Source: Raineyella fluvialis
GTDB taxonomy: Bacteria; Actinomycetota; Actinomycetes; Propionibacteriales; Propionibacteriaceae
Reading direction: 5' to 3'
NCBI RefSeq assembly: GCF_009646095.1
Contig: NZ_CP045725.1
Span: 496,001-560,000, forward strand
Length of the DNA: 64,000 nucleotides
Part shown: one piece after another, positions 1-64,000 of the stretch
Layout of the letters: each line of letters opens with the position of its first letter
How positions within the stretch are numbered: position 1 is the stretch's first letter
Made by a program: the position numbers and the translations under genes
The notes under the pieces: model-generated
Told to the model about the DNA's origin: nothing
Seen by the model: only the letters and a program-made list of their open reading frames with translations
The model's database searches: none

Positions 1-1111
1 CGAGACCCGCGAGCACGTAACCGACCGGCTGGATGAAGCCGGAGACGCGCGCGGTCACGTGCGGGTTGTGGGTGCGGGCGGTGATCATGGCGATGGCCGC
101 CGTGAAGGCCCACCCGCCGAGACCCAGCAGCCCCGCCCACAGCCACGGCACGACAGCGGGGGCCAGCCACAGACCGACATAACCTCCGGCGGTGAGGACG
201 CCGAAGACCACGATCCCCACGGTGAGGTCGCGCGCACGGGCGACCCAGACCGGCATCAGGAAGCCCCCGACAATCCCGAGCAGGGAAATCAGTCCCAGCA
301 AGCCACCCGCGGCGGTCGCCGAGAGCCCGGCGTCGCGGTAGATCTGCGGCAGCCAACCGAACTGGGCATACGCGTTGAGAGCCTGCATCCCGAAGAACAG
401 CGACAGCGCCACCGCCGTGGGCGAGCGGAGCAGTGATCCACTCGGCGCCAGGATCGGCGCCCCGGCCCGGTCGGCCCGGTCCCGGCGCTCCCGGATCGTC
501 AGGACGGTCCACGGCACCAGGCCGACGCCGGCGGCGAGCCCCCACATGCCGAGGGCAGCACGCCATCCGCCGGGAGCGATGGCCGCGATCGGCGAGGCCA
601 ACATGGAAGCTGCTGCCGCCCCGACCAACAAGGTGACGCTGTAGGCGGTCATCAGCCGGGTGACGTACGTGCCGCCGTGCCTCTTGATCCAGGCGGGCAC
701 CAGCACGTTGCCGAGCGCCATCCCGGACAAGCCGACCAGCGTGGCGAGGAGGAAGGTGAGGGCCGAGGCAGTGAAAGTCCGCGCCAGGAATCCGACGGTG
801 ATGAGAACGAGACCGGTGAGGACGCCCGCGGTGAGGCCGATGCGACGTGACAGGGCCACCGCCGCCGCACCGATCGCCCCGAACGTCAGGCCCGGAAGCG
901 CGGTGAGCATACCCGCGACGCCGCCTCCGAGGCCGAACTGCTGGCGGAGTTCGGCCATCACCGGCCCGACGGACGTCGCGCCCGGACGCAGCGCCGCAGC
1001 CACCAGGATCACGGCCACCAGGGCCAGGGCCGGGCCGACGAGTCCGACCTGCGTACGCATGGGCGAGGGGCTTGGGGCCGACGGACGGCCTCCCCGTGTG
1101 TTCTCACTCAC
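1..1111 (-). CDS. MFS transporter, CynX/cyanate-permease-like (C-terminus outside window)
   Basis: Reading the minus strand from a GTG at 1111 gives an open frame of about 370 residues that runs off the left edge, so roughly the last 30 residues are missing. The protein is almost wholly hydrophobic, with about 11 visible membrane segments and a short polar N-terminus. The early sequence AALRPGATSVGPVM is typical of the CynX/NimT branch of the major facilitator superfamily (cyanate, nitroimidazole and anion exporters). A hexamer TAGCCT lies exactly six bases before the GTG with no ribosome binding site, which favours a leaderless start; an ATG at 1060 is the alternative. The substrate cannot be told from sequence. 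Confidence 0.8.
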   Translation of the reverse strand, partial: MSENTRGGRPSAPSPSPMRTQVGLVGPALALVAVILVAAALRPGATSVGPVMAELRQQFGLGGGVAGMLTALPGLTFGAIGAAAVALSRRIGLTAGVLTGLVLITVGFLARTFTASALTFLLATLVGLSGMALGNVLVPAWIKRHGGTYVTRLMTAYSVTLLVGAAAASMLASPIAAIAPGGWRAALGMWGLAAGVGLVPWTVLTIRERRDRADRAGAPILAPSGSLLRSPTAVALSLFFGMQALNAYAQFGWLPQIYRDAGLSATAAGGLLGLISLLGIVGGFLMPVWVARARDLTVGIVVFGVLTAGGYVGLWLAPAVVPWLWAGLLGLGGWAFTAAIAMITARTHNPHVTARVSGFIQPVGYVLAGL

Positions 1112-1117
1112 AGGGGG

Positions 1118-1123
1118 AGGCTA
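1118..1123 (-). promoter_or_regulatory. Putative -10 box of leaderless MFS gene
   Basis: TAGCCT on the minus strand, six bases before the GTG at 1111. It matches the TANNNT-N6/7-start pattern repeated through the window. Confidence 0.45.
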
Positions 1124-1156
1124 GTCGTCGAACTGGTCGACCGCCGCACCGTACGG

Positions 1157-1744
1157 TCAGGCGTCTCGGACGATCGTGAGATCTTCGAGCGGCCGGCGGG
1201 TCCGCGGAGCGGCGTCGCGCTCACGGATGAGGTCAGGCAGGTCATCGGCCTCGGCGAGCTTGCCGACTGCCACGACGCTGACCGGCTCCAGTACCGGCGC
1301 GAGGTCGAACGCTGCCCGCAGCGCGTCCACGTGGAAGCCGCCCATCTGGCGCACATGCAGGCCGCGGGACGTGGCCTCGATGCTGAGGTGGGCGACGGCC
1401 TGGCCGAGGTCGTACTCGGCCCATCGCAGGCGCTTGCCGTCACGCTCACGTTCCGCCACGGCCACGATGAGGAGGGAGGCGCGAGGGGTCCAGGCGGAGT
1501 TGAAGTCCATCAAGGTGCCAAGGATGGCCTCGAACGTCTCGGTCCCCCGCGCCGCGACGATGAACCGGGTCGGCTGCAGGTTGCTCGCGGACGGCGCCCA
1601 GCGGGCCGCCTCGCCGAGGGCCTTCAGGTCCTCAGCGGCGACGACGTACTCGGCGTCGTAACCACGGGGGCTCCAGCGCTGGGCGAGGGCCTCGTGGATC
1701 GGCACCGAGGTCTCGTTGCGCTGCTCGTTGAGTGTCGTGCTCAT
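1157..1744 (-). CDS. Nitroreductase family protein
   Basis: A 195-residue protein with the FMN-dependent nitroreductase fold. The N-terminal RWSPRGYD and the ARWAPSASNLQPTRF segment are the usual FMN-phosphate binding region, and AVAHLSIEATSRGLHVRQMGGF is the usual central helix. Members reduce nitro groups, quinones or flavins with NAD(P)H, but the substrate here is unknown. It begins 15 bases after the stop of the THUMP-like methyltransferase on the same strand, so the two probably share a transcript. Length is normal for the family and no frame problem is seen. Confidence 0.85.
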   Translation of the reverse strand: MSTTLNEQRNETSVPIHEALAQRWSPRGYDAEYVVAAEDLKALGEAARWAPSASNLQPTRFIVAARGTETFEAILGTLMDFNSAWTPRASLLIVAVAERERDGKRLRWAEYDLGQAVAHLSIEATSRGLHVRQMGGFHVDALRAAFDLAPVLEPVSVVAVGKLAEADDLPDLIRERDAAPRTRRPLEDLTIVRDA

Positions 1745-1759
1745 GCTGTGTTGTCCGCC

Positions 1760-3033
1760 TCAAGAGTCGTTGAAATTGTGATCATTGACGTGATGAGGGT
1801 AGCAACCTTCCGCAAGCCGCTCGACCACGAGGGCCCGGGCGCCCTCAGGCGTCGGGGTAAGCAGCAGCGTGGCCGCCTCCGGACCTTCGGGCCGCAGCCG
1901 ACGTCGCAATGTCGCCGGATCGATGTCGATGCCCCGCTTCTTGATCTCCAGTCGGCCGATCCGGCGGTCCCGGACCCAGGCACGCAGCACCTTCTCCTTC
2001 ACCGCCATCACCTCGAGCACCTGGAAGGCCGTGGCGTACGGCGTTGGTCCTGCCCCGTCACTGACCAGGTAGGCGATTTCCGGCGCCACCCGCCCGGCGT
2101 CGAGCAGCCCCGCCAGAGTGTCGACCGCTCCGGCGCGGATGACGGCCGGGTCCGGCTCCCACAGCACGGTGCCAACGCCCGGCATCCGCAACGGCCGGGT
2201 GGCATCGTCGGCGACCAGTCGGTGCGCGGGCCCGGACTCTGCTCCCCCGAGCAGGGTGGCGCTTCGCGATCCGGCGCCCGGCAGCGCCCGGGCAGCCTCC
2301 GGGGTCGCCGGCCCGGCCCACAGGGCCACCTCGACCAGATCGCCGCGGTGACTGACCCATTCGGCCGCGACGTCCTCGGGGATCAGCCGGTACGGCAGAC
2401 CCGGTCCGAGTTTGAGACACCCGACACCCCCGCCCCGACGGCCCGGTCCAGCAGCCCGAGGGCCCAGTCCCATGGCGGGGTGAAGTCCGACGGATTCCAG
2501 GTCCGACCCGCTCCCGTCCGGCGCGCCGGATCGGCGAAGACGGATACGCCCGGTAACCACAGCTCGTCGAGCAGCAGGGTGGCGTCGCCCTGCACCACGC
2601 GCGCCCGCCCGGAGGCCACGGCGGGGGCGAGGTTGGCAGCGGCGACCGAGGCCGTGAACGGGTCGATCTCCACCGCCACCACGTCGAGCCCGGCATCGAG
2701 GAACGCCCAGGCGTCCGTCCCGATGCCGCAACCCAGGTCGAGCACACGCGCCGCCCCCGCCGCCGCATAGGTCGCGGCCCGGTGGGCGGCGACGGCTGGC
2801 CGCGTCGCCTGCTCGAGCCCCGAGCGCGTGTAGAACCAGCGGTCTGCCTGCGCACCGAACTTCACCCGGGCGGCACGCCGCAACGCCACCTGGGTCAGCA
2901 CGGCCGCGGCCCGCTCGCCGTAGCGGTCCCGCATCCGGGTGACGGTGCCCGGGGCCTCGGTGTCGGGCAGGCCATCCGCCTCCGCCAACGCCTGACGTCC
3001 CTCCGAGGTGCCCAGCCACGCGATGTCGTCCAC
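1760..3033 (-). CDS. Class I SAM methyltransferase with THUMP-like domain, frameshifted near 2412
   Basis: The N-terminal part, from a GTG at 3033, has the SAM-binding LDLGCGIGTDAW and a later SVFADPARR segment. This frame stops at 2383 after GVSNSDRV. The other minus frame carries on with LGPGLPYRLIPEDV and a THUMP-like C-terminal domain ending at 1760. Adding one base around 2411-2417 joins both into a protein of about 424 residues, the normal size for this actinobacterial family. The substrate is unknown, probably RNA. A CACAAT hexamer lies six bases before the GTG, suggesting a leaderless start divergent from the P-type ATPase. I read the break as a missing base in the sequence, but true decay is not excluded. 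Confidence 0.75.
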
Positions 3034-3077
3034 CGGTCCATTGTGCTGCGGCCCCGTCCGCAACCCCCGCCGATTAC

Positions 3078-3083
3078 TAGACT
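3078..3083 (+). promoter_or_regulatory. Putative -10 box of leaderless P-type ATPase gene
   Basis: TAGACT ends six bases before the GTG at 3090 and no Shine-Dalgarno sequence is present, so transcription probably starts at the start codon. Confidence 0.5.
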
Positions 3084-3089
3084 GAAGAG

Positions 3090-5953
3090 GTGGCCACGGA
3101 TGCCCACCCCGCCTCCGCCCGTCCCGCACGAGAGTCCGCGCCGCGGTTGGGCGATCCCACGCTGCGGCCCGCCGAGGATCTGACCGCCGCCCTGGGAGTC
3201 CTCCCCGAGCACGGCCTGTCCGCCACCGAGGTGGCCACGCGCGCGGCGACGTATGGGCCGAACGAACTCGAGGGCAGCGCACCGGAGCCGGCCTGGCGCA
3301 GGTTCCTGCGGCAGTTCCAGGACCCGTTGGTCTACCTGCTGCTGGTGGCGGTGGGGATCTCCCTGCTCGCCTGGGTGGTCGAAGGTGCCGACGGGCTGCC
3401 GGTCGACGCCCTCGTCATCGTCACCATCCTCATCCTCAACGCGGCCATCGGCTACATCCAGGAACGCAAGGCCGTCGACGCCGTCGCGGCGTTGCGGACG
3501 ATGACGGCGGCCCGGTCCACGGTGCTGCGCGACGGGCGACACGAGACGATCCCCTCGGCCGCTCTCGTCCCCGGTGACATCATGCTGCTCGCCGAGGGGA
3601 CGCGGTCGGGGCCGACGCACGGCTGTTGTCCGCGGCCGCGCTGCACGTCCAGGAATCCTCCCTCACCGGGGAATCGCACGCCGTCGAGAAGCACGCCGCC
3701 GTCCTCGCCGCCCCGGTCCCGCTCGGCGACCGGGCCAACATGGTCTTCAAGGGCACCGCGGTCGCCCGCGGCGTCGGCAGAGCCGTCGTCGTCGCCACCG
3801 GCATGGACACCGAGATGGGCGCCGTCGCCGGGATGCTCAACCGGACGCAGGACACCGAGACCCCGCTCGACCGGGAGATCGCCCACGTCTCGCGGACCCT
3901 CGGCTGGATCGTGATCGCCATCGCGTTGGTGGTGATGGCCACGATCGTGCTCGTCAACGGCGTTCGCTCCCCGGCCGCCCTCGTCGACGTCCTGCTGCTC
4001 GGGGTCTCGCTCGCGGTCGCGGCCGTCCCGGAGGGGCTGCCCGCGATCCTGTCGGTGGTGCTGGCGATCGGCGTCCAGCAGCTCGCCCGGCACCGGGCGG
4101 TGGTCAAGCAGCTGTCATCGGTGGAGACCCTGGGCTCGGCATCGGTGATCTGCTCCGACAAGACCGGCACCCTGACGAAGAACGAGATGACCATCCAGAA
4201 GCTGGTCACCGCCTCGGGGACCGTCGACCTGTCCGGGACCGGCTACCACCCGCAGGGAGAGGCCAGCCACGACGGCAGACCGTTCGGCACGCCCGCCGCA
4301 GACACGTACGCCGCCGACACGGCCCTGCTGCATGAGGCGCGTACGTTGCTGCGGCAGGGGTCCCTGGCGAACAACGCCCAGCTCACCGAACGGGACGGCA
4401 CCTGGACCATCCAGGGCGACCCCACCGAGGCGGCGTTCCTGGTCGCGGCCCGCAAGCTGGAGGGCGCCGACACGCTCGACGGCTATCACCGGCTGGCCGA
4501 GGTCCCCTTCACCTCCGAACGCAAGATGATGTCCACCCTCCACTCCCACCAGGAGCGCCGGCTGCTGCTGACCAAGGGAGCCCCCGACGTCCTGCTCGAG
4601 CACTGCGACAGCCGGCTGGTCGGGGAGGACGTCCGACCGCTCGACGAGGCCGCGCGACGACACATCCTCGACGAGGTCGAGGCGCTGTCGGCCCAGGCGT
4701 ACCGGACGCTCGCGGTCGCCTTCAGGGCGGCCCCCGACGTCGCCGCCGAGCATCTCGACGAGGCGGACGAGCAAGGCCTGACGTACGTCGGCCTGGTCGC
4801 GATCATCGACCCCCCGCGACCCGAGGCCGAGGCCGCCATCCGGCAGGCGCATCGGGCGGGGATCCGGACGATCATGATCACCGGCGACCACCCGAGCACG
4901 GCGGCCCGGATCGGAGCCGATCTCGGCATCGTCGAGCCGGACGGGCCGGCGATCAGCGGCGCCCAGCTCGATGCGCTCTCGGAGCCCGAGTTCCGGGAGG
5001 CGGTCCGTCAGGTGTCCGTGTACGCAAGGGTGGCGCCCGAGCACAAACTGCGGATCGTCGACGCGCTCCACGCCGACGGCCGGATCGTGGCGATGACCGG
5101 CGACGGCGTGAACGACGCACCGGCCCTCAAAGCCGCCGACATCGGCATCGCGATGGGCCGGGCCGGGACCGAGGTCACCAAGGACGCCGCCCGGATGATC
5201 CTTGCCGACGACAACTTCGCCACGATCGTCGAGGCGGTGGAACAGGGCCGGGTGATCTTCGCCAACATCAAGAAGTTTCTGCGCTACCTGCTCAGCTCCA
5301 ACATGGGCGAGGTCTTCACCATCTTCCTCGGCGTGGCCCTGGCCAGGCCGATCGGCCTCTACGCGGAGACGCCGGGAGAGATGGCCTTGCCGCTGCTGGC
5401 CACCCAGATCCTCTGGATCAACCTGGTCACCGACTCCGCGCCCGCCCTGGCGATGGGGGTCGACCCGCAGATCGACGACGTGATGGCTCTGCCACCCCGA
5501 GACCCGCGCGAGCGGGTGATCGATCGACGGATGTGGCTCGGGATCGGTCTGGTCGGGCTGGTGATGGGCGCGGTGACCCTCCTGACGATCGACCTCTGGC
5601 GCCCCGGCGGCCTCATCGAGGGCCACCACAGCTACGCCGAGGCACAGACCGCCGCCTTCACGACCTTGGTGCTGGCGCAACTGTTCAACGCGCTGAGCTC
5701 CCGGTCGGAGACGACGTCGGCGTTCCACCGGCTGTTCGTCAACCGGTGGCTGTGGGCCTCGATCGGGGTGGTCGTGGTGCTGCAGGTGATGGTCGTGCAC
5801 GTGCCTTTCCTGCAGGCCGCGTTCAGCACCACCCCGATGACACCCGAGCAATGGCTGGTGTGCGCGGGGATGTCGTCGGTGGTGCTGTGGTTCAACGAGG
5901 TGCGCAAGGTGGTGTTGCGGGCCCGGGACCGGCGTCCACGCCAACCCATTTAA
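3090..5953 (+). CDS. Cation-transporting P-type ATPase (P2A, Ca2+-ATPase-like), frameshifted near 3598
   Basis: ATP-driven cation pump of the inner membrane. The first frame holds the N-terminal cytoplasmic part, TM1-2 and the start of the actuator domain, then derails after LLAEG. The second frame resumes with DARLL and carries the rest: SSLTGES (actuator), PEGLP in TM4, the phosphorylation site DKTGTLTKNEMT, MTGDGVNDAPALK, and NLVTDSAPALAMG in TM6. The PEGLP and N-T-D residues are the calcium site ligands of SERCA-type pumps, so Ca2+ is the likeliest ion, with Na+ or Mn2+ possible. One added base in the GGGG at about 3597-3600 restores about 954 residues, normal for P2A pumps. The gene is divergent from the methyltransferase. 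Confidence 0.85.
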
Positions 5954-5985
5954 CATGGGAGCGCCGAATCAATGAAAGGGTCAGT

Positions 5986-7131
5986 GTGAGCCGAGACTGG
6001 GACCCCTCCTCCCGCGATGTCCTCAGCGACCAGCGGGTGGCGTACGACCGGATGCGCGAGGCCTGTCCCGTGGCTCACGACGGCGCCGGCACCTGGACCC
6101 TGTTTCGGCACGCCGATGTCGTGGCTGCGGCGCACGACCCGGCCACGTTCTCCAGCCAGGTCTCCCACCACCTCACCCTGCCCAACGGGCTGGACGGCGC
6201 GGAGCACGCCACGTACCGTGCGATCGTCGAGCGCTACATGACCCCGCAGCGGGTCGAGGCCCTCGCCCCGGCCTGCCATGCGATCGCCGCCGAGGTCATC
6301 GCCTCCACCCCGCGGCACGAGACGTTCCGCGCGGTCGCGCTCGGCACGCGCTACGCCGTCCGCGCCCAGAGCGCCTGGCTGGGCTGGCCACCTCAACTGG
6401 AGGACACCCTGATCCAGTGGATGGCCGACAACCACGCCGCGACCCGGTCGGGCGACCACGAACTCACCGCGCAGGTGGCCGAGCGGTTCGACACCATCAT
6501 CCGCGCCCTCCTCAGCCATGCCCGCCACACTCCCGGCCCTGGTGTCACCACCGAACTGCTGGCCGAACGCCTCGCCGGTCGCCCCCTGCACGAGGAGGAG
6601 ATCGTCTCCATCCTCCGCAACTGGACCGCCGGCGACCTGGGGTCGATCGCTGTCTCCTTCGGCGTCGTCGTGCATTTCCTGGCCAGTCATCCGACGGTGC
6701 AGGGGGACCTGCGGGCGGCGGCCCGAGCCGGCGACCGCGGTGCGATCGCGACGGCTGTGGAGGAGATGCTGCGGATCGACGATCCGTTCGTCGCCAACCG
6801 TCGCGTCATCACCCGCGACGTCGAGGTCCGGGGCCGTACGATCCCCGCCAGCGACCGCGTGGTGCTCAACTGGACCGCCGCGAACCGGGACCCGAGGGCG
6901 TTCTCCGACCCGGAGGCGTTCCGGCCGCAGGTCAACGCCGCCCACAACCTGGTCTTCGGCACCGGCCCTCACGCCTGTCCCGGTCGGGCACTGTCCCTGA
7001 TGGAGCTCGCCGTGATCACCATCGAACTGCTGATCGCGACCACCCGGATCGACCACGCACCGGGGCACTCCCCGGTCCGGGAGACGCCGCCCGTCGGTGG
7101 CTGGAGCTTCGTGCCGGTGCTGCTGTCCTAG
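5986..7131 (+). CDS. Cytochrome P450
   Basis: Heme-thiolate monooxygenase of 381 residues. The heme loop FGTGPHACPGRAL is near residue 323-335 with Cys as iron ligand, and the K-helix ExxR is EMLR near residue 260. The I-helix reads WTAGDLGSIA, without the usual acid/alcohol-Thr pair, so the oxygen-activation site is unusual. I chose the GTG at 5986 because GAAAGGG lies five bases upstream; the longer open frame overlaps the ATPase gene and is not coding. It is soluble, without a membrane anchor. No redox partner gene is nearby, so ferredoxin and reductase must come from elsewhere. It shares a CTAG at its stop with the convergent ACT-domain gene. Confidence 0.9.
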   Translation: MSRDWDPSSRDVLSDQRVAYDRMREACPVAHDGAGTWTLFRHADVVAAAHDPATFSSQVSHHLTLPNGLDGAEHATYRAIVERYMTPQRVEALAPACHAIAAEVIASTPRHETFRAVALGTRYAVRAQSAWLGWPPQLEDTLIQWMADNHAATRSGDHELTAQVAERFDTIIRALLSHARHTPGPGVTTELLAERLAGRPLHEEEIVSILRNWTAGDLGSIAVSFGVVVHFLASHPTVQGDLRAAARAGDRGAIATAVEEMLRIDDPFVANRRVITRDVEVRGRTIPASDRVVLNWTAANRDPRAFSDPEAFRPQVNAAHNLVFGTGPHACPGRALSLMELAVITIELLIATTRIDHAPGHSPVRETPPVGGWSFVPVLLS

Positions 7132-7595
7132 CGCACCTCCGAAACCACCGTCCCGATCGTCAGCGCCCCGGCCTCCCGCGCGGCAGCGGCCACCGCCGCC
7201 ACGTCCGCCAGGGTTCCCTCGACCAGCACCGGCTCGCCCGCCGCCGAGTCTCCCGACCACACGACGTCCAGCCCCGGCGGCGGCCGGAAGCCCACGCCGT
7301 ACGGCATCCGGACCACCCCGGCGGCCCGGGCACCCGGGTCGTCGAAGGGGCGCAGCACCAGGGACTGGACGACGGTGAGGCGTTCGGCGGCCCGCCGCAA
7401 CACCTGGCACTGTCGCGCCGTCGCGTCGAAGGTCAGCGCGATCGCGCCCGGCCGACCGTCGAGCGCCCCGGTCGCCAGCGAGGTGAAGTTGATCCCGCGC
7501 TCGGCGAACACCGAGGCCAGCGCCATCAGCGCCCCCGGCTGGTCGAGGCACTGGACGAGTGCCACCCAGGGACGCGGCGCGAACGGGTCGGTCAT
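7128..7595 (-). CDS. ACT domain-containing protein
   Basis: A 155-residue protein whose first 80 residues form an ACT domain: WVALVQCLDQPGALMALASVF followed by ERGINFTSLATG is the classic beta-alpha-beta ligand-binding start seen in prephenate dehydratase. No catalytic domain is attached. The rest (residues 85-155) may be a second, degenerate ACT-like fold. Its ATG overlaps the stop of the dehydrogenase gene by four bases (ATGA), so the two are translationally coupled and the protein may be an amino-acid sensor for that enzyme; this is inference. Confidence 0.75.
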   Translation of the reverse strand: MTDPFAPRPWVALVQCLDQPGALMALASVFAERGINFTSLATGALDGRPGAIALTFDATARQCQVLRRAAERLTVVQSLVLRPFDDPGARAAGVVRMPYGVGFRPPPGLDVVWSGDSAAGEPVLVEGTLADVAAVAAAAREAGALTIGTVVSEVR

Positions 7596-8667
7596 GCTTG
7601 CGTTCCTTCCGTGACGTACGGCTCGACGGTGGCAGCGATCCGCCGGGCCGACCGCGCCAGCAGGGCGTCCTCGTCGGGCGGAAGTTCGCCGAGCAGCACC
7701 TCGGTCCAGCCTTCCGGTCCCAGCACCACCGGGACGCCGAGCACTCCATGCACCGGCGCACCCGCCAACTGCGCCTCACCGGCCAGCGCCACCTGTCCGG
7801 CCATCACGATCTCGCGACCCTCGGCGATCGCCCGGATCAGGTCGACAGTGGCGTTGGCGGTGCCGACGGCCGTCCGGGCGCCCGACTGGTGCGTCAGCCA
7901 CGGCCTGGTGACCGTGCGCAGATCGGGAGGCCATCCCTCGACCATCGCGAAGGCCCGGCCGGTGTCCCGCTCCGCCAGCAGCCGGGCCTGGGCAGCAGCG
8001 ATCTCGTCGGGGAAGCCGGCCAGGGCACGCCCCGCACGCAGGGACGCCACGGTCCGCCGACGCTCCCCCGCGACCAGGCCCCGGACGCGGACCGTCGACC
8101 ACAGCGGAACGGCATCGTCACCGTGCTGACCCGCGATAAAGCCGCCGACCCGCTGGCGTCGTACGCCCAGGCTGTGGGCGATCTCGCGCCGGAACCGTAG
8201 CGTGTCGAGCCAGGCGCCCATCCCGATCACCCGGTGACGGCCGAGCCGGGCGGCCATGGTGGCGACGCCGAGTTCGACGGGGTTGGTGACCACGATGACG
8301 ACCTCGTCGCCCGAGCCGTGCTCCGCCAGCGCGTCCGCGTACGCGGCGAACATCGCGTGGTTGGCCTGGGCCAGCGCTGCCCGATCGACCGGCTGCCCGG
8401 GCCTGGTCCCGATCGTGGCGCCCGAGGCGACCACGATCACGTCGGCGACGACCTCATCGGGGCCAGCGCGACGTCGAAGAGCGGGGCGATCTCGTCGTAG
8501 GCGTCGATGAGGTCGGCCCGGTAGCCGTGCGTCGCCGCCTCGGAGCCGCCACCACGCCGGCCCACCAGCTGCAGCCGGGCGGTGGTGGGCAGCGCCCGGC
8601 GCTCGACCAGCTGGGTGCAGACCTGTCGGCCGACGGCACCCGTCGCCCCGATCACCGCGACATCCAT
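7592..8667 (-). CDS. Lactate/malate dehydrogenase family protein, frameshifted near 8460
   Basis: The first frame (8667 down to about 8460) has the Rossmann start VAVIGATGAVGRQV. The second holds the rest: VIVVASGATIG, VTNPVELG, the catalytic-loop motif LDTLRFRREIA and HGDDAVPLWS with the catalytic His. One extra base in the GGGG at 8459-8462 (CCCC on the coding strand) joins them into about 358 residues, a little longer than typical LDH/MDH enzymes (310-330). It would interconvert a 2-hydroxyacid and a 2-oxoacid with NAD(H); malate or lactate cannot be separated here. TAGGCT six bases before the ATG marks a leaderless start. Confidence 0.75.
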
Positions 8668-8673
8668 GCCCCG

Positions 8674-8679
8674 AGCCTA
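8674..8679 (-). promoter_or_regulatory. Putative -10 box of leaderless dehydrogenase gene
   Basis: TAGGCT followed by six bases and the ATG at 8667. The same hexamer and spacing occur before glmS and the DUF1707 gene. Confidence 0.5.
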
Positions 8680-8787
8680 CGGACCGGTGGTGTCGAACGT
8701 GTTGCGGTCGGGCCGAACAGCCCCGGTCCGCAACCCACGAGCCCGACAATGGGTCCCACAGGGGTGCCAGGGCAGGGGGTGAGGTCG

Positions 8788-10182
8788 GTGTCCCGCAGTC
8801 CCGCATCCGCGGCCTTCGCGATCCCCAGGATCGCCAGGCTGAGTGCCAACGACCTGGTGTCCCTCGCCGAGGATGCCGGCAGCAGCGTCCCCTTGCAGGT
8901 CGGGCTCGTCGTGATGTTGCGGACGGAGCCGGGCTTCTCCGCCCAGGACGTCGTCCGGGCCCTCGATACCCGCCTGCCGAGCGTCCCGCGGATGCGCCAG
9001 CGCCTGGTACGGACGGCCTTCTGGCAGGGGCGCAGTTACTGGGCCGACGACCCCGACTTCCGACTCGACCGGCACGTCCGGGTGGTCGAGGCCAGGGGTG
9101 GGCGGGAGGCGGCCCTCGCGGTCGCCGATGAGCTCGTGACCACCCCAATGCCCGCGGATCACCCGTTGTGGGCGGCTCGCGTCGTCTCGGGCCTCGATGA
9201 GGGCCGGTCGGCCGCCGTGGTCTTCGCCTCGCACCACGTGATGGCCGACGGCGTCGCCGGGATGGCGCTGCTGCGCGGATTGACCGACGGTCCACCGCCC
9301 ACCGTCGACCCGGCGCTCCCCGCGTTCCCACGTCCCGCCCCCTCCCGGTGGCAGCTCCTCGCGGACGCTGTCCGAGGCCTGCTGCAGTCGATGCGGTCGC
9401 TGCCCGCCACACTGCACGACGGCCTGCGCGAACTCGCCAGCCTGCTGCGGGCCCGACGCCCCCTGGTGGCGGCCAGCTCATTGACCCGTCCGACCGGACC
9501 ACACCGGCGCTCGGCGGCGGTGAGCTGTGATCTCGAGGCCGCCCGTGCTGCCGCCCACGCCGCCGGAGCGAGCGTGAACGACCTGCTGCTGACCGCGATC
9601 GTGGTGGCGCTGGGCGACCTGCTCGCCTCCCGCGGGGAGCGGGCCGAGGACTTCTCGGTCGGTGTCCTGGTCTCCGGCCGGCCCCCTATCCTCCCGACCC
9701 ACGACGGCCACTCGGGGTCCGGCAACCGGTCGGGCACGGTCCCGATCACCCTGCCGGCCACGGGCGCCCCGTACGATCGGCTGCGCCTCGTCGCGCAACG
9801 GACCGCAGCCGCCAAGAGCCGCCGACGAACCGCGGTGAACGCCTGGCTCGGTCCCGCCACCCGCCTGTTGGCCGGACTGGGACTGTTCGCGTGGGTGGCA
9901 CGGCGGCAACGCTTCCTGCACACCTTCGCCAGCTCCCTGCGCATCCAGGGCGACCCGCTCACCATGGCCGGCTGCCCGGTGACCGAGATCATCCCGCTGT
10001 CGGTGGCCACCGGCAACATCACCGTGGTCTTCGCGAGCGTGTCGTACGCTGGCCGGCTGACGGCCTCGATCATGGCCGACGCGGTCGCCTGCCCGGACCT
10101 CGACGTCCTGCGCGACCGGCTGCAGGCCGCGCTCGAGGAGCTGCTGGAGGGGGCGGCTGGCCCCGCGATCCCCTACCGTTGA
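8788..10182 (+). CDS. Wax ester synthase/diacylglycerol acyltransferase (WS/DGAT) family
   Basis: A 464-residue protein with the acyltransferase motif HHVMADG near residue 148 (HHxxxDG) and an N-terminal domain typical of the bacterial WS/DGAT family (IARLSANDLVSLAEDAG, RMRQRLVRTAFWQGRSYW). The C-terminal half, with SVNDLLLTAIVVAL and MAGCPVTEIIPLS, matches the DUF1298 part. Family members esterify fatty alcohols or diacylglycerol with acyl-CoA to make wax or triacylglycerol at the membrane. I chose the GTG at 8788 because AGGGGG lies eight bases upstream; GTG 8779 is possible. Divergent from the dehydrogenase gene. Confidence 0.85.
   Translation: MSRSPASAAFAIPRIARLSANDLVSLAEDAGSSVPLQVGLVVMLRTEPGFSAQDVVRALDTRLPSVPRMRQRLVRTAFWQGRSYWADDPDFRLDRHVRVVEARGGREAALAVADELVTTPMPADHPLWAARVVSGLDEGRSAAVVFASHHVMADGVAGMALLRGLTDGPPPTVDPALPAFPRPAPSRWQLLADAVRGLLQSMRSLPATLHDGLRELASLLRARRPLVAASSLTRPTGPHRRSAAVSCDLEAARAAAHAAGASVNDLLLTAIVVALGDLLASRGERAEDFSVGVLVSGRPPILPTHDGHSGSGNRSGTVPITLPATGAPYDRLRLVAQRTAAAKSRRRTAVNAWLGPATRLLAGLGLFAWVARRQRFLHTFASSLRIQGDPLTMAGCPVTEIIPLSVATGNITVVFASVSYAGRLTASIMADAVACPDLDVLRDRLQAALEELLEGAAGPAIPYR
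10174..10179 (+). promoter_or_regulatory. Putative -10 box of leaderless SPFH gene
   Basis: TACCGT lies seven bases before the ATG at 10187 and sits inside the last codons of the WS/DGAT gene. Confidence 0.4.
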
Positions 10183-10186
10183 CGCC

Positions 10187-11334
10187 ATGCCCGGCTTCGA
10201 GATCCTGTTCGTCATCATCGTCGTGCTGCTGGTGGCCGGTCTGCTGTTCGGTGGCCTGCGCACCAGCATCTTCTTCACCGTGCACACCCAGGAGAACGTG
10301 CTGGTCGAGCGGTTCGGCAAGTTCCAGAAGGTCGCCGGCCCCGGCCTGAACATGAAGATCCCCTTCATCGAGACCACCACCAAGCCGATCTCGCTGCGGG
10401 TCAAGCAGCTCGAGGTCAACATCGAGACTAAGACCAAGGACAACGTCTTCGTGACGATCCCGGTCGCGGTGCAGTACGTGATCGACCAGCACGCCGTCGT
10501 CGACGCGTACTACAAGCTCTCCGACCCCGAGGACCAGATCCGCTCCTACGTCTTCGACACCGTCCGCTCCGCCCTGTCCGGGCTGACCCTGGACACCGCG
10601 TTCGAGTCGAAGGACGACATCGCCACGACGGTCGAGCAGCGGCTGTCGCAGTCGATGGCCGAGTACGGCTTCCGGATCGTCAACACCCTGGTCACCGACA
10701 TCTCCCCCGACCCACGGGTCCGCGACTCGATGAACTCGATCAACGCCGCCCAGCGCGAGCGGGACGCCGCCCAGTCCCTGGCGGAGGCCGACAAGATCAA
10801 GCGGGTCACCCAGGCCCAGGCCGAGGCGGAGTCCAAGCGGCTGCAGGGCGAGGGGGTCGCGGCCCAGCGCAAGGCGATCGCCATGGGCATTGCCGAGCAG
10901 TACGAGATGCTGCGGGCCGCCGGCATCGAGGACACCGCCGAACAACTGCTGCTGATGACGCAGTACTTCGACACGCTGCAGGACGTCGCCCGCAACGGGC
11001 GGTCCAACGTCCTGCTGCTGCCCTCCAACCCCGGGGCCCTCGGGACCTGTCGCAGGAGATCCGTACGTCGCTGCTGACCGGCTACGAGTCGGAGCACGCC
11101 CGTCGTGACGGCGATGCCCGAGCCGAACGGGCGGCCGCCGAGCAGCGGGCCGCCGAGCAGCAGGCGGCCGCCCGGGCCGCGCAGCAGGAGGCGGCCTACC
11201 GGGCACGTGCCGCGGCGGCCCAGGTGCCGGGAGAGGACATCCCGGCGCCGGCGGAGCAGCTCACCAGCCGTCTCCCGCAACGCCTGCAGGACCAGGTCAA
11301 CCAGTTCCTGCAGCAGCGCCCACCGCAGGTCTGA
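10187..11334 (+). CDS. SPFH/band 7 (stomatin-like) membrane protein, frameshifted near 11043
   Basis: One N-terminal membrane segment (FEILFVIIVVLLVAGLLFGG) is followed by a SPFH/band 7 domain: VLVERFGKFQKVAGPGLN, the usual IPFIET, and LTLDTAFESKDDIA. A long charged coiled coil (AAQRERDAAQSLAEADKIK) follows. The frame fails after NPGALG; the other frame continues with DLSQEIRTSLL and an Ala/Gln-rich tail ending QQRPPQV at 11334. One extra G in the GGG at 11042-11044 gives 382 residues. Such proteins build flotillin-like membrane scaffolds. Only four bases separate it from the WS/DGAT gene. Confidence 0.85.
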
Positions 11335-11608
11335 TCACTGGCACCTCCAGGGTCAGCGCACGTCGGGGAGGACCATGACACGCGCGGATGGGCGGCTTGC
11401 GGCCTTATCGGGTGATAATCTCGCCCGCGGAGTGCCGGATCGGTGCACCGCTGAACGGGGGAACAGCATGGCATCCGCATCTCAGGACAAGGTCATCGAG
11501 AGGTACGGCCGACGTCCGGCCCGCTATGAGGCCGACGAGCACCGAACGACGACGTTGTCGGGCACCTGCTCCTGAACGCACCCTCGTTCACGAGAGAGTA
11601 GAGCCATC
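11335..11608. other. Intergenic region with one possible small ORF
   Basis: The 274 bases between the SPFH gene and the membrane protein gene hold an AT-richer patch around 11403-11420 (GATAAT) that could be a -10 region, and a possible 35-codon ORF listed separately. No RNA gene was recognised. Confidence 0.3.
11468..11575 (+). CDS. Possible small protein, 35 residues
   Basis: An ATG at 11468 preceded by GGGGGA at a five-base spacing opens a 35-residue frame (MASASQDKVIERYGRRPARY at its start), rich in Arg and Glu. It lies 33 bases before the membrane protein gene. No family is recognised and chance remains likely. Confidence 0.2.
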   Translation: MASASQDKVIERYGRRPARYEADEHRTTTLSGTCS

Positions 11609-12358
11609 ATGGTGGGCTTCTATGCGGTGCTGTCGTACGTCATCCTGGCTGCGGCGCTGCTGTTCATGGTCAAGGTCGCGCGTGGGAGCAACGGACCCGC
11701 GAAGTCGTGGGCGGACCTCCGCTCCTACGACCTCGAGGGCCAGATGTGGGCGGTCGTCCTGATCTCAGGCATGGCCGTCGGTGCGATCGTCCAGGCGGTA
11801 GGGGGTGGGGTCACCTCGTTCTCCGCGGTCGCTCTCGGGGTGGGGATCTGGTGCGGAGTGTTCCGGAAGCCGGATCGATTCTCCGGTCTGGTGCCCGGAA
11901 CAGTGGGTGCAGTGGCTTCGGTGTACGGATCGATCGACTTCGTGACCCGTGCCTCCAGCGACGCGGACCGCATCATCCGAGGTGGGATCATGTTCTGCCT
12001 GGCTGCCCTTTTCGTGCTTGCCGCAGTGACGCGCGTCCAACCGCTCCGGGGATTGACGTGGTTCGCGGCACTCGATGTGATCGCCTTCCTGGCCGGACCC
12101 GGAGGAGCAAGTTGGGTGGAGAGCCACGGCTGGCACGTGGGTGCACTCTCACTGATCGGGATCGGTGCGGCGGTGACGCTCGCCCTCATGCCGACGTTCG
12201 TGATCGCCTTGGCCGCTCTGGCCGTGGCCGGGATCCAAGTGCTCGGCTCGGCCTTCGGCTACCTCCCCGGGGACCTGACCTATTCGTTCGGGCCCATTGT
12301 GATGGCGCTCGTCGGATTCTGGATCACCCGAGCGGCAAGGACCCGCATCGGCGTGTGA
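11609..12358 (+). CDS. Hypothetical polytopic membrane protein
   Basis: A 249-residue hydrophobic protein with about seven membrane segments. The N-terminus YAVLSYVILAAALLFMVKVARG is a likely signal anchor, followed by a short cytoplasmic loop and evenly spaced helices to the C-terminus. Many residues are small (Gly, Ala, Val) and no catalytic motif is visible. The region before it is unstructured apart from a weak GAGAG Shine-Dalgarno. Codon use looks slightly less GC-biased than the neighbours, so recent acquisition is possible. I do not recognise the family. Confidence 0.65.
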   Translation: MVGFYAVLSYVILAAALLFMVKVARGSNGPAKSWADLRSYDLEGQMWAVVLISGMAVGAIVQAVGGGVTSFSAVALGVGIWCGVFRKPDRFSGLVPGTVGAVASVYGSIDFVTRASSDADRIIRGGIMFCLAALFVLAAVTRVQPLRGLTWFAALDVIAFLAGPGGASWVESHGWHVGALSLIGIGAAVTLALMPTFVIALAALAVAGIQVLGSAFGYLPGDLTYSFGPIVMALVGFWITRAARTRIGV

Positions 12359-12403
12359 GGGTCGCCGCGATCAGTACCTGCCCGCGTTGTCTCTCGTCGG
12401 CTC

Positions 12404-14311
12404 CTACTCCCCGCCCATGATCCGGTGGATGTCGAGGCCGTAGCGGCGCACCAGGGTGTGCTTCGCCTGGTTGTATGCCCGGGTGCTGCCCTTGTCCTGG
12501 GTCCGGTCGACGTAGCGTCGGGCCAGCTCCCCGGCGATGACGTCCAGCAGGAGCTCGGCCAGTAGCAGCCGCGCTCCGTCGCGGAAGTGGCCGCGCCCGT
12601 CGATGTACATCCGGACGGTGGGCGCCTCGGTGTTGATCAGCACCAGCCGTTCGTCCGGGCTGTAGACCGCGCGGTCGATGTCGTTGTTGAGGTTGCGCAA
12701 CTCGTACCCGACGAACATGTCGGTGGAGTTGTCCTGGTCCCAGGTATGAGGTGCCACCCCCGGGTGGCTCGGGCCGCGGCCCAGCCCGTGGCCCGAGCCG
12801 TGTTCGGCGATCACCACCTCGCAGGTGGCGCGCCACGGGCCGCAGCCGGCGGACAGGCGCCCGTCCGCGCCGATCTCGTGACCCGTCATCGCCCAGGAGA
12901 AACGACCGTCGGACGGGAGTTCGGCGACCGCGATCGAGCCCGCCGCCGGATCGACGGCGACCGACCCCGGCAGGTCGTACTGGAACTCCAGCAGTTCCTG
13001 GTCGAGCACCTGCTCGCGGTCGACAACGAGGGTGACGTGGAAGGGACGGCCCACCGTCCGGTAGTAGAACGGCGTGGTGAAGCGCAGCACCGCCGGGCGG
13101 CCGGTGGGGAACGGACCGTACGTCCCTGATCCGGGCCCGGGGGGCAGCACGATGCCGAGGTCGTCGACGGCCACCTCGTTCATCCGCGCGAGCACCAGCT
13201 CGATCAGTCCCTGGGTCCGCTTCGACGTCGACGCGTGGTCGACGTGGCTCAGCCGCAACCGCTCGCTGTGCACGGCTGGCGCGATCGCCTCACTCACCGC
13301 GGCCGCGAACGCCGCGACGAAGGGGTCCTTGGCGTTGAGCCCCTCCCGTTCGTCGCTGATCACCGGGTGTCCGCGCGCCAACATCAACGCCAGGCCAGGA
13401 CACTCGACGGTCCCGAAGAGGTACTCGGTGCCGAGTTGGTTCTCGAATCGGAAGAACTGGCAGTCCAGCACCGCGGTGCCCGACAGCACCAGGAGCCCGT
13501 TGGTGCGCTCGTCGCCCTTGAGGACGAGTTCGGTCGCCAGGGCGCGGCGCAGGGTGAGCGTGAACACGTAGGAGGCTCCCCCGTACATGAACGTACGGGG
13601 GTCAGCCGGGCCGATCAGGACTTCGGAGGGAGGTGGCTCGTAGCCGAGGCGCAGCGGCGTGGCGGTCCGGCTCTCGTTGCGGTTCACCAGCTCGACCTGG
13701 CGGCGGCGTAGGACGTCGCGCAGGTAGACGTTGTGGCCGAGGGCGGTGACCAGCGTCCGGAAGTACGGCATGACGACGTCGCCGTTGTCGACGACGATGG
13801 TCACCAGGGTGCCGTTCGTGCCGGCCGGCACGCCGAGGCGAGTACGGTCCCGGGGAGTGGCCGGGCGGTCGGTGTCCCAGTCGTCGAAGACGTAGCCACC
13901 GAGTTCGGTGCGGAAGAGGTCGACCCGGGCGAAACGGCCGTCATGGATGGACTCGACCCAGCCGTGCCCCAGCCCGTAGACGGCCTGTTTGAGTCCCCGC
14001 CCGAAGTACCCGCGGCCCACTGCCTGGCCCCGCGACAACAGGCTGTGGGCACCCCCGTAGGACAGCACCGAACGGAGCCGGTCCAGTGACATCCCCTCGG
14101 AGCAGTCCGCCACGGTCAGCACGGCGCCGTTCAGGTGACGTTCGTAGCTGACGGTGATCCGGCCGCTGACCGGCAATCCGCGCTGCTCAAGACGGGTATA
14201 GCTGTCATCGGAGTTGGTGATCAGCTCGACGAGGGCCTTCTCGACCGAGGCGAAGCGGCGCGAATCGATGTCGATGATCCGTTGGTCGACCGGCAACGCA
14301 TGGATCCCCAT
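12404..14311 (-). CDS. GHKL-type ATP-binding protein (MORC/Hsp90-like), orphan
   Basis: A 635-residue protein with a GHKL ATPase module at the N-terminus. The N-box is KALVELITNSDDSY near residues 25-37, with the catalytic Glu and Mg-binding Asn. The G1 box is VADCSEGMS near 67-75 and the G2/lid is RGYFGRGLKQAVYG near 96-109. This arrangement is that of MutL/Hsp90/MORC ATPases rather than histidine kinases, and no His phospho-acceptor domain is present. The remaining 450 residues match no family I can name; they include an S5-like stretch and a C-terminus with VLINTEAPTVRMYIDGRGH. Prokaryotic MORC-like ATPases often belong to restriction or defence loci, but no partner nuclease is next to it. 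A purine-rich GAGGGGCGAGGG precedes the ATG. Confidence 0.7.
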   Translation of the reverse strand: MGIHALPVDQRIIDIDSRRFASVEKALVELITNSDDSYTRLEQRGLPVSGRITVSYERHLNGAVLTVADCSEGMSLDRLRSVLSYGGAHSLLSRGQAVGRGYFGRGLKQAVYGLGHGWVESIHDGRFARVDLFRTELGGYVFDDWDTDRPATPRDRTRLGVPAGTNGTLVTIVVDNGDVVMPYFRTLVTALGHNVYLRDVLRRRQVELVNRNESRTATPLRLGYEPPPSEVLIGPADPRTFMYGGASYVFTLTLRRALATELVLKGDERTNGLLVLSGTAVLDCQFFRFENQLGTEYLFGTVECPGLALMLARGHPVISDEREGLNAKDPFVAAFAAAVSEAIAPAVHSERLRLSHVDHASTSKRTQGLIELVLARMNEVAVDDLGIVLPPGPGSGTYGPFPTGRPAVLRFTTPFYYRTVGRPFHVTLVVDREQVLDQELLEFQYDLPGSVAVDPAAGSIAVAELPSDGRFSWAMTGHEIGADGRLSAGCGPWRATCEVVIAEHGSGHGLGRGPSHPGVAPHTWDQDNSTDMFVGYELRNLNNDIDRAVYSPDERLVLINTEAPTVRMYIDGRGHFRDGARLLLAELLLDVIAGELARRYVDRTQDKGSTRAYNQAKHTLVRRYGLDIHRIMGGE

Positions 14312-14400
14312 CGCCCTCGCCCCTCTGACGGCGTCGCTACATCCTCGTCTCCCGAGAATACGCCGGTCTGCGAGGGATCAGCCGACGATCGCGTCGGAGG

Positions 14401-15462
14401 TCAGGCCGCCGGCGCGACGTACGCCTGCGAGACCGGCATACCGGAATCCGCCCCGACCAGGATCGGTGACGGCGCGGCGCCCGCTTCGATGATCTGTGCC
14501 CCCAGGACGGCGATCATGGCGCCATTGTCCGTGCACAGCCCCGGACGCGGACGGCGCAGCGTGATGCCGGCCGCCGCCGTACGCTCCTCCAGCAACCCGC
14601 GCAGGCGTGAGTTGGCCGCGACACCACCGCCGAGCAGCAGGGTCTCGGCACCGAAGTGCTGGCAGGCGGCGACAGCCTTGGCGGTGAGCACGTCGCAGAC
14701 CGCCTCCTGGAACGATGCGGCGACGTCGTTCACCGGGATCTCGCGTCCGGCGGCCTGTTCGGTCTCCACCCAGCGCGAGACCGCGGTCTTGAGGCCGGAG
14801 AAGGAGAAGTCGAAGGGGTGCTTCACCAGGTCGTGCTTCGCCGTCAGCCCCCGCGGGAAGTGGATCGCCGCCGGGTCGCCCAGCTGGGCCGCCTTGTCGA
14901 TCACCGGACCGCCGGGGTAGGCCAGGCCGAGCACGCGGGCGACCTTGTCGTACGCCTCGCCGGCAGCGTCGTCGATGGTGGTGCCGACCTCCTCGATGTC
15001 GTCGGTGAGGTTGCCGATCCGCAGCAGCGAGGTGTGGCCACCGGAGACCAACAGCGCCATCGTCGGCGAGGCGGGATCCAGCGGACCGTGCTCCAACAGG
15101 TCGACGGCGACGTGGCCGACCAGGTGGTTCACCCCGTAGAGGGGCTTGTCCCAGGCCAGCGACAGGGCTTTCGCCGCGGAGATGCCGACCGCCAGCGCGC
15201 CCATCAGGCCGGGGCCGGAGGTGACGGCGATGCCGTCGAGATCGTCGGGCGTCACCCCGGCCGCCTCGAAGGCGCGCTGCAGGGCCGGGACGATCGCCTG
15301 GAGGTGCGCCCGGGAGGCGACCTCGGGGACGACGCCACCGAAGCGGACGTGTTCCTCGACCGAGCTGGCGACCTCGTTGGCCAGCAACTCGGTGCCGCGG
15401 ACGATGCCGACGCCCGTCTCGTCGCAGGACGACTCGATCCCCAGGACCAGCGGTGCGCTCAT
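14401..15462 (-). CDS. tsaD: tRNA N6-adenosine threonylcarbamoyltransferase TsaD
   Basis: Catalytic subunit that moves the threonylcarbamoyl group from TC-AMP to A37 of ANN-decoding tRNAs (t6A). The ASKHA fold is clear: [15 protein letters not shown] at the N-terminus, [12 protein letters not shown] in the middle, the metal-binding HLVGH, and [14 protein letters not shown] near the end. It has 353 residues, normal for bacterial TsaD. The ATG at 15462 overlaps the rimI stop by four bases, closing the order tsaE-tsaB-rimI-tsaD. A longer upstream open frame is not coding because it runs through rimI. Confidence 0.97.
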
Positions 15463-15953
15463 GCGTTCATTCCTTTCAGGGCGGGCCCCGCGAGGGGCGG
15501 GAGGTCGGCCTCCACGGGGGCGCTCATCACCAGGGCGTCCGCGCCGGGGCCGTAGTAGCCGGGACGGGTGTGCAGGGTGGCGAAGCCGCAATGGGTGTAC
15601 AGGGCGATCGCGGGGTCGTTGTCGTGACGGACCTCGAGCAGCACGGTGTCCACCCCTCGGGTCCGCAGGTGCAGCATGCCGGTGCGGACGAGGCCGCGAC
15701 CGACCCGGCGGCCCCGCGACGCCGGCGCGACGACCACCCGCATCAGGTCCGCGGTGTCCGGACCCACCAGGAAGGTGATCACCCCGAGGAGTGCCGCCTC
15801 CTCCGGCTCGGTGGCGACGAGGACCAAGCGGTCGGCCCCCTCGACCTCGGAGCGCCAGGATGCCTCGCTCCACTGCTCTCGCTGGGGGAATCCGGCCCGC
15901 TCCAGCTGCATGATCGCGGGCAGGTCGAGCGCGGTGGCGCGGCGCAGGATCAT
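15459..15953 (-). CDS. rimI: Ribosomal protein S18-alanine N-acetyltransferase RimI
   Basis: A 164-residue GNAT protein. It has [22 protein letters not shown] at the start, the acetyl-CoA pyrophosphate loop [16 protein letters not shown], and the [17 protein letters not shown]-terminal strand typical of RimI. The enzyme acetylates the N-terminal alanine of ribosomal protein S18. Overlaps of four bases with tsaB and tsaD show translational coupling, and this position between tsaB and tsaD is conserved in actinobacteria. The C-terminus is about 10 residues longer than in E. coli. Confidence 0.9.
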
Positions 15954-16630
15954 GCCCGCCCGATCGTCAGGCGCTTGTGGCTGACCAGGGCCGACTTGCG
16001 CGTCGTCGGCGCGACCGCGTCGGGACGGCGCAGGTACAGCGGCTGGTCGCCCGCCGAGGGTAGGCCGAGGCCGACCCGGGCGAGCAGCCCGGGATCGAGC
16101 GCGCGGGGGCCGGCGTCGACGCGGCCGTGGTGGACGAGTGGGTAGAGGTCGGCCCCGGGGCCGACGACGACCAGGTCGGGCAGCGCGGCGGGGACACTCA
16201 CCTGCGGCTCGCCGACCCGCGAGCCGTCGGCGGCGTAGCGAGCCCAGTAGAGCTCTTTACGGCGGGCATCCGCGGCGACGACGAAGTCGGCCTCCGGCTG
16301 GTGTTCGTGGGCGTGCTCGTACGCCACCACGTCGAGGCTGCAGACGCCGTGCAGCCGGACGTTCCCGGCCCAGGCGAGCGTCTCGGCGGTGGCGATCCCG
16401 ACCCGCAGCCCGGTGAAGGGCCCCGGCCCGAGGCCCACCACGATGTCAGTGAGGTCACCCAGCGACGCCCCCGCCTCGGCCAGCACCTCGCGGATCCGGG
16501 CGGCAAGGTGCTCGACGTGGGCCCGCCGGTCGTCGTCCCGCCGGGTCGCCAGCACGGTGTCACCCGACGCGACGCCCACGCACATGTCGGTGGACGTGTC
16601 GATGGCCAGGACGAGAGGGGTGTCAGTCAT
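15950..16630 (-). CDS. tsaB: t6A biosynthesis protein TsaB
   Basis: A 226-residue ASKHA-fold partner of Tsa[16 protein letters not shown] at the N-terminus and the helix [23 protein letters not shown], which is diagnostic for TsaB. It has no catalytic residues of its own and bridges TsaD and TsaE in the threonylcarbamoyl transfer complex. The ATG at 16630 overlaps the end of the upstream TsaE fusion gene by eight bases, and its stop overlaps the rimI start, so the four genes form one operon. Confidence 0.95.
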
Positions 16631-17600
16631 GGAGTGGGCCTCCGGTGGGTGCGACGGATTCGATCTGGCGGTGCAGCTGCTCCCAGCGCTCGCCCTCACC
16701 GCGGAAGAAGACGAAGCGGGTGTCGTCGGCGGGGTCACCGGAGCGTTCGATGCTCATCAGCAGTCGGTCGCTGTTCAGCCGCTCGGCGATGCCTTCACCC
16801 CACTCGACCAGGGTGACCGCCCCGGCGGCGGTCTCGTCGAGGTCGATGTCGTCGAGCTCGTCGCCGTCGCCGAGGCGGTAGGCGTCGACGTGGACGAGGG
16901 TCGGGCGGCCCTCCGCGGCGCGGTGCACCCGGGACAGCACGAACGTCGGGGAGACCACGGGGCCCTCCACGCCGAGGCCCCGCCCGAGGCCCTGGGTGAA
17001 GGTCGTCTTGCCGGCACCGAGCTCGCCCTTGGCGATGACCAGATCGCCGGCGCGCACGACGCGGGCCAGCCACTCCCCCAGCCGGGTCATGTCCTCGGCG
17101 GTGGGCACCTCGAAGGCGACGGGCAGCTCACGGCCGACCTGCAGCAGGAGGTCGCCACGCGAGAGGATCTCGTAGCCCAGCCGACGCCACCACTCGAGCA
17201 GTTCGGGGAACTCGATCCGGACGCCGAGCTGGGCGAAGGAGCAGCCGCGCAAGGCGGCGAGTTCCTCGGCCAGGCCGATCATCGAGGTCGCGATCCCGTG
17301 CCGCTGGAAGTCGGGGTGCACGCTGACCCGGTGCCAGTGGGCCACGGCGGCCGGCAGGTCGGTCGAGGCATCCATCCCGATGCCCACGAGCACGGCGCCG
17401 GCCGGGCGGCCACCGACCCGGGCGATGATCCCGAACCCGTCCCGCAGTGCCTTGGCGACGGAGGCCTCCGTCTCGGACAGTCCGGCCGGGGGCGGCCCGA
17501 CGACCCGGCGGGCGCCGAACGCCGCGTGGATGACCTCCACCAGGGCGGGGGCGTCGGCCTCCACGGCGAGGGCGAGGTCGAGCTGGGGCTCAGCACTCAT
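16623..17600 (-). CDS. tsaE: Fusion of GNAT acetyltransferase and t6A ATPase TsaE
   Basis: A 325-residue two-domain protein. Residues 1-155 form a GNAT acetyltransferase (WHRVSVHPDFQRHGIATSMI holds the CoA loop and WWRRLGYE the last helix). Residues 160-310 are TsaE: the P-loop GELGAGKTT near 193, PTFVL, the HVDAYRL switch and LVEWGEG (Walker B-like). TsaE turns over ATP to reset the TsaB-TsaD complex. Stand-alone TsaE is only about 150 residues, so the acetyltransferase is an extra module of unknown substrate, distinct from the separate RimI. The ATG at 17600 is preceded by GAGGAG. Confidence 0.9.
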   Translation of the reverse strand: MSAEPQLDLALAVEADAPALVEVIHAAFGARRVVGPPPAGLSETEASVAKALRDGFGIIARVGGRPAGAVLVGIGMDASTDLPAAVAHWHRVSVHPDFQRHGIATSMIGLAEELAALRGCSFAQLGVRIEFPELLEWWRRLGYEILSRGDLLLQVGRELPVAFEVPTAEDMTRLGEWLARVVRAGDLVIAKGELGAGKTTFTQGLGRGLGVEGPVVSPTFVLSRVHRAAEGRPTLVHVDAYRLGDGDELDDIDLDETAAGAVTLVEWGEGIAERLNSDRLLMSIERSGDPADDTRFVFFRGEGERWEQLHRQIESVAPTGGPLHD

Positions 17601-17691
17601 TCAAGACTCCTCTCGGTGCACCGGGCATCCGGCACGACCGACCAACCATGCTAGCCGTGGCGGGAGAACGCGGGAATGGCTCGATCCGACG

Positions 17692-19728
17692 TCAGTCCCG
17701 ACGGCGCCGATCACCACGGGGCCCGCGGTCGCCGCGGGGCCCCCGGTCACCGTACGATCCGCGACCGCCACCGAACCGCCGTCCGCCGCGGCGCTCCGGC
17801 TGCTTCGGCGCGATGAGCTGCTCGTACGCGGCGTCCTCGATCGGCTCGGCGGAGGGCTTGCGGGCGCCGGTGGCGCGGTACAGCCACTCCTCGTCCGGGG
17901 CCGCCTCCAGCGGCTTCGCCTGGACGCCGGCCTGGTGGGCCAGCCGGACCATCGCACGACGCTGGTGGGGCAGGATCAGCGTGACGACGACACCGTCGGT
18001 GCCGGCCCGGGCCGTACGTCCGGAGCGGTGGGTGTAGTCGCGGGGGTCGGCCGGCGGGTCGACCTGGAGGACCAGGCCGATGTCGTCGACGTGGATACCG
18101 CGGGCTGCCACGTCAGTGGCGACCAGGACCGGTACGGTCCCCTCCTTGAAGGCGGCCATCACCCGGGCGCGGGCGCCCTGGGTGAGCCCACCGTGCAGGG
18201 CACCGGCCATCACACCCGCGTCGCGGAGCTGGCCGGAGATCCGGTCGGCACCCTTCTGCGTCCGGGCGAAGACGATGGTCCGGCCGGGCCGGTTGGCCAG
18301 TTCGGCGGTGACGGTGGCCTTGTGCTCAGGCTTGACCAGCACCAGGTGGTGCTCCATCGTCGAGACCGTCGCCTGGCCCGAATCGACCTCGTGGACGGTC
18401 GGGTCGTGCAGGTAGCGCTTCACCAGACCGTCGACACCCTTGTCCAGGGTGGCCGAGAAGAGCAGCCGCTGACCGTCGGTGGGGGTCTCGTCGAGGATCC
18501 GGGTGACCTCGGGCAGGAAGCCCATGTCGGCCATCTCGTCGGCCTCGTCGAGGACCGTGACGCGGATGTCGGACAGGTCGGCGGCGCCCTGCTCGATCAG
18601 GTCGATCAGCCGGCCGGGGGTCGCGACGATGACGTCGACGCCCCGCGACAGGGCGCGGCGCTGCGGATCGTACGACATGCCACCGGCCACCAGCAGCGAC
18701 CGCATGCCCAGGGCCCGCGCGAGCGGGGACAGCACGTCGGCCACCTGCATGGCGAGTTCACGGGTCGGTTCGAGGATGATCGCCTGCGGCTTGCGCATGC
18801 TGCCGTCGGGCAGCACGCTGCTCTGCAGCCGGGTCAGCAGCGGCAGCGTGAAGCCCAGCGTCTTGCCCGAGCCGGTGCGCCCACGGCCGAGCACGTCACG
18901 GCCGGCCATCGCGTCGGGGATCGAGGCCTTCTGGATCGGGAAGGGGTCGGTGATGCCCTTCTGGGCGAGCACGGCGACCAGGGCGGCCGGGACGCCCAAC
19001 TGGGCGAATCCGTTCGCGCCGGTCACCGTCGAGGTGTCGACCTCGACGTCCTCGGCCTCCCGCCACTCCATCGTATCGAGCGGGGCGGCCGGTGCCTCGT
19101 CACGGTCGTGCCGGCGGTCGTTGCGACGGTCGTCGCGGCGGTCGTCGAACCGGCGCCGGCGCGGGGCGCTCTCGTCGTTCCAGCGCTGACCGTCGACATC
19201 GACGTCACGGCCCCACGCGGAGCTGCGGGGACGGTTCTCCTGGTAGGAGCTACCGCCGCGGCCGAAGCCACCCTGGGGCCGACGCTCGTCCCGGCTCCGG
19301 TCGTCACGGCTCCGGTCGTCACGGCGACGGTCGTCGCGGCCCCGGTCGTCACGGGCGTACGGCTTGCGGCCGAAGTCACGGTCCTCGCCCTCGCGGCGGC
19401 GACCCTGGGAGTCGTTGCGGGTGCGGCGCTGGGCCGCGGCGCGGCGGCGGTCCTCGCCGTAGGAACGGCCGTCTCCCTGGTACGCCTCCGGACCCCGGTC
19501 ACGGTCGTAGCCACGGCCCTGGGGGCGGGAGTCCCGGTCGTACGATCCGCGACGCTCCTCGCGGGGCTCGCCGTCACGCTGGCCACCGCGGTGGCGCGGA
19601 CCGTGGCCGCGCGCGGCGCGCTCCTCGGGGGACCAGCGCTTCTTGGGGGTGCCGTCGGCCTTCTGGCTCTTGGGCTTGCGGCCGGAGGGGCCGCCTGAGG
19701 ACATGGAGGGGCGTCCGTTGTAGGGCAC
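17692..19728 (-). CDS. DEAD-box ATP-dependent RNA helicase
   Basis: RNA helicase of about 678 residues. A basic, low-complexity N-terminus rich in Arg, Asp and Gly (about 210 residues, with RGRDDRRRDD-type repeats) precedes the core. Motifs in order: Q motif region GITDPFPIQ, motif I GRGRTGSGKT, PTREL, TPGR, DEAD, SAT, and HRSGRTARAG. The C-terminus ends in a second RG-rich tail. It probably remodels rRNA or mRNA and may work in cold or ribosome assembly; the exact role is inferred. Starts at 19704 (ATG) and further upstream are possible. I prefer the GTG at 19728 because GGAAGCGAG precedes it. Confidence 0.88.
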   Translation of the reverse strand: MPYNGRPSMSSGGPSGRKPKSQKADGTPKKRWSPEERAARGHGPRHRGGQRDGEPREERRGSYDRDSRPQGRGYDRDRGPEAYQGDGRSYGEDRRRAAAQRRTRNDSQGRRREGEDRDFGRKPYARDDRGRDDRRRDDRSRDDRSRDERRPQGGFGRGGSSYQENRPRSSAWGRDVDVDGQRWNDESAPRRRRFDDRRDDRRNDRRHDRDEAPAAPLDTMEWREAEDVEVDTSTVTGANGFAQLGVPAALVAVLAQKGITDPFPIQKASIPDAMAGRDVLGRGRTGSGKTLGFTLPLLTRLQSSVLPDGSMRKPQAIILEPTRELAMQVADVLSPLARALGMRSLLVAGGMSYDPQRRALSRGVDVIVATPGRLIDLIEQGAADLSDIRVTVLDEADEMADMGFLPEVTRILDETPTDGQRLLFSATLDKGVDGLVKRYLHDPTVHEVDSGQATVSTMEHHLVLVKPEHKATVTAELANRPGRTIVFARTQKGADRISGQLRDAGVMAGALHGGLTQGARARVMAAFKEGTVPVLVATDVAARGIHVDDIGLVLQVDPPADPRDYTHRSGRTARAGTDGVVVTLILPHQRRAMVRLAHQAGVQAKPLEAAPDEEWLYRATGARKPSAEPIEDAAYEQLIAPKQPERRGGRRFGGGRGSYGDRGPRGDRGPRGDRRRRD

Positions 19729-20120
19729 GGGGATGACTCGCTTCCGGACCTTCTGGTCCTGACCTGATAGGCGCGTCATCATGTTCGACAGTCGCCCGGC
19801 GGAAACGGGGCGCCCCGGTGTCCCGAGGTGGAGACGGCCCATGCGCCCGGCACTGGGCGACTACTTCCCGGACAACGCTGCGCTGCCGGGTGATTCATGC
19901 TACCTCGCGCGCGGCCCTCCCCACGAATCGTGATCCACCCCGGGGCACCACCCTGCGGAACACGTCCGCGACGCCTCCCGCACCCCTCCTCCTAGACTGG
20001 ATCGCGAGGTGCACGTCGTTCGCCCACTCGTCACCCGATGTTGGGACGCTCGTCGACGTACGTCATCCTCCGGCCATCTGGTCCCCGCAGACTTGCCGGA
20101 GGTCAACGAAAGGGCATCAC
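19729..20120. other. Divergent intergenic region between helicase and glycosyltransferase
   Basis: About 390 bases. It holds the upstream region of the helicase gene, for which no clear -10 box was found, and a TAGACT promoter element for the glycosyltransferase at 19993-19998 with a leader of about 115 bases. No RNA gene or repeat was recognised. Confidence 0.35.
19993..19998 (+). promoter_or_regulatory. Putative -10 box upstream of glycosyltransferase
   Basis: TAGACT, the same hexamer as before the P-type ATPase. Unlike there it lies about 120 bases upstream of the gene start, so a 5-prime leader would be transcribed. Confidence 0.3.
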
Positions 20121-21260
20121 GTGCGGGTCGCGATCTTCACGGAATCCTTCCTCCCCGCCATCAACGGAGTCACCCACTCCGTGATGCGCGTGCTGGAGTA
20201 CCTCCGCGACGAAGGCCACCAGGCCATGGTCATCGCGCCCGCCAGCGGGGGCCGCGAACCGTCCGAGTACGCCGGGTTCCCGGTGATCCCGGTCGCCGCC
20301 GTCGGCCTGCCGGGCTATCAGGACGTCCGGGTCTCCGGCACCACGCAGCTGCGGCTGGAACGCCTGCTGGAGGACTTCCACCCCGATGTCCTGCACCTCG
20401 CGGCGCCGATCGCGCTCGGCCACCGCGCCGCCCTGGCCGCGAATTGGCTCGGCATCCCCGTCGTCGCGATCTACCAGACCGACGTCCCCTCCTACGCCGC
20501 CCGGTACGGGTTCGCCGGCGCCGAGACCCTGCTCTGGTGGCGGGTCCGCCAGATCCACACGCAGGCCACGATGACTCTCGCCCCGTCCACGCACTCCCGG
20601 GCCCAGCTGCTCGAGCACAACATCCCGCGAGTCGGGCTGTGGGGGCGCGGCGTCGACTCGGTGCGGTTCGACCCGGCGAAGCGGGACGAGGACTGGCGAC
20701 GCCGCGTCGCCCCGCACGGTGAGCGCATCATCGGCTGCGTCGGCCGCCTCGCTCCGGAGAAGCAGATCGGTGACCTGCAGGCGCTGGCCGATCTGCCGGA
20801 CACGAAGCTGGTCATCGTCGGCGACGGTCCGCTGCGGGCCGACCTCGAAGCCTTCCTCCCGACCGCGCACTTCACCGGACAGCTGACCGGCACCGCCCTG
20901 CCCCGCGTGATGGCGAGCATGGACGTCTTCGTGCACCCGGGTGAGCTGGAGACCTTCGGCCAGTCGATCCAGGAGGCGATGGCCTCCGGTCTCCCGGTGG
21001 TGGCACCGGCCAAGGGTGGCCCGATCGACCTGGTCAACTCCTCGCGTACCGGCTGGCTCTACGCTCCCGGCGACCTGGCGACGATGCGTCGCCACGTCCG
21101 TGACCTGCTCGGCGACGACCGCAAACGGGCGGCCTTCTCGGTGGAGGCGCGTCTGTCGGTCAAGGACCGCACCTGGGGCCGGCTCTGCGATGACCTGATG
21201 GGGCACTACCGGGAGGCCATCGCCGAGGTGACGACCAGCCGGCAGCGGCTCAGCGCCTGA
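20121..21260 (+). CDS. Glycosyltransferase family 4, GDP-mannose-type alpha-mannosyltransferase
   Basis: A 379-residue GT-B enzyme. The N-terminus VAIFTESFLPAINGVTHSVM has the glycine-rich acceptor loop, and the C-terminal donor site GELETFGQSIQEAMASGLPVV has the two glutamates of the retaining EX7E motif. The closest characterised relatives by motif are the actinobacterial mannosyltransferases MgtA/PimB, which add mannose to membrane glycolipids at the cytoplasmic face. The exact acceptor is unknown. AAAGGG six bases upstream supports the GTG at 20121. It ends three bases before the convergent alr gene. Confidence 0.9.
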   Translation: MRVAIFTESFLPAINGVTHSVMRVLEYLRDEGHQAMVIAPASGGREPSEYAGFPVIPVAAVGLPGYQDVRVSGTTQLRLERLLEDFHPDVLHLAAPIALGHRAALAANWLGIPVVAIYQTDVPSYAARYGFAGAETLLWWRVRQIHTQATMTLAPSTHSRAQLLEHNIPRVGLWGRGVDSVRFDPAKRDEDWRRRVAPHGERIIGCVGRLAPEKQIGDLQALADLPDTKLVIVGDGPLRADLEAFLPTAHFTGQLTGTALPRVMASMDVFVHPGELETFGQSIQEAMASGLPVVAPAKGGPIDLVNSSRTGWLYAPGDLATMRRHVRDLLGDDRKRAAFSVEARLSVKDRTWGRLCDDLMGHYREAIAEVTTSRQRLSA

Positions 21261-21263
21261 GCG

Positions 21264-22427
21264 TCAGCCGCGGAAGATCCGCGGCACCCGGTCACCGATG
21301 CGGGTGACGATCTCGTAGCCGATCGTCCCGCACCAGCGCGCCCAGTCGGAGGCCGTCGGCACGATCCCGTCGGCATCGGGGGCGCCGAACAGCACCACCT
21401 CGTCGCCGATCCGATCCTGCGCATCCTCGCCGAGGTCGACGATCAGCTGGTCCATACACACGCTGCCCCGCTGGAACACCCGGCGGCCCCCGGCCGCGAA
21501 CTCCAGCCGCCCCGCCCCGTGCCGCGGGATCCCGTCGGCGTAGCCGAGCGGCACCAGGCCCAGGTCCGCCCCACCCTCGGGGGCCTGCCAGTGGAACCCG
21601 TACGACACCCCGGTGCCCGCCGCGACGTGCTTGCGGTTCACGAAGCGAGCCCGCAGCGTCATCACCGGCGTCAGCGCCACCCCGGCATCGGCGGCGATGG
21701 TGCCGTCCGCCGGATCGATGCCATAGCCGACGATCCCCAGCCGGACCAGGTCATAACGCGATCCCGGGATGCTGAGCGCGGCGGCGGACGCGGCGATGTG
21801 GCGGATCGGCACCCGCAGGCCCGCCGCCCGCGCCTGCTCGAGGGCCCACTCGAAGACCTCCAGCTGGGCGGTGTTGCCCGGATGGCCGACCTCGTCGGCG
21901 CAGGCGAAGTGCGACCAAACGCCGACCACCTCGAGGGCCCCGGTCTCCTCGGCCGCCTTCGCCGCGGCGAGTAGTGCCGGCCACTGCTCGGGCAGGCAGC
22001 CGTTGCGCGACAGGCCGGTGTCGATCTTGAGGTGGATCCGAGCCGTCCGCTCCACCCGGACGGCGCCCGCCAGCACCGCTTCGACCTGGTCGGGGCTCTG
22101 CACCGAGACGTCCACGTCCGCGGCGACCAGCGGCGTCAGGTCCTCACCCGGCCCGTACAACCAGCAGAACAGGCGCCCGGTGTCCCCCGCGGCGCGCAGC
22201 GCCAGCGCTTCCGCCGGCACGGCGACCCCGAGCCAGCTCGCCCCCGCCTCCCGCGCGGCCCTGGCGCACGGCAGCATGCCGTGGCCGTACGCGTCCGCCT
22301 TGACGACCATCATCACCTCGGCCGGAGCGACGAGGTCACGGATGGCGGCGATGTTGGCGCGCAGGGCGTCGAGGTCGATCAGGGCACTGGCGGTCTGGGG
22401 GTCGATGGTGGGCCCGGCGGAAGTCAT
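21264..22427 (-). CDS. alr: Alanine racemase
   Basis: PLP-dependent enzyme of 387 residues making D-alanine for peptidoglycan. The PLP lysine is in MVVKADAYGHG near residue 42 and the catalytic tyrosine in GVSYGFHW near residue 280; GYADGIPR and SVCMDQL complete the family signature. Two ATGs, 22436 and 22427, are in frame. CAGAAT stands seven bases before 22427, and the first ATG lies inside that hexamer, the same arrangement as at coaA, so I chose 22427. It lies next to nnr and acpS as in other actinobacteria. Confidence 0.95.
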   Translation of the reverse strand: MTSAGPTIDPQTASALIDLDALRANIAAIRDLVAPAEVMMVVKADAYGHGMLPCARAAREAGASWLGVAVPAEALALRAAGDTGRLFCWLYGPGEDLTPLVAADVDVSVQSPDQVEAVLAGAVRVERTARIHLKIDTGLSRNGCLPEQWPALLAAAKAAEETGALEVVGVWSHFACADEVGHPGNTAQLEVFEWALEQARAAGLRVPIRHIAASAAALSIPGSRYDLVRLGIVGYGIDPADGTIAADAGVALTPVMTLRARFVNRKHVAAGTGVSYGFHWQAPEGGADLGLVPLGYADGIPRHGAGRLEFAAGGRRVFQRGSVCMDQLIVDLGEDAQDRIGDEVVLFGAPDADGIVPTASDWARWCGTIGYEIVTRIGDRVPRIFRG

Positions 22428-22434
22428 GCCGGTC

Positions 22435-22440
22435 ATTCTG
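22435..22440 (-). promoter_or_regulatory. Putative -10 box of leaderless alr
   Basis: CAGAAT on the minus strand, seven bases before the ATG at 22427. The identical hexamer and spacing precede coaA. It keeps only the second A and last T of the TANNNT pattern. Confidence 0.3.
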
Positions 22441-22462
22441 CCCCGTTCGGATCACGGAGCCG

Positions 22463-23890
22463 TCAACGATCGCCCAGCAACCCCCGCAGCGTCACCCCGA
22501 ACCGTTGTGCCAGGGCGTGGGGCGGCAGGGGCGGTTCGGCCGCCGCAGTGAGCGCCTGCAGGGACGCCCCGCAGACGGCCGCCTCCGCCGCCGGCAGTCC
22601 GGCCGCGAGGAGGCTGCCGCAGACCCCGGACAAGGTGTCGCCGGAGCCGGCCTGGGCGGTCCACCCCGGTCCGGGCACGGCGACGTCGACCGTACGTTCC
22701 CACGGCGTGGCGACGTACTGGGTCGCGCCCTTGAGCAGCACGGTGGCACCGAAGAGGTCCGCGGCCCGATGGATGTGGCCCAGCGGGTCCTCCTCCACCT
22801 CGGCGCGGGACACCTGGAGCAGGCGGGCCAACTCCCCCGCATGGGGGGTGAGCAGGTGCTCCGGCGACAACGTCACGTCGGGCACGTGGCGCAGCCCGTC
22901 CGCGTCGATCAGCACCGGCACCTCCTGGTCGAGGATCTCGGCCAGCCTGATCGCGCCGTCGTGGCGGTCCCCCCAGCCGGAGCCGACCACCCAGGCCTGC
23001 ACCCGGCCCGGTGCCGTCACCACCGAAGGGATGGCAGCGAGCGTCGCCCGGGCCACCTCGGCGGCCCCGAGCGAACGGATCATCCCGGTCCCGGCGTAAG
23101 CGGCACCGTACGCCACCAGCACCCCGGCGCCCGGGTAGGTCGCCGATCCCGCATCCACGCCCACCACGCCGCGGGAGTACTTGTCCGAGCGGCAGGTCGG
23201 GACGGGCCAGCGGGCAGCCACGTCGGCCGCCTCCCACTGGCGCAGGATCGGCGCCCCCAGCTCCCCGATCGCCTCCCAGTGCAGGCCGATGTCCACCACG
23301 TCGATCTCGCCGCACCGCTCGGCGGCCGGCTGCAGCACCTGGCAGGCCTTGGCGCTGCCGAAGGTCACGGTCCGCTCGGCCCGGAAGGAGGGATGCGCGG
23401 CCGCACCGTCGGCGGCCAGACCGGACGGCAGGTCGACACTCGTCACCGGCGTCCCGGACCGCTCGGCCGCCTCCGCGAGTCGCAGACCCTCGCCCGTCAG
23501 TCCCGGATGGCCGCCGATGCCGAACACGCCGTCGACGATCCGGTCGACCCGGCCCATCAGGGAGATCGCTCCCTCCAGGTCCACGCTCGTCGCACCGGCC
23601 TCGGTGCAGGCGGCCCACCCGGCCGGATGCACCCGGCCCGGCACCACGGCATGGACCCAGACCCGCACGCCACGCCCCGCGAGCCGGGCCCCGGCCCAGA
23701 GCGCATCGCCGCCGTTGTTGCCCGGCCCGGCGAGGACGAGCAGAGTCGTCCCGTCGGTGTGGCCGAGGTCCCGCAGTAGGCTGGTGGCCAGCGCGTCGGA
23801 GGCGCGCTCCATCAGTTCGCCCGCCTCGGTGCGGGCGAACGCCTCCTCCTCGGCGGCGCGGATCGACTCCACGGAGTGGACGAGCAGCAC
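22463..23890 (-). CDS. nnr: Bifunctional NAD(P)H-hydrate epimerase / ADP-dependent NAD(P)H-hydrate dehydratase
   Basis: A 475-residue repair enzyme that restores damaged NAD(P)H hydrates. Residues 1-210 form the epimerase (YjeF N-terminal) domain with LVLAGPGNNGGDALWAGARL and VDLPSGLAADG. Residues 225-475 are the ribokinase-like dehydratase (YjeF C-terminal) with VVGSGWG, LLTPHAGELARLL and TAQAGSGDTLSGVCG near the end. The fused form is normal in actinobacteria. GGAGG four bases before the GTG at 23890 supports this start. It follows acpS closely on the same strand. Confidence 0.93.
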   Translation of the reverse strand: MLLVHSVESIRAAEEEAFARTEAGELMERASDALATSLLRDLGHTDGTTLLVLAGPGNNGGDALWAGARLAGRGVRVWVHAVVPGRVHPAGWAACTEAGATSVDLEGAISLMGRVDRIVDGVFGIGGHPGLTGEGLRLAEAAERSGTPVTSVDLPSGLAADGAAAHPSFRAERTVTFGSAKACQVLQPAAERCGEIDVVDIGLHWEAIGELGAPILRQWEAADVAARWPVPTCRSDKYSRGVVGVDAGSATYPGAGVLVAYGAAYAGTGMIRSLGAAEVARATLAAIPSVVTAPGRVQAWVVGSGWGDRHDGAIRLAEILDQEVPVLIDADGLRHVPDVTLSPEHLLTPHAGELARLLQVSRAEVEEDPLGHIHRAADLFGATVLLKGATQYVATPWERTVDVAVPGPGWTAQAGSGDTLSGVCGSLLAAGLPAAEAAVCGASLQALTAAAEPPLPPHALAQRFGVTLRGLLGDR

Positions 23891-23899
23891 GATGACCTC

Positions 23900-24268
23900 C
23901 TACGACTCCTGGCCGGCGTTCTCACAGACGACGAACGCGGTCGCGATGCCGCCGTCATGCGACATCGACAGATGGGTCCGGACGATGCCGAGGCGTTGCT
24001 CGAGCTCCGCGACGGTGCCGGTGGTGACGAAGTACGGCTGCCCGTCGGTCGTCTTGCGGACCTCGCAGTCGCGCCAGACCAGGCCGCCGGGTGAGCCGAG
24101 CGCCTTCGCGAACGCCTCCTTGGCGGCGAACCGGCCCGCCAGCGACGCCGGGCGGTGGCGGGCCTCCTCCGGGGAGAAGAGCCGCTCCACCAGCCCGGGC
24201 GTACGCAACAGCATCTCCTCGAAGCGGGAGATCTCGCAGACGTCGACCCCGATCCCGACGATGGTCAT
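23900..24268 (-). CDS. acpS: Holo-[acyl-carrier-protein] synthase
   Basis: A 122-residue AcpS-type phosphopantetheinyl transferase that turns apo-ACP into holo-ACP using CoA, needed for fatty acid synthesis. Signature GIGVDVCEISRFEEML (Mg2+ ligand Asp) near residue 5 and AGRFAAKEAFAKALG near residue 50 (Mg2+ ligand Glu) are both intact; SMSHDGGIATAFV follows near the end. It lies 18 bases after glmS and 10 bases before nnr, all on one strand, so co-transcription is likely. Confidence 0.95.
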   Translation of the reverse strand: MTIVGIGVDVCEISRFEEMLLRTPGLVERLFSPEEARHRPASLAGRFAAKEAFAKALGSPGGLVWRDCEVRKTTDGQPYFVTTGTVAELEQRLGIVRTHLSMSHDGGIATAFVVCENAGQES

Positions 24269-24286
24269 CCGGCGGTCCCGCCTTCG

Positions 24287-26131
24287 CTACTCGACCGTGA
24301 CGGACTTGGCGAGGTTGCGCGGCTGGTCGACGTCGTGGCCGAGCACGGTGGCCAGTTCGCAGGCGAACAGCTGCAGCGGGATGACGGCGACGAGCGGCTG
24401 GAGGATCGTCGAGACCTTCGGCAGCCGGATCACCGTGGTGGAGAACTCCTCGACGGTCGCGTCGTCGGCCTCGGCGATCGCGATCGGCCGGGCGCCGCGG
24501 GCCCGGATCTCCTGGATGTTGGAGATGACCTTGTCGTGCAGCTGGTCGCGACCGCGCGGCGGCACCACGACGAACACCGGCATGCCGGGCTCGATGATGG
24601 CGATCGGGCCGTGCTTGAGCTCACCGGCGGCGAAGCCCTCGGCGTGCAGGTAGGCGATCTCCTTGAGCTTCAGCGCCCCCTCGAGTGCCACCGGGTAGCC
24701 GACGTGGCGGCCGAGGAAGAGCACCGACGGCTGGTCGACGAGGCGGGCGGCCAGGTCGAGCACCGGCTGGGCGTTGTCCAGCACCTGCTGCATCAGCGGC
24801 GGCAGGCTCTCCAGCTCCTTCACCACGGCGTGGATCTCGTCACCGTACATCGTGCCCTTCACCTGGGCGAGGTAGAGGCCGAGCAGGTAGCAGGCGGCCA
24901 GCTGGGTGGTGAAGCCCTTCGTCGAGGCGACACCGATCTCCGGGCCGGCGTGGGTGTAGATCACCGCGTCGGACTCGCGCGGGATGGTGGACCCGTTGGT
25001 GTTGCAGATGGCCAGCACCCGGGCGTGCTGCTCGCGCGCGTGCCGGATGGCCATCAGGGTGTCGGCGGTCTCGCCGGACTGGGAGATCGCGACGACCAGG
25101 GTGGTCGGGCCGACGATCGGGTCGCGGTAGCGGAACTCGGAGGCGAGTTCCACCTCGCAGGGGACCCGGCACCAGTGCTCGATGGCGTACTTCGCCACCA
25201 TGCCGGCGTAGAAGGAGGTGCCGGCGGCGATGATGATGATCTTCGCGATGTTGCGCAGCTCGGTCTCGGAGATGCGGATCTCGTCGAGGGTGAGCGCGCC
25301 GTCGTCGGTGTGGCGGCCGAGCAGGGTGTCGGCGACCGCCTTCGGCTGCTCGTAGATCTCCTTGCGCATGAACCAGTCGAAGCCGCCCTTCTCCGCGGCG
25401 GACAGGTCCCAGTCGACGTGGAAGCGCGTCGCCTCGGCGGGCTGGCCGGTGAAGTCGGTGACCTTGACCTCGTGGTCGGTGATCTCGACGACCGAGTCCT
25501 GGCCGAGCTCGAGGGCCTCGCGGGTGTGCTCGATGAAGGCGGCGACGTCGGAGGCGAGGAAGTTCTCCCCCTCGCCGAGGCCGACGACCAGCGGCGAGTT
25601 GCGGCGTGCGGCGATGACCCGGCCGGGGGTCTGGGCGTCGGCGGCGACCAGGGTGAAGGCGCCCTCGAGTCGGTTGGCGACCGTGTGCATCGCCTCGGCG
25701 AGGTCGGCGCCCTTGGCCAGCTCGACGCCGAGCAGCTGGGCGGCCACCTCGGTGTCGGTCTCCGACCGGAAGGTGATGCCCTCGTTGGTCAGTTCGGCGC
25801 GCAGCTCGGCGAAGTTCTCGATGATGCCGTTGTGCACGACGGCGACCCGGCCGTCCTCGGACAGGTGCGGGTGGGCGTTGCTGTCGGTGGGGCCGCCGTG
25901 CGTGGCCCAGCGGGTGTGGCCGATGCCGGTGCCGGACTCCGGCAGCGGGTTCTCCGCCAGAGCCATCTCGAGGTTCAGCAGCTTGCCGGCCTTCTTCTCG
26001 GCGGCGATCCGCCCGTCCGCCACGATGGCCACGCCGGCCGAGTCGTAGCCGCGGTACTCGAGGCGCCGGAGACCCTCGACCACTACCTCACGGGCGCTGC
26101 GGGGCCCGACGTACCCAACGATTCCACACAT
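24287..26131 (-). CDS. glmS: Glutamine-fructose-6-phosphate aminotransferase (isomerizing)
   Basis: A 614-residue enzyme that makes glucosamine-6-phosphate for peptidoglycan. The N-terminal glutaminase domain begins MCGIVGYVG, so Cys2 is the nucleophile after Met removal; THGGPTDSNAHPH follows. Two SIS sugar-isomerase domains occupy residues 290-610, and the C-terminus is NLAKSVTVE as in all GlmS. TAGGCT six bases before the ATG indicates a leaderless transcript, so no glmS ribozyme leader is expected and none was seen. Confidence 0.97.
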   Translation of the reverse strand: MCGIVGYVGPRSAREVVVEGLRRLEYRGYDSAGVAIVADGRIAAEKKAGKLLNLEMALAENPLPESGTGIGHTRWATHGGPTDSNAHPHLSEDGRVAVVHNGIIENFAELRAELTNEGITFRSETDTEVAAQLLGVELAKGADLAEAMHTVANRLEGAFTLVAADAQTPGRVIAARRNSPLVVGLGEGENFLASDVAAFIEHTREALELGQDSVVEITDHEVKVTDFTGQPAEATRFHVDWDLSAAEKGGFDWFMRKEIYEQPKAVADTLLGRHTDDGALTLDEIRISETELRNIAKIIIIAAGTSFYAGMVAKYAIEHWCRVPCEVELASEFRYRDPIVGPTTLVVAISQSGETADTLMAIRHAREQHARVLAICNTNGSTIPRESDAVIYTHAGPEIGVASTKGFTTQLAACYLLGLYLAQVKGTMYGDEIHAVVKELESLPPLMQQVLDNAQPVLDLAARLVDQPSVLFLGRHVGYPVALEGALKLKEIAYLHAEGFAAGELKHGPIAIIEPGMPVFVVVPPRGRDQLHDKVISNIQEIRARGARPIAIAEADDATVEEFSTTVIRLPKVSTILQPLVAVIPLQLFACELATVLGHDVDQPRNLAKSVTVE

Positions 26132-26137
26132 GGGGAC

Positions 26138-26143
26138 AGCCTA
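26138..26143 (-). promoter_or_regulatory. Putative -10 box of leaderless glmS
   Basis: TAGGCT on the minus strand exactly six bases before the ATG at 26131, with no Shine-Dalgarno. Confidence 0.5.
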
Positions 26144-26226
26144 GCGGCCGACCGACCAGGGCCTCCTCAGGTCGCCCAACGTCCGGCCACGACCCGGCCG
26201 ACTGGGTCATCGGCACGGGGAGCGGG

Positions 26227-26232
26227 CAGAAT
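26227..26232 (+). promoter_or_regulatory. Putative -10 box of leaderless coaA
   Basis: CAGAAT lies seven bases before the ATG at 26240, matching the layout before alr. Confidence 0.3.
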
Positions 26233-26239
26233 GGCGCCC

Positions 26240-27223
26240 ATGCCAGACGCGACGCTGTCACCGGGCAATCCCGGCCCCGACCTGGGCGAGGCCGGCGGAC
26301 CGTACGTGCACCGCAGCCGCGCCGACTGGGCGGAGCTGGCCAACGCGTTGCCCTCCCCGCTGAGCGAGGAGACCCTGGACCGGCTGCGTGGTCTGGGCGA
26401 TCCGACGTCGATGCGTGACGTGATGGAGGTCTACCAGCCGCTGACCCGGCTGCTCAGCCTGCACTTCCGGCACCGGGGCAACCTCTACCGCTCGACGAAC
26501 ACCTTCCTGCGCCTCGACGTCAAGCGCACCCCCTTCGTCATCGGCATCGCCGGCTCGGTCGCGGTCGGGAAGTCGACCACCGCGCGACTGCTCACCGAGC
26601 TGCTGAGCAACTGGCCCGACCATCCGAACGTCGAGCTCGTCACCACCGACGGCTTCCTCTACCCGAACGAGGAGCTCAAACGCCGCGGCATCATGCACCG
26701 CAAGGGCTTCCCCGAGTCGTACGACCGCCGGGCGCTGCTGCGCTTCGTGATGGACGTGAAGTCGGGGCGGCCCGAGGTCACCGCACCGGTGTACTCGCAC
26801 CTGTCGTACGACATCGTGCCCGGGGAGCGGCTGGTGGTGCGCCGGCCGGACATCGTGGTGGTGGAGGGCCTGAACGTCCTGCAGCCGGCCCGGGTGCACG
26901 CCGACGGGTCGACCGGGCTGACCCTGAGCGACTTCTTCGACTTCTCCGTGTACGTCGACGCCGCCTCGGAGGACATCCGTACCTGGTACCTGGAGCGGTT
27001 CATGTCGCTGCGGGAGACCGCGTTCCGCGATCCGCGTTCGTACTTCCGCCGCTACGCCGAGATGAGCCTGGAGGGCGCGACGCGGCAGGCGGCGAACATC
27101 TGGGACACCATCAACGGCCCCAACCTGGCGCTCAACATCCGCCCGACCCGCGGCCGGGCCACCGCCATCCTGCGCAAGGGCGCCAACCATGAGGTCAAGT
27201 GGGTCCGGATCCGCAAGATCTGA
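26240..27223 (+). CDS. coaA: Pantothenate kinase, type I
   Basis: A 327-residue bacterial type I pantothenate kinase, the first step of CoA synthesis. The P-loop GIAGSVAVGKSTTARLL is near residue 105, LVTTDGFLYPNEELKRRG near 140 carries the catalytic Asp, and GLNVLQ near 215 is also typical. The C-terminus IWDTINGPNLALNI matches E. coli CoaA. The ATG at 26240 was chosen because CAGAAT stands seven bases before it; the ATG at 26231 overlaps that hexamer. It is divergent from glmS. Confidence 0.95.
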   Translation: MPDATLSPGNPGPDLGEAGGPYVHRSRADWAELANALPSPLSEETLDRLRGLGDPTSMRDVMEVYQPLTRLLSLHFRHRGNLYRSTNTFLRLDVKRTPFVIGIAGSVAVGKSTTARLLTELLSNWPDHPNVELVTTDGFLYPNEELKRRGIMHRKGFPESYDRRALLRFVMDVKSGRPEVTAPVYSHLSYDIVPGERLVVRRPDIVVVEGLNVLQPARVHADGSTGLTLSDFFDFSVYVDAASEDIRTWYLERFMSLRETAFRDPRSYFRRYAEMSLEGATRQAANIWDTINGPNLALNIRPTRGRATAILRKGANHEVKWVRIRKI

Positions 27224-27269
27224 CCTCTCGCACGATCCCCGATCCCCCGACCCTCCCAGGAGAAGCTCC

Positions 27270-27578
27270 ATGACAGCCACCCCCGACGCGGACGTTCCCT
27301 CGGCCTCCGACCCGGTCGTCGCCAACGTCTGGTACGACCGCGACGAGGACGCGGTGCTCGGCCTGTTCGCCCCCGACGGGTCCGAACTCAGCGTCGCGGT
27401 CACCATCGGGGATCGCTGGCCGACCTTCGGCCGGCTGCTCACCCTGCTCGCACCGCACCTGGTCCGGTCGTCGGTCCGCGGTTTCCTGGAGCAGTTGGAG
27501 GGCGCCGGCATGCGCCTCGACGGCTACACCGCCCATGACCTGGCCGATTTCGAGCGGGGACGTACGTCCGGGTCCTGA
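27270..27578 (+). CDS. Conserved hypothetical protein, 102 residues
   Basis: A small soluble acidic protein starting at an ATG preceded by AGGAGA. It has no membrane segment or Cys. Visible pattern: a negatively charged start, VANVWYDRDEDAVLGLFAPDGSELSVAV (beta-rich), then an amphipathic helix with LLTLLAPHLVRSSVRGFLEQLE. It lies 46 bases after coaA on the same strand and convergent with glmM. I do not recognise the family. Confidence 0.6.
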   Translation: MTATPDADVPSASDPVVANVWYDRDEDAVLGLFAPDGSELSVAVTIGDRWPTFGRLLTLLAPHLVRSSVRGFLEQLEGAGMRLDGYTAHDLADFERGRTSGS

Positions 27579-27598
27579 GGCGCAGGCGAGCGGCCCGG

Positions 27599-28990
27599 TC
27601 AGCCGCGGGCGGTGCTGCGCGGGGTGGTGGTGCGCAGGGTGAGCCGTTCGGCGACGACGGCGGCCAGTCCCTCGGCGACGGCCCGGGACCGTTCGGCGTC
27701 CTCGCACTCGACCATGACGCGGACGACCTGCTCGGTGCCGGAGGGGCGCAGCAACACCCGGCCGCGGGCACCGAGGGCCGCGTTCGCCGCGGCGACCGCC
27801 GCCACCACGTCGGCGTCGGTCTCGACCCGGTGCTTGTCGACGTCGGGGACGTTGATCAGGACCTGCGGGATGCGCTGCACCACGGAGGCGAGCTCGGCGA
27901 GCGGCGCGCCGCTGTCGGACATCACGGCCATCAGCATCAGCGCGGTCAGGGCGCCGTCACCGGTCGTCGCGAGGTCCCGCAGGATCACGTGCCCGACCGG
28001 TTCGCCGCCCAGGTTGTAGCCGCCGTCGCGCATCGCCCGCATGACGTGCCGGTCCCCGACATCGGTCCGGATCACGTCGATGCCGCGGTCCTTGAGGGCG
28101 TGGTCCAACCCGAGGTTGCTCATCGAGGTGACCACGACGGCCCGGCCCTTGAGCAGACCTCGCTCCTGCATGGCGAGGGCGAGGATCGCGATCATCTGGT
28201 CGCCGTCGACGATCTCCCCGTCCGCGGCGACGGCGATGGCCCGGTCGGCGTCCCCGTCGAGGGCGATGCCGAGATCGGCACCGTGCTCGAGCACGGCCCG
28301 CTGGAGCTCCTCGGGGTGGGTCGACCCGCAGCGGTCGTTGATGTTGGTGCCGTCCGGCTTGCCGTTGATGACGACGACCTCGGCGCCGAGTTCACGGAAG
28401 GCGGCGGGGGCCGTACGATGCCCGGCACCGTTGGCGAGGTCGAGCACGACCTTCAGGCCGACCAGGGAGATGTTGTCCTGGGTGACGGTACGCAGGGTGG
28501 AGACGAGGTGGTGGACGTACTCCTCCACCAGCTGCGGGGCATCGGACACCCGTCCGACCGCCGCACCCATCGGGCGCTGCCACGGCTCGAGCAGCTGCGC
28601 CTCGATGGCGTCCTCCGCGGCGTCGTCCAGCTTCCAGCCGCCGGCGCGGAAGAACTTGATGCCGTTCTCCGGCATCGGGTTGTGACTCGCGGTGAGCATG
28701 ACACCGAGGTCGGCGCCGCCGGCCCGCACGAGATGTGCGAGCCCGGGGGTCGGAATGACTCCGACCCTGACGACGTCGACCCCGGTGCTGGCAAGTCCGG
28801 CCACCACGGCGCACTCCAGGAACTGTCCGCTGATCCTGGGGTCGCGGCCCACGAGTGCCTTGAGGCGACGCTGGGCGCCGCTCTCGCCGAGGACGTGGGA
28901 CGCCGCGACCGCCAGGTCGAGCGCCAATTCCGCAGTGAGGTCCTGGTTCGCGCGACCGCGAACACCGTCCGAACCGAAGAGTCGACCCAT
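27599..28990 (-). CDS. glmM: Phosphoglucosamine mutase
   Basis: A 463-residue alpha-phosphohexomutase that converts glucosamine-6-phosphate to glucosamine-1-phosphate, the step after GlmS. The start GRLFGSDGVRG is diagnostic, the phosphoserine loop is TASHNPMPENG near residue 100, the Mg2+ loop is DGDADR near 245, and GEPVGH near 330 is the sugar-binding loop. The end has the phosphate-binding RPSGTEQVVRVM. It follows rpsI on the same strand after a 26-base gap, the standard actinobacterial rplM-rpsI-glmM order. Confidence 0.97.
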   Translation of the reverse strand: MGRLFGSDGVRGRANQDLTAELALDLAVAASHVLGESGAQRRLKALVGRDPRISGQFLECAVVAGLASTGVDVVRVGVIPTPGLAHLVRAGGADLGVMLTASHNPMPENGIKFFRAGGWKLDDAAEDAIEAQLLEPWQRPMGAAVGRVSDAPQLVEEYVHHLVSTLRTVTQDNISLVGLKVVLDLANGAGHRTAPAAFRELGAEVVVINGKPDGTNINDRCGSTHPEELQRAVLEHGADLGIALDGDADRAIAVAADGEIVDGDQMIAILALAMQERGLLKGRAVVVTSMSNLGLDHALKDRGIDVIRTDVGDRHVMRAMRDGGYNLGGEPVGHVILRDLATTGDGALTALMLMAVMSDSGAPLAELASVVQRIPQVLINVPDVDKHRVETDADVVAAVAAANAALGARGRVLLRPSGTEQVVRVMVECEDAERSRAVAEGLAAVVAERLTLRTTTPRSTARG

Positions 28991-29016
28991 GGTGAGTCAG
29001 CCCCGAGGGGCAGTGA

Positions 29017-29544
29017 TCAGCGCTTCGAGTACTGCGGAGCCTTGCGGGCCTTCTTCAGGCCGGCCTTCTTGCGCTCCACCGCACGGGAGTCACGGGTCAG
29101 CATGCCGGCCTTCTTCAGCGAAGCGCGGCTGGCCTCGGCGTCGACGGCGTTGAGCGCACGGGCGACACCCAGACGCATGGCGCCGGCCTGGCCGGAGGGG
29201 CCACCGCCGTGCACGCGGGCGATGACGTCGTAGGCGCCATCGACACCGGCGACGACGAAGGGCTCGTTCACCAGCTGCTGGTGGATCTTGCTCGGGAAGT
29301 AGTCCTCGAGCTTGCGCCCGTTGAGGGACCACTGACCGGTACCCGGGACGATGCGGACGCGGGCCACGGCCTCCTTGCGGCGGCCGGTGGCCATGCCGGG
29401 GGCGACGATGGCCTGGCGCTCACCCGGGGCGGAGGTGCCGGGGGCACCCTGTCCCTCGGAGCGGTAGGCGATCTCCCGATCACCCTCGGTGAAGGAGGAG
29501 TCGAGCTCCTCGGCGTTGTCGATCTCTGCGACGTTTTCAGACAC
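29017..29544 (-). CDS. rpsI: 30S ribosomal protein S9
   Basis: The core [17 protein letters not shown] to the end [12 protein letters not shown] is S9, with the basic C-terminal tail that reaches the P-site tRNA. It has 175 residues because of an acidic N-terminal extension of about 45 residues ([16 protein letters not shown]), common in actinobacteria. I prefer the GTG at 29544; the TTG at 29562 would add six residues. Second gene after rplM. Confidence 0.95.
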
Positions 29545-29570
29545 TTGGTTGATCCTCGGCAATCAGTGGG

Positions 29571-30014
29571 TCACTGGGCGATCTGGACGATCTCGTACGG
29601 CTGCGGGTTCTGCGCCGCGTGCGGGTGCTCGGGGCCGCCGTAGACCTTGAGCTTGCCCATCAGCTTGCGGCTCAGGCGGTTCTTGGGGAGCATGCCCCAG
29701 ACCGCCAGCTCCACGGCGCGACGCGGATCCTTCTGGAGGAGCTCGCCGTAGGCCACGGACTTCAGGCCACCCGGCTCACCACTGTGCCGGTGGGCCATCT
29801 TGTCGGTGGCCTTCTTGCCGGTCAGCCGGATCTGGGAAGCGTTCACGACCACCACGAAGTCACCACCGTCGATGTGGGGGGCGAAGGTTGCCTTGTGCTT
29901 TCCGCGCAGCAGGGTCGCGGCGGCGACGGCGAGGCGGCCAAGGGTCACACCCTCGGCATCAATGACATGCCAATGGCGCTCGATCTCGCCGGGCTTCGGG
30001 CTGTACGTAGACAC
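29571..30014 (-). CDS. rplM: 50S ribosomal protein L13
   Basis: A 147-residue L13 with [25 protein letters not shown], the [18 protein letters not shown] core and [11 protein letters not shown]. It starts with GTG at 30014 and is followed by rpsI after 26 bases. It opens the rplM-rpsI-glmM unit, which is divergent from citrate synthase; the 281-base gap must hold promoters for both. Confidence 0.97.
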
Positions 30015-30283
30015 GGTCGGGGACCACTTCCACTAGGTAGTTTTCGTTTCTCTGTACGCAGTGCGGCCGGGGAGCCGCGACCGCCACACCGGATCTCCGG
30101 GGCGACTGGCTCGCCGGCATGGCGTCGCCACGCGCAACATCGCAATAGATTACCGTCGCGGGAGGCCCCGGTCAAAACAGGCGGTCAAGCGCCCACGCCG
30201 GACGGCCCCTGATGTGTCGTGTCTACCACACCGCGTGATCATGGCCACGGTGCCCGGTAGGCTTTTCGGACCCTCGCGCACCC

Positions 30284-30289
30284 TATCGT
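30284..30289 (+). promoter_or_regulatory. Putative -10 box of leaderless citrate synthase gene
   Basis: TATCGT lies exactly six bases before the ATG at 30296, without Shine-Dalgarno. Confidence 0.5.
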
Positions 30290-30295
30290 GCCGCC

Positions 30296-31577
30296 ATGGG
30301 AGAGACTCTGACCATTCGCGACAATCGCACCGGGGAGACGTACGAGCTTCCGGTCTCCGAGGGGACCATCCGGGCGAAGGATCTGTTCCAGATCCATGAT
30401 GCCGAGGGCCGTGGCCTGGTGTCCTTCGATCCTGGCATGTTCAACACCGCCGTGTGCCACTCCTCCGTGGCCTACATCCACGGCGACAAGGGCATCCTCG
30501 ACTACCGCGGCTATCCGATCGAGGAGCTCGCCGAGAAGTGCAGCTACCTCGAGGTGGCCTACCTGCTCACCTATGGCGAGCTCCCGGACAGCACCCAGCT
30601 GGCCGCCTGGGAGTACGACATCAACCACCACATGTTCATCCCGGAGAACGTCAAGAAGCTGATCGACGCGTTCCCCTACGATGCCCACCCGATGGCCAAG
30701 CTGATGTCAGCGGTCAGCTCGCTGCACGCCTTCTACCCGGAGTCCCGCGAGGCGGACCTGCACCTCAGCCCGCACCTGCAGATCCGCCGCCTGATCGCGA
30801 AGATGCCGACCCTGGCCGCCTTCTCCTACCGGCACTCCGCCGGCCTGCCGTTCGTCTATCCGCGCGACGACATCTCCTACGTCGAGAACTTCATGCGGAT
30901 GCTCTTCATGATGGGCGAGCGGGACTACCGTCCCGACCCCCGGCTCGTCCACGCCCTCGAGGTGTTGTTCGTGCTGCACGCCGACCACGAGCAGAACTGC
31001 TCCACCACCACCGTGCGGACCGTCGCGTCCTCCGGCAACGGCCCCTACACCTGCGTGTCCGCCGGCATCGGGGCACTCTTCGGCCCGCTCCACGGCGGCG
31101 CCAACGAGGCGGTGCTGCGGATGCTGCGCGAGATCGGTGACGTGAGCAACGTGCCGGAGTTCATCGCGGGCGTGAAGTCGGGCCAGGCCCGGCTGATGGG
31201 CTTCGGGCACCGGGTCTACAAGAACTACGACCCCGGGCGCGGATCATCAAGTCCACCGCCCACGACGTCTTCGAGGTGACCGGCGTCAATCCCCTGCTCA
31301 AGATCGCCCTCGAGCTGGAGAAGATCGCCCTTGAGGACGAGTACTTCGTCAAGCGGCGTCTCTATCCGAACGTCGACTTCTACTCCGGGCTGATCTACGA
31401 GGCGCTGGGATTCAGCCCGCAGATGTTCACCGTACTGTTCGCCATCCCCCGCACCGCCGGCTGGCTGGCCCAGTGGCTGGAGGGCGCCAACGACCCGGAG
31501 CAGAAGATCTACCGGCCCAAGCAGATCTACACCGGGGCCCCCGCCGCCACTTCGTCCCGATGGACCAGCGCGGCTGA
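30296..31577 (+). CDS. gltA: Citrate synthase, frameshifted twice (near 31235 and 31545)
   Basis: Condenses acetyl-CoA and oxaloacetate at the entry of the TCA cycle. The first frame to 31235 holds the N-terminal part and the catalytic His region [12 protein letters not shown] and [10 protein letters not shown]. It then derails; the frame starting around 31236 continues with [16 protein letters not shown]-type sequence, [10 protein letters not shown] with the catalytic Asp, and KQIYTG, and derails again at about 31545 before the expected end HFVPMDQRG. Each break needs one added base, after CCCC/GGG at 31231-31237 and in the C-rich stretch at 31538-31549. The repaired protein has 427 residues, standard for type I citrate synthase. 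Confidence 0.9.
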
Positions 31578-31663
31578 CCGGCTACCCCTCCGGAACGCTC
31601 CGTCCGGGGTCCGCCGCAGATCCGCGGACCCCGGACGGCGCACCAGGCACGCGTACGGCCCCG

Positions 31664-31669
31664 TAAATT
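31664..31669 (+). promoter_or_regulatory. Putative -10 box of leaderless DUF4229-like gene
   Basis: TAAATT, one of the few AT-rich stretches nearby, lies seven bases before the ATG at 31677. Confidence 0.45.
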
Positions 31670-31676
31670 GGGCCCC

Positions 31677-32099
31677 ATGTCCAGCGCACCCGACGACCGA
31701 CCCCAGCGCAAGCGCCTCGGCGACCTCTCCCCCGCGGACCTCGTCGGGCGAGGCATCGACCGTGCCAAGCTCATCCGTGAGGTGGGCCTGTGGGTGGTCG
31801 CGCTCCTCTCGGCGGCGGCCGGCGCCCTCGCCCTCCAGTACACCGGGCAGTGGAGCTGGTCGATCGCGGCCTTCGCCGTCACGCTGACGGTGACGATGGT
31901 CGCGCGCTCGCTGCTCACCCGCCGCTGGACGGATCGCAGCCGGCAGCGAGCCGTCGACGCCATGGTCGCCGACCAGCTCGCCAAGGACGCCGAAGCAGCC
32001 CGGCGCCGCGAGGAACGTGCGGCCCACGAGCCCCGGTCCGCCCAGCCCGGTCGGCGCCGGCCCCGCGCCAATCCGTATCGGCGCCAGAGCCACCGATGA
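31677..32099 (+). CDS. Small membrane protein, DUF4229-like
   Basis: A 140-residue protein with two membrane segments ([16 protein letters not shown] and [16 protein letters not shown]) flanked by Arg-rich ends. The C-terminal half is a charged coiled coil ([21 protein letters not shown]) typical of the actinobacterial DUF4229 family. Its role is unknown. Its stop overlaps the trmB start by four bases (ATGA), so the trmB-truA-methyltransferase genes are translated from the same transcript. Confidence 0.7.
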
Positions 32100-32860
32100 C
32101 GCAGACCCCGGCCCGTCGCGACGTCGTCTCCTTCGTCCGGCGCAGCACCCGGATGAACGCGTCCCAGCAGCGCAACTGGGAGGCGCACCAGGCGCGGTGG
32201 GTGCTGCCCCTGGCGCACCGGGAGCTGTCGACCTCCGTGGCCCCGGGACAGCCGTTCGACGCGGAGGCGATCTGGGGGCGTACGGCGCCGCTGTGGCTCG
32301 AGATCGGCACCGGCAACGGTGAGGCCTGCGCCGCCATCGCCGGGCGCCATCCGGAGGTCAACTACCTCGGCTTCGAGGTCTTCCGGCCTGCCGTGGCCAG
32401 CGCCCTGGGCCTGGTCGCCCGCGAGGGGCTGACCAACGTCCGATTCGCCGAGGTGGACGGGGTCGAGGCCCTGGCCCACTGGATCCCTGCCGACAGCGTG
32501 GACCGGATCTTCACCTTCTTCCCCGATCCCTGGCACAAGGCGCGCCACCACAAGCGCCGGCTGGTCAACCCGGCCACCGCCGCCCTGATCGCCTCGCGGC
32601 TGCGTCCCGGCGGCAGCTGGCACCTGGCCACCGACTGGCCGGACTACGCCGAGCACATGCGCGAGGTGCTCGACGGCCGGACCGACCTCGTCAACGTGCA
32701 CCTCAACGGCTCCGCGCATCGCGACGTCGATCCCGACGGCTGGGCGCCGCGACCGGAGGCGCGCCCGCTCACCCGCTTCGAACAGCGCGGCCTGGCCGCG
32801 GGGCGCGTCATCCGCGACCTGGTGTACGTCCGTCCGGCCGCCGGGCCGGCCCATGCCTGA
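32096..32860 (+). CDS. trmB: tRNA (guanine-N7-)-methyltransferase
   Basis: Makes m7G46 in tRNA with SAM. The 254-residue protein has the class I fold start PLWLEIGTGNGEACAAIA near residue 60 and the diagnostic TrmB catalytic region FTFFPDPWHKARHHKRRLV near residue 140. The C-terminus ends in LTRFEQRGLAAGR, also typical. The ATG at 32096 overlaps the upstream gene and the stop overlaps truA by eight bases. Confidence 0.95.
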   Translation: MTQTPARRDVVSFVRRSTRMNASQQRNWEAHQARWVLPLAHRELSTSVAPGQPFDAEAIWGRTAPLWLEIGTGNGEACAAIAGRHPEVNYLGFEVFRPAVASALGLVAREGLTNVRFAEVDGVEALAHWIPADSVDRIFTFFPDPWHKARHHKRRLVNPATAALIASRLRPGGSWHLATDWPDYAEHMREVLDGRTDLVNVHLNGSAHRDVDPDGWAPRPEARPLTRFEQRGLAAGRVIRDLVYVRPAAGPAHA

Positions 32861-33734
32861 CACCCCGGCCCCAGCCACCACCCGGTGGCGGCTGGACATC
32901 GCCTACGACGGTGCGAGCTTCAGCGGGTGGGCGGCTCAGCCGGGGCGGCGTACGGTCCAGGGCGAGCTGGAGCACTGGATCGGCCAGGTGCTGCGGCTGG
33001 GCTCGGCCGCCACGCTGACCGTCGCCGGCCGGACCGACGCCGGGGTGCATGCCCGTGGCCAGGTGGCCCACGTCGACCTCCCCGACGACGCCCCGGTGGA
33101 CACCCTGCTGCGGCGGCTGCGCCGGGTCCTCCCCGCGGACGTGGTCGTCCGTGACGTCCGTCCCGCCCCCGCTGGCTTCGACGCCCGCTTCGCAGCGCAG
33201 TGGCGCCGCTACGTCTACCGACTGGCCGACGCGCGCAGCTTCGCCGACCCCCTGCTCCGCGGCCATGTCGCCAGGATCCGTGGCACGCTGGATCTGGCCG
33301 CGCTCGACGCCGCCGGCCGGGAACTCCTCGGCCTGCGCGACTTCGCCGCCTTCTGCAAGCCGCGGGAGGGCGCCACCACGATCCGGACGCTGCTGGAGTG
33401 CTCGGCGGCCCGCCACGACGCCGCAGCGAGCGACGGGACCGTCGAGGTGACGGTGCGGGCCGACGCCTTCTGCCACTCGATGGTGCGCTCGCTGATCGGG
33501 GCGCTCACGGCCGTGGCGACCGGGCAGCGGGACCTCGACTGGCTGCGTGGCGTCCGCGACGCCACCAGCAGGCAGTCATCGATCCTGGTGATGCCGGCGC
33601 ACGGGCTGACCCTGGAGGAGGTCGGCTACCCGGCCGACGACGAGCTGGCGGCCCGCGCGGAGCGGGCCCGGGCGGTGCGGGAACTCCCGCCCCCGACCAC
33701 CCCCACCCCGGACGGAGACTGCGGCTGTGCCTGA
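32853..33734 (+). CDS. truA: tRNA pseudouridine(38-40) synthase
   Basis: A 293-residue pseudouridine synthase acting on the anticodon arm. The catalytic Asp is in VAGRTDAGVHARGQVAHVD near residue 55; YDGASFSGWAAQP near the start and RSLIGALTAVATGQRDLDW near residue 215 match TruA. The C-terminal 25 residues are a proline-rich tail ending in CGCA. In many actinobacteria truA follows rplQ; here it has moved to the opposite strand with trmB. The stop overlaps the next gene by eight bases. Confidence 0.95.
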   Translation: MPDTPAPATTRWRLDIAYDGASFSGWAAQPGRRTVQGELEHWIGQVLRLGSAATLTVAGRTDAGVHARGQVAHVDLPDDAPVDTLLRRLRRVLPADVVVRDVRPAPAGFDARFAAQWRRYVYRLADARSFADPLLRGHVARIRGTLDLAALDAAGRELLGLRDFAAFCKPREGATTIRTLLECSAARHDAAASDGTVEVTVRADAFCHSMVRSLIGALTAVATGQRDLDWLRGVRDATSRQSSILVMPAHGLTLEEVGYPADDELAARAERARAVRELPPPTTPTPDGDCGCA

Positions 33735-34338
33735 CGAACGCCTCGACCACTACTTCTCCACGCCCGACAGCGAGGAGCACCGCCGTACGATCCGGGTCTC
33801 GCTGCGCGGCCGGGAGGTGACGCTGCAGACGGCCAACGGCGTCTTCTCCGCCGGCCGGCTGGACCCGGCGACCGCGGTGCTGCTCAAGGAGGTGCCGCCG
33901 CCGGGACGCGACGTCCGCCGGGTGGCCGACGTCGGCTGCGGCTACGGCCCGATCGCCCTCAGTCTGGCCCTGGACTGCCCGTGGCTGAGCGTCGATGCGG
34001 TCGACACGAACGCGCGAGCGCTGGCGCTCACCCGCGACAACGCCGCCTCGCTCGGTCTGGGGGAGCGGGTGGCGACGTACGCTCCCGAGGAGGTGGACCC
34101 GTCGCAGGTCTACGACGAGATCTGGTCCAACCCGCCGATCCGGATCGGCAAGGAGGCCCTGCACGCGCTGCTGCTGACCTGGCTGGGACGCCTCGCCCCC
34201 GGTGGTCGCGCGGTGCTCGTGGTCGGCAAGAACCTCGGTGCCGACACCCTCCAGCGTTGGCTCGAGGAGCAGGGGTGGCCGACCCGTCGGCTGGCGAGCT
34301 CGAAGGGCTTCCGGGTGCTGGAGTCGCGGCGGGGTTAG
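33727..34338 (+). CDS. Class I SAM-dependent methyltransferase (MTS domain)
   Basis: A 203-residue methyltransferase of the RsmC-like small domain type (MTS). The SAM loop VADVGCGYGPIALSLAL is near residue 65, DEIWSNPPIRIGKEALH near 135 is the NPPF/Y-like motif of N6-adenine or N2-guanine methylases, and GKNLGADTLQRWLEE ends the fold. The half-size relative to E. coli RsmC is normal for Gram-positive members. It is translationally coupled to truA, which suggests an RNA substrate. The exact position modified is unknown. Confidence 0.8.
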   Translation: MPDERLDHYFSTPDSEEHRRTIRVSLRGREVTLQTANGVFSAGRLDPATAVLLKEVPPPGRDVRRVADVGCGYGPIALSLALDCPWLSVDAVDTNARALALTRDNAASLGLGERVATYAPEEVDPSQVYDEIWSNPPIRIGKEALHALLLTWLGRLAPGGRAVLVVGKNLGADTLQRWLEEQGWPTRRLASSKGFRVLESRRG

Positions 34339-34398
34339 CCCGCGGACGGGTGGGTATAGGTGTGCCTGTCCACACACCACGAGCTCAAGGAGATCATC

Positions 34399-34608
34399 AT
34401 GGGCATCGGAGACAAGGCATCGAACAAGGCCGAGGAGCTGGGCGGCAAGGCCAAGAAGGTGACGGGTCGGGCGACCGACAACGAGGACCTCGAGGCCGAG
34501 GGCATGGCCCAGGAGACCAAGGCCAACGTCAAGCAGGCCGGCGAGGACGTCAAGGACGCCGCGAAGGACGTCGGTCACCACACGCGGAAGGCCAAGGACC
34601 GGTTCTGA
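34399..34608 (+). CDS. CsbD family stress-response protein
   Basis: A 69-residue, highly charged helical protein: MGIGDKASNKAEELGGKAKK at the start, then repeated KxxxxxGEDVKDAAK-type segments. This is the CsbD family, small general-stress proteins under sigma-B type control. AAGGAG at 34386-34391 with a seven-base spacing marks the ATG at 34399; the longer frame starting at 34360 is not used. Molecular function unknown. Confidence 0.9.
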   Translation: MGIGDKASNKAEELGGKAKKVTGRATDNEDLEAEGMAQETKANVKQAGEDVKDAAKDVGHHTRKAKDRF

Positions 34609-34652
34609 GGCGGATCGCGTCCCACGACGCGCACCATCTTCAGGAAGAGTCA

Positions 34653-34680
34653 TTGACCAGCTGGGCCACCTCGGTAGGGT
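34653..34680 (+). promoter_or_regulatory. Sigma-70 type promoter of sodA
   Basis: TTGACC (34653-34658) and TAGGGT (34675-34680), separated by 16 bases, lie about 57 bases before the sodA ATG. The leader holds a good GAAGGAG Shine-Dalgarno at 34724-34730. Confidence 0.5.
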
Positions 34681-34736
34681 GAGAAGAGACTGAAACTCGC
34701 CAACGAACGGCGTTCTGCCGCGTGAAGGAGTAGATC

Positions 34737-35333
34737 ATGACCTACCAGCTGCCCGATCTCCCGTACGACTACAACGCTCTGGCCCCGGCCATCGTCCCGG
34801 AGATCATGGAGCTGCACCACGACAAGCACCACGCCACCTACGTCAAGGGCGCCAACACCGCCCTCGAGCAGCTGGCTGATGCGCGTGACAAGGGCAACTT
34901 CGGCGTCATCAACAAGCTGGAGAAGGACCTCGCCTTCAACCTGGGCGGGCACTTCAACCACTCGGTGTTCTGGACCAACATGGCACCCGGTGGCTCCGAG
35001 CCGACGGGCGACGTCAAGACGGCGCTGGAGACGAAGTTCGGCGGCCTGGACTCCTTCAAGAAGGAGTTCTCCGCGGTGGCCCTCGGCATCCAGGGCTCCG
35101 GCTGGGCGGTCCTCGGCTACGACGCGCTCTCGCAGGATCTGCGCGTCTACCAGGTCTTCGACCACCAGGGCAACCTGCCGGTCGGCCAGACCCCGCTGCT
35201 GCTGCTCGACATGTGGGAGCACGCGTTCTACCTGCAGTACAAGAACGTGAAGGCGGACTTCGTGAACGCGTGGTGGGACGTCGTCAACTGGGACAACGTC
35301 AACGAGCGCCTCACCAAGGCTGTCCAGGCCTGA
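34737..35333 (+). CDS. sodA: Superoxide dismutase (Fe/Mn)
   Basis: A 198-residue Fe/Mn-type dismutase. The four metal ligands are visible: His in ELHHDKHH near residue 27, His in GGHFNHSVFW near 75, and Asp and His in DMWEHAFYLQY near 160. It detoxifies superoxide in the cytoplasm. Iron versus manganese cannot be told from sequence; the Propionibacterium relative is cambialistic. A typical promoter and GAAGGAG precede it, and a strong hairpin follows it. Confidence 0.95.
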   Translation: MTYQLPDLPYDYNALAPAIVPEIMELHHDKHHATYVKGANTALEQLADARDKGNFGVINKLEKDLAFNLGGHFNHSVFWTNMAPGGSEPTGDVKTALETKFGGLDSFKKEFSAVALGIQGSGWAVLGYDALSQDLRVYQVFDHQGNLPVGQTPLLLLDMWEHAFYLQYKNVKADFVNAWWDVVNWDNVNERLTKAVQA

Positions 35334-35354
35334 GGCCAGCAGCCTGACGAACGC

Positions 35355-35392
35355 CACGAGGGCGGGTTCCCCTGGGGGAACCCGCCCTCGTG
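35355..35392. terminator. Bidirectional rho-independent-like terminator between sodA and rplQ
   Basis: A perfect inverted repeat with 18-base arms (starting CACGAGGGCGGG, ending CCCGCCCTCGTG) and a two-base loop lies 21 bases after the sodA stop and 29 bases after the convergent rplQ stop. There is no long T run, as is common in actinobacteria. Confidence 0.85.
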
Positions 35393-35421
35393 TATGTCCG
35401 GAGCAGACGGTCAGGCCCTGA

Positions 35422-36033
35422 TCAGGCCTTCGTGGCCTTGCCGGCCTCGGGCTCCTCCGGGGTGGCGGCGGCGTCAAGGTCGGCCTGGGCGGCGTCGGCC
35501 TCAGTGACCTCGGCCTCCTCAGCGAGGTCCTCGTCCGTGGTCACGTTGGCGGTGTCGCCGGTGATGCCGGACTCGGGCTCGGACAGCTGGGTGGCGACGG
35601 CCTGGGACTCGTCCTCCTGCGGCCCGGAGGTGACGTCGGCGGCCTTGGCCGGGGCGGCCTCGCCCTTCGGGGTCACCTTCTCGGTGATGACCTCGATCTT
35701 CGCCATCGGGGCGTTGTCGCCCTGACGGTTGCCGATCTTGGTGATGCGGGTGTAGCCGCCGTCGCGCCCCTCCATCGCCGGGGCGATCTCGGTGAACAGC
35801 ACGTGGACGACGCTGGGGTCGGTGATGGTCTTCAGCACCACGCGGCGGGCGTGCAGGTCGCCCCGCTTGGCCTTGGTGATCATCTTCTCGGCCAGCGGCC
35901 GGACCCGCTTGGCCTTGGCCTCCGTGGTCACGATGCTGCCGTGCTCGAACAGCTGGGTGGCCAGGTTGGCCAGGATGATCCGCTGGTGCGCAGCGGTGCC
36001 GCCCAGACGGGGGCCCTTGGTGGGGGTAGGCAT
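35422..36033 (-). CDS. rplQ: 50S ribosomal protein L17
   Basis: L17 core of about 120 residues ([31 protein letters not shown] to the [15 protein letters not shown] end), extended by an acidic Ala/Glu-rich tail of about 80 residues as in actinobacteria; 203 residues in all. Last gene of the alpha operon after rpoA, 58 bases downstream. Confidence 0.95.
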
Positions 36034-36091
36034 TGTTGTCTCTCCAGTTCAATCAGAAGCGGTACCCGGGACTGCTCGTACGGAGCGGTGC

Positions 36092-37114
36092 TCAGTACTG
36101 CTCGGTCTCCGCGAAGTCGGTGTCCTCGTCCTCGTCCTCGCCACCCGCACCGGCGTAGGTGTAGGGGTCGAAGCCGGGAGCGCTGTCCTTGAGCGACAGG
36201 CCCATCGTGGCCAGCTGCTGCTTGACCTCGTCGATGGACTTGGAGCCGAAGTTGCGGATGTCGAGCAGGTCCTGCTCGGAACGCGAGATGAGCTCACCCA
36301 CGGTGTGGATGCCCTCACGACGCAGGCAGTTGTAGGAACGCACGGACAGGTTGAGGTCCTCGACCGGCAGGGCCAGGTCGGTGGCGTACTGGTCGTCGAC
36401 CGGCGACGGGCCGATCTCGACGCCCTCGGCCTCGACGTTGAGCTCCCGGAACAGGCCGAAGAGCTCGACGAGCGTCCGACCGGCGGAGGCGACCGCGTCA
36501 CGCGGGGTGATCGACGGCTTGGTCTCCACGTCGACGACGAGGCGGTCGAAGTCCGTCCGCTGCTCGACGCGGGTGGCCTCCACCTTGTAGCTGACCTTCA
36601 GGACCGGGGAGTAGATCGAGTCGACCGGGATGCGGCCGATCTCGTGCTCCGTCTCCTTGTTCTGGTCGGACGACACGTAGCCACGGCCGCGCTCGACGAC
36701 GAACTCCATGTCGATGGCGCCGTCGCGGTTGAGCGTGGCGATGTGCAGGTCGGGGTTGTGCACCTCGACACCAGCCGGCGGCTGGATATCGGCGGCGGTG
36801 ACCTCACCGGCACCGGCCTTGCGCAGGTACATGACCACCGGCTCGTCCTCCTCCGAGGTGAGCACGAGGCCCTTGAGGTTGAGGATGATCTCGGTGACGT
36901 CCTCGACGACCCCGGGGAGGGTCGAGAACTCGTGCAGGTTCCCGTCGATCTTGATGCTGGTCAGGGCAGCACCGGGGATCGAGGACAGGAGCGTACGACG
37001 CAGCGAGTTGCCGAGGGTGTAACCGAAGCCGGGCTCGAGGGGCTCGATGACGAACCGCGAACGGTGCTCGTCGAGGACCTCTTCGCTCAGGGTCGGGCGC
37101 TGGGCGATCAGCAT
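36092..37114 (-). CDS. rpoA: DNA-directed RNA polymerase subunit alpha
   Basis: A 340-residue alpha subunit. The N-terminal dimerisation domain has [26 protein letters not shown], and the C-terminal domain has [37 protein letters not shown], which contacts UP elements. The acidic tail ends in ETEQY. A strong hairpin lies in the 166-base gap between rpsD and this gene. Confidence 0.97.
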
Positions 37115-37241
37115 GGTGTGTTCCTTTCCGCGTCCACCACTATTTGAAGACGCGATTCCGAGTGGGGCGACGGCGAGGTGCCGTACGGCCCCGGGTGCGG
37201 GAGAGACGCCCGGGCAGGTGCTCCCCCAGGGTGAACCACCC

Positions 37242-37273
37242 GGCAGGAGAGGCGGCGGACCGCCCCTCCTGCC
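37242..37273 (-). terminator. Strong hairpin between rpsD and rpoA (attenuator or processing site)
   Basis: GGCAGGAG pairs with CTCCTGCC, then one mismatch, then five more pairs around a CGGA loop: 13 pairs in all. It is eight bases after the rpsD stop and 128 bases before the rpoA start. There is no T run. Confidence 0.5.
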
Positions 37274-37280
37274 ATCGGGA

Positions 37281-37886
37281 TCACTTCGAGTAGAGCTCGA
37301 CGATCAGCTGCTCCTGCACGTCGACCGTGATCTGCTCACGGACCGGCAGCTGGTGCACGAAGATCTTCATCTGGTTCGGGCGAGCCTCGAGCCATGCCGG
37401 CACGCGGCGCTCGGAATGGGTCTCGCGGGCGACCACGAACGGGTCGATGTTGAGCGACTTCTCCTTGACCTGGATGATGTCGTGCTCGGCGACGCGGTAC
37501 GACGGGATGTTGACCTTCTTGCCGTTCACCAGGAAGTGCCCGTGGTTCACGAGCTGACGGGCCTGGCGACGGGTCGAGGCGAACCCCGCGCGGTACACCA
37601 CGTTGTCGAGACGCGACTCGAGGATGCGCAGCAGGTTGTCACCAGTGCGGCCGGCCTGGCGGTTGGCCTCCTCGTAGTAGCGGGAGAACTGCTTCTCCAG
37701 CACGCCGTAGGCGAAACGCGCCTTCTGCTTCTCGCGCAGCTGCAGCGAGTACTCCGAGTCCTTGGTACGGCCGCGGCCGTGCACGCCCGGCGGGTAGGGC
37801 CGACGCTCGAAAGCCTTGTCGTTGCCGACGAGGTCAGTCCCGAGACGACGGGACTTCTTGGTCATGGGGCCGGTGTAACGGGCCAT
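37281..37886 (-). CDS. rpsD: 30S ribosomal protein S4
   Basis: A 201-residue S4. The N-terminal [18 protein letters not shown] lacks the Zn-binding cysteines. The S4 RNA-binding domain has [39 protein letters not shown], and the end is [17 protein letters not shown]4 is the autoregulator of this operon in some bacteria. Confidence 0.97.
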
Positions 37887-37918
37887 TCTTCTTCAGTCCT
37901 TTGCTAGTTCGTTCGGGG

Positions 37919-38320
37919 TCAGACGCGGCGGCGCTTGGGCGGGCGGCAGCCGTTGTGCGGGACGGGGGTCACGTCGGAGATCGGGCCGATCTCCAGACCG
38001 ATGGCGCCCAGCGAGCGGATCGCGGTCTCACGACCGGAACCCGGACCCTTGACGAACACGTCGACGCGCTTCACGCCATGCTCCATGGCGCGACGACCGG
38101 CGGCCTCGGCGGCCATCTGCGCGGCGTACGGGGTGGACTTGCGGGATCCCTTGAAACCGACGGTGCCGGCGGACGCCCAGGCGAGGACCTGGCCGGTGGG
38201 ATCGGTGATCGAGATGATCGTGTTGTTGAACGTGGACTTGATGTGCGCCTGGCCGGCGACCACATTCTTCTTTTCCTTGCGGCGCACCTTCTTGCCGGTG
38301 CTACGGCCTGCAGTAGCCAT
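37919..38320 (-). CDS. rpsK: 30S ribosomal protein S11
   Basis: A 133-residue S11: [36 protein letters not shown] at the start and the C-terminal [32 protein letters not shown]. It follows rpsM closely. Placed at the platform of the small subunit. Confidence 0.97.
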
Positions 38321-38376
38321 GAGTGTGTTTCTGCTCCTCGAAGAGTCTGTCAGTCAGTGAGCGGGGGAAGTGAGGG

Positions 38377-38745
38377 TCACTTCTTCTTGCCGGCGACGGC
38401 CTTGCGCTTGCCCTTGCGCTGACGCGCATTGGTGCGGGTGCGCTGGCCGTGGACCGGCAGACCGCTGCGGTGACGACGACCCTGGTAGGAGCCGATCTCG
38501 ATCTTGCGGCGGATGTCGGCGGCGACCTCGCGGCGGAGGTCACCCTCGGTCTGGTAGTTGGCCTCGATGAAGTCACGCAGGGCGACCAGGTCGTCCTCGG
38601 TGAGTTCGTGGACCCGCTTGTCACCGGAGATGCCGGTGGCGGCGAGGGTCGCGAGAGCGCGGGTGTGGCCGATGCCGTAGATGTAGGTGAGGGCGACCTC
38701 GAGGCGCTTCTCGCGCGGCAGGTCGACACCGATCAGGCGTGCCAT
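38377..38745 (-). CDS. rpsM: 30S ribosomal protein S13
   Basis: A 122-residue S13: [26 protein letters not shown] and the basic tail with [28 protein letters not shown]. It is separated from rpmJ by 263 bases, a longer gap than usual for these genes. Confidence 0.97.
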
Positions 38746-38894
38746 GTGGCGGGTTCCTTTCCCGTGGGACGGACGACGGAACGGGTCTCCCGACCCGCAT
38801 GACCTCCGTGGTCCGCGAAGGTGTGTGGCGTGAAGCGTCCCTGGCCGCCTGGTGCTGGCTGCGGCAGGGCCTCGGCCTTCGTCCGAGGGTGGAT

Positions 38895-38912
38895 CCGGGA
38901 CGTACGTCCCGG
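38895..38912. repeat. Perfect 18-base palindrome upstream of rpsM
   Basis: CCGGGACGTACGTCCCGG is its own reverse complement and is centred on CGTACG. It lies 150 bases upstream of rpsM in the rpmJ-rpsM gap. It could be a regulator site or an RNA hairpin; the role is unknown. Confidence 0.5.
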
Positions 38913-39008
38913 GGTTGCGTTCACACTGTGTGCATGGTCCCCGTCACGTGGTGAGGGGATATTCAGTTGTGGAGCGGTGCGGCGAGGCGTCGAGCGTGGA
39001 CCGGGGCG

Positions 39009-39122
39009 TCAGCCCTGGCGCTGCTTGTGGCGCGGGTTCTCGCAGATCACCATCACGCGACCGTGCCGTCGGATGACCTTGCACTTGTCGCAGATCTTCT
39101 TGACGCTCGGCTGAACCTTCAT
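39009..39122 (-). CDS. rpmJ: 50S ribosomal protein L36
   Basis: A 37-residue L36. It begins [20 protein letters not shown] and has the Zn-binding ligands C..C..C..H, the zinc form of L36. The stop is at 39009 and the ATG at 39122. Confidence 0.95.
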
Positions 39123-39192
39123 CGATCGTCTTTCTGAATCGGCGCAGGGCGTGGCCCGTCAACGGACCCCGCCCGACTGGATGGATGGGTGT

Positions 39193-39212
39193 GGGTGGGC
39201 CGGAACCCACCC
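39193..39212 (-). repeat. Hairpin between infA and rpmJ
   Basis: GGGTGGG and CCCACCC form a seven-pair stem with a CCGGAA loop, six bases after the infA stop in the infA-rpmJ gap. Confidence 0.4.
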
Positions 39213-39217
39213 GGGTG

Positions 39218-39439
39218 TCACTTGTGTCGGTAGACGATGCGCCCGCGGTTGAGGTCGTACGCGGAGACCTCGACAACGACACGGTCGGTCGGCAGGATAC
39301 GGATGTAGTGCTGCCGCATCTTGCCGCTGATGGTGGCCAGCACCTTGTGGCCGTTGGACAACTCGACCCGGAACATCGCGTTCGGCAGCGCCTCCACGAC
39401 AGTGCCCTCGAGTTCGAGAACGCCTTCCTTCTTTGCCAT
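39218..39439 (-). CDS. infA: Translation initiation factor IF-1
   Basis: A 73-residue OB-fold protein: [43 protein letters not shown] and the end [13 protein letters not shown]. The ATG at 39439 gives the standard length. It opens the infA-rpmJ-rpsM-rpsK-rpsD-rpoA-rplQ group, which is normally adjacent to map but is here about 10 kb away. Confidence 0.97.
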
Positions 39440-39570
39440 GACCCTCACATCGTCAGATCCGCCCCACCGGACGATGGGCGCGTTGGTGCACCGACACAGG
39501 TGACCAAGGAGTCACTCTACCCGGGTGGACACAATTGCCCAAATCCATGCACCGGCTGCCGCGGGCCGGA

Positions 39571-39942
39571 TCAGAGCAGGACCAGCAGCAGGAGGATGAG
39601 CAGCACCACGGCCGCCGCACCAACCCCGAGCACCACCAGGCCGGCCCGACCAGGACCCTTGATCTCGGCGAGCTCGCCCGGCTTGGTCGTCCCGGTCGAC
39701 CCGACGATCGCCGGGGTCTGGTAGCTGGGCACCGGCCCGACCGCCTCGATCACCGGCACCAACTCCCCCAGCGTCCGCGCCGCGAACACCCGGTCGAGCG
39801 TCGCGTGGTAGGCCTCGTCGTCCAGCCTGCCGTCGGTGTAGGCATCGTTGACCCGCGCGGCGAGATCCTCCCGCTCCTGGTCGGGCACCGGCGCGCCGGA
39901 CTCCGTACGGTAGCGGCGCGGCACGGGCAGGTTGCTGCTCAT
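39571..39942 (-). CDS. DUF1707 domain protein with C-terminal membrane anchor
   Basis: A 123-residue protein. Residues 20-65 are the DUF1707 (SHOCT-like) module: DQEREDLAARVNDAYTDGRL and the later HATLDRVFAARTLGEL. The C-terminal 25 residues are a hydrophobic anchor (AAAVVLLILLLLVLL). DUF1707 proteins are common in actinobacteria and often sit next to regulators, but the function is unclear. TAGGCT lies six bases before the ATG, so the gene is probably leaderless. Confidence 0.85.
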   Translation of the reverse strand: MSSNLPVPRRYRTESGAPVPDQEREDLAARVNDAYTDGRLDDEAYHATLDRVFAARTLGELVPVIEAVGPVPSYQTPAIVGSTGTTKPGELAEIKGPGRAGLVVLGVGAAAVVLLILLLLVLL

Positions 39943-39948
39943 GTGCCC

Positions 39949-39954
39949 AGCCTA
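39949..39954 (-). promoter_or_regulatory. Putative -10 box of leaderless DUF1707 gene
   Basis: TAGGCT on the minus strand, six bases before the ATG at 39942. Confidence 0.5.
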
Positions 39955-39996
39955 GCCGGGCGGCGGGACATCGCCGCCGCTCCGGCTCTCCCCTGG

Positions 39997-40002
39997 CATG
40001 CT
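39997..40002 (+). promoter_or_regulatory. Possible -10 box of leaderless yaaA
   Basis: CATGCT lies six bases before the GTG at 40009, a relaxed version of the TANNNT pattern. Confidence 0.25.
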
Positions 40003-40008
40003 GGGCCG

Positions 40009-40764
40009 GTGCTGATCCTGCTTCCCCCGTCGGAGACCAAGACGCCGCGGACCAGCGGCCACCCCACCGACCTGGGCGGCCTGTCGTTCCCCAGCCTCAC
40101 CGCCGCCCGACGCAGCGTTCTCACCGCGCTGGCGCAGGTGTCGGCCCGCCCCGATGCGCACGAGGTGCTCGGTGTCCCTGCCTCCCTCGCCGCCGAGGCG
40201 GCGGCCCACAACACCGGCGTGCTGGACAGCCCCGCCACGCCGGTCGCCGGCCTCTACACCGGTGTGCTCTACGACGCCCTCGACCTGGCGACCCTCAGCG
40301 GGGCGGCCCGGCGACGCGCGAACGCGTGGCTCGTGGTGGTCTCGGCCGCGTACGGCGCGCTGCGACCGACCGACCGGGTCGGCGCCTACCGGCTCGCGAT
40401 GGACGTGGACCTGCCTGGGGTCGGCCGGCTCGGCGCCTGGTGGCGCGACCGGCTCGCCGACGAGTTGTCACTCGCCGCTGGCCAAGGCCTGATCGTGGAC
40501 TGCCGGTCGACGACGTACGTCCCGGCCTGGCAACCCACCGGGGCGCAGGCGCGACGCTGGGTCCGGATCGTGGTGCCGGGCGCGAGCCACCACGCCAAGC
40601 ACACCCGCGGCCTCCTCGCCCGGCACCTGTGCCTGCATGGCTGCGCCGCCCGGACCCCGATGGCGCTGGCCGACGAGCTCGCGACGGCCTTCCACGTCCG
40701 GCTGGACGCCCCGGTCCGACCGGGGCGTCCCTGGCAGCTCGGCGTCACCGCGCCGGTGCACTAG
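40009..40764 (+). CDS. yaaA: Peroxide stress protein YaaA (DUF328)
   Basis: A 251-residue YaaA/DUF328 protein: ILLPPSETKTPR at the N-terminus, the conserved VVSAAYGALRPTDRVGAYRLAMD, and VVPGASHHAKHTRG near the end. In E. coli YaaA lowers free iron during peroxide stress and binds DNA structures. The GTG at 40009 is supported by CATGCT six bases upstream. It is 26 bases from the convergent large PEP carboxykinase-like gene and unrelated to it. Confidence 0.9.
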   Translation: MLILLPPSETKTPRTSGHPTDLGGLSFPSLTAARRSVLTALAQVSARPDAHEVLGVPASLAAEAAAHNTGVLDSPATPVAGLYTGVLYDALDLATLSGAARRRANAWLVVVSAAYGALRPTDRVGAYRLAMDVDLPGVGRLGAWWRDRLADELSLAAGQGLIVDCRSTTYVPAWQPTGAQARRWVRIVVPGASHHAKHTRGLLARHLCLHGCAARTPMALADELATAFHVRLDAPVRPGRPWQLGVTAPVH

Positions 40765-40789
40765 CCTCGGGGCCGCCCGGCTCGGACGC

Positions 40790-44182
<3,393 letters not shown>

Positions 44183-44188
44183 ACGACC

Positions 44189-44194
44189 ATTGTT
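44189..44194 (-). promoter_or_regulatory. Possible -10 box of the PPi-PEPCK-like gene
   Basis: AACAAT lies six bases before the ATG at 44182 on the minus strand. It fits only the relaxed form of the hexamer. Confidence 0.2.
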
Positions 44195-44294
44195 CTCGGG
44201 CTCCCTCACTCGATGATCGGGCACCCCGCCACTGGTCTGATCCACGCAGGGCGTAGGGTACGCCGCCCCTCACCGGAGTGTCAGGCGATCAGAC

Positions 44295-45110
44295 CTACCC
44301 CAGCAGCGTACGGTCGCTCAGCGCCTCCGTGGCCCCACGGATCTTGCCGAACTCCTTCATCAGGTCGGGCACCGTCGCCTTGGCCTTGGCCTCGGCGTCG
44401 ATCTCGAAGATGATGTCGCCCTCGTGCATCATGATGAGCCGATTGCCCAGGTGCAGCGCCTGCTCCATGTTGTGGGTGACCATCAGCGCGGTGAGCCCGT
44501 GGCGCCGGACGGCTTCCCCGGTGAGCCGGGTGACGAGCGCGGCCCGCTGCGGGTCGAGGGCGGCGGTGTGCTCGTCGAGCAGCAGGATCTCGGGTTCGGA
44601 GAAGGTGGCCATCAGCAGCGACAGGGCCTGCCGCTGGCCCCCTGACAGCATCCCGACGCGGACGCCGAGCCGATCCTCCAGGCCGAGCTCGAGCGTGGCG
44701 AGTTCCTCGCGGAAGCGGTCCCGCTTGCGGGCGGAGACGCCGCGGCGCAGCCCGCGCCGGCTACCGCGGGCCAGCGCCATCGCGAGGTTCTGCTCGATGG
44801 TGAGATGGGGGGAGGTGCCCGCCATCGGGTCCTGGAAGACCCGGCTGATGTAGCGGGCGCGCTGGAAATCGGCGTAGCGCGACACCTCGCGCCCGTCGAT
44901 CCGGATGCTGCCGGCCTCCGGGCGGTGGACACCGGCGATGACGTTCAGCAGCGTCGACTTGCCGGCGCCGTTGGAACCGATGATGGTGACGAAGTCACCC
45001 TCCCTCAGCGAGAGGGACACCGCCTTCAGCGCGACGCGTTCGTTGACGGTGTGCGGATAGAAGACCTTGGTGACGTTGGTCAGGTCGAGCTTCGCCTGTG
45101 GGGTGCTCAT
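44295..45110 (-). CDS. ABC transporter ATP-binding protein
   Basis: A 271-residue ATPase of an importer. Walker A is GSNGAGKST near residue 42, the Q-loop region is RVFQDPMAGTS, the signature is LSGGQRQ, Walker B is ILLLDEHTAALDP, and THNMEQAL holds the switch His. The ATG at 45110 overlaps the permease stop by four bases. It forms the last gene of a three-gene system with permease and binding protein; the order binding protein-permease-ATPase is typical of PF04392-type transporters. Confidence 0.93.
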   Translation of the reverse strand: MSTPQAKLDLTNVTKVFYPHTVNERVALKAVSLSLREGDFVTIIGSNGAGKSTLLNVIAGVHRPEAGSIRIDGREVSRYADFQRARYISRVFQDPMAGTSPHLTIEQNLAMALARGSRRGLRRGVSARKRDRFREELATLELGLEDRLGVRVGMLSGGQRQALSLLMATFSEPEILLLDEHTAALDPQRAALVTRLTGEAVRRHGLTALMVTHNMEQALHLGNRLIMMHEGDIIFEIDAEAKAKATVPDLMKEFGKIRGATEALSDRTLLG

Positions 45111-46057
45111 CGCGCACTCTCCTCCCCGGCGGTGACCGCCTCGGCGGTGTGGTGTTCCTCGTACGGCTCGGTGAGCTTCTGCAGCCGCTCCTGGCGTCGG
45201 GCGGCGATCCGGCGCACCACGTCCCAGCGCGGCAGCAGCAGGGCGACGACGACGAGCACGGCGGAGATGAGCTTCATGTCGTTCGGGTTGAGGCCGATCA
45301 TCAGCGCCAGTTGGATGACGAGGCGGTAGATGACCGACCCGGCGACCACCGCGACGGCGGCGATCAGGACCGTACGCTGCCCGAAGATCGCCTGACCGAT
45401 GATCACCGAGGCCAGACCGGCGACGATCAGGCCGATGCCCATCCCGATGTCGGCGAACCCCTGGTACTGGGCGATCAGCGCTCCGCACAGCGCGACCAGG
45501 CCGTTGGAGAGGGCCAGGCCGATGATCTTCATCCGATCGGTGTTCACCCCCAGCGAGCGGATCATCGCCTGGTTGTCACCGGTGGCCTGCATCGCCAGCC
45601 CGAAGTCGGTCGAGAGCAGCCAGACCAGCACGGCGGTGAACAGGAGCGCCAGGCCGAGGAAGATCAGCGCCGAGACCGGCGTCCCCAGGAGCTTCGCCCC
45701 CCGCAGCGGCGTCATGATCGTGTCGGTGCGCAGCAGGGGCACGTTCGCGCGGCCCATGATCCGCAGGTTGATCGAGTAGAGAGCGATCTGGGTCAGGATG
45801 CCGGCGAGCAACGGGTTGATCCCGCCCTTGGCATGCAGCAGGCCGGTGATCGCACCGGCCACCAGGCCGACGACGATCGAGGCCCCGGTGGCGAGCCAGG
45901 GGTTGACCCCGGCGACGATCAGCGCCGCCGCGGTGGCGGCCCCGCTGGTGAACGACCCGTCGACCGTCAGGTCGGCGAAGTCGAGGATCCGGAAGGAGAT
46001 ATAGACCCCCAGCGCCATCACGGCGAAGACGAATCCCAGGTCCAGGGCGACGATCAT
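45107..46057 (-). CDS. ABC transporter permease (branched-chain/purine-like)
   Basis: A 316-residue membrane protein with about nine hydrophobic segments. MIVALDLGFVFAVMALGVYISFRILDFADLTVDGSF and the GAITGLLHAKGGINPLLAGI loop are typical of LivH-like permeases paired with PF04392 binding proteins. It is coupled to the ATPase gene by an ATGA overlap and lies 87 bases after the binding-protein gene. Substrate unknown. Confidence 0.88.
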   Translation of the reverse strand: MIVALDLGFVFAVMALGVYISFRILDFADLTVDGSFTSGAATAAALIVAGVNPWLATGASIVVGLVAGAITGLLHAKGGINPLLAGILTQIALYSINLRIMGRANVPLLRTDTIMTPLRGAKLLGTPVSALIFLGLALLFTAVLVWLLSTDFGLAMQATGDNQAMIRSLGVNTDRMKIIGLALSNGLVALCGALIAQYQGFADIGMGIGLIVAGLASVIIGQAIFGQRTVLIAAVAVVAGSVIYRLVIQLALMIGLNPNDMKLISAVLVVVALLLPRWDVVRRIAARRQERLQKLTEPYEEHHTAEAVTAGEESAR

Positions 46058-46144
46058 CCGCCCTCCTCCTTCTCTCGTGGAACGGCGCCGCCGGTCGGCG
46101 GCCCCAGGGACGGCGGACCGGGAGCCGGTCCGCCGCCGCCAGGA

Positions 46145-47136
46145 TCAGTTGTAGGTCTGGCCGGCCTGCTTGGCGACCGCATCGGGGATGGTGATCCCCA
46201 TCCGGGCGGCCGCGGCGGTGTTGATCACCAGCTGGACGTCGGACTGGGACTCGACCGGCATGGTGCCCGGCTTCGCCCCGGTGGTGAGGATCTTCACGGC
46301 CATCTGGCCGGTCTGGTAGCCCAGCTTGGCGTAGTCGATGCCGTACGTCGCCACGGCGCCGCGCTTGACCGAGTCACCCTCACCCGCGATCACCGGGATC
46401 TTCTTGGTCTCACCGACCTGGATCACCGACTCCAGGGCGGACACGACGACATTGTCCGTCGGCACGTAGATCGCGTCCACGCCGCCCAGGCTCTGGGCGC
46501 CCTGCTGGACCTCCGAGGAGTTGGAGACCGCGGCCTCCTTGACGGTGAGTCCTTCCTTGGCGGCGGCTTCCTTGGCCATCTTCACCTGCACCTGGGAGTT
46601 GACCTCCCCGGAGCTGTAGATGATGCCCACGGAGGTGGCGCCCGGCTTGAGCTGCTTGACCAGCCCGATCTGCTTCGCGACGGGGTTGAGGTCGGTGGTC
46701 CCGGAGACGTTGCCACCCGGGGCGTCCAGGGACTTCACCAACTGGGCGGAGACCGGGTCGGTCACCGCGGTGAACAGGATCGGCGTGTCGGTGATCGACT
46801 GGGCGGCGGCCTGCGCCGTCGGCGTCGCGATCGCGAGCACGAGGTCCTTCTTGTCGGCGGCGAACTTGGTGGCGATCGACGTCGCGGTCGCCTGGTCACC
46901 CTGGGCGTTCTGCTCGTCGTAGGCCACCTTCACCCCGGCGTCCGCGAGGGCCTTCTTGAAGCCGTCCCGCGAGGCGTCGAGCGAGGGGTGCGCCACGATC
47001 TGCGTGATCCCGATCGTGTAGGTCTTGCTCGCCGACTGCTGCCCCCGGCGGTCGAGCCGGCGGAGCCGCCGCACGCGGCGAGGAACATCGAGGCGGCGGC
47101 GATGGCGCCGGCCACTCCGAAACGTGCTGCCTTCAT
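46145..47136 (-). CDS. ABC transporter substrate-binding lipoprotein (PF04392), frameshifted near 47044
   Basis: The ATG at 47136 begins a signal peptide with lipobox: MKAARFGVAGAIAAASMFLA then the AACGG cysteine for lipid attachment. After about 30 residues the frame changes in CCCCC (47042-47046; GGGGG on the coding strand) to the one carrying SASKTYTIGITQIVAHPSLD, GIIYSSGEVNSQVQV and the end. One added base gives 330 residues, normal for PF04392 binding proteins. Relatives carry tryptophan/tyrosine or other small ligands. A perfect inverted repeat sits 22 bases upstream of the start. Confidence 0.85.
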
Positions 47137-47158
47137 CGGACTGAGTCCTTCCTCTGGG

Positions 47159-47178
47159 CACGTTCCCCCCGGAACGTG
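47159..47178. promoter_or_regulatory. Inverted repeat upstream of the ABC importer operon
   Basis: CACGTTCC and GGAACGTG (8-base arms) flank CCCC, 22 bases before the start codon of the binding-protein gene. As DNA it could be a repressor operator; as RNA it is a short hairpin near the ribosome binding site. Confidence 0.45.
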
Positions 47179-47330
47179 GTCACTGCCGGCTCATTCTGCC
47201 GCGCCGCCGACCCCTGATCGGGCCGGTAAGACGGTCAGAACGTACCAATCGGATGACGTCCGGCCCGTCTGAGGGTGCCCTCACCATCCTCCGACGTGCC
47301 ACGGACCGGTCCGCCCCACCCTCGCCGCTA

Positions 47331-47384
47331 TTGACTCTAATGAAGCAACCTATAAGCTTGCCGATAGTTCAAACCGATACTATC
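47331..47384 (+). promoter_or_regulatory. AT-rich promoter with inverted repeat before DUF4395/thioredoxin genes
   Basis: TTGACT at 47331 and TATAAG at 47351 form a weak promoter candidate. GATAGT (47363-47368) and ACTATC (47379-47384) are inverted arms, and CCGATA occurs twice. This is by far the most AT-rich stretch in the area. A GAGGA Shine-Dalgarno follows at 47386-47390. Confidence 0.45.
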
Positions 47385-47397
47385 TCGAGGACCTGCC

Positions 47398-47868
47398 ATG
47401 GCCACCACCGCCGCCCCGACCCGGACGTCAGCGCGGATCGACCCCCGCGGACCACGCTTCGGGGCCATCATCACCTCCGTCCTGCTCGCGGCCACCCTCG
47501 TGCTCGGGCCCGGGTGGGGACTGGTCACGCTGGGAGTCCAGACGCTTGCCTTCATCGGCGGCGCGGTCTTCGGTCTGTCCCGACAGCCCTGGGGCTGGAT
47601 CTACAAGGCCTGGGTCCGGCCCCGGCTGGCTCCGCCGGCGGAACTGGAGGACGAGGCACCGCCGCGCTTCGCCCAGGTCGTGGGCCTCGTCTTCGCCGTG
47701 CTCGCGCTGGTCGGTGCCCTGAGCGGGCTCACGCCCCTCTTCTGGGTGGCCACCGGCTTCGCGCTCGTCGCGGCCTTCCTCAACGCCGCCTTCGACTTCT
47801 GCCTCGGCTGCGAGACGTACCTGCTCATCCAGCGCCTCCGGGCCGCCACGTCCCACCGCACCGCCTGA
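47398..47868 (+). CDS. DUF4395 membrane protein
   Basis: A 156-residue protein with three to four membrane segments (AIITSVLLAATLVLG, LVTLGVQTLAFIGGAVFGL, VVGLVFAVLALVGAL). The C-terminus holds FDFCLGCETYLL, the CxxCE motif of the DUF4395 family. Family members sit next to thioredoxin-like genes, as here, and may pass electrons across the membrane. ATG at 47398 follows GAGGA. Start of a two-gene operon. Confidence 0.85.
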   Translation: MATTAAPTRTSARIDPRGPRFGAIITSVLLAATLVLGPGWGLVTLGVQTLAFIGGAVFGLSRQPWGWIYKAWVRPRLAPPAELEDEAPPRFAQVVGLVFAVLALVGALSGLTPLFWVATGFALVAAFLNAAFDFCLGCETYLLIQRLRAATSHRTA

Positions 47869-47885
47869 CCCCGGGAGGATCCCCT

Positions 47886-48338
47886 GTGACCGGCCTCATC
47901 GTTCTCATCGTCGCCCTGGCGGCCGCGACCGCCATCGGCCTCTACCGCAAGGCCACCGACGGCCGCGCCCGCGCCGCCGCCGGACCCCGCGCGCCCCGCC
48001 TGACGGCGGCGACCCTCGGTGTCGGACTCGGCGCCACCCGGACCTTCGTCCAGTTCTCCTCGGCGGTCTGCACCCCCTGCCGCCGGACCCGTAGCCTGCT
48101 CGAGGCGGTCACCGCCGAGCGGTCCGACGTGGCGTACGTGGACCTCGACGCGGAGCACCGACTCGACCTCGTCGAGAAGTTCGGGATCCTGCGTACGCCC
48201 ACCGTCCTGGTCCTCGATGCCGAGGGCACGCTCGTCCAGCGGATCGTCGGTCAGCCCCGACGCAGCGACGTCCTGGAGCTCCTCGACCCGGCCCAGCCGC
48301 TCACCTCCAGCGAGCCGGCCGAGCTGGGCGCGCGCTGA
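47886..48338 (+). CDS. Thioredoxin-like protein with membrane anchor
   Basis: A 150-residue protein: an N-terminal anchor (TGLIVLIVALAAATAIGLY) and a thioredoxin fold with the active site CTPCRRT near residue 62 and the cis-Pro segment LRTPTVLVLD near 102. The catalytic pair is CTPC rather than the usual CGPC. GGAGG is before the GTG at 47886. It probably works with the DUF4395 partner in redox exchange; inferred from gene order. Confidence 0.85.
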   Translation: MTGLIVLIVALAAATAIGLYRKATDGRARAAAGPRAPRLTAATLGVGLGATRTFVQFSSAVCTPCRRTRSLLEAVTAERSDVAYVDLDAEHRLDLVEKFGILRTPTVLVLDAEGTLVQRIVGQPRRSDVLELLDPAQPLTSSEPAELGAR

Positions 48339-48345
48339 CCCGGAT

Positions 48346-49173
48346 CTAGTCGGGCGGGAGCGCCCCCAGCGCGCGCAGATCGAGCTCGATGTCCAGCAGC
48401 GTGAGATCAGTCTCCGGACGTCGGCCCGCCGCCAGGTCGAGCTCGCGCAGCTGGCGGTGCAGCGCGCGGAAGCAGCTCACCGCCTCCGCACGCCGTCCCA
48501 CCTGGCTGGCCAACCGGGCGTACGCCAGGCCCACCTCGACCGCGATCTCGCCGTGCCGACCGCCGGGGCCGCCGGCCCAGTCGCACAGCTCGGACAGACC
48601 CGTCAGGATCTCCCGCCACATCTCCATCGGGCGTGCCCGGCTGACGCCGTGCCCCGTGAGCACCGGCACCAGCTCCCGGTAGATCCCCACGGCCCGCAAC
48701 GGCCCGAACCGCGCGCGTTCCCCACCACAGCTGACCATCCAGAAGGCGAAACGCGACCTGATCGGCAGACCCCCCTCGTCCTCGGGTGACAGCCAGATGA
48801 CGGCCGGCTCGAGCAGCTTCCCCAGCCGCCGTACGGACGCCCCGGTCTGGGCATGCCGACGGGCCACGTACCACAGCGCGGTGACCTCGGCGGCGTCGCG
48901 GATCGGTTTGTCCGCGACGAAGGCGGCCAGGGCCCAGCACGCCTCCCGGGCCAGCGGATCGGACGTGTCGATCTCGTACGGCGCCGTCGTGTGGGCCGCG
49001 ACGAAGGCCCGTAGCCGCTCGGCCAGCTCTATCAGCTCGAGGGGCGACGGCTCGGCGGGAAGGTCGCGACCGAGGTGCTCGGCGCCCTTCCGGGGCTGTG
49101 GGACCCACGGCAGACCGACGGCCTCGCCGTGGTCCGGCTCGTGCGGATCAGGGTCATGCGGGTGGTGGGACAC
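48346..49173 (-). CDS. Hypothetical protein, 275 residues
   Basis: Soluble, no membrane segment. A His/Pro/Asp-rich N-terminus (SHHPHDPDPHEPDHGEAVG) is followed by an alpha-helical body rich in Trp, Arg and Leu (CWALAAFVADKPIRDAAEVTALWYVARRH, WREILTGLSELCDWAGG, VGLAYARLASQVGRRAEAVSCFRALHRQ). The final helices resemble TPR-like packing. GGGGAGG before the GTG at 49173 decided the start. It is convergent with the thioredoxin gene. I do not recognise the family. Confidence 0.6.
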   Translation of the reverse strand: MSHHPHDPDPHEPDHGEAVGLPWVPQPRKGAEHLGRDLPAEPSPLELIELAERLRAFVAAHTTAPYEIDTSDPLAREACWALAAFVADKPIRDAAEVTALWYVARRHAQTGASVRRLGKLLEPAVIWLSPEDEGGLPIRSRFAFWMVSCGGERARFGPLRAVGIYRELVPVLTGHGVSRARPMEMWREILTGLSELCDWAGGPGGRHGEIAVEVGLAYARLASQVGRRAEAVSCFRALHRQLRELDLAAGRRPETDLTLLDIELDLRALGALPPD

Positions 49174-49273
49174 GGGGACCTCCCCGGGATCCGGCCCGCC
49201 CATCGTGCGACGGGCCTCGTCCCGCCAGTGTGCCAGCAGGGCGCGCCGGAAGCCAGCGTCGCCGGTGGCGCGG

Positions 49274-50119
49274 TCAGTCCGCCAGCGGACCGAACGGCAC
49301 GCCGAGACGACCCAGCATCTCCTCGCCGCCGTCGGGCGCGGTGAGCACCCAGACCCCCTTCGGGGTGCAGGTGACGGTGTGCTCCCAGTGCGCGGCGGGG
49401 CTCCCGTCCACGGTGACGACCGTCCAGTCGTCGTCGAGCACCTGGTTGTCCGCCGATCCGAGGGTGACCATCGGTTCGACGCAGAAGGCCAGGCCCCGGC
49501 TGATCCGGGGGCCCTTGCCGGGGCGTCCGTAGTTGGGCACGTCCGGCGGCTGGTGCATCTCGGTACCGATGCCGTGCCCGACGTATTCGCGCACGATGCC
49601 GTACGGCCCGGCGTTCTCGACGTAGGCCTCGACGGCGGCGCCGACGTCCCCGATCCGGCCGTTGAGGCGCGCGGCGGCGATGCCGGCCCACATGGCCCCC
49701 TCGGTGACGTCGCTCAGCCTCTGCCGGGTCGGGTCGGCGGTGCCGACCTGGACCGTCCGCGCCGAGTCCCCGTGCCAGCCGCCGACGATGGCGCCCCCGT
49801 CGACGGAGAGGGTGTCACCGTCGGCCAGGACGTAGTCGTTGGGCATCCCGTGGACGATCACCTCGTTGACCGACAGGCAGACGACGCCCTTGAAGCCACC
49901 GTGGCCCCGGGAATCAGCGCCGTACTCGAGGAAGTTCGAGTCCGCCCCGTGCCGGGCGAGGGTGTCGCGCCCGATCTGGTCCAGCTCCCGCAGCGTCACC
50001 CCCGCCCGCGCCTCGGCGGTGATGGCGTCCAGCAGGTCGGCGACGACCAGCCCCGCCCGGCGCATCAGGCGGAGCTGGTCGTCGGTCTTGATCTCGATAC
50101 CGCGGTTGCCTCGGAACAC
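49274..50119 (-). CDS. map: Methionine aminopeptidase, type I
   Basis: Removes initiator Met from nascent proteins. The 281-residue enzyme has all five metal ligands: Asp in LSVDGGAIVGG, Asp in GDSARTVQV, His in YVGHGIG, Glu in FCVEPMVT and Glu in AHWEHTVT. The GTG at 50119 comes two bases after the adk stop (TGA-GTG), so adk and map are co-translated. Confidence 0.96.
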   Translation of the reverse strand: MFRGNRGIEIKTDDQLRLMRRAGLVVADLLDAITAEARAGVTLRELDQIGRDTLARHGADSNFLEYGADSRGHGGFKGVVCLSVNEVIVHGMPNDYVLADGDTLSVDGGAIVGGWHGDSARTVQVGTADPTRQRLSDVTEGAMWAGIAAARLNGRIGDVGAAVEAYVENAGPYGIVREYVGHGIGTEMHQPPDVPNYGRPGKGPRISRGLAFCVEPMVTLGSADNQVLDDDWTVVTVDGSPAAHWEHTVTCTPKGVWVLTAPDGGEEMLGRLGVPFGPLAD

Positions 50120-50692
50120 TCAGGCCCTCACGGCATCGAGCGCCGCGGCGATCCGCTGCCCGACCTCGTCGATCTCGCCCAGGCCGTCGACCTCGACCAG
50201 CAGCCCCCGCTGGGCGTACGTCGCCAGCAGCGGAGCGGTCTCCTCGTCGTAGACGCGCAAGCGGGTCCGGATGGTCTCCTCGTTGTCATCGGCGCGACCC
50301 TCGATCTCGGCCCGCTTGAGCAGCCGGGCGACGACCTCGTCGGTGTCCGCGGTGAGGGAGACGACGGCGTCCAGGGTGACGCCGAGCTCCTCGAGCATGC
50401 CGTCGAGGGCCTCCACCTGGGCCAGCGTGCGCGGGTAGCCGTCGAGCAGGAAGCCCTGCGCGGCGTCCTCCTCGGCGAGCCGGTTACGGACCAGGCCGTT
50501 GGTGATGTCGTCGCCGACGTAGCCGCCGGAGTTCATGATCTCCTTGACCTTCAGACCGAGCGGGGTCTCGTTCTTCACGTTGGTCCGGAAGATGTCGCCG
50601 GTGGAGATCGCCGGGATGCCGTAGCGGGCGGCGATGCCCTTGGCCTGCGTACCCTTGCCCGCGCCGGGCGGACCCATGATCAGAAGCCTCAT
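50120..50692 (-). CDS. adk: Adenylate kinase
   Basis: A 190-residue enzyme balancing ATP, ADP and AMP. P-loop [17 protein letters not shown]-site [21 protein letters not shown] and the lid-less short form ([16 protein letters not shown]) typical of actinobacteria. The ATG at 50692 overlaps the secY stop (ATGA); the longer open frame through secY is not coding. Confidence 0.97.
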
Positions 50693-51993
50693 CGGAGGAA
50701 CCCTTCGTAGTTGTGCTGCTGGAGCTTGGACTCGATCTGCTTGATGGTGTCCAGGCCGACTCCCACGATGATCAGCAGCGAGGTGCCGCCGAAGGGGAAG
50801 TTCTGGTTGGCCTGGAAGAGGATGAACGCGATGGAGGGGATCAACGCGATCAGCGCCAGGTAGAGCGACCCGGGGGCGGTGAGTCGGCTGAGGACGTACG
50901 ACAGGTACTTCTCCGTCGGTCTGCCCGCCCGGATGCCCGGGATGAACCCGCCGTACTTCTTCATGTTGTCGGCGATCTCCTCGGTGTTGAAGGTGATCGC
51001 GACATAGAAGTAGGCGAAGAAGATGATCAGCACCGCGTACGTCGCGACGTAGACGGGGTGGGACATCGAGCCGAAGTACTTGCTCACCCACTGCGCCGCC
51101 GCCCCGGTCGGCCGGAACGTCGAGAAGAGGACCGGCAGGTAGAGCATCGACGAGGCGAAGATGACCGGGATGACGCCGGCCTGGTTGACCTTCACCGGGA
51201 TGTAGGTGGAGGTGCCGCCGCGCAGCTTACCGCCGATCATCTTCTTGGCGTACTGCACGCCGATGCGCCGCTGGCCCTGCTCGATGTAGACGACCGCGGC
51301 CATCACGGCGAGGCCGACCAGGATGACCAGCCCCATGATCACCCAGCCCTGCTGACCCGGACGCGACTGGCGCACGGAGGCCAGGCCGTTGGGGAACTGG
51401 GCGGCGACGGAGGTGAAGATCAGCACGGACATGCCGTTGCCGACGCCCTTCTCGGTGATCAGCTCGCCGAGCCACATCACCAGGCTGGTGCCGGCGGTCA
51501 TCGTCAGGATCATCACGATGATCGGGAACAGGCCGGTGCCGTAGACCAGGCCGGTGCAGCCGGGGATCAGCTGGTCGTTCACCGCGAGCGTGACGAAGGC
51601 GGTGGACTGCATGACCGCCAGCAGGATGGTCAGGTAACGGGTGTACTGGGTGATCTTCTCCTGGCCCTGGCCACCCTCCTTGCGCAGCGTCTCCAGCCGC
51701 GGGATCACCACGGTGAGCAGCTGAAGGATGATCGAGGAGGTGATGTAGGGCATCACGCCGAGGGCGAAGATCGCCAGCTTCAGCAACGCCCCACCGGAGA
51801 ACATGTTCAGCATCGACGCGAAGCCGGCCTGTCCGCCCGCCGCCAGCGCGCGACACGTGTCGACCTGCTGGACGTTGACGTTCGGGATCGGGATCGCCGA
51901 TCCGAGCCGGAAGATGACGATGATCCCCAGTGAGAAGAGGATCTTGTTCCGAAGATCGGGCGTCCGGAAGGCATTGGTGAATGCGGAGAGCAC
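50689..51993 (-). CDS. secY: Preprotein translocase subunit SecY
   Basis: A 434-residue Sec channel subunit with ten membrane segments: [20 protein letters not shown] at the start, [15 protein letters not shown], the plug and YLAL-type helices, and [22 protein letters not shown] near the end. The GTG at 51993 with GAGAGG upstream was chosen; a longer frame to 52164 is not supported. It is separated from rplO by 238 bases, unusually wide for this cluster. Confidence 0.97.
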
Positions 51994-52176
51994 CGTGCCC
52001 CTCTCTTGTACGACGACATCTGGTGCCGGGCCGACACGAATCGTACGACCGGCGCGTCGGACACGCTCCGGACGGAGCATGCCGCTCGACTCTATCAACT
52101 GTGGGCCCCGGCCAGCTCGGGACCAAATCCGGGGCACGCCGCTGGCGCTGGGCGGCACGGCCACTGCCCCGGAACG

Positions 52177-52214
52177 ACCACAGGGGCGGCCCCCTTTTCG
52201 GGGACCGCCCTTGT
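52177..52214 (-). terminator. Hairpin between rplO and secY
   Basis: A GC-rich inverted repeat (ACAAGGGCGG with CCGCCCCTGT, one A-C mismatch, plus five inner pairs, loop GAAAA) lies 17 bases after the rplO stop. It may end or attenuate the S10/spc transcript before secY. No T run follows. Confidence 0.5.
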
Positions 52215-52231
52215 CGTCAGTCAGGTGTGGA

Positions 52232-52672
52232 TCAGAGGGACTCGGCGGTGCCGCCGGCGGCCTCGATCTTCTCCTTGGCGGATGCCGAGAACTTGTCGGC
52301 CTTGACCTGGAGCTTCACCGACAGTTCGCCGGCGCCCAGGACCTTGACCGGCCAACCGTCACGGACGGCGCCCTTGGCGACCAGGTCCTGGACAGTGACC
52401 TCGCCACCCTCCGGGAAGAGGGTCGCGAGCTTGTCCAGGTTCACGACCTGGTACTCGACGCGGAACGGGTTCTTGAAGCCTCGCAGCTTCGGGACCCGCA
52501 TGTGCATCGGCATCTGGCCACCCTCGAAGTTCTCCGGGGTGTTCTTGCGAGCGCCGGTGCCCTTGGTGCCACGGCCCGAGGTCTTACCCTTGGAGCCCTC
52601 ACCACGGCCGACACGGATCCGATCCCGCTTGGATCCGGGAGCCGGCTGGAGATCATGCAGCTTGATCGCCAT
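52232..52672 (-). CDS. rplO: 50S ribosomal protein L15
   Basis: A 146-residue L15: [20 protein letters not shown], the Gly-rich [21 protein letters not shown] and the later [20 protein letters not shown]. It follows rpmD by two bases and precedes a hairpin that may mark the end of this transcript. Confidence 0.97.
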
Positions 52673-52674
52673 GG

Positions 52675-52857
52675 TCAGTCAACCTCCTCAACGGTGACCA
52701 GGTGGCGGACCGTACGGACCATGCCACGGATGGCCGGGTTGTCGGGCTGCTCGACGGACTGGCCGATCTTCCGCAGGCCGAGACCCCGGAGGGTCTTGCC
52801 CATCTGCGGCTTCTCGCCGACGACGCCCTTGATCTGGGTGATCTGCAGCTTCGACAT
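52675..52857 (-). CDS. rpmD: 50S ribosomal protein L30
   Basis: A 60-residue L30: [21 protein letters not shown] and the end VTVEEVD. The ATG at 52857 overlaps the rpsE stop (ATGA); the longer open frame is not used. Confidence 0.95.
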
Positions 52858-53468
52858 CAGGAAGCCACCTCCTGCTTGGCCTCTTCGCGAGCCCGCAGCA
52901 GCGCGGCCGGAGCCACGTCCGCCACCGGCTTCGTACGACGCTTGGCGACGTCCTCGGGCTCCTCCAGCATCTTCAGCGCGACCTCGGTGGCGTGCACCAC
53001 ATTGATCGCGTTCGACGAGCCGAGGGACTTGGCCAGAACGTCCTGGATACCGGCGCACTCGAGTACGGCGCGGACGGCACCACCGGCGATCACACCGGTA
53101 CCGGGCGCGGCCGGGCGCAGCATGACCACGCCGGCGGCCTTCTCGCCCTGGACCGGGTGCGGGATCGTCTTCTGGATGCGGGGGACGCGGAAGAAGTTCT
53201 TCTTCGCCTCCTCGACACCCTTGGCGATCGCCGCCGGCACCTCCTTGGCCTTGCCGTAGCCGACACCGACCGTGCCGTCACCGTCGCCCACCACGACCAG
53301 CGCGGTGAAGCTGAAGCGACGGCCGCCCTTGACGACCTTGGCAACGCGGTTGATGGTCACCACGCGCTCGATGAACTGGTTCTTTTCCTCGGTGTTCCGG
53401 CCGCCTCGACGATCGTCACGGCCGCGACGCTCGCCACGGCCGCCGCTGCGGCCCTGGTTCTCACTCAT
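52857..53468 (-). CDS. rpsE: 30S ribosomal protein S5
   Basis: A 203-residue S5 with an Arg/Gly/Asp-rich N-terminal extension ([20 protein letters not shown]), the core [21 protein letters not shown], and [23 protein letters not shown]. Overlaps rpmD. Confidence 0.97.
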
Positions 53469-53493
53469 CGCTTTCTATTCCTCTCGTCGTTGC

Positions 53494-53883
53494 TCAGAAG
53501 TCCAGACCGGCCTCGCGCGCGCCATCGGCGAGCGCAGCGACACGACCCTGGTACTTGTAGCCGGCGCGGTCGAAGACGACCTGCTCGACCCCTGCGGACT
53601 TCGCACGCTCGGCGACAAGTGCGCCGACCTTGCGAGCCTTGGCCGACTTGTCGCCCTCGAGAGAGCGCAGATCGGCTTCCATCGTCGACGCCGACGCGAG
53701 GGTACGACCCTGCGTGTCGTCGATCACCTGAACGAACATGTGCTTGGTCGAACGGGTGACGACGAGGCGCGGACGCTCCGCCGAACCGAAGATCTTCTTG
53801 CGACCGCGCACCTGGCGGCGCTGCTTCGAGGCAGCCTTCGGCGCGGCGTTCTTGTTGTGCGTCAGGGAGATACCCATCGTCAC
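53494..53883 (-). CDS. rplR: 50S ribosomal protein L18
   Basis: A 129-residue L18: [35 protein letters not shown] and the end [25 protein letters not shown]. Binds 5S rRNA. The ATG at 53883 overlaps the rplF stop. Confidence 0.97.
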
Positions 53884-54422
53884 TTACCTGCCTTTCCGGC
53901 CTTGCGGCGGACGTGCTCGCCCTCGTACCGGACACCCTTGCCCTTGTACGGCTCGGGCTTGCGGATCTTGCGGATGTTCGCGGCGACCTCGCCGACCAGC
54001 TGCTTGTCGATGCCCTGCACCGCGAAGTGCGTCGGGTTCTCGACGGTGAAGGTGATGCCCTCGGGGGCGTCCACGATCACCGGGTGCGAGAAGCCGAGGT
54101 TGAACTCGAGCTGCTTGGGGCCCTTGGCCTGGACGCGGTAACCGACGCCCTGGATCTCGAGCTTCTTCTCGTAGCCCTGGGTCACACCGGTGACCATGTT
54201 GCTGACGAGGGTGCGGGTCAGGCCGTGCAGCGAGCGGTTCATCCGCTCGTCGTCCGGGCGCTCGACGATCAGCTCGCCGGCGTCGTTGCGGCCGACGGTG
54301 ATCGGCTGGGCGACCTGGTGGGCGAGTTCGCCCTTCGGACCCTTGACCGTGACCTGCTGGCCGTCAAGGGTGACCTCAACGCCGGACGGGACGCTGATCG
54401 GGAGCCTTCCAATTCGGGACAT
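53880..54422 (-). CDS. rplF: 50S ribosomal protein L6
   Basis: A 180-residue L6: [22 protein letters not shown], the duplicated fold, and the end [26 protein letters not shown]. Follows rpsH by 27 bases. Confidence 0.97.
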
Positions 54423-54449
54423 GGTGTTCTCTCCTCTCGGTCTCGTCCG

Positions 54450-54857
54450 TCACCACACGTAGGCGAGGACTTCCCCACCCACGCTCTTGGCCTTGGCCTC
54501 GCGGTCGGTCAGCAGACCCTGCGAGGTGGAGATGATGGCGATGCCGAGGCCACCGAGGACCTTCGGCAGGTTGGTCGACTTGGCATAGACCCGCAGACCC
54601 GGCTTGGAGATACGGCGGACACCGGCGATGGAACGCTCGCGGTCCTCTCCGTACTTCAGGGTCACGGTCAGGGTCTTGCCGACCTCGCCTTCGGCGGGAT
54701 CGGCGACCTTGTAGTCGTCGATGTAGCCCTCCTGCTTGAGGATCTCGGCGATACCGGCCTTGATCTTCGAGTGGGGCATGGACGCCTCGTCATGGAACGC
54801 CTGGTTGGCGTTACGCAGACGCGTCAGCATGTCTGCGATCGGATCGGTCATGCTCAT
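54450..54857 (-). CDS. rpsH: 30S ribosomal protein S8
   Basis: A 135-residue S8: [23 protein letters not shown] and the end [28 protein letters not shown]8 is a regulator of the spc operon in other bacteria. It is preceded by a 170-base gap from rpsN. Confidence 0.97.
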
Positions 54858-55027
54858 GGCTCAGGAAGCCTCTTTCTCACTGCGGTTTCCGGAGCGGCGC
54901 TCCGGACCTGCGGCGTTGGAGTGTGAAATCGTGGGATGCGGTGCCGTACGGGCGGCTGCCCGCCAGTGGCCCGCGTACGCGGCGCGGGCCCGCTCCGGGG
55001 AGCGGGAGCACACCGCGTACGCGCGGC

Positions 55028-55213
55028 TCACCAGGACGACTTGGTGATGCCGGGAAGCTCGCCCTTGTGCGCCAGGTCGCGCAGGCAGATCCGGCACAGG
55101 CCGAACTTGCGGTACACGGAGTGCGAACGGCCGCACTTCTGGCAGCGGGTGTAGCCCTGGACGCCGAACTTCGGCTTGCGGGACTGCTTGACCTTCAGAC
55201 CAGTCTTTGCCAT
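55028..55213 (-). CDS. rpsN: 30S ribosomal protein S14, zinc type (S14Z)
   Basis: A 61-residue S14: [20 protein letters not shown] then the zinc ligands C..C (CQKC) and C..C (CRIC). It is the short zinc-binding form. It lies between rplE and rpsH. Confidence 0.95.
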
Positions 55214-55220
55214 CAGTTAC

Positions 55221-55862
55221 TCACTTCTTCCCACGGGAGTAGCGCGGGCCCTTGGCCTTGGCCTTGGCCTTCTTCGGGGTGTCGTTGAAGGGGAAGCCGA
55301 GCTGCTTGAGCAGCGCGCGACCCTCCTCATCGTTGGTCGCCGAGGTGACGATCGTGATGTCCATGCCACGGGTGCGATCGATCCGGTCCTGGTCGATCTC
55401 GTGGAACATCACCTGCTCGGTGAGACCGAAGGTGTAGTTGCCCTTGCCGTCGAACTGCCACTGGTTCAGCCCGCGGAAGTCGCGGATACGCGGCAGTGCG
55501 AGGGTGAGCAGCCGGTCGAGGAACTCCCACATCCGGTCGCCGCGGAGGGTGACGTGCGCGCCGATGGCCTGGCCCTCGCGGAGCTTGAACTGGGCGATCG
55601 ACTTGCGGGCGTTGGTGACCTGCGGCTTCTGACCGGTGATCGCGGTCAGGTCCTTCAGGGCACCGTCCATCACCTTGGAATCACGAGCGGCGTCGCCGAC
55701 ACCCATGTTCACGGTGATCTTCACCAGGCCCGGGATCAGCATCGGGTTGGCGTAGCTGTACTCCTGCTGGAGCGCCGGGGCGATCTGCTCGCGGTACTTC
55801 GTCTTCAGCCGGGGCACCTCACGGGTGACGGCTTCGGTCGTGGTGGCTTCGGTGGTCGACAT
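55221..55862 (-). CDS. rplE: 50S ribosomal protein L5
   Basis: A 213-residue L5: [29 protein letters not shown], then [25 protein letters not shown] and [20 protein letters not shown] lysine-rich C-terminal tail is present. Starts with ATG overlapping the rplX stop by one base. Confidence 0.97.
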
Positions 55863-56239
55863 CAGAACTCCTCCCCCGTGGCCTTGGCGATGCGCACGCT
55901 GCGGGTGCCCTCGTACGTCGTGCCGTCGGCGCGGGTCTTGGTGACCGTCTCGCGCTTGTGACCGACGCGGGTGACGACCTCGACACCGTCCTTCTTCACG
56001 ACGGGCTGCACGTTCGAGACGTGGATCGGGGCCTCGGACGACACGATGCCGCCCTTCTCCACCCGCCCACCGGCCTGACGGTCGGTGAGGTGGCGCTTGA
56101 CGATGTTGACACCCTGGACGGTGACGCGATCGTTGCTGGGATCGACGGCGATGATCTCGCCGACGGTGCCCTTGTCCTTGCCCGAGATGACCTTGACGCG
56201 GTCACCCTTCTTCACGTGGAGCTTCTTCTGGGCTGCCAT
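55862..56239 (-). CDS. rplX: 50S ribosomal protein L24
   Basis: A 125-residue L24 with the KOW motif: [25 protein letters not shown] and [23 protein letters not shown] slightly longer C-terminus than the E. coli protein, normal in actinobacteria. Confidence 0.97.
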
Positions 56240-56240
56240 G

Positions 56241-56609
56241 TCAGATCACCTCCGGAGCGAGCGAGATGATGCGCATGAACTTCTTGTCACGCAGCTCACG
56301 GCCGACAGGCCCGAAGATGCGGGTGCCGCGGGGCTCCCCGTCGTTCTTCAGGATGACGGCGGCGTTCTCGTCGAACTTGATGTACGAGCCGTCGGGGCGA
56401 CGGGTCTCCTTGACGGTACGGACCACGACGGCCTTGACGACCTCACCCTTCTTGACGTTCCCACCGGGGATGGCGTCCTTCACGGTGCAGACGATGGTGT
56501 CGCCGAGGCCGGCGTAGCGACGACCGGAACCGCCGAGAACACGGATGCAAAGGAGTTCCTTCGCACCAGTGTTGTCGGCGACCTTCAGTCGCGACTCCTG
56601 CTGGATCAT
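56241..56609 (-). CDS. rplN: 50S ribosomal protein L14
   Basis: A 122-residue L14: [33 protein letters not shown] and the end [23 protein letters not shown]. One base from rplX. Start of the spc-type group. Confidence 0.97.
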
Positions 56610-56673
56610 CTTCTATCTCCTGGTTGTCCCACCGGTTCCCCCGTTGCCGAGGGCCTGGTGGAACTCGATGTGG

Positions 56674-56961
56674 TTACTTGGCCTTCTCGACGATCTCGAT
56701 GAGACGCCAACGCTTGTCACGCGAGGTGGGTCGGGTCTCCATGATGCGAACGCGGTCACCGATGCCGGCTTCGTTGTTCTCGTCGTGGGCCTTGTACCGC
56801 GCGGTCTGACGCATCACCTTGCCGTAGAGGGAGTGCTTCTTGCGCTCCTCGACGGTGACCACGATGGTCTTCTGCATCTTGTCGCTGACGACGTAACCGG
56901 TCAGCACCTTGCGGCGACCGCGCTCGACGGCGCCGGCCTCGTTCTGGGTCTGCTCGCTCAT
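56674..56961 (-). CDS. rpsQ: 30S ribosomal protein S17
   Basis: A 95-residue S17: [30 protein letters not shown] and the end [21 protein letters not shown]. Its ATG overlaps the rpmC stop by four bases. Confidence 0.96.
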
Positions 56962-57227
56962 GCGTCTGCCTTCTCATCCTTCTCGGCCGCACCGGCGGCG
57001 ACCGCCTGGTCCGGGTCGTCCACGATCCCGAGGTTGCGCTCCTGGAGCACGGTGTAGATCCGGGCGATGTCCTTGCGGACCTCACGCAGACGACCGTGCG
57101 ACTCGAGCTGCCCGGTCGCATGCTGGAAGCGGAGGTTGAAGAGTTCCTTCTTCAGCTCCACGACCTTCTCGTTGAGGGCCTCGCGGCTCATCTGGCGCAG
57201 ATCGGCTGCGCTGGTGGTCTTCGCCAT
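56958..57227 (-). CDS. rpmC: 50S ribosomal protein L29
   Basis: An 89-residue L29: [28 protein letters not shown] and the [19 protein letters not shown] helix. The C-terminus is longer than in E. coli (an acidic Ala-rich tail). Confidence 0.95.
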
Positions 57228-57646
57228 CAGTTCTCACCTGCCTCGCGCTTGATGAAGCGCGCCTTCATCGGGAGCTTGTGGATCGCCAGGCGCATGGCCT
57301 CGCGAGCCACCTCCTCGGCAACACCGGAGATCTCGAACATCACGGCACCGGCCTTGACGTTCGCGATCCACCACTCCGGGGTGCCCTTACCGGAACCCAT
57401 CCGGGACTCGGCGGGGTGCTTGGTCATCGGGCGGTCCGGGTAGATGTTGATCCAGACCTTGCCGCCACGCTTCATGTGACGGGTCATGGCGATACGAGCG
57501 GACTCGATCTGCCGGTTGGTGACGTAGGCGTTGGACAGTGCCTGGATGCCGTAGTCACCGAAAGCGAGCGCGGTGCCACCCTTGGCGGCGCCGGAGCGCC
57601 CCGGGTGGTGCTGCTTGCGGTACTTCACTCGACGGGGGATCAGCAT
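57227..57646 (-). CDS. rplP: 50S ribosomal protein L16
   Basis: A 139-residue L16: [25 protein letters not shown] and the [27 protein letters not shown] core, which contacts the A-site tRNA elbow. Confidence 0.97.
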
Positions 57647-57651
57647 GGCTA

Positions 57652-58461
57652 TCAGGCTCCTGCGTTCTCGGTCGCGGAGGCAGCGTCCCCACCCTGGGCG
57701 GGAGCTGCCGCAGCATCCTGGCGACGACGGCCACCGCGGTCGGGGCGATCCCCACGGCCACGGCCACCGCGCGCCGGGCGCTGACGCTGGCTGGTGTTCT
57801 GACGGGCGGCCTTCTGGGCGGCGCGCTCGGCGCGGGTCCCGGAGACGTCACCCTTGTAGATCCAGACCTTCACGCCGATCCGGCCGAAGGTCGTCCGGGC
57901 CTCGTAGAAGCCGTAGTCGACATCGGCACGCAGGGTGTGCAGCGGCACGCGACCCTCGCGGTAGAACTCCGAGCGGCTCATCTCGGCGCCGCCGAGACGA
58001 CCGGAGCACTGGATCCGGATGCCCTTGGCACCGGCGCGCATGGCCGACTGCTGGGCCTTGCGCATCGCGCGGCGGAAGGCCACGCGGGCGCCGAGCTGCT
58101 CGGCCACGCCCTGGGCGACCAGCTGAGCATCGGTGTCGGGGTCCTTGACCTCGAGGATGTTCAGCTGCACCTGCTTGCCGGTCAGCTTCTCCAGCTGGCC
58201 ACGGACGCGCTCCGCCTCGGCGCCGTTACGGCCGATGACGATGCCCGGACGAGCGGCGTACAGGTAGATGGTCACCCGCTCGGAGCGACGCTCGATCTCC
58301 ACATTGGAGATGCCGGCGCGCTCGAGGTTGGAGTGGATCCACTCGCGGATCTTGGTGTCCTCGCCGACGAACTCGGCGTACTGCTTGTCCGCGTACCAGC
58401 GGCTCACGTGATCGGTCGTGACACCGAGTCGGAAGCCGTTCGGGTTGATCTTCTGACCCAT
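57652..58461 (-). CDS. rpsC: 30S ribosomal protein S3
   Basis: A 269-residue S3: [26 protein letters not shown], the KH-type RNA-binding [22 protein letters not shown], and [21 protein letters not shown]. The tail is extended and Arg/Gly/Gln-rich. Confidence 0.97.
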
Positions 58462-58463
58462 GC

Positions 58464-58886
58464 TCAGGCCTCCTTCTTCTTGGACTCGGTGCCGTTCGAG
58501 CGGGGCTCGACGACGACAGTGATGTGGCTGGAACGCTTCAGGATGCGGCTGGCCGACCCCTTGGCGCGGGGGCGGATCCGACGCATGGTCATGCCCTCGT
58601 CCACGAACGCCTGCGAGATGTACAGGTCGTTGCGGCGCAGACCATCGGTGTTCTCCGCGTTGGCGGCGGCCGAGGCCACCACCTTGGAGACCGGCAGTGC
58701 GGCCGCCTGCGGGGCGAACTTCAGGGTGTCCAGGGCGGTGTTGACGTCCATCCCGCGGACCATGTCCACCACGCGGCGGACCTTCTGGGCCGACATCCGG
58801 ACCTGCTTGGCGATCGCGTAGTTACCGGGGCGATCGCCGAGCAGGGCCGCGCGACGGCTCGGCCGTGCCTTGTCAGTGTTGCTCAT
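58464..58886 (-). CDS. rplV: 50S ribosomal protein L22
   Basis: A 140-residue L22: [69 protein letters not shown] and a short Lys/Glu tail. Two bases from rpsC. Confidence 0.97.
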
Positions 58887-58907
58887 TGGCTCTCAACTTC
58901 CTCGGTC

Positions 58908-59189
58908 TCAGCGCCGACGCGACTTGCGGTCGTCCTTGATGTGGCCCTTGAACGTACGGGTGGGCGCGAACTCACCCAGCTTGTGGCCGACCATCGCGTC
59001 GGTGACGAACACCGGCACGTGCTTGCGACCGTCGTGCACCGCGATGGTGTGCCCGATCATGTCCGGCAGGATCATCGAGCGGCGCGACCAGGTCTTGATG
59101 ACGTTCTTGGTGCCCTTCTCGTTCTGCGCGTCCACCTTCTTCCACAGGTGGTCGTCGACGAAGGGGCCCTTCTTCAGACTGCGAGGCAT
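58908..59189 (-). CDS. rpsS: 30S ribosomal protein S19
   Basis: A 93-residue S19: [24 protein letters not shown] and the end [19 protein letters not shown]. Between rplB and rplV as usual. Confidence 0.97.
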
Positions 59190-59210
59190 GTTCTACCTTC
59201 CCTTCCTCGA

Positions 59211-60047
<837 letters not shown>

Positions 60048-60081
60048 AGGATGCGTTCCTTGTCTCAGCGAGGAGCCCCGG

Positions 60082-60393
60082 TCAGTCGACCGAGCCTCCG
60101 AAGATGTCGATGCGCTGGCCGTCGGCGACCGTGACGATTGCACGCTTGGTGTCGGGGCGCTTGCCCACGCCGAACTTGTTCCGGCGCGTCTTGCCCTGGC
60201 GGTTGATGGTGTTCACCGCGACGACCTTGACGCCGAAGACCTTCTCGACCGCGATCTTGATCTCGGTCTTGTTGGCACCCGGGCTCACCAGGAACGTGTA
60301 CTTGTTCTGGTCGATCAGGCCGTAGCTCTTCTCGGAGACCACCGGCTCGAGCAGCACGTCGTGGTGGTCACGGATCTTCAGGGGCTCGGTCAC
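60082..60393 (-). CDS. rplW: 50S ribosomal protein L23
   Basis: A 103-residue L23: [35 protein letters not shown] and the end [17 protein letters not shown]. It forms part of the tunnel exit. Overlaps rplD by four bases. Confidence 0.96.
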
Positions 60394-61040
60394 TTCTGCT
60401 CCTCTTCGACGTTGCGCGTGCCGACGAAGGACTCCAGGGCGGCCTGGGTGAAGACCACGTCGTCCGCGTTCAGCACGTCGTACGCGTTCAGCTGGTCGGG
60501 GACCAGCAGGTGCACGCTGGCGGCGTTGCGGAGGCTCAGCTGGGCCATCTCCTCGTCGCGGTTGACGACGACGAGCAGCTTGCGGGCCTGCGACACGGTG
60601 CCGAGGGACTCGACGGCGGTCTTGGTGGACGGCTTCTCGTCGAGGCCGAATCCGGTCACGACCAGCAGGTTGCCGTCACGGAAACGATCGGTCAGCGAGC
60701 CGTAGAGGGCCGCGGCGATCATCTTCTTGGGCGTCCGCTGGGCGTACGAGCGCGGCTGCGGGCCGTGCGCGACGCCACCACCGGTCCACTGGGGAGAGCG
60801 GATCGAGCCCTGGCGAGCGCGGCCGGTGCCCTTCTGGCGCCACGGCTTCTTGCCGCCGCCGGAGACCTCGGCGCGGGTCTTGACCTTGTGGGTGCCCTGG
60901 CGGGCAGCGGCCAGCTGGGCGGTCACGACCTGGTGGATCAGTGCGATGTTCGGCTCGACGTCGAAGATCTCGGCGGGGAGATCAGCGGTGCCGGCCTTCT
61001 TGCCCTGGGCGTCCAGGACGTCGATGGTCAGGGTGCTCAT
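60390..61040 (-). CDS. rplD: 50S ribosomal protein L4
   Basis: A 216-residue L4: [42 protein letters not shown], which is the tunnel loop, and [29 protein letters not shown]. Overlaps rplC by four bases. Confidence 0.97.
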
Positions 61041-61708
61041 GCGGCCTTCCCTTCCGTGGCAGCCTTCTTGGCGGCGCTGCGGAGAACGACCAGACCACCC
61101 TTGGTGCCAGGGATCGCGCCCTTGACCAGGATGAGGCCCTTCTCGACGTCGACCGCGTGGACCTTGAGGTTCTGCACCGTCTTCTTGTCCACGCCCATCC
61201 GGCCGGCCATCCGCATGCCGCGGAACACGCGACCCGGGGTGGAGCAGCCACCGATGGAACCCGGCGAGCGGTGCTTGCGGTGGACACCGTGGCCGGCGCC
61301 GAGGCCCTTGAAGCCGTGGCGCTTCATCACACCGGCGGTGCCGTGACCGCGGGTGATGCCGGTGACATCGACGAACTCGCCGTCAGCGAAGACGTCGGCG
61401 GTCAGCTCCTGGCCGACCTCGTACTCGGCGGCGTCGACGGTGCGCAGCTCCATCAGGTGCCGGCGCGGCGTCACGCCGGCCTTCTCGAAGTGGCCAGCCA
61501 TCGGCTTGGTGACCTTCTTGGCCTTGACCGCGCCGAAGCCGAGCTGGACGGCGGAGTAGCCGTCGCTCTCGGGCGTACGGACCTGGGTCACGACACAGGG
61601 GCCGGCCTGGATGACGGTCACGGGGACGATCTTGTTGTCGGCGTCCCAGACCTGGGTCATGCCGAGCTTGGTGCCCAGCAGGCCCTTCACCTTGCGTTCA
61701 GTGCTCAT
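61037..61708 (-). CDS. rplC: 50S ribosomal protein L3
   Basis: A 223-residue L3: [33 protein letters not shown] and [33 protein letters not shown]. Follows rpsJ after 13 bases. Confidence 0.97.
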
Positions 61709-61721
61709 GATTCAGACGTCC

Positions 61722-62030
61722 TCAGAGCTTGATCTCGATGTCGACACCGGCGGGAAGGTCGAGGCGCATAAGCGAGTCGACCGTCTTCGGCGTCGGATCG
61801 ATGATGTCGATGAGCCGCTTGTGCGTACGCATCTCGAAGTGCTCGCGGCTGTCCTTGTACTTGTGGGGCGAACGGATCACACAGAACACGTTCTTTTCCG
61901 TGGGCAGCGGCACCGGGCCGGCAACCTGGGCACCAGTTCGCGTCACCGTATCGACGATCTTGCGCGCCGAGGAGTCGATGACCTCATGGTCATAGGCCTT
62001 CAGCCTGATGCGGATCTTTTGTCCCGCCAC
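61722..62030 (-). CDS. rpsJ: 30S ribosomal protein S10
   Basis: A 102-residue S10: [46 protein letters not shown] and the end [12 protein letters not shown]. First gene of the cluster. The GTG at 62030 has AGAAGGA upstream. Confidence 0.97.
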
Positions 62031-62400
62031 AGTTCGTCCTTCTCTCGTGCTTCGGCGGCCACTCGGGTGAGCAGTACCGGTCTACGTTCCTCCACCGCCC
62101 TTTCCGGCCGGCGGATCCGCACGATCCGGACGATCGAGCGACCCACGCGGTCGGGCGTGTCGCGTATCCGGGACACAAAAGGGCACAGTTTCCTGGTTCC
62201 CAATGCATTTCCCGGGTCGGACGCCTCGATCATCGGAGCCGATGCCTGCGCATCTCCGATGCCCGAGCCGCACCCGCGAACGCGGCGGCCGGACAGCGTG
62301 CGCCATCACCCATTACCCTGGGCCCCTGAACGGGACCGACTCCCATGTCGCCCACCGAACCTTCGGTGCGGCGAACCTGCGTGGAGACCCTATGGAATGT

Positions 62401-62447
62401 AGATGACACCTGCTGCCCAACGGAGCAACCCCACTATGTTGTCATCT
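62401..62447. repeat. Inverted repeat upstream of serB
   Basis: AGATGACA (62401-62408) and TGTCATCT (62440-62447) are perfect inverted arms 31 bases apart. They lie about 110 to 66 bases before the serB start. Confidence 0.4.
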
Positions 62448-62458
62448 CTGGCCGAATG

Positions 62459-62471
62459 GGGCAAATTGCCC
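62459..62471. promoter_or_regulatory. Palindrome GGGCAAATTGCCC, operator candidate for serB
   Basis: Six-base arms (GGGCAA and TTGCCC) around one A, centred about 48 bases before the serB start. Confidence 0.35.
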
Positions 62472-62500
62472 GGGTGGAGGTGGCACGCCACCGGCAACGG

Positions 62501-62506
62501 TATGGT
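62501..62506 (+). promoter_or_regulatory. Putative -10 box of leaderless serB
   Basis: TATGGT is followed by six bases and the GTG at 62513, with no Shine-Dalgarno. Confidence 0.45.
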
Positions 62507-62512
62507 CGCCCC

Positions 62513-63383
62513 GTGCAGCAGCGCCCCTCCGTGCCCCAGCGCCTGGCCCTCGTCACCGACACCGAGATCCCCGAGGCGGCCGTCGACGCCGCCCGGGCAC
62601 TCTTCCCCGGAGGGACCACGCTACGTCATCGCGAGGAGGCGGTGTGGCGGGCCGTCTACCTCGAGGGTGAGGCCCCGGCGCCCGTCGACGTGCGTCCCGT
62701 CACCACCGCGTACGCCCTCTCCGGTGCCGTCGTGCACGGCCCCTGCTGGAGGGCCCCCAACTGGTCGTGATGGACGTGGACTCCACTTTCATCAGTTGCG
62801 AGGTGATCGAGGAGATCGCCGACGCCGCAGGCTCCCGCGAGGAGGTCACCCGGGTCACCGAACAGGCGATGCGCGGCGAGATCGACTTCGCCGAGAGCCT
62901 CGCCGCCCGGGTCGCCACCCTGGCCGGAGTGCCGGCCTCGGTGCTCGACGACGTCACCGCGCGGGTCTCCTACACCCCGGGGCCGAAGCGCTGGTCCGCA
63001 CCGTGCAGGACGCCGGCGGTCACGTCGGGCTGGTCTCCGGGGGCTTCATCGAGATCGTCGCCCCCCTCGCCGCCCGGCTCGGTATCGACCTGGTCCGCGC
63101 GAACCGCCTCGAGGTCGACGACCACGGGCTGCTCACCGGCCGTACGGTCGGCGAGGTGGTCGACCGCAGGGTCAAGGAGCACCAGTTGGGCGTGTTCGCG
63201 CAGGCCGTCGGGGCCGACCCGCGTCGTACGGTCGCCATGGGTGACGGGGCCAACGACCTGGCGATGATCGCCGCCGCCGGGCTGGGGGTGGCTTTCTGCG
63301 CCAAGCCGGTGGTCCGGGAGCAGGCGCCGGCGCAGATCACCTTCCGTCGGCTCGACGCGCTCTGCGGGCTGCTCGACCTGTGA
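62513..63383 (+). CDS. serB: Phosphoserine phosphatase, frameshifted twice (near 62742 and 62980)
   Basis: Last step of serine synthesis. Three frames hold one HAD-fold enzyme: the N-terminal part (QRLALVTDTEIPEAAVDAARALF) to about 62742, then VVMDVDSTFISCEVIEEIADAAG (nucleophile Asp in DVDST) to about 62980, then VRTVQDAGGHVGLVSGGFIEIV and the Mg2+ loop GDGANDLAMIAAAGLG to 63383. Each break is one missing base, at CCCC 62740-62743 and GGGG 62979-62982. Repaired length is 290 residues, which fits SerB without a full ACT domain. The GTG at 62513 is chosen because TATGGT is six bases upstream. Confidence 0.85.
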
Positions 63384-63461
63384 GGTCGGCCCACGGCTGC
63401 CGCCGTGGAGAAAATTCCTGTGTGTGATCTCGACCACCCTGCGAAGCCCAAGCGGCTGACC

Positions 63462-63467
63462 TAGAGT
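63462..63467 (+). promoter_or_regulatory. Putative -10 box of leaderless mobA
   Basis: TAGAGT followed by CCCCCC and the ATG at 63474. Confidence 0.45.
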
Positions 63468-63473
63468 CCCCCC

Positions 63474-64000
63474 ATGGACGCGGTCCCGTTTGATGCCATC
63501 ATCCTCGCGGGCGGCCGGGCACGCCGCCTCGACGGCATCTCCAAGCCCGACCTGCTGCTGCGTGGGCACCGCCTGCTCGACCACTCGCTGCGGGCCACCG
63601 GCACCGCGCGCCGCCGGGTCGTGGTCGGACCGCCCGAGCTGACCCTGCCCCTCGACGTCCTCCGCACCCAGGAGAGCCCGCCGCACGGCGGCCCGGTGGC
63701 GGGGATCGATTCCGGGCTCGGCGTCCTGGATCGCAGCCGGCACCACTCCTCGGGCGCCGACGACCTTCCCGTGCTCGTGCTGGCCTGTGACATCCCACAC
63801 ATCTCCTCGGCCCTGCCGCGCCTCCTGGCGGCCTGCTGCGACGGCACCGACCTGCCGCCCGACGGCGCCCACCTGGTCGACGCCGACGGCCGGGCGCAGT
63901 GGCTCGCGGGCGTCTACCGCCCCGCCGCCCTACGCCGCGCGCTGGCCCTGCTGGCCTGCGACGGCGGCATCCGCGATGCCTCGGTCCGCCGGCTGACCGC
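63474..64000 (+). CDS. mobA: Molybdenum cofactor guanylyltransferase (C-terminus outside window)
   Basis: Transfers GMP from GTP to molybdopterin cofactor. The nucleotidyltransferase start AIILAGGRARRLDGISKPDLLLRG, the RRRVVVGP strand and VLVLACDIPHISSALP (metal-binding Asp) are visible. About 175 residues are inside the window; MobA proteins are 190-200 residues, so only the last part is missing. The first ATG at 63474 lies six bases after TAGAGT. A molybdoenzyme must therefore exist elsewhere in the genome. CofC-type or other nucleotidyltransferases are the alternative. Confidence 0.75.
   Translation, partial: MDAVPFDAIILAGGRARRLDGISKPDLLLRGHRLLDHSLRATGTARRRVVVGPPELTLPLDVLRTQESPPHGGPVAGIDSGLGVLDRSRHHSSGADDLPVLVLACDIPHISSALPRLLAACCDGTDLPPDGAHLVDADGRAQWLAGVYRPAALRRALALLACDGGIRDASVRRLT

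Follow-up and report, generated by a model that had tools for sequence, protein, structure and literature searches.

The locus and its genes

The window, a stretch of 64,000 nucleotides from Raineyella fluvialis, holds a gene for a GHKL ATPase that is flanked upstream by tsaD and faces a convergent open reading frame (ORF):

12404..14311, minus strand: GHKL-S5-Ig ATPase gene, 635 aa (ORF, Pfam, single copy, alignment)
14347..14366, minus strand: 20 bases identical upstream of the copy in a related genome (L013, Raineyella antarctica), containing a -10-like TATTCT
14401..15462, minus strand: tsaD, the flanking gene upstream, context outside the module (ORF; PF00814 in 1 of 150 neighbor proteins, its ortholog being among them)
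11609..12358, plus strand: convergent membrane-protein-like ORF, context only (ORF list)

The ATPase gene is read on the minus strand from an ATG at 14311 to an end at 12404, giving 635 aa; the plus-strand reading of 12404-14311 in that frame has internal stops. Position 14311 is the earliest start codon of the open frame, and methionine occupies the aligned start position in at least 97% of 42 rows from the closer relatives (group A, described below). Residues 22-118 match Pfam HATPase_c_3 at E = 7e-7, scoring 29.8 bits where the cut-off is 25, NCBIfam gives matches far under its cut-off only and PADLOC gives none, and neither these two databases nor Pfam name the protein beyond its ATPase domain. 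The gene is single copy in a one-contig genome of 3.65 Mb, where PF13589 is found in 8 places and the window gene alone is above the family cut-off. The 20 bases shared with R. antarctica, with their TATTCT, are a possible private promoter of the ATPase gene. The ORF at 11609-12358 was dropped as a candidate partner, the homologs in L013 and L018 being without an adjoining copy.

Domain architecture and conserved residues

According to the AF2 model, the predicted domain order is GHKL-S5-Ig-C-terminal, with the following parts:

13787..14311, minus strand: residues 1-175, GHKL (Bergerat) ATPase domain with N-box, G1, G2 and G3 residues (Pfam, AF2 model, residue counts)
13247..13762, minus strand: residues 184-355, S5-type transducer domain with invariant R322 (AF2 model; fold matches to MORC2, Hsp90 and MutL)
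13088..13246, minus strand: residues 356-408, linker with a helix at 364-383 and a loop of pLDDT <50 at 391-406 (AF2 model)
12806..13087, minus strand: residues 409-502, Ig-like beta sandwich (predicted fold)
12407..12724, minus strand: residues 530-635, C-terminal alpha/beta domain (AF2 model; conservation)

Residue counts were taken from an alignment of 52 rows, comprising 42 group-A sequences (the window protein included) and 10 more distant ones. No row departs from the others at E29, N33, D35, D69, G73, G104, G106 or G167, nor at R322 in the S5 domain. The GHKL superfamily residues looked for are present—the Glu, Asn and Asp of the N-box, the Asp and Gly of G1, the glycines of G2 and the Gly-Thr of G3—and, judged from these residues, the ATPase should be active. 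The GHKL ATP site (N-box, G1, G2) that the first-pass annotation had recognized in this 635-residue frame is thus upheld, both by the Pfam match above cut-off and by motif residues identical in 52 of 52 rows. Across the 42 group-A rows, 153 of the 635 positions are conserved at ≥97%, distributed as 65/175 in the GHKL domain, 40/172 in S5, 9/94 in the Ig part and 32/106 in the C-terminal domain (530-635), which is almost as conserved as the ATPase domain. The domains of the window protein have net charges of 0 to -5, with no basic DNA-binding domain evident; the linker is mildly basic (+2, +3) in two of three other rows checked.

Re-scored fold matches cover chiefly residues 7-359, where MORC2 (Z 20.2, rmsd 3.7 over 307 residues) and HSP90B (Z 20.1, rmsd 4.0 over 295 residues) are tied and MutL scores Z 18.1 (rmsd 3.7 over 282 residues); Foldseek likewise ties an HtpG model (2.1e-10, the first row) with MORC4 (2.2e-10). 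On whether MORC or Hsp90 is the nearer relative, the two sequence profiles disagree when compared with solved chains: the 52-row profile favors MORC, with MORC3 (E = 5.6e-4) and MORC4 (1.8e-3) on top and Hsp90-type chains behind them at about 0.03 and up, whereas the profile of the more distant group B favors Hsp90, with Hsp90-type chains on top (0.0058) and MORC absent from the best 60 of 90 rows. When the last 250 residues are folded on their own, positions 21-121 of that piece resemble Ig-type and other sandwiches at Z about 8, a score that may reflect no more than a common arrangement. A profile built from the same 250 residues reaches no solved chain at E 5, and for the last ~105 residues the fold search lists no match, though their fold need not be new on that account. 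The earlier statement that the last 450 residues match nothing is too strong: it holds for about 530-635, which have no assigned fold in our searches, and gives way in part to the structure prediction that the first-pass annotation had itself proposed, in which an S5 fold (184-355) and an Ig-like fold (409-502) are assigned.

Among Foldseek viral models, the best matches were giant-virus proteins from Hokovirus (E = 4.5e-25) and Yasminevirus (5.3e-20), with alignments of 761 and 788 columns, gaps included, far ahead of phage RIIA proteins.

Relatives and phylogenetic distribution

A quick search for relatives, in which some rows are metagenome bins, gave 124 relatives in a scan of genome contigs, and the best 80 of these were kept and split by identity into group A (71 loci, 48-81%) and group B (9 loci, 26-33%). 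Group A spans Bacillota, Mycoplasmatota, Actinomycetota, Pseudomonadota and Campylobacterota, with single rows of other phyla; two of its members, L013 (R. antarctica) and L018, are the same records as G002 and G150 of the genome samples. Presence is sporadic: at E 0.001 the gene is matched in 4 of 198 genomes of the family, its own included, one of these being a weak stretch of 27% identity, which leaves 3 credible of 198; 4 of 396 genomes match in the phylum sample, again with its own included and the other three at 30-32% over partial length. The window protein had no match in 72,556 plasmid records or 50,697 phage records, and no relative was found in the viral contigs searched.

The tree has 76 rows, the broken or cut copies L070, L072, L074, L079 and L082 having been left out. 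In it, the window protein groups with L013 and a Propionibacterium MAG in a starred set, which a starred branch (95) connects to two Acholeplasmataceae MAGs and which stands apart from the remaining 14 Actinomycetota rows; the label Actinomycetota changes at least twice on starred branches. This is good but not final evidence that the gene has been transferred between phyla.

Within the genus, the ATPase gene adjoins tsaD in two of four Raineyella genomes and is unmatched in the other two. The site 3' of tsaD is variable (L101 2432-3529; L100): an ORF beside tsaD in G001 was read as HTH plus peptidase, and neither such an ORF nor the ATPase was seen near tsaD in the fourth genome, G003, whose sequence was read as having contractile-tail-like ORFs some kilobases further on.

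Group A stands alone, group B has a partner

A check that took all ORFs and was independent of the gene caller found none within 1.5 kb of a group-A gene whose relatives lie equally close in more than five other loci of the 71. The most recurrent nearby ORFs are ahpF in Marinobacter (as read), an ArsR-like ORF in the Arthrobacter loci and a zinc-alcohol-dehydrogenase-like one, and the commonest neighbor clusters are general families kilobases distant. The first-pass reading of the protein as a lone GHKL ATPase akin to MORC and Hsp90 is sustained, with databases naming the ATPase domain only. Group-A neighbors are mostly ordinary genes. Among the matches listed, the gene lies between genes read as ahpC and ahpF in Marinobacter, with or without a DUF3581 gene between, after a MOSC-like gene (as read) in Halomonas, and near purM-like genes (as read) in Thauera-like loci; neighbors are kept within each of these three sets and are more variable in Arthrobacter.

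The neighbor scan covered 150 of 157 cluster representatives of 70-700 aa, from 249 neighbors within two genes, 17 of more than 700 aa having been left out. Among the 25 of 44 PADLOC families listed for these 150 neighbors there is no restriction enzyme or methylase, and hence not the restriction-modification neighborhood of paraMORCs; the families outside the 25 have best E values no better than 3.6e-14. The first-pass annotation had proposed searching homolog neighborhoods for nucleases and methylases, and, by the refuting condition that it had set, the mostly ordinary group-A surroundings count against the defense role it had raised, though they leave some room for a single-gene system. Some defense-named models do occur, namely mad2 in 3 of the 150 neighbors and PDC-M30B, PDC-M41B, BrxHI, DpdF, E1-E2, SoFic, SngC, PsyrT and ZorB in one each, and these count against a context that is ordinary only; in our reading, most of them belong to broad families, namely helicase, ThiF, Fic, MotB and response regulator. 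Among the 25 of 177 Pfam families listed, Phage_integrase was found in 2 of the 150 neighbors and a Mutator transposase in one.

Three candidate links to group A were set aside. An ArsR/SRPBCC (AHSA1-like) connection as an Hsp90 co-factor was dropped, ArsR lying within 1.5 kb in 6 loci that are all of the Arthrobacter lineage; the zinc-alcohol-dehydrogenase-like gene also recurs in 6 loci, but belongs to a broad family; and control by heat shock or SOS was rejected, since the 70 upstream regions contain none of six operator patterns, a strict search of low power. ArsR and/or SRPBCC (AHSA1-like) genes near the ATPase gene were seen in the Arthrobacter-type loci L034, L037, L041, L075, L078 and L081, on a side that differs by sublineage. 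In a single case, a gammaproteobacterial MAG (L071 1133-12061), genes read as recC and recB flank a group-A copy.

In group B, a partner profile search finds a protein of ~215 aa adjoining the ATPase in every one of 10 distinct loci; these are the nine from the best 80 relatives plus L006, whereas L005 and L010 are on the same contig as L092. The partner is 3' of the ATPase in L087 and 5' in the other group-B loci, and its profile at E 0.01 is absent from the other loci searched. It has no clear Pfam or PDB match, and its sequence was read as a possible winged helix; against PADLOC, PDC-M03B was matched in 1 of 9 partners (0.0051). A search at E 1 for an unlinked group-B partner in the genome of the window gave none, an empty answer that is uninformative, the search having had no positive control.

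Restriction or DNA-methylase genes lie within two genes of the ATPase in 3 of 9 group-B loci: a LexA-DNA-methylase fusion in L083, with a BsaWI-like enzyme one gene beyond; an N4/N6 methylase in L087; and Mrr with DUF499 in L091, after which come another gene and then one for DUF1156. PADLOC, run on 60 of 98 group-B neighbor genes, agrees, with two type II methylases and one each of an Mrr-type enzyme, DUF499, DUF1156 and DUF3780. The earlier view that relatives sit in restriction or defense loci thus applies to this sister group and not to the 71 loci of the window's own group. The gene caller missed genes in some loci: it called none around L057, found few on the short contigs L026, L049 and L063, and was too sparse in L085 and L090; the longest-ORF lists of L057, L085 and L090, as read, have no restriction or methylase gene within two genes, with ORF6N-like and Fic-like ORFs adjoining the pair in L085 and a recombinase-like ORF in L090.

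Two single loci may be mentioned here. In an Anaerolineales sequence (L089 9348-11872), partner and ATPase lie between genes read as atpG and atpD of an ATP-synthase operon, and a more distant GHKL relative lies ~450 bases downstream of a gene for an AbiEii-type nucleotidyltransferase (L007 1159-3240; L011 8354-8875).

Comparison with known GHKL systems

Iyer et al. (2008, PMC2292703) give the MORC S5 signature as GhXhhpXXRhl and discuss bacterial MORC-like ATPases mainly within multi-gene restriction systems; a subset of paraMORC3 is described there as stand-alone, several of paraMORC1-5 have C-terminal extensions, and the TIR of paraMORC4 may also be a separate gene. The window protein shares with MORC (MORC2/3/4 and the prokaryotic MORCs of PMC2292703) the GHKL plus S5 module, the S5-type domain after GHKL being present in the predicted fold, and a gene that is sporadic and moves laterally, but it has neither the signature Arg nor an adjoining restriction partner. 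The motif is otherwise kept: of the 42 group-A rows, 40 have Ala and 2 have Val at position 280, and the 10 others have Ala in 8, Cys in 1 and Thr in 1.

ParaMORC1-5, too, combine GHKL and S5, and group B resembles them in that 3 of its 9 loci have restriction or methylase genes nearby. We set the paraMORC families apart by their described motifs: (i) the ExxxH of paraMORC2 at the C-terminal end of S5 is absent from the window protein, and occurs within residues 336-367 in 25 of 42 group-A rows and 1 of 10 others; (ii) for the RE-fold nuclease of the paraMORC3/Shedu type (E-D-ExK; DUF4263), no [ED]xK is conserved at 85% in the last 250 residues, and Pfam finds no nuclease domain in the 52 members; (iii) Pfam likewise finds no C-terminal TIR, as in paraMORC4, in the 52 members; and (iv) in place of the HxH of paraMORC5, only His 629 is conserved at 85% in the last 250 residues. 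A C-terminal nuclease was rejected for lack of a conserved motif.

With Hsp90/HtpG, the protein shares a similar length and the fold of the N and middle domains (HSP90B, Z 20.1), but differs in its predicted Ig-like domain and its C-terminal end; beyond the ATPase domain the Hsp90 family is unmatched, Pfam giving only HATPase_c, _2 and _3 in 52 members, and it gives no mismatch-repair or MutL C-terminal family either. VcSduA, a Shedu nuclease, is like it a single protein with an N-terminal GHKL domain, and its dimer has been modelled with a clamp-like middle domain (PMC12137116), but the window family has no Pfam nuclease domain. CapK/CapS (PMC13373217) and the paraMORC-linked histidine-kinase-like proteins (PMC8011034) pair a GHKL protein with a small partner gene as group B does; they differ from the window protein, in which Pfam finds no STAS and no separate second HATPase stretch. 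PADLOC has no model that names group A or group B and gives no strong system match, the weak ones being MzaB in 2 of 52 members (best 8e-4) and Csn2 in 1 of 52 (0.009). On the features tested, formal membership in MORC, paraMORC2-5, Shedu, Hsp90 and MutL is rejected. In our search of literature listings and abstract openings, from which subscription journals are largely absent, we recognized no study on the lone-gene family.

Proposed mechanism and alternatives

We propose, at just under even chances, that the protein is an ATP-gated homodimeric GHKL-S5 clamp acting on DNA or DNA-bound complexes and kin to the two-gene module of group B. An active GHKL-S5 ATPase would work as a homodimeric clamp, much as MORC and MutL do: ATP would shut an N-terminal gate, the S5 domain would relay gate closure, and the Ig-like and C-terminal domains would grip the substrate and provide a second dimer contact. 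The clamp mechanism would follow from the family. The analysis itself establishes that the ATP motifs are intact, how the predicted domains are ordered, that the gene is alone, sporadic and under purifying selection, and that a sister module has a partner; ATPase activity, a dimer, a clamp cycle, a DNA substrate and a benefit to the host are inferred. The substrate would most likely be DNA or a DNA-bound complex, because the 52-row profile hits MORC and DNA-modifying genes lie near 3 of 9 group-B loci. Points that weigh against this reading are the tie of MORC with Hsp90 in both fold comparisons, the Hsp90-type chains on top for the group-B profile, domains with no evident basic DNA-binding surface in the window protein, and the mostly ordinary neighbors of group A. 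The family may descend from, or share an ancestor with, a module of ATPase and ~215-aa partner sometimes near restriction-modification genes, and the window's subfamily would spread as a single gene with no adjoining partner. This subfamily, found over several phyla, has a full ATPase module and a conserved C-terminal domain with no nuclease motif and no partner. Together, the lone group A and the partnered group B offer a handle on how a GHKL-S5 clamp acts alone, which bears on eukaryotic MORCs, and the single 70-kDa gene product is directly testable.

Two more specific roles are, by our estimate, each less likely than this general clamp reading, and we consider either of them unlikely. As a single-gene anti-phage or anti-plasmid system, the clamp would trap invading DNA without a nuclease of its own; as an Hsp90-like chaperone or remodeller of protein complexes, the protein would serve normal physiology, dimerizing through a C-terminal domain and binding clients through its Ig-like domain. 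Sporadic presence (3 credible of 198 family genomes) and the cross-phylum transfer suggested by the tree fit the defense role that the first-pass annotation had raised, but the plasmids, phages and viral contigs without a match do not, nor does the ordinary context of group A, where neighbors are kept within the Marinobacter, Halomonas and Thauera-like loci, if less in Arthrobacter. That 3 of 9 loci of the sister module have restriction or methylase genes close by speaks for defense and against a chaperone; the distant relative downstream of an AbiEii gene, and a tsaD-side site that holds the ATPase in two genomes of the genus and an HTH plus peptidase ORF in a third, also speak for defense. 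Some group-A neighbors match defense-named PADLOC models and 2 of 150 are phage-type integrases, yet most of those models, as read, describe broad families, the families listed include neither a restriction enzyme nor a methylase, and the protein's own PADLOC matches (MzaB, Csn2) are weak. For the chaperone, the tie between Hsp90 and MORC fold scores with an HtpG model as the first Foldseek row, the Hsp90-type chains on top for the group-B profile and ordinary neighbors such as the Marinobacter ahpC/ahpF (as read) have to be set against a Pfam result of HATPase_c-type domains only in 52 members and against 70 upstream regions in which four heat-shock operator patterns are all missing (strict patterns, low power). 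More doubtful still is a one-gene, nuclease-free, MORC-like immunity or silencing factor whose ATP-gated clamp alone would trap incoming DNA with no partner; if true, it would be a bacterial counterpart of MORC silencing without the partner of the sister group.

That the gene is a near-neutral passenger or decaying relic seems to us highly improbable. Three of 71 group-A copies (L070, L072 and L074), two of them from Halomonas and one from Marinobacter, are divided between two frames, the copy of a Desulfoarculaceae MAG (L082) ends after residue 130 in mid-contig, and two of four genus genomes have no match; the breaks in these four copies are possibly assembly errors or recent decay, and L077 and L079 are cut at or near contig edges. 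Against decay stand the 153 of 635 positions conserved at ≥97% over 42 rows and, by Nei-Gojobori counts, dN/dS values of 0.08-0.24 in seven pairs: 0.175 for the window gene and the L013 copy, a genome pair in which tsaD has 0.139 and a dehydrogenase-like gene 0.197, with the remaining six pairs, also from group A, at 0.08-0.24. The earlier suggestion that the gene is the remnant of a system survives in so far as the sister group is a two-gene module, but not as decay: the window gene is intact and under purifying selection and, with a GC3 of 0.91 against 0.92 for tsaD, looks settled and maintained.
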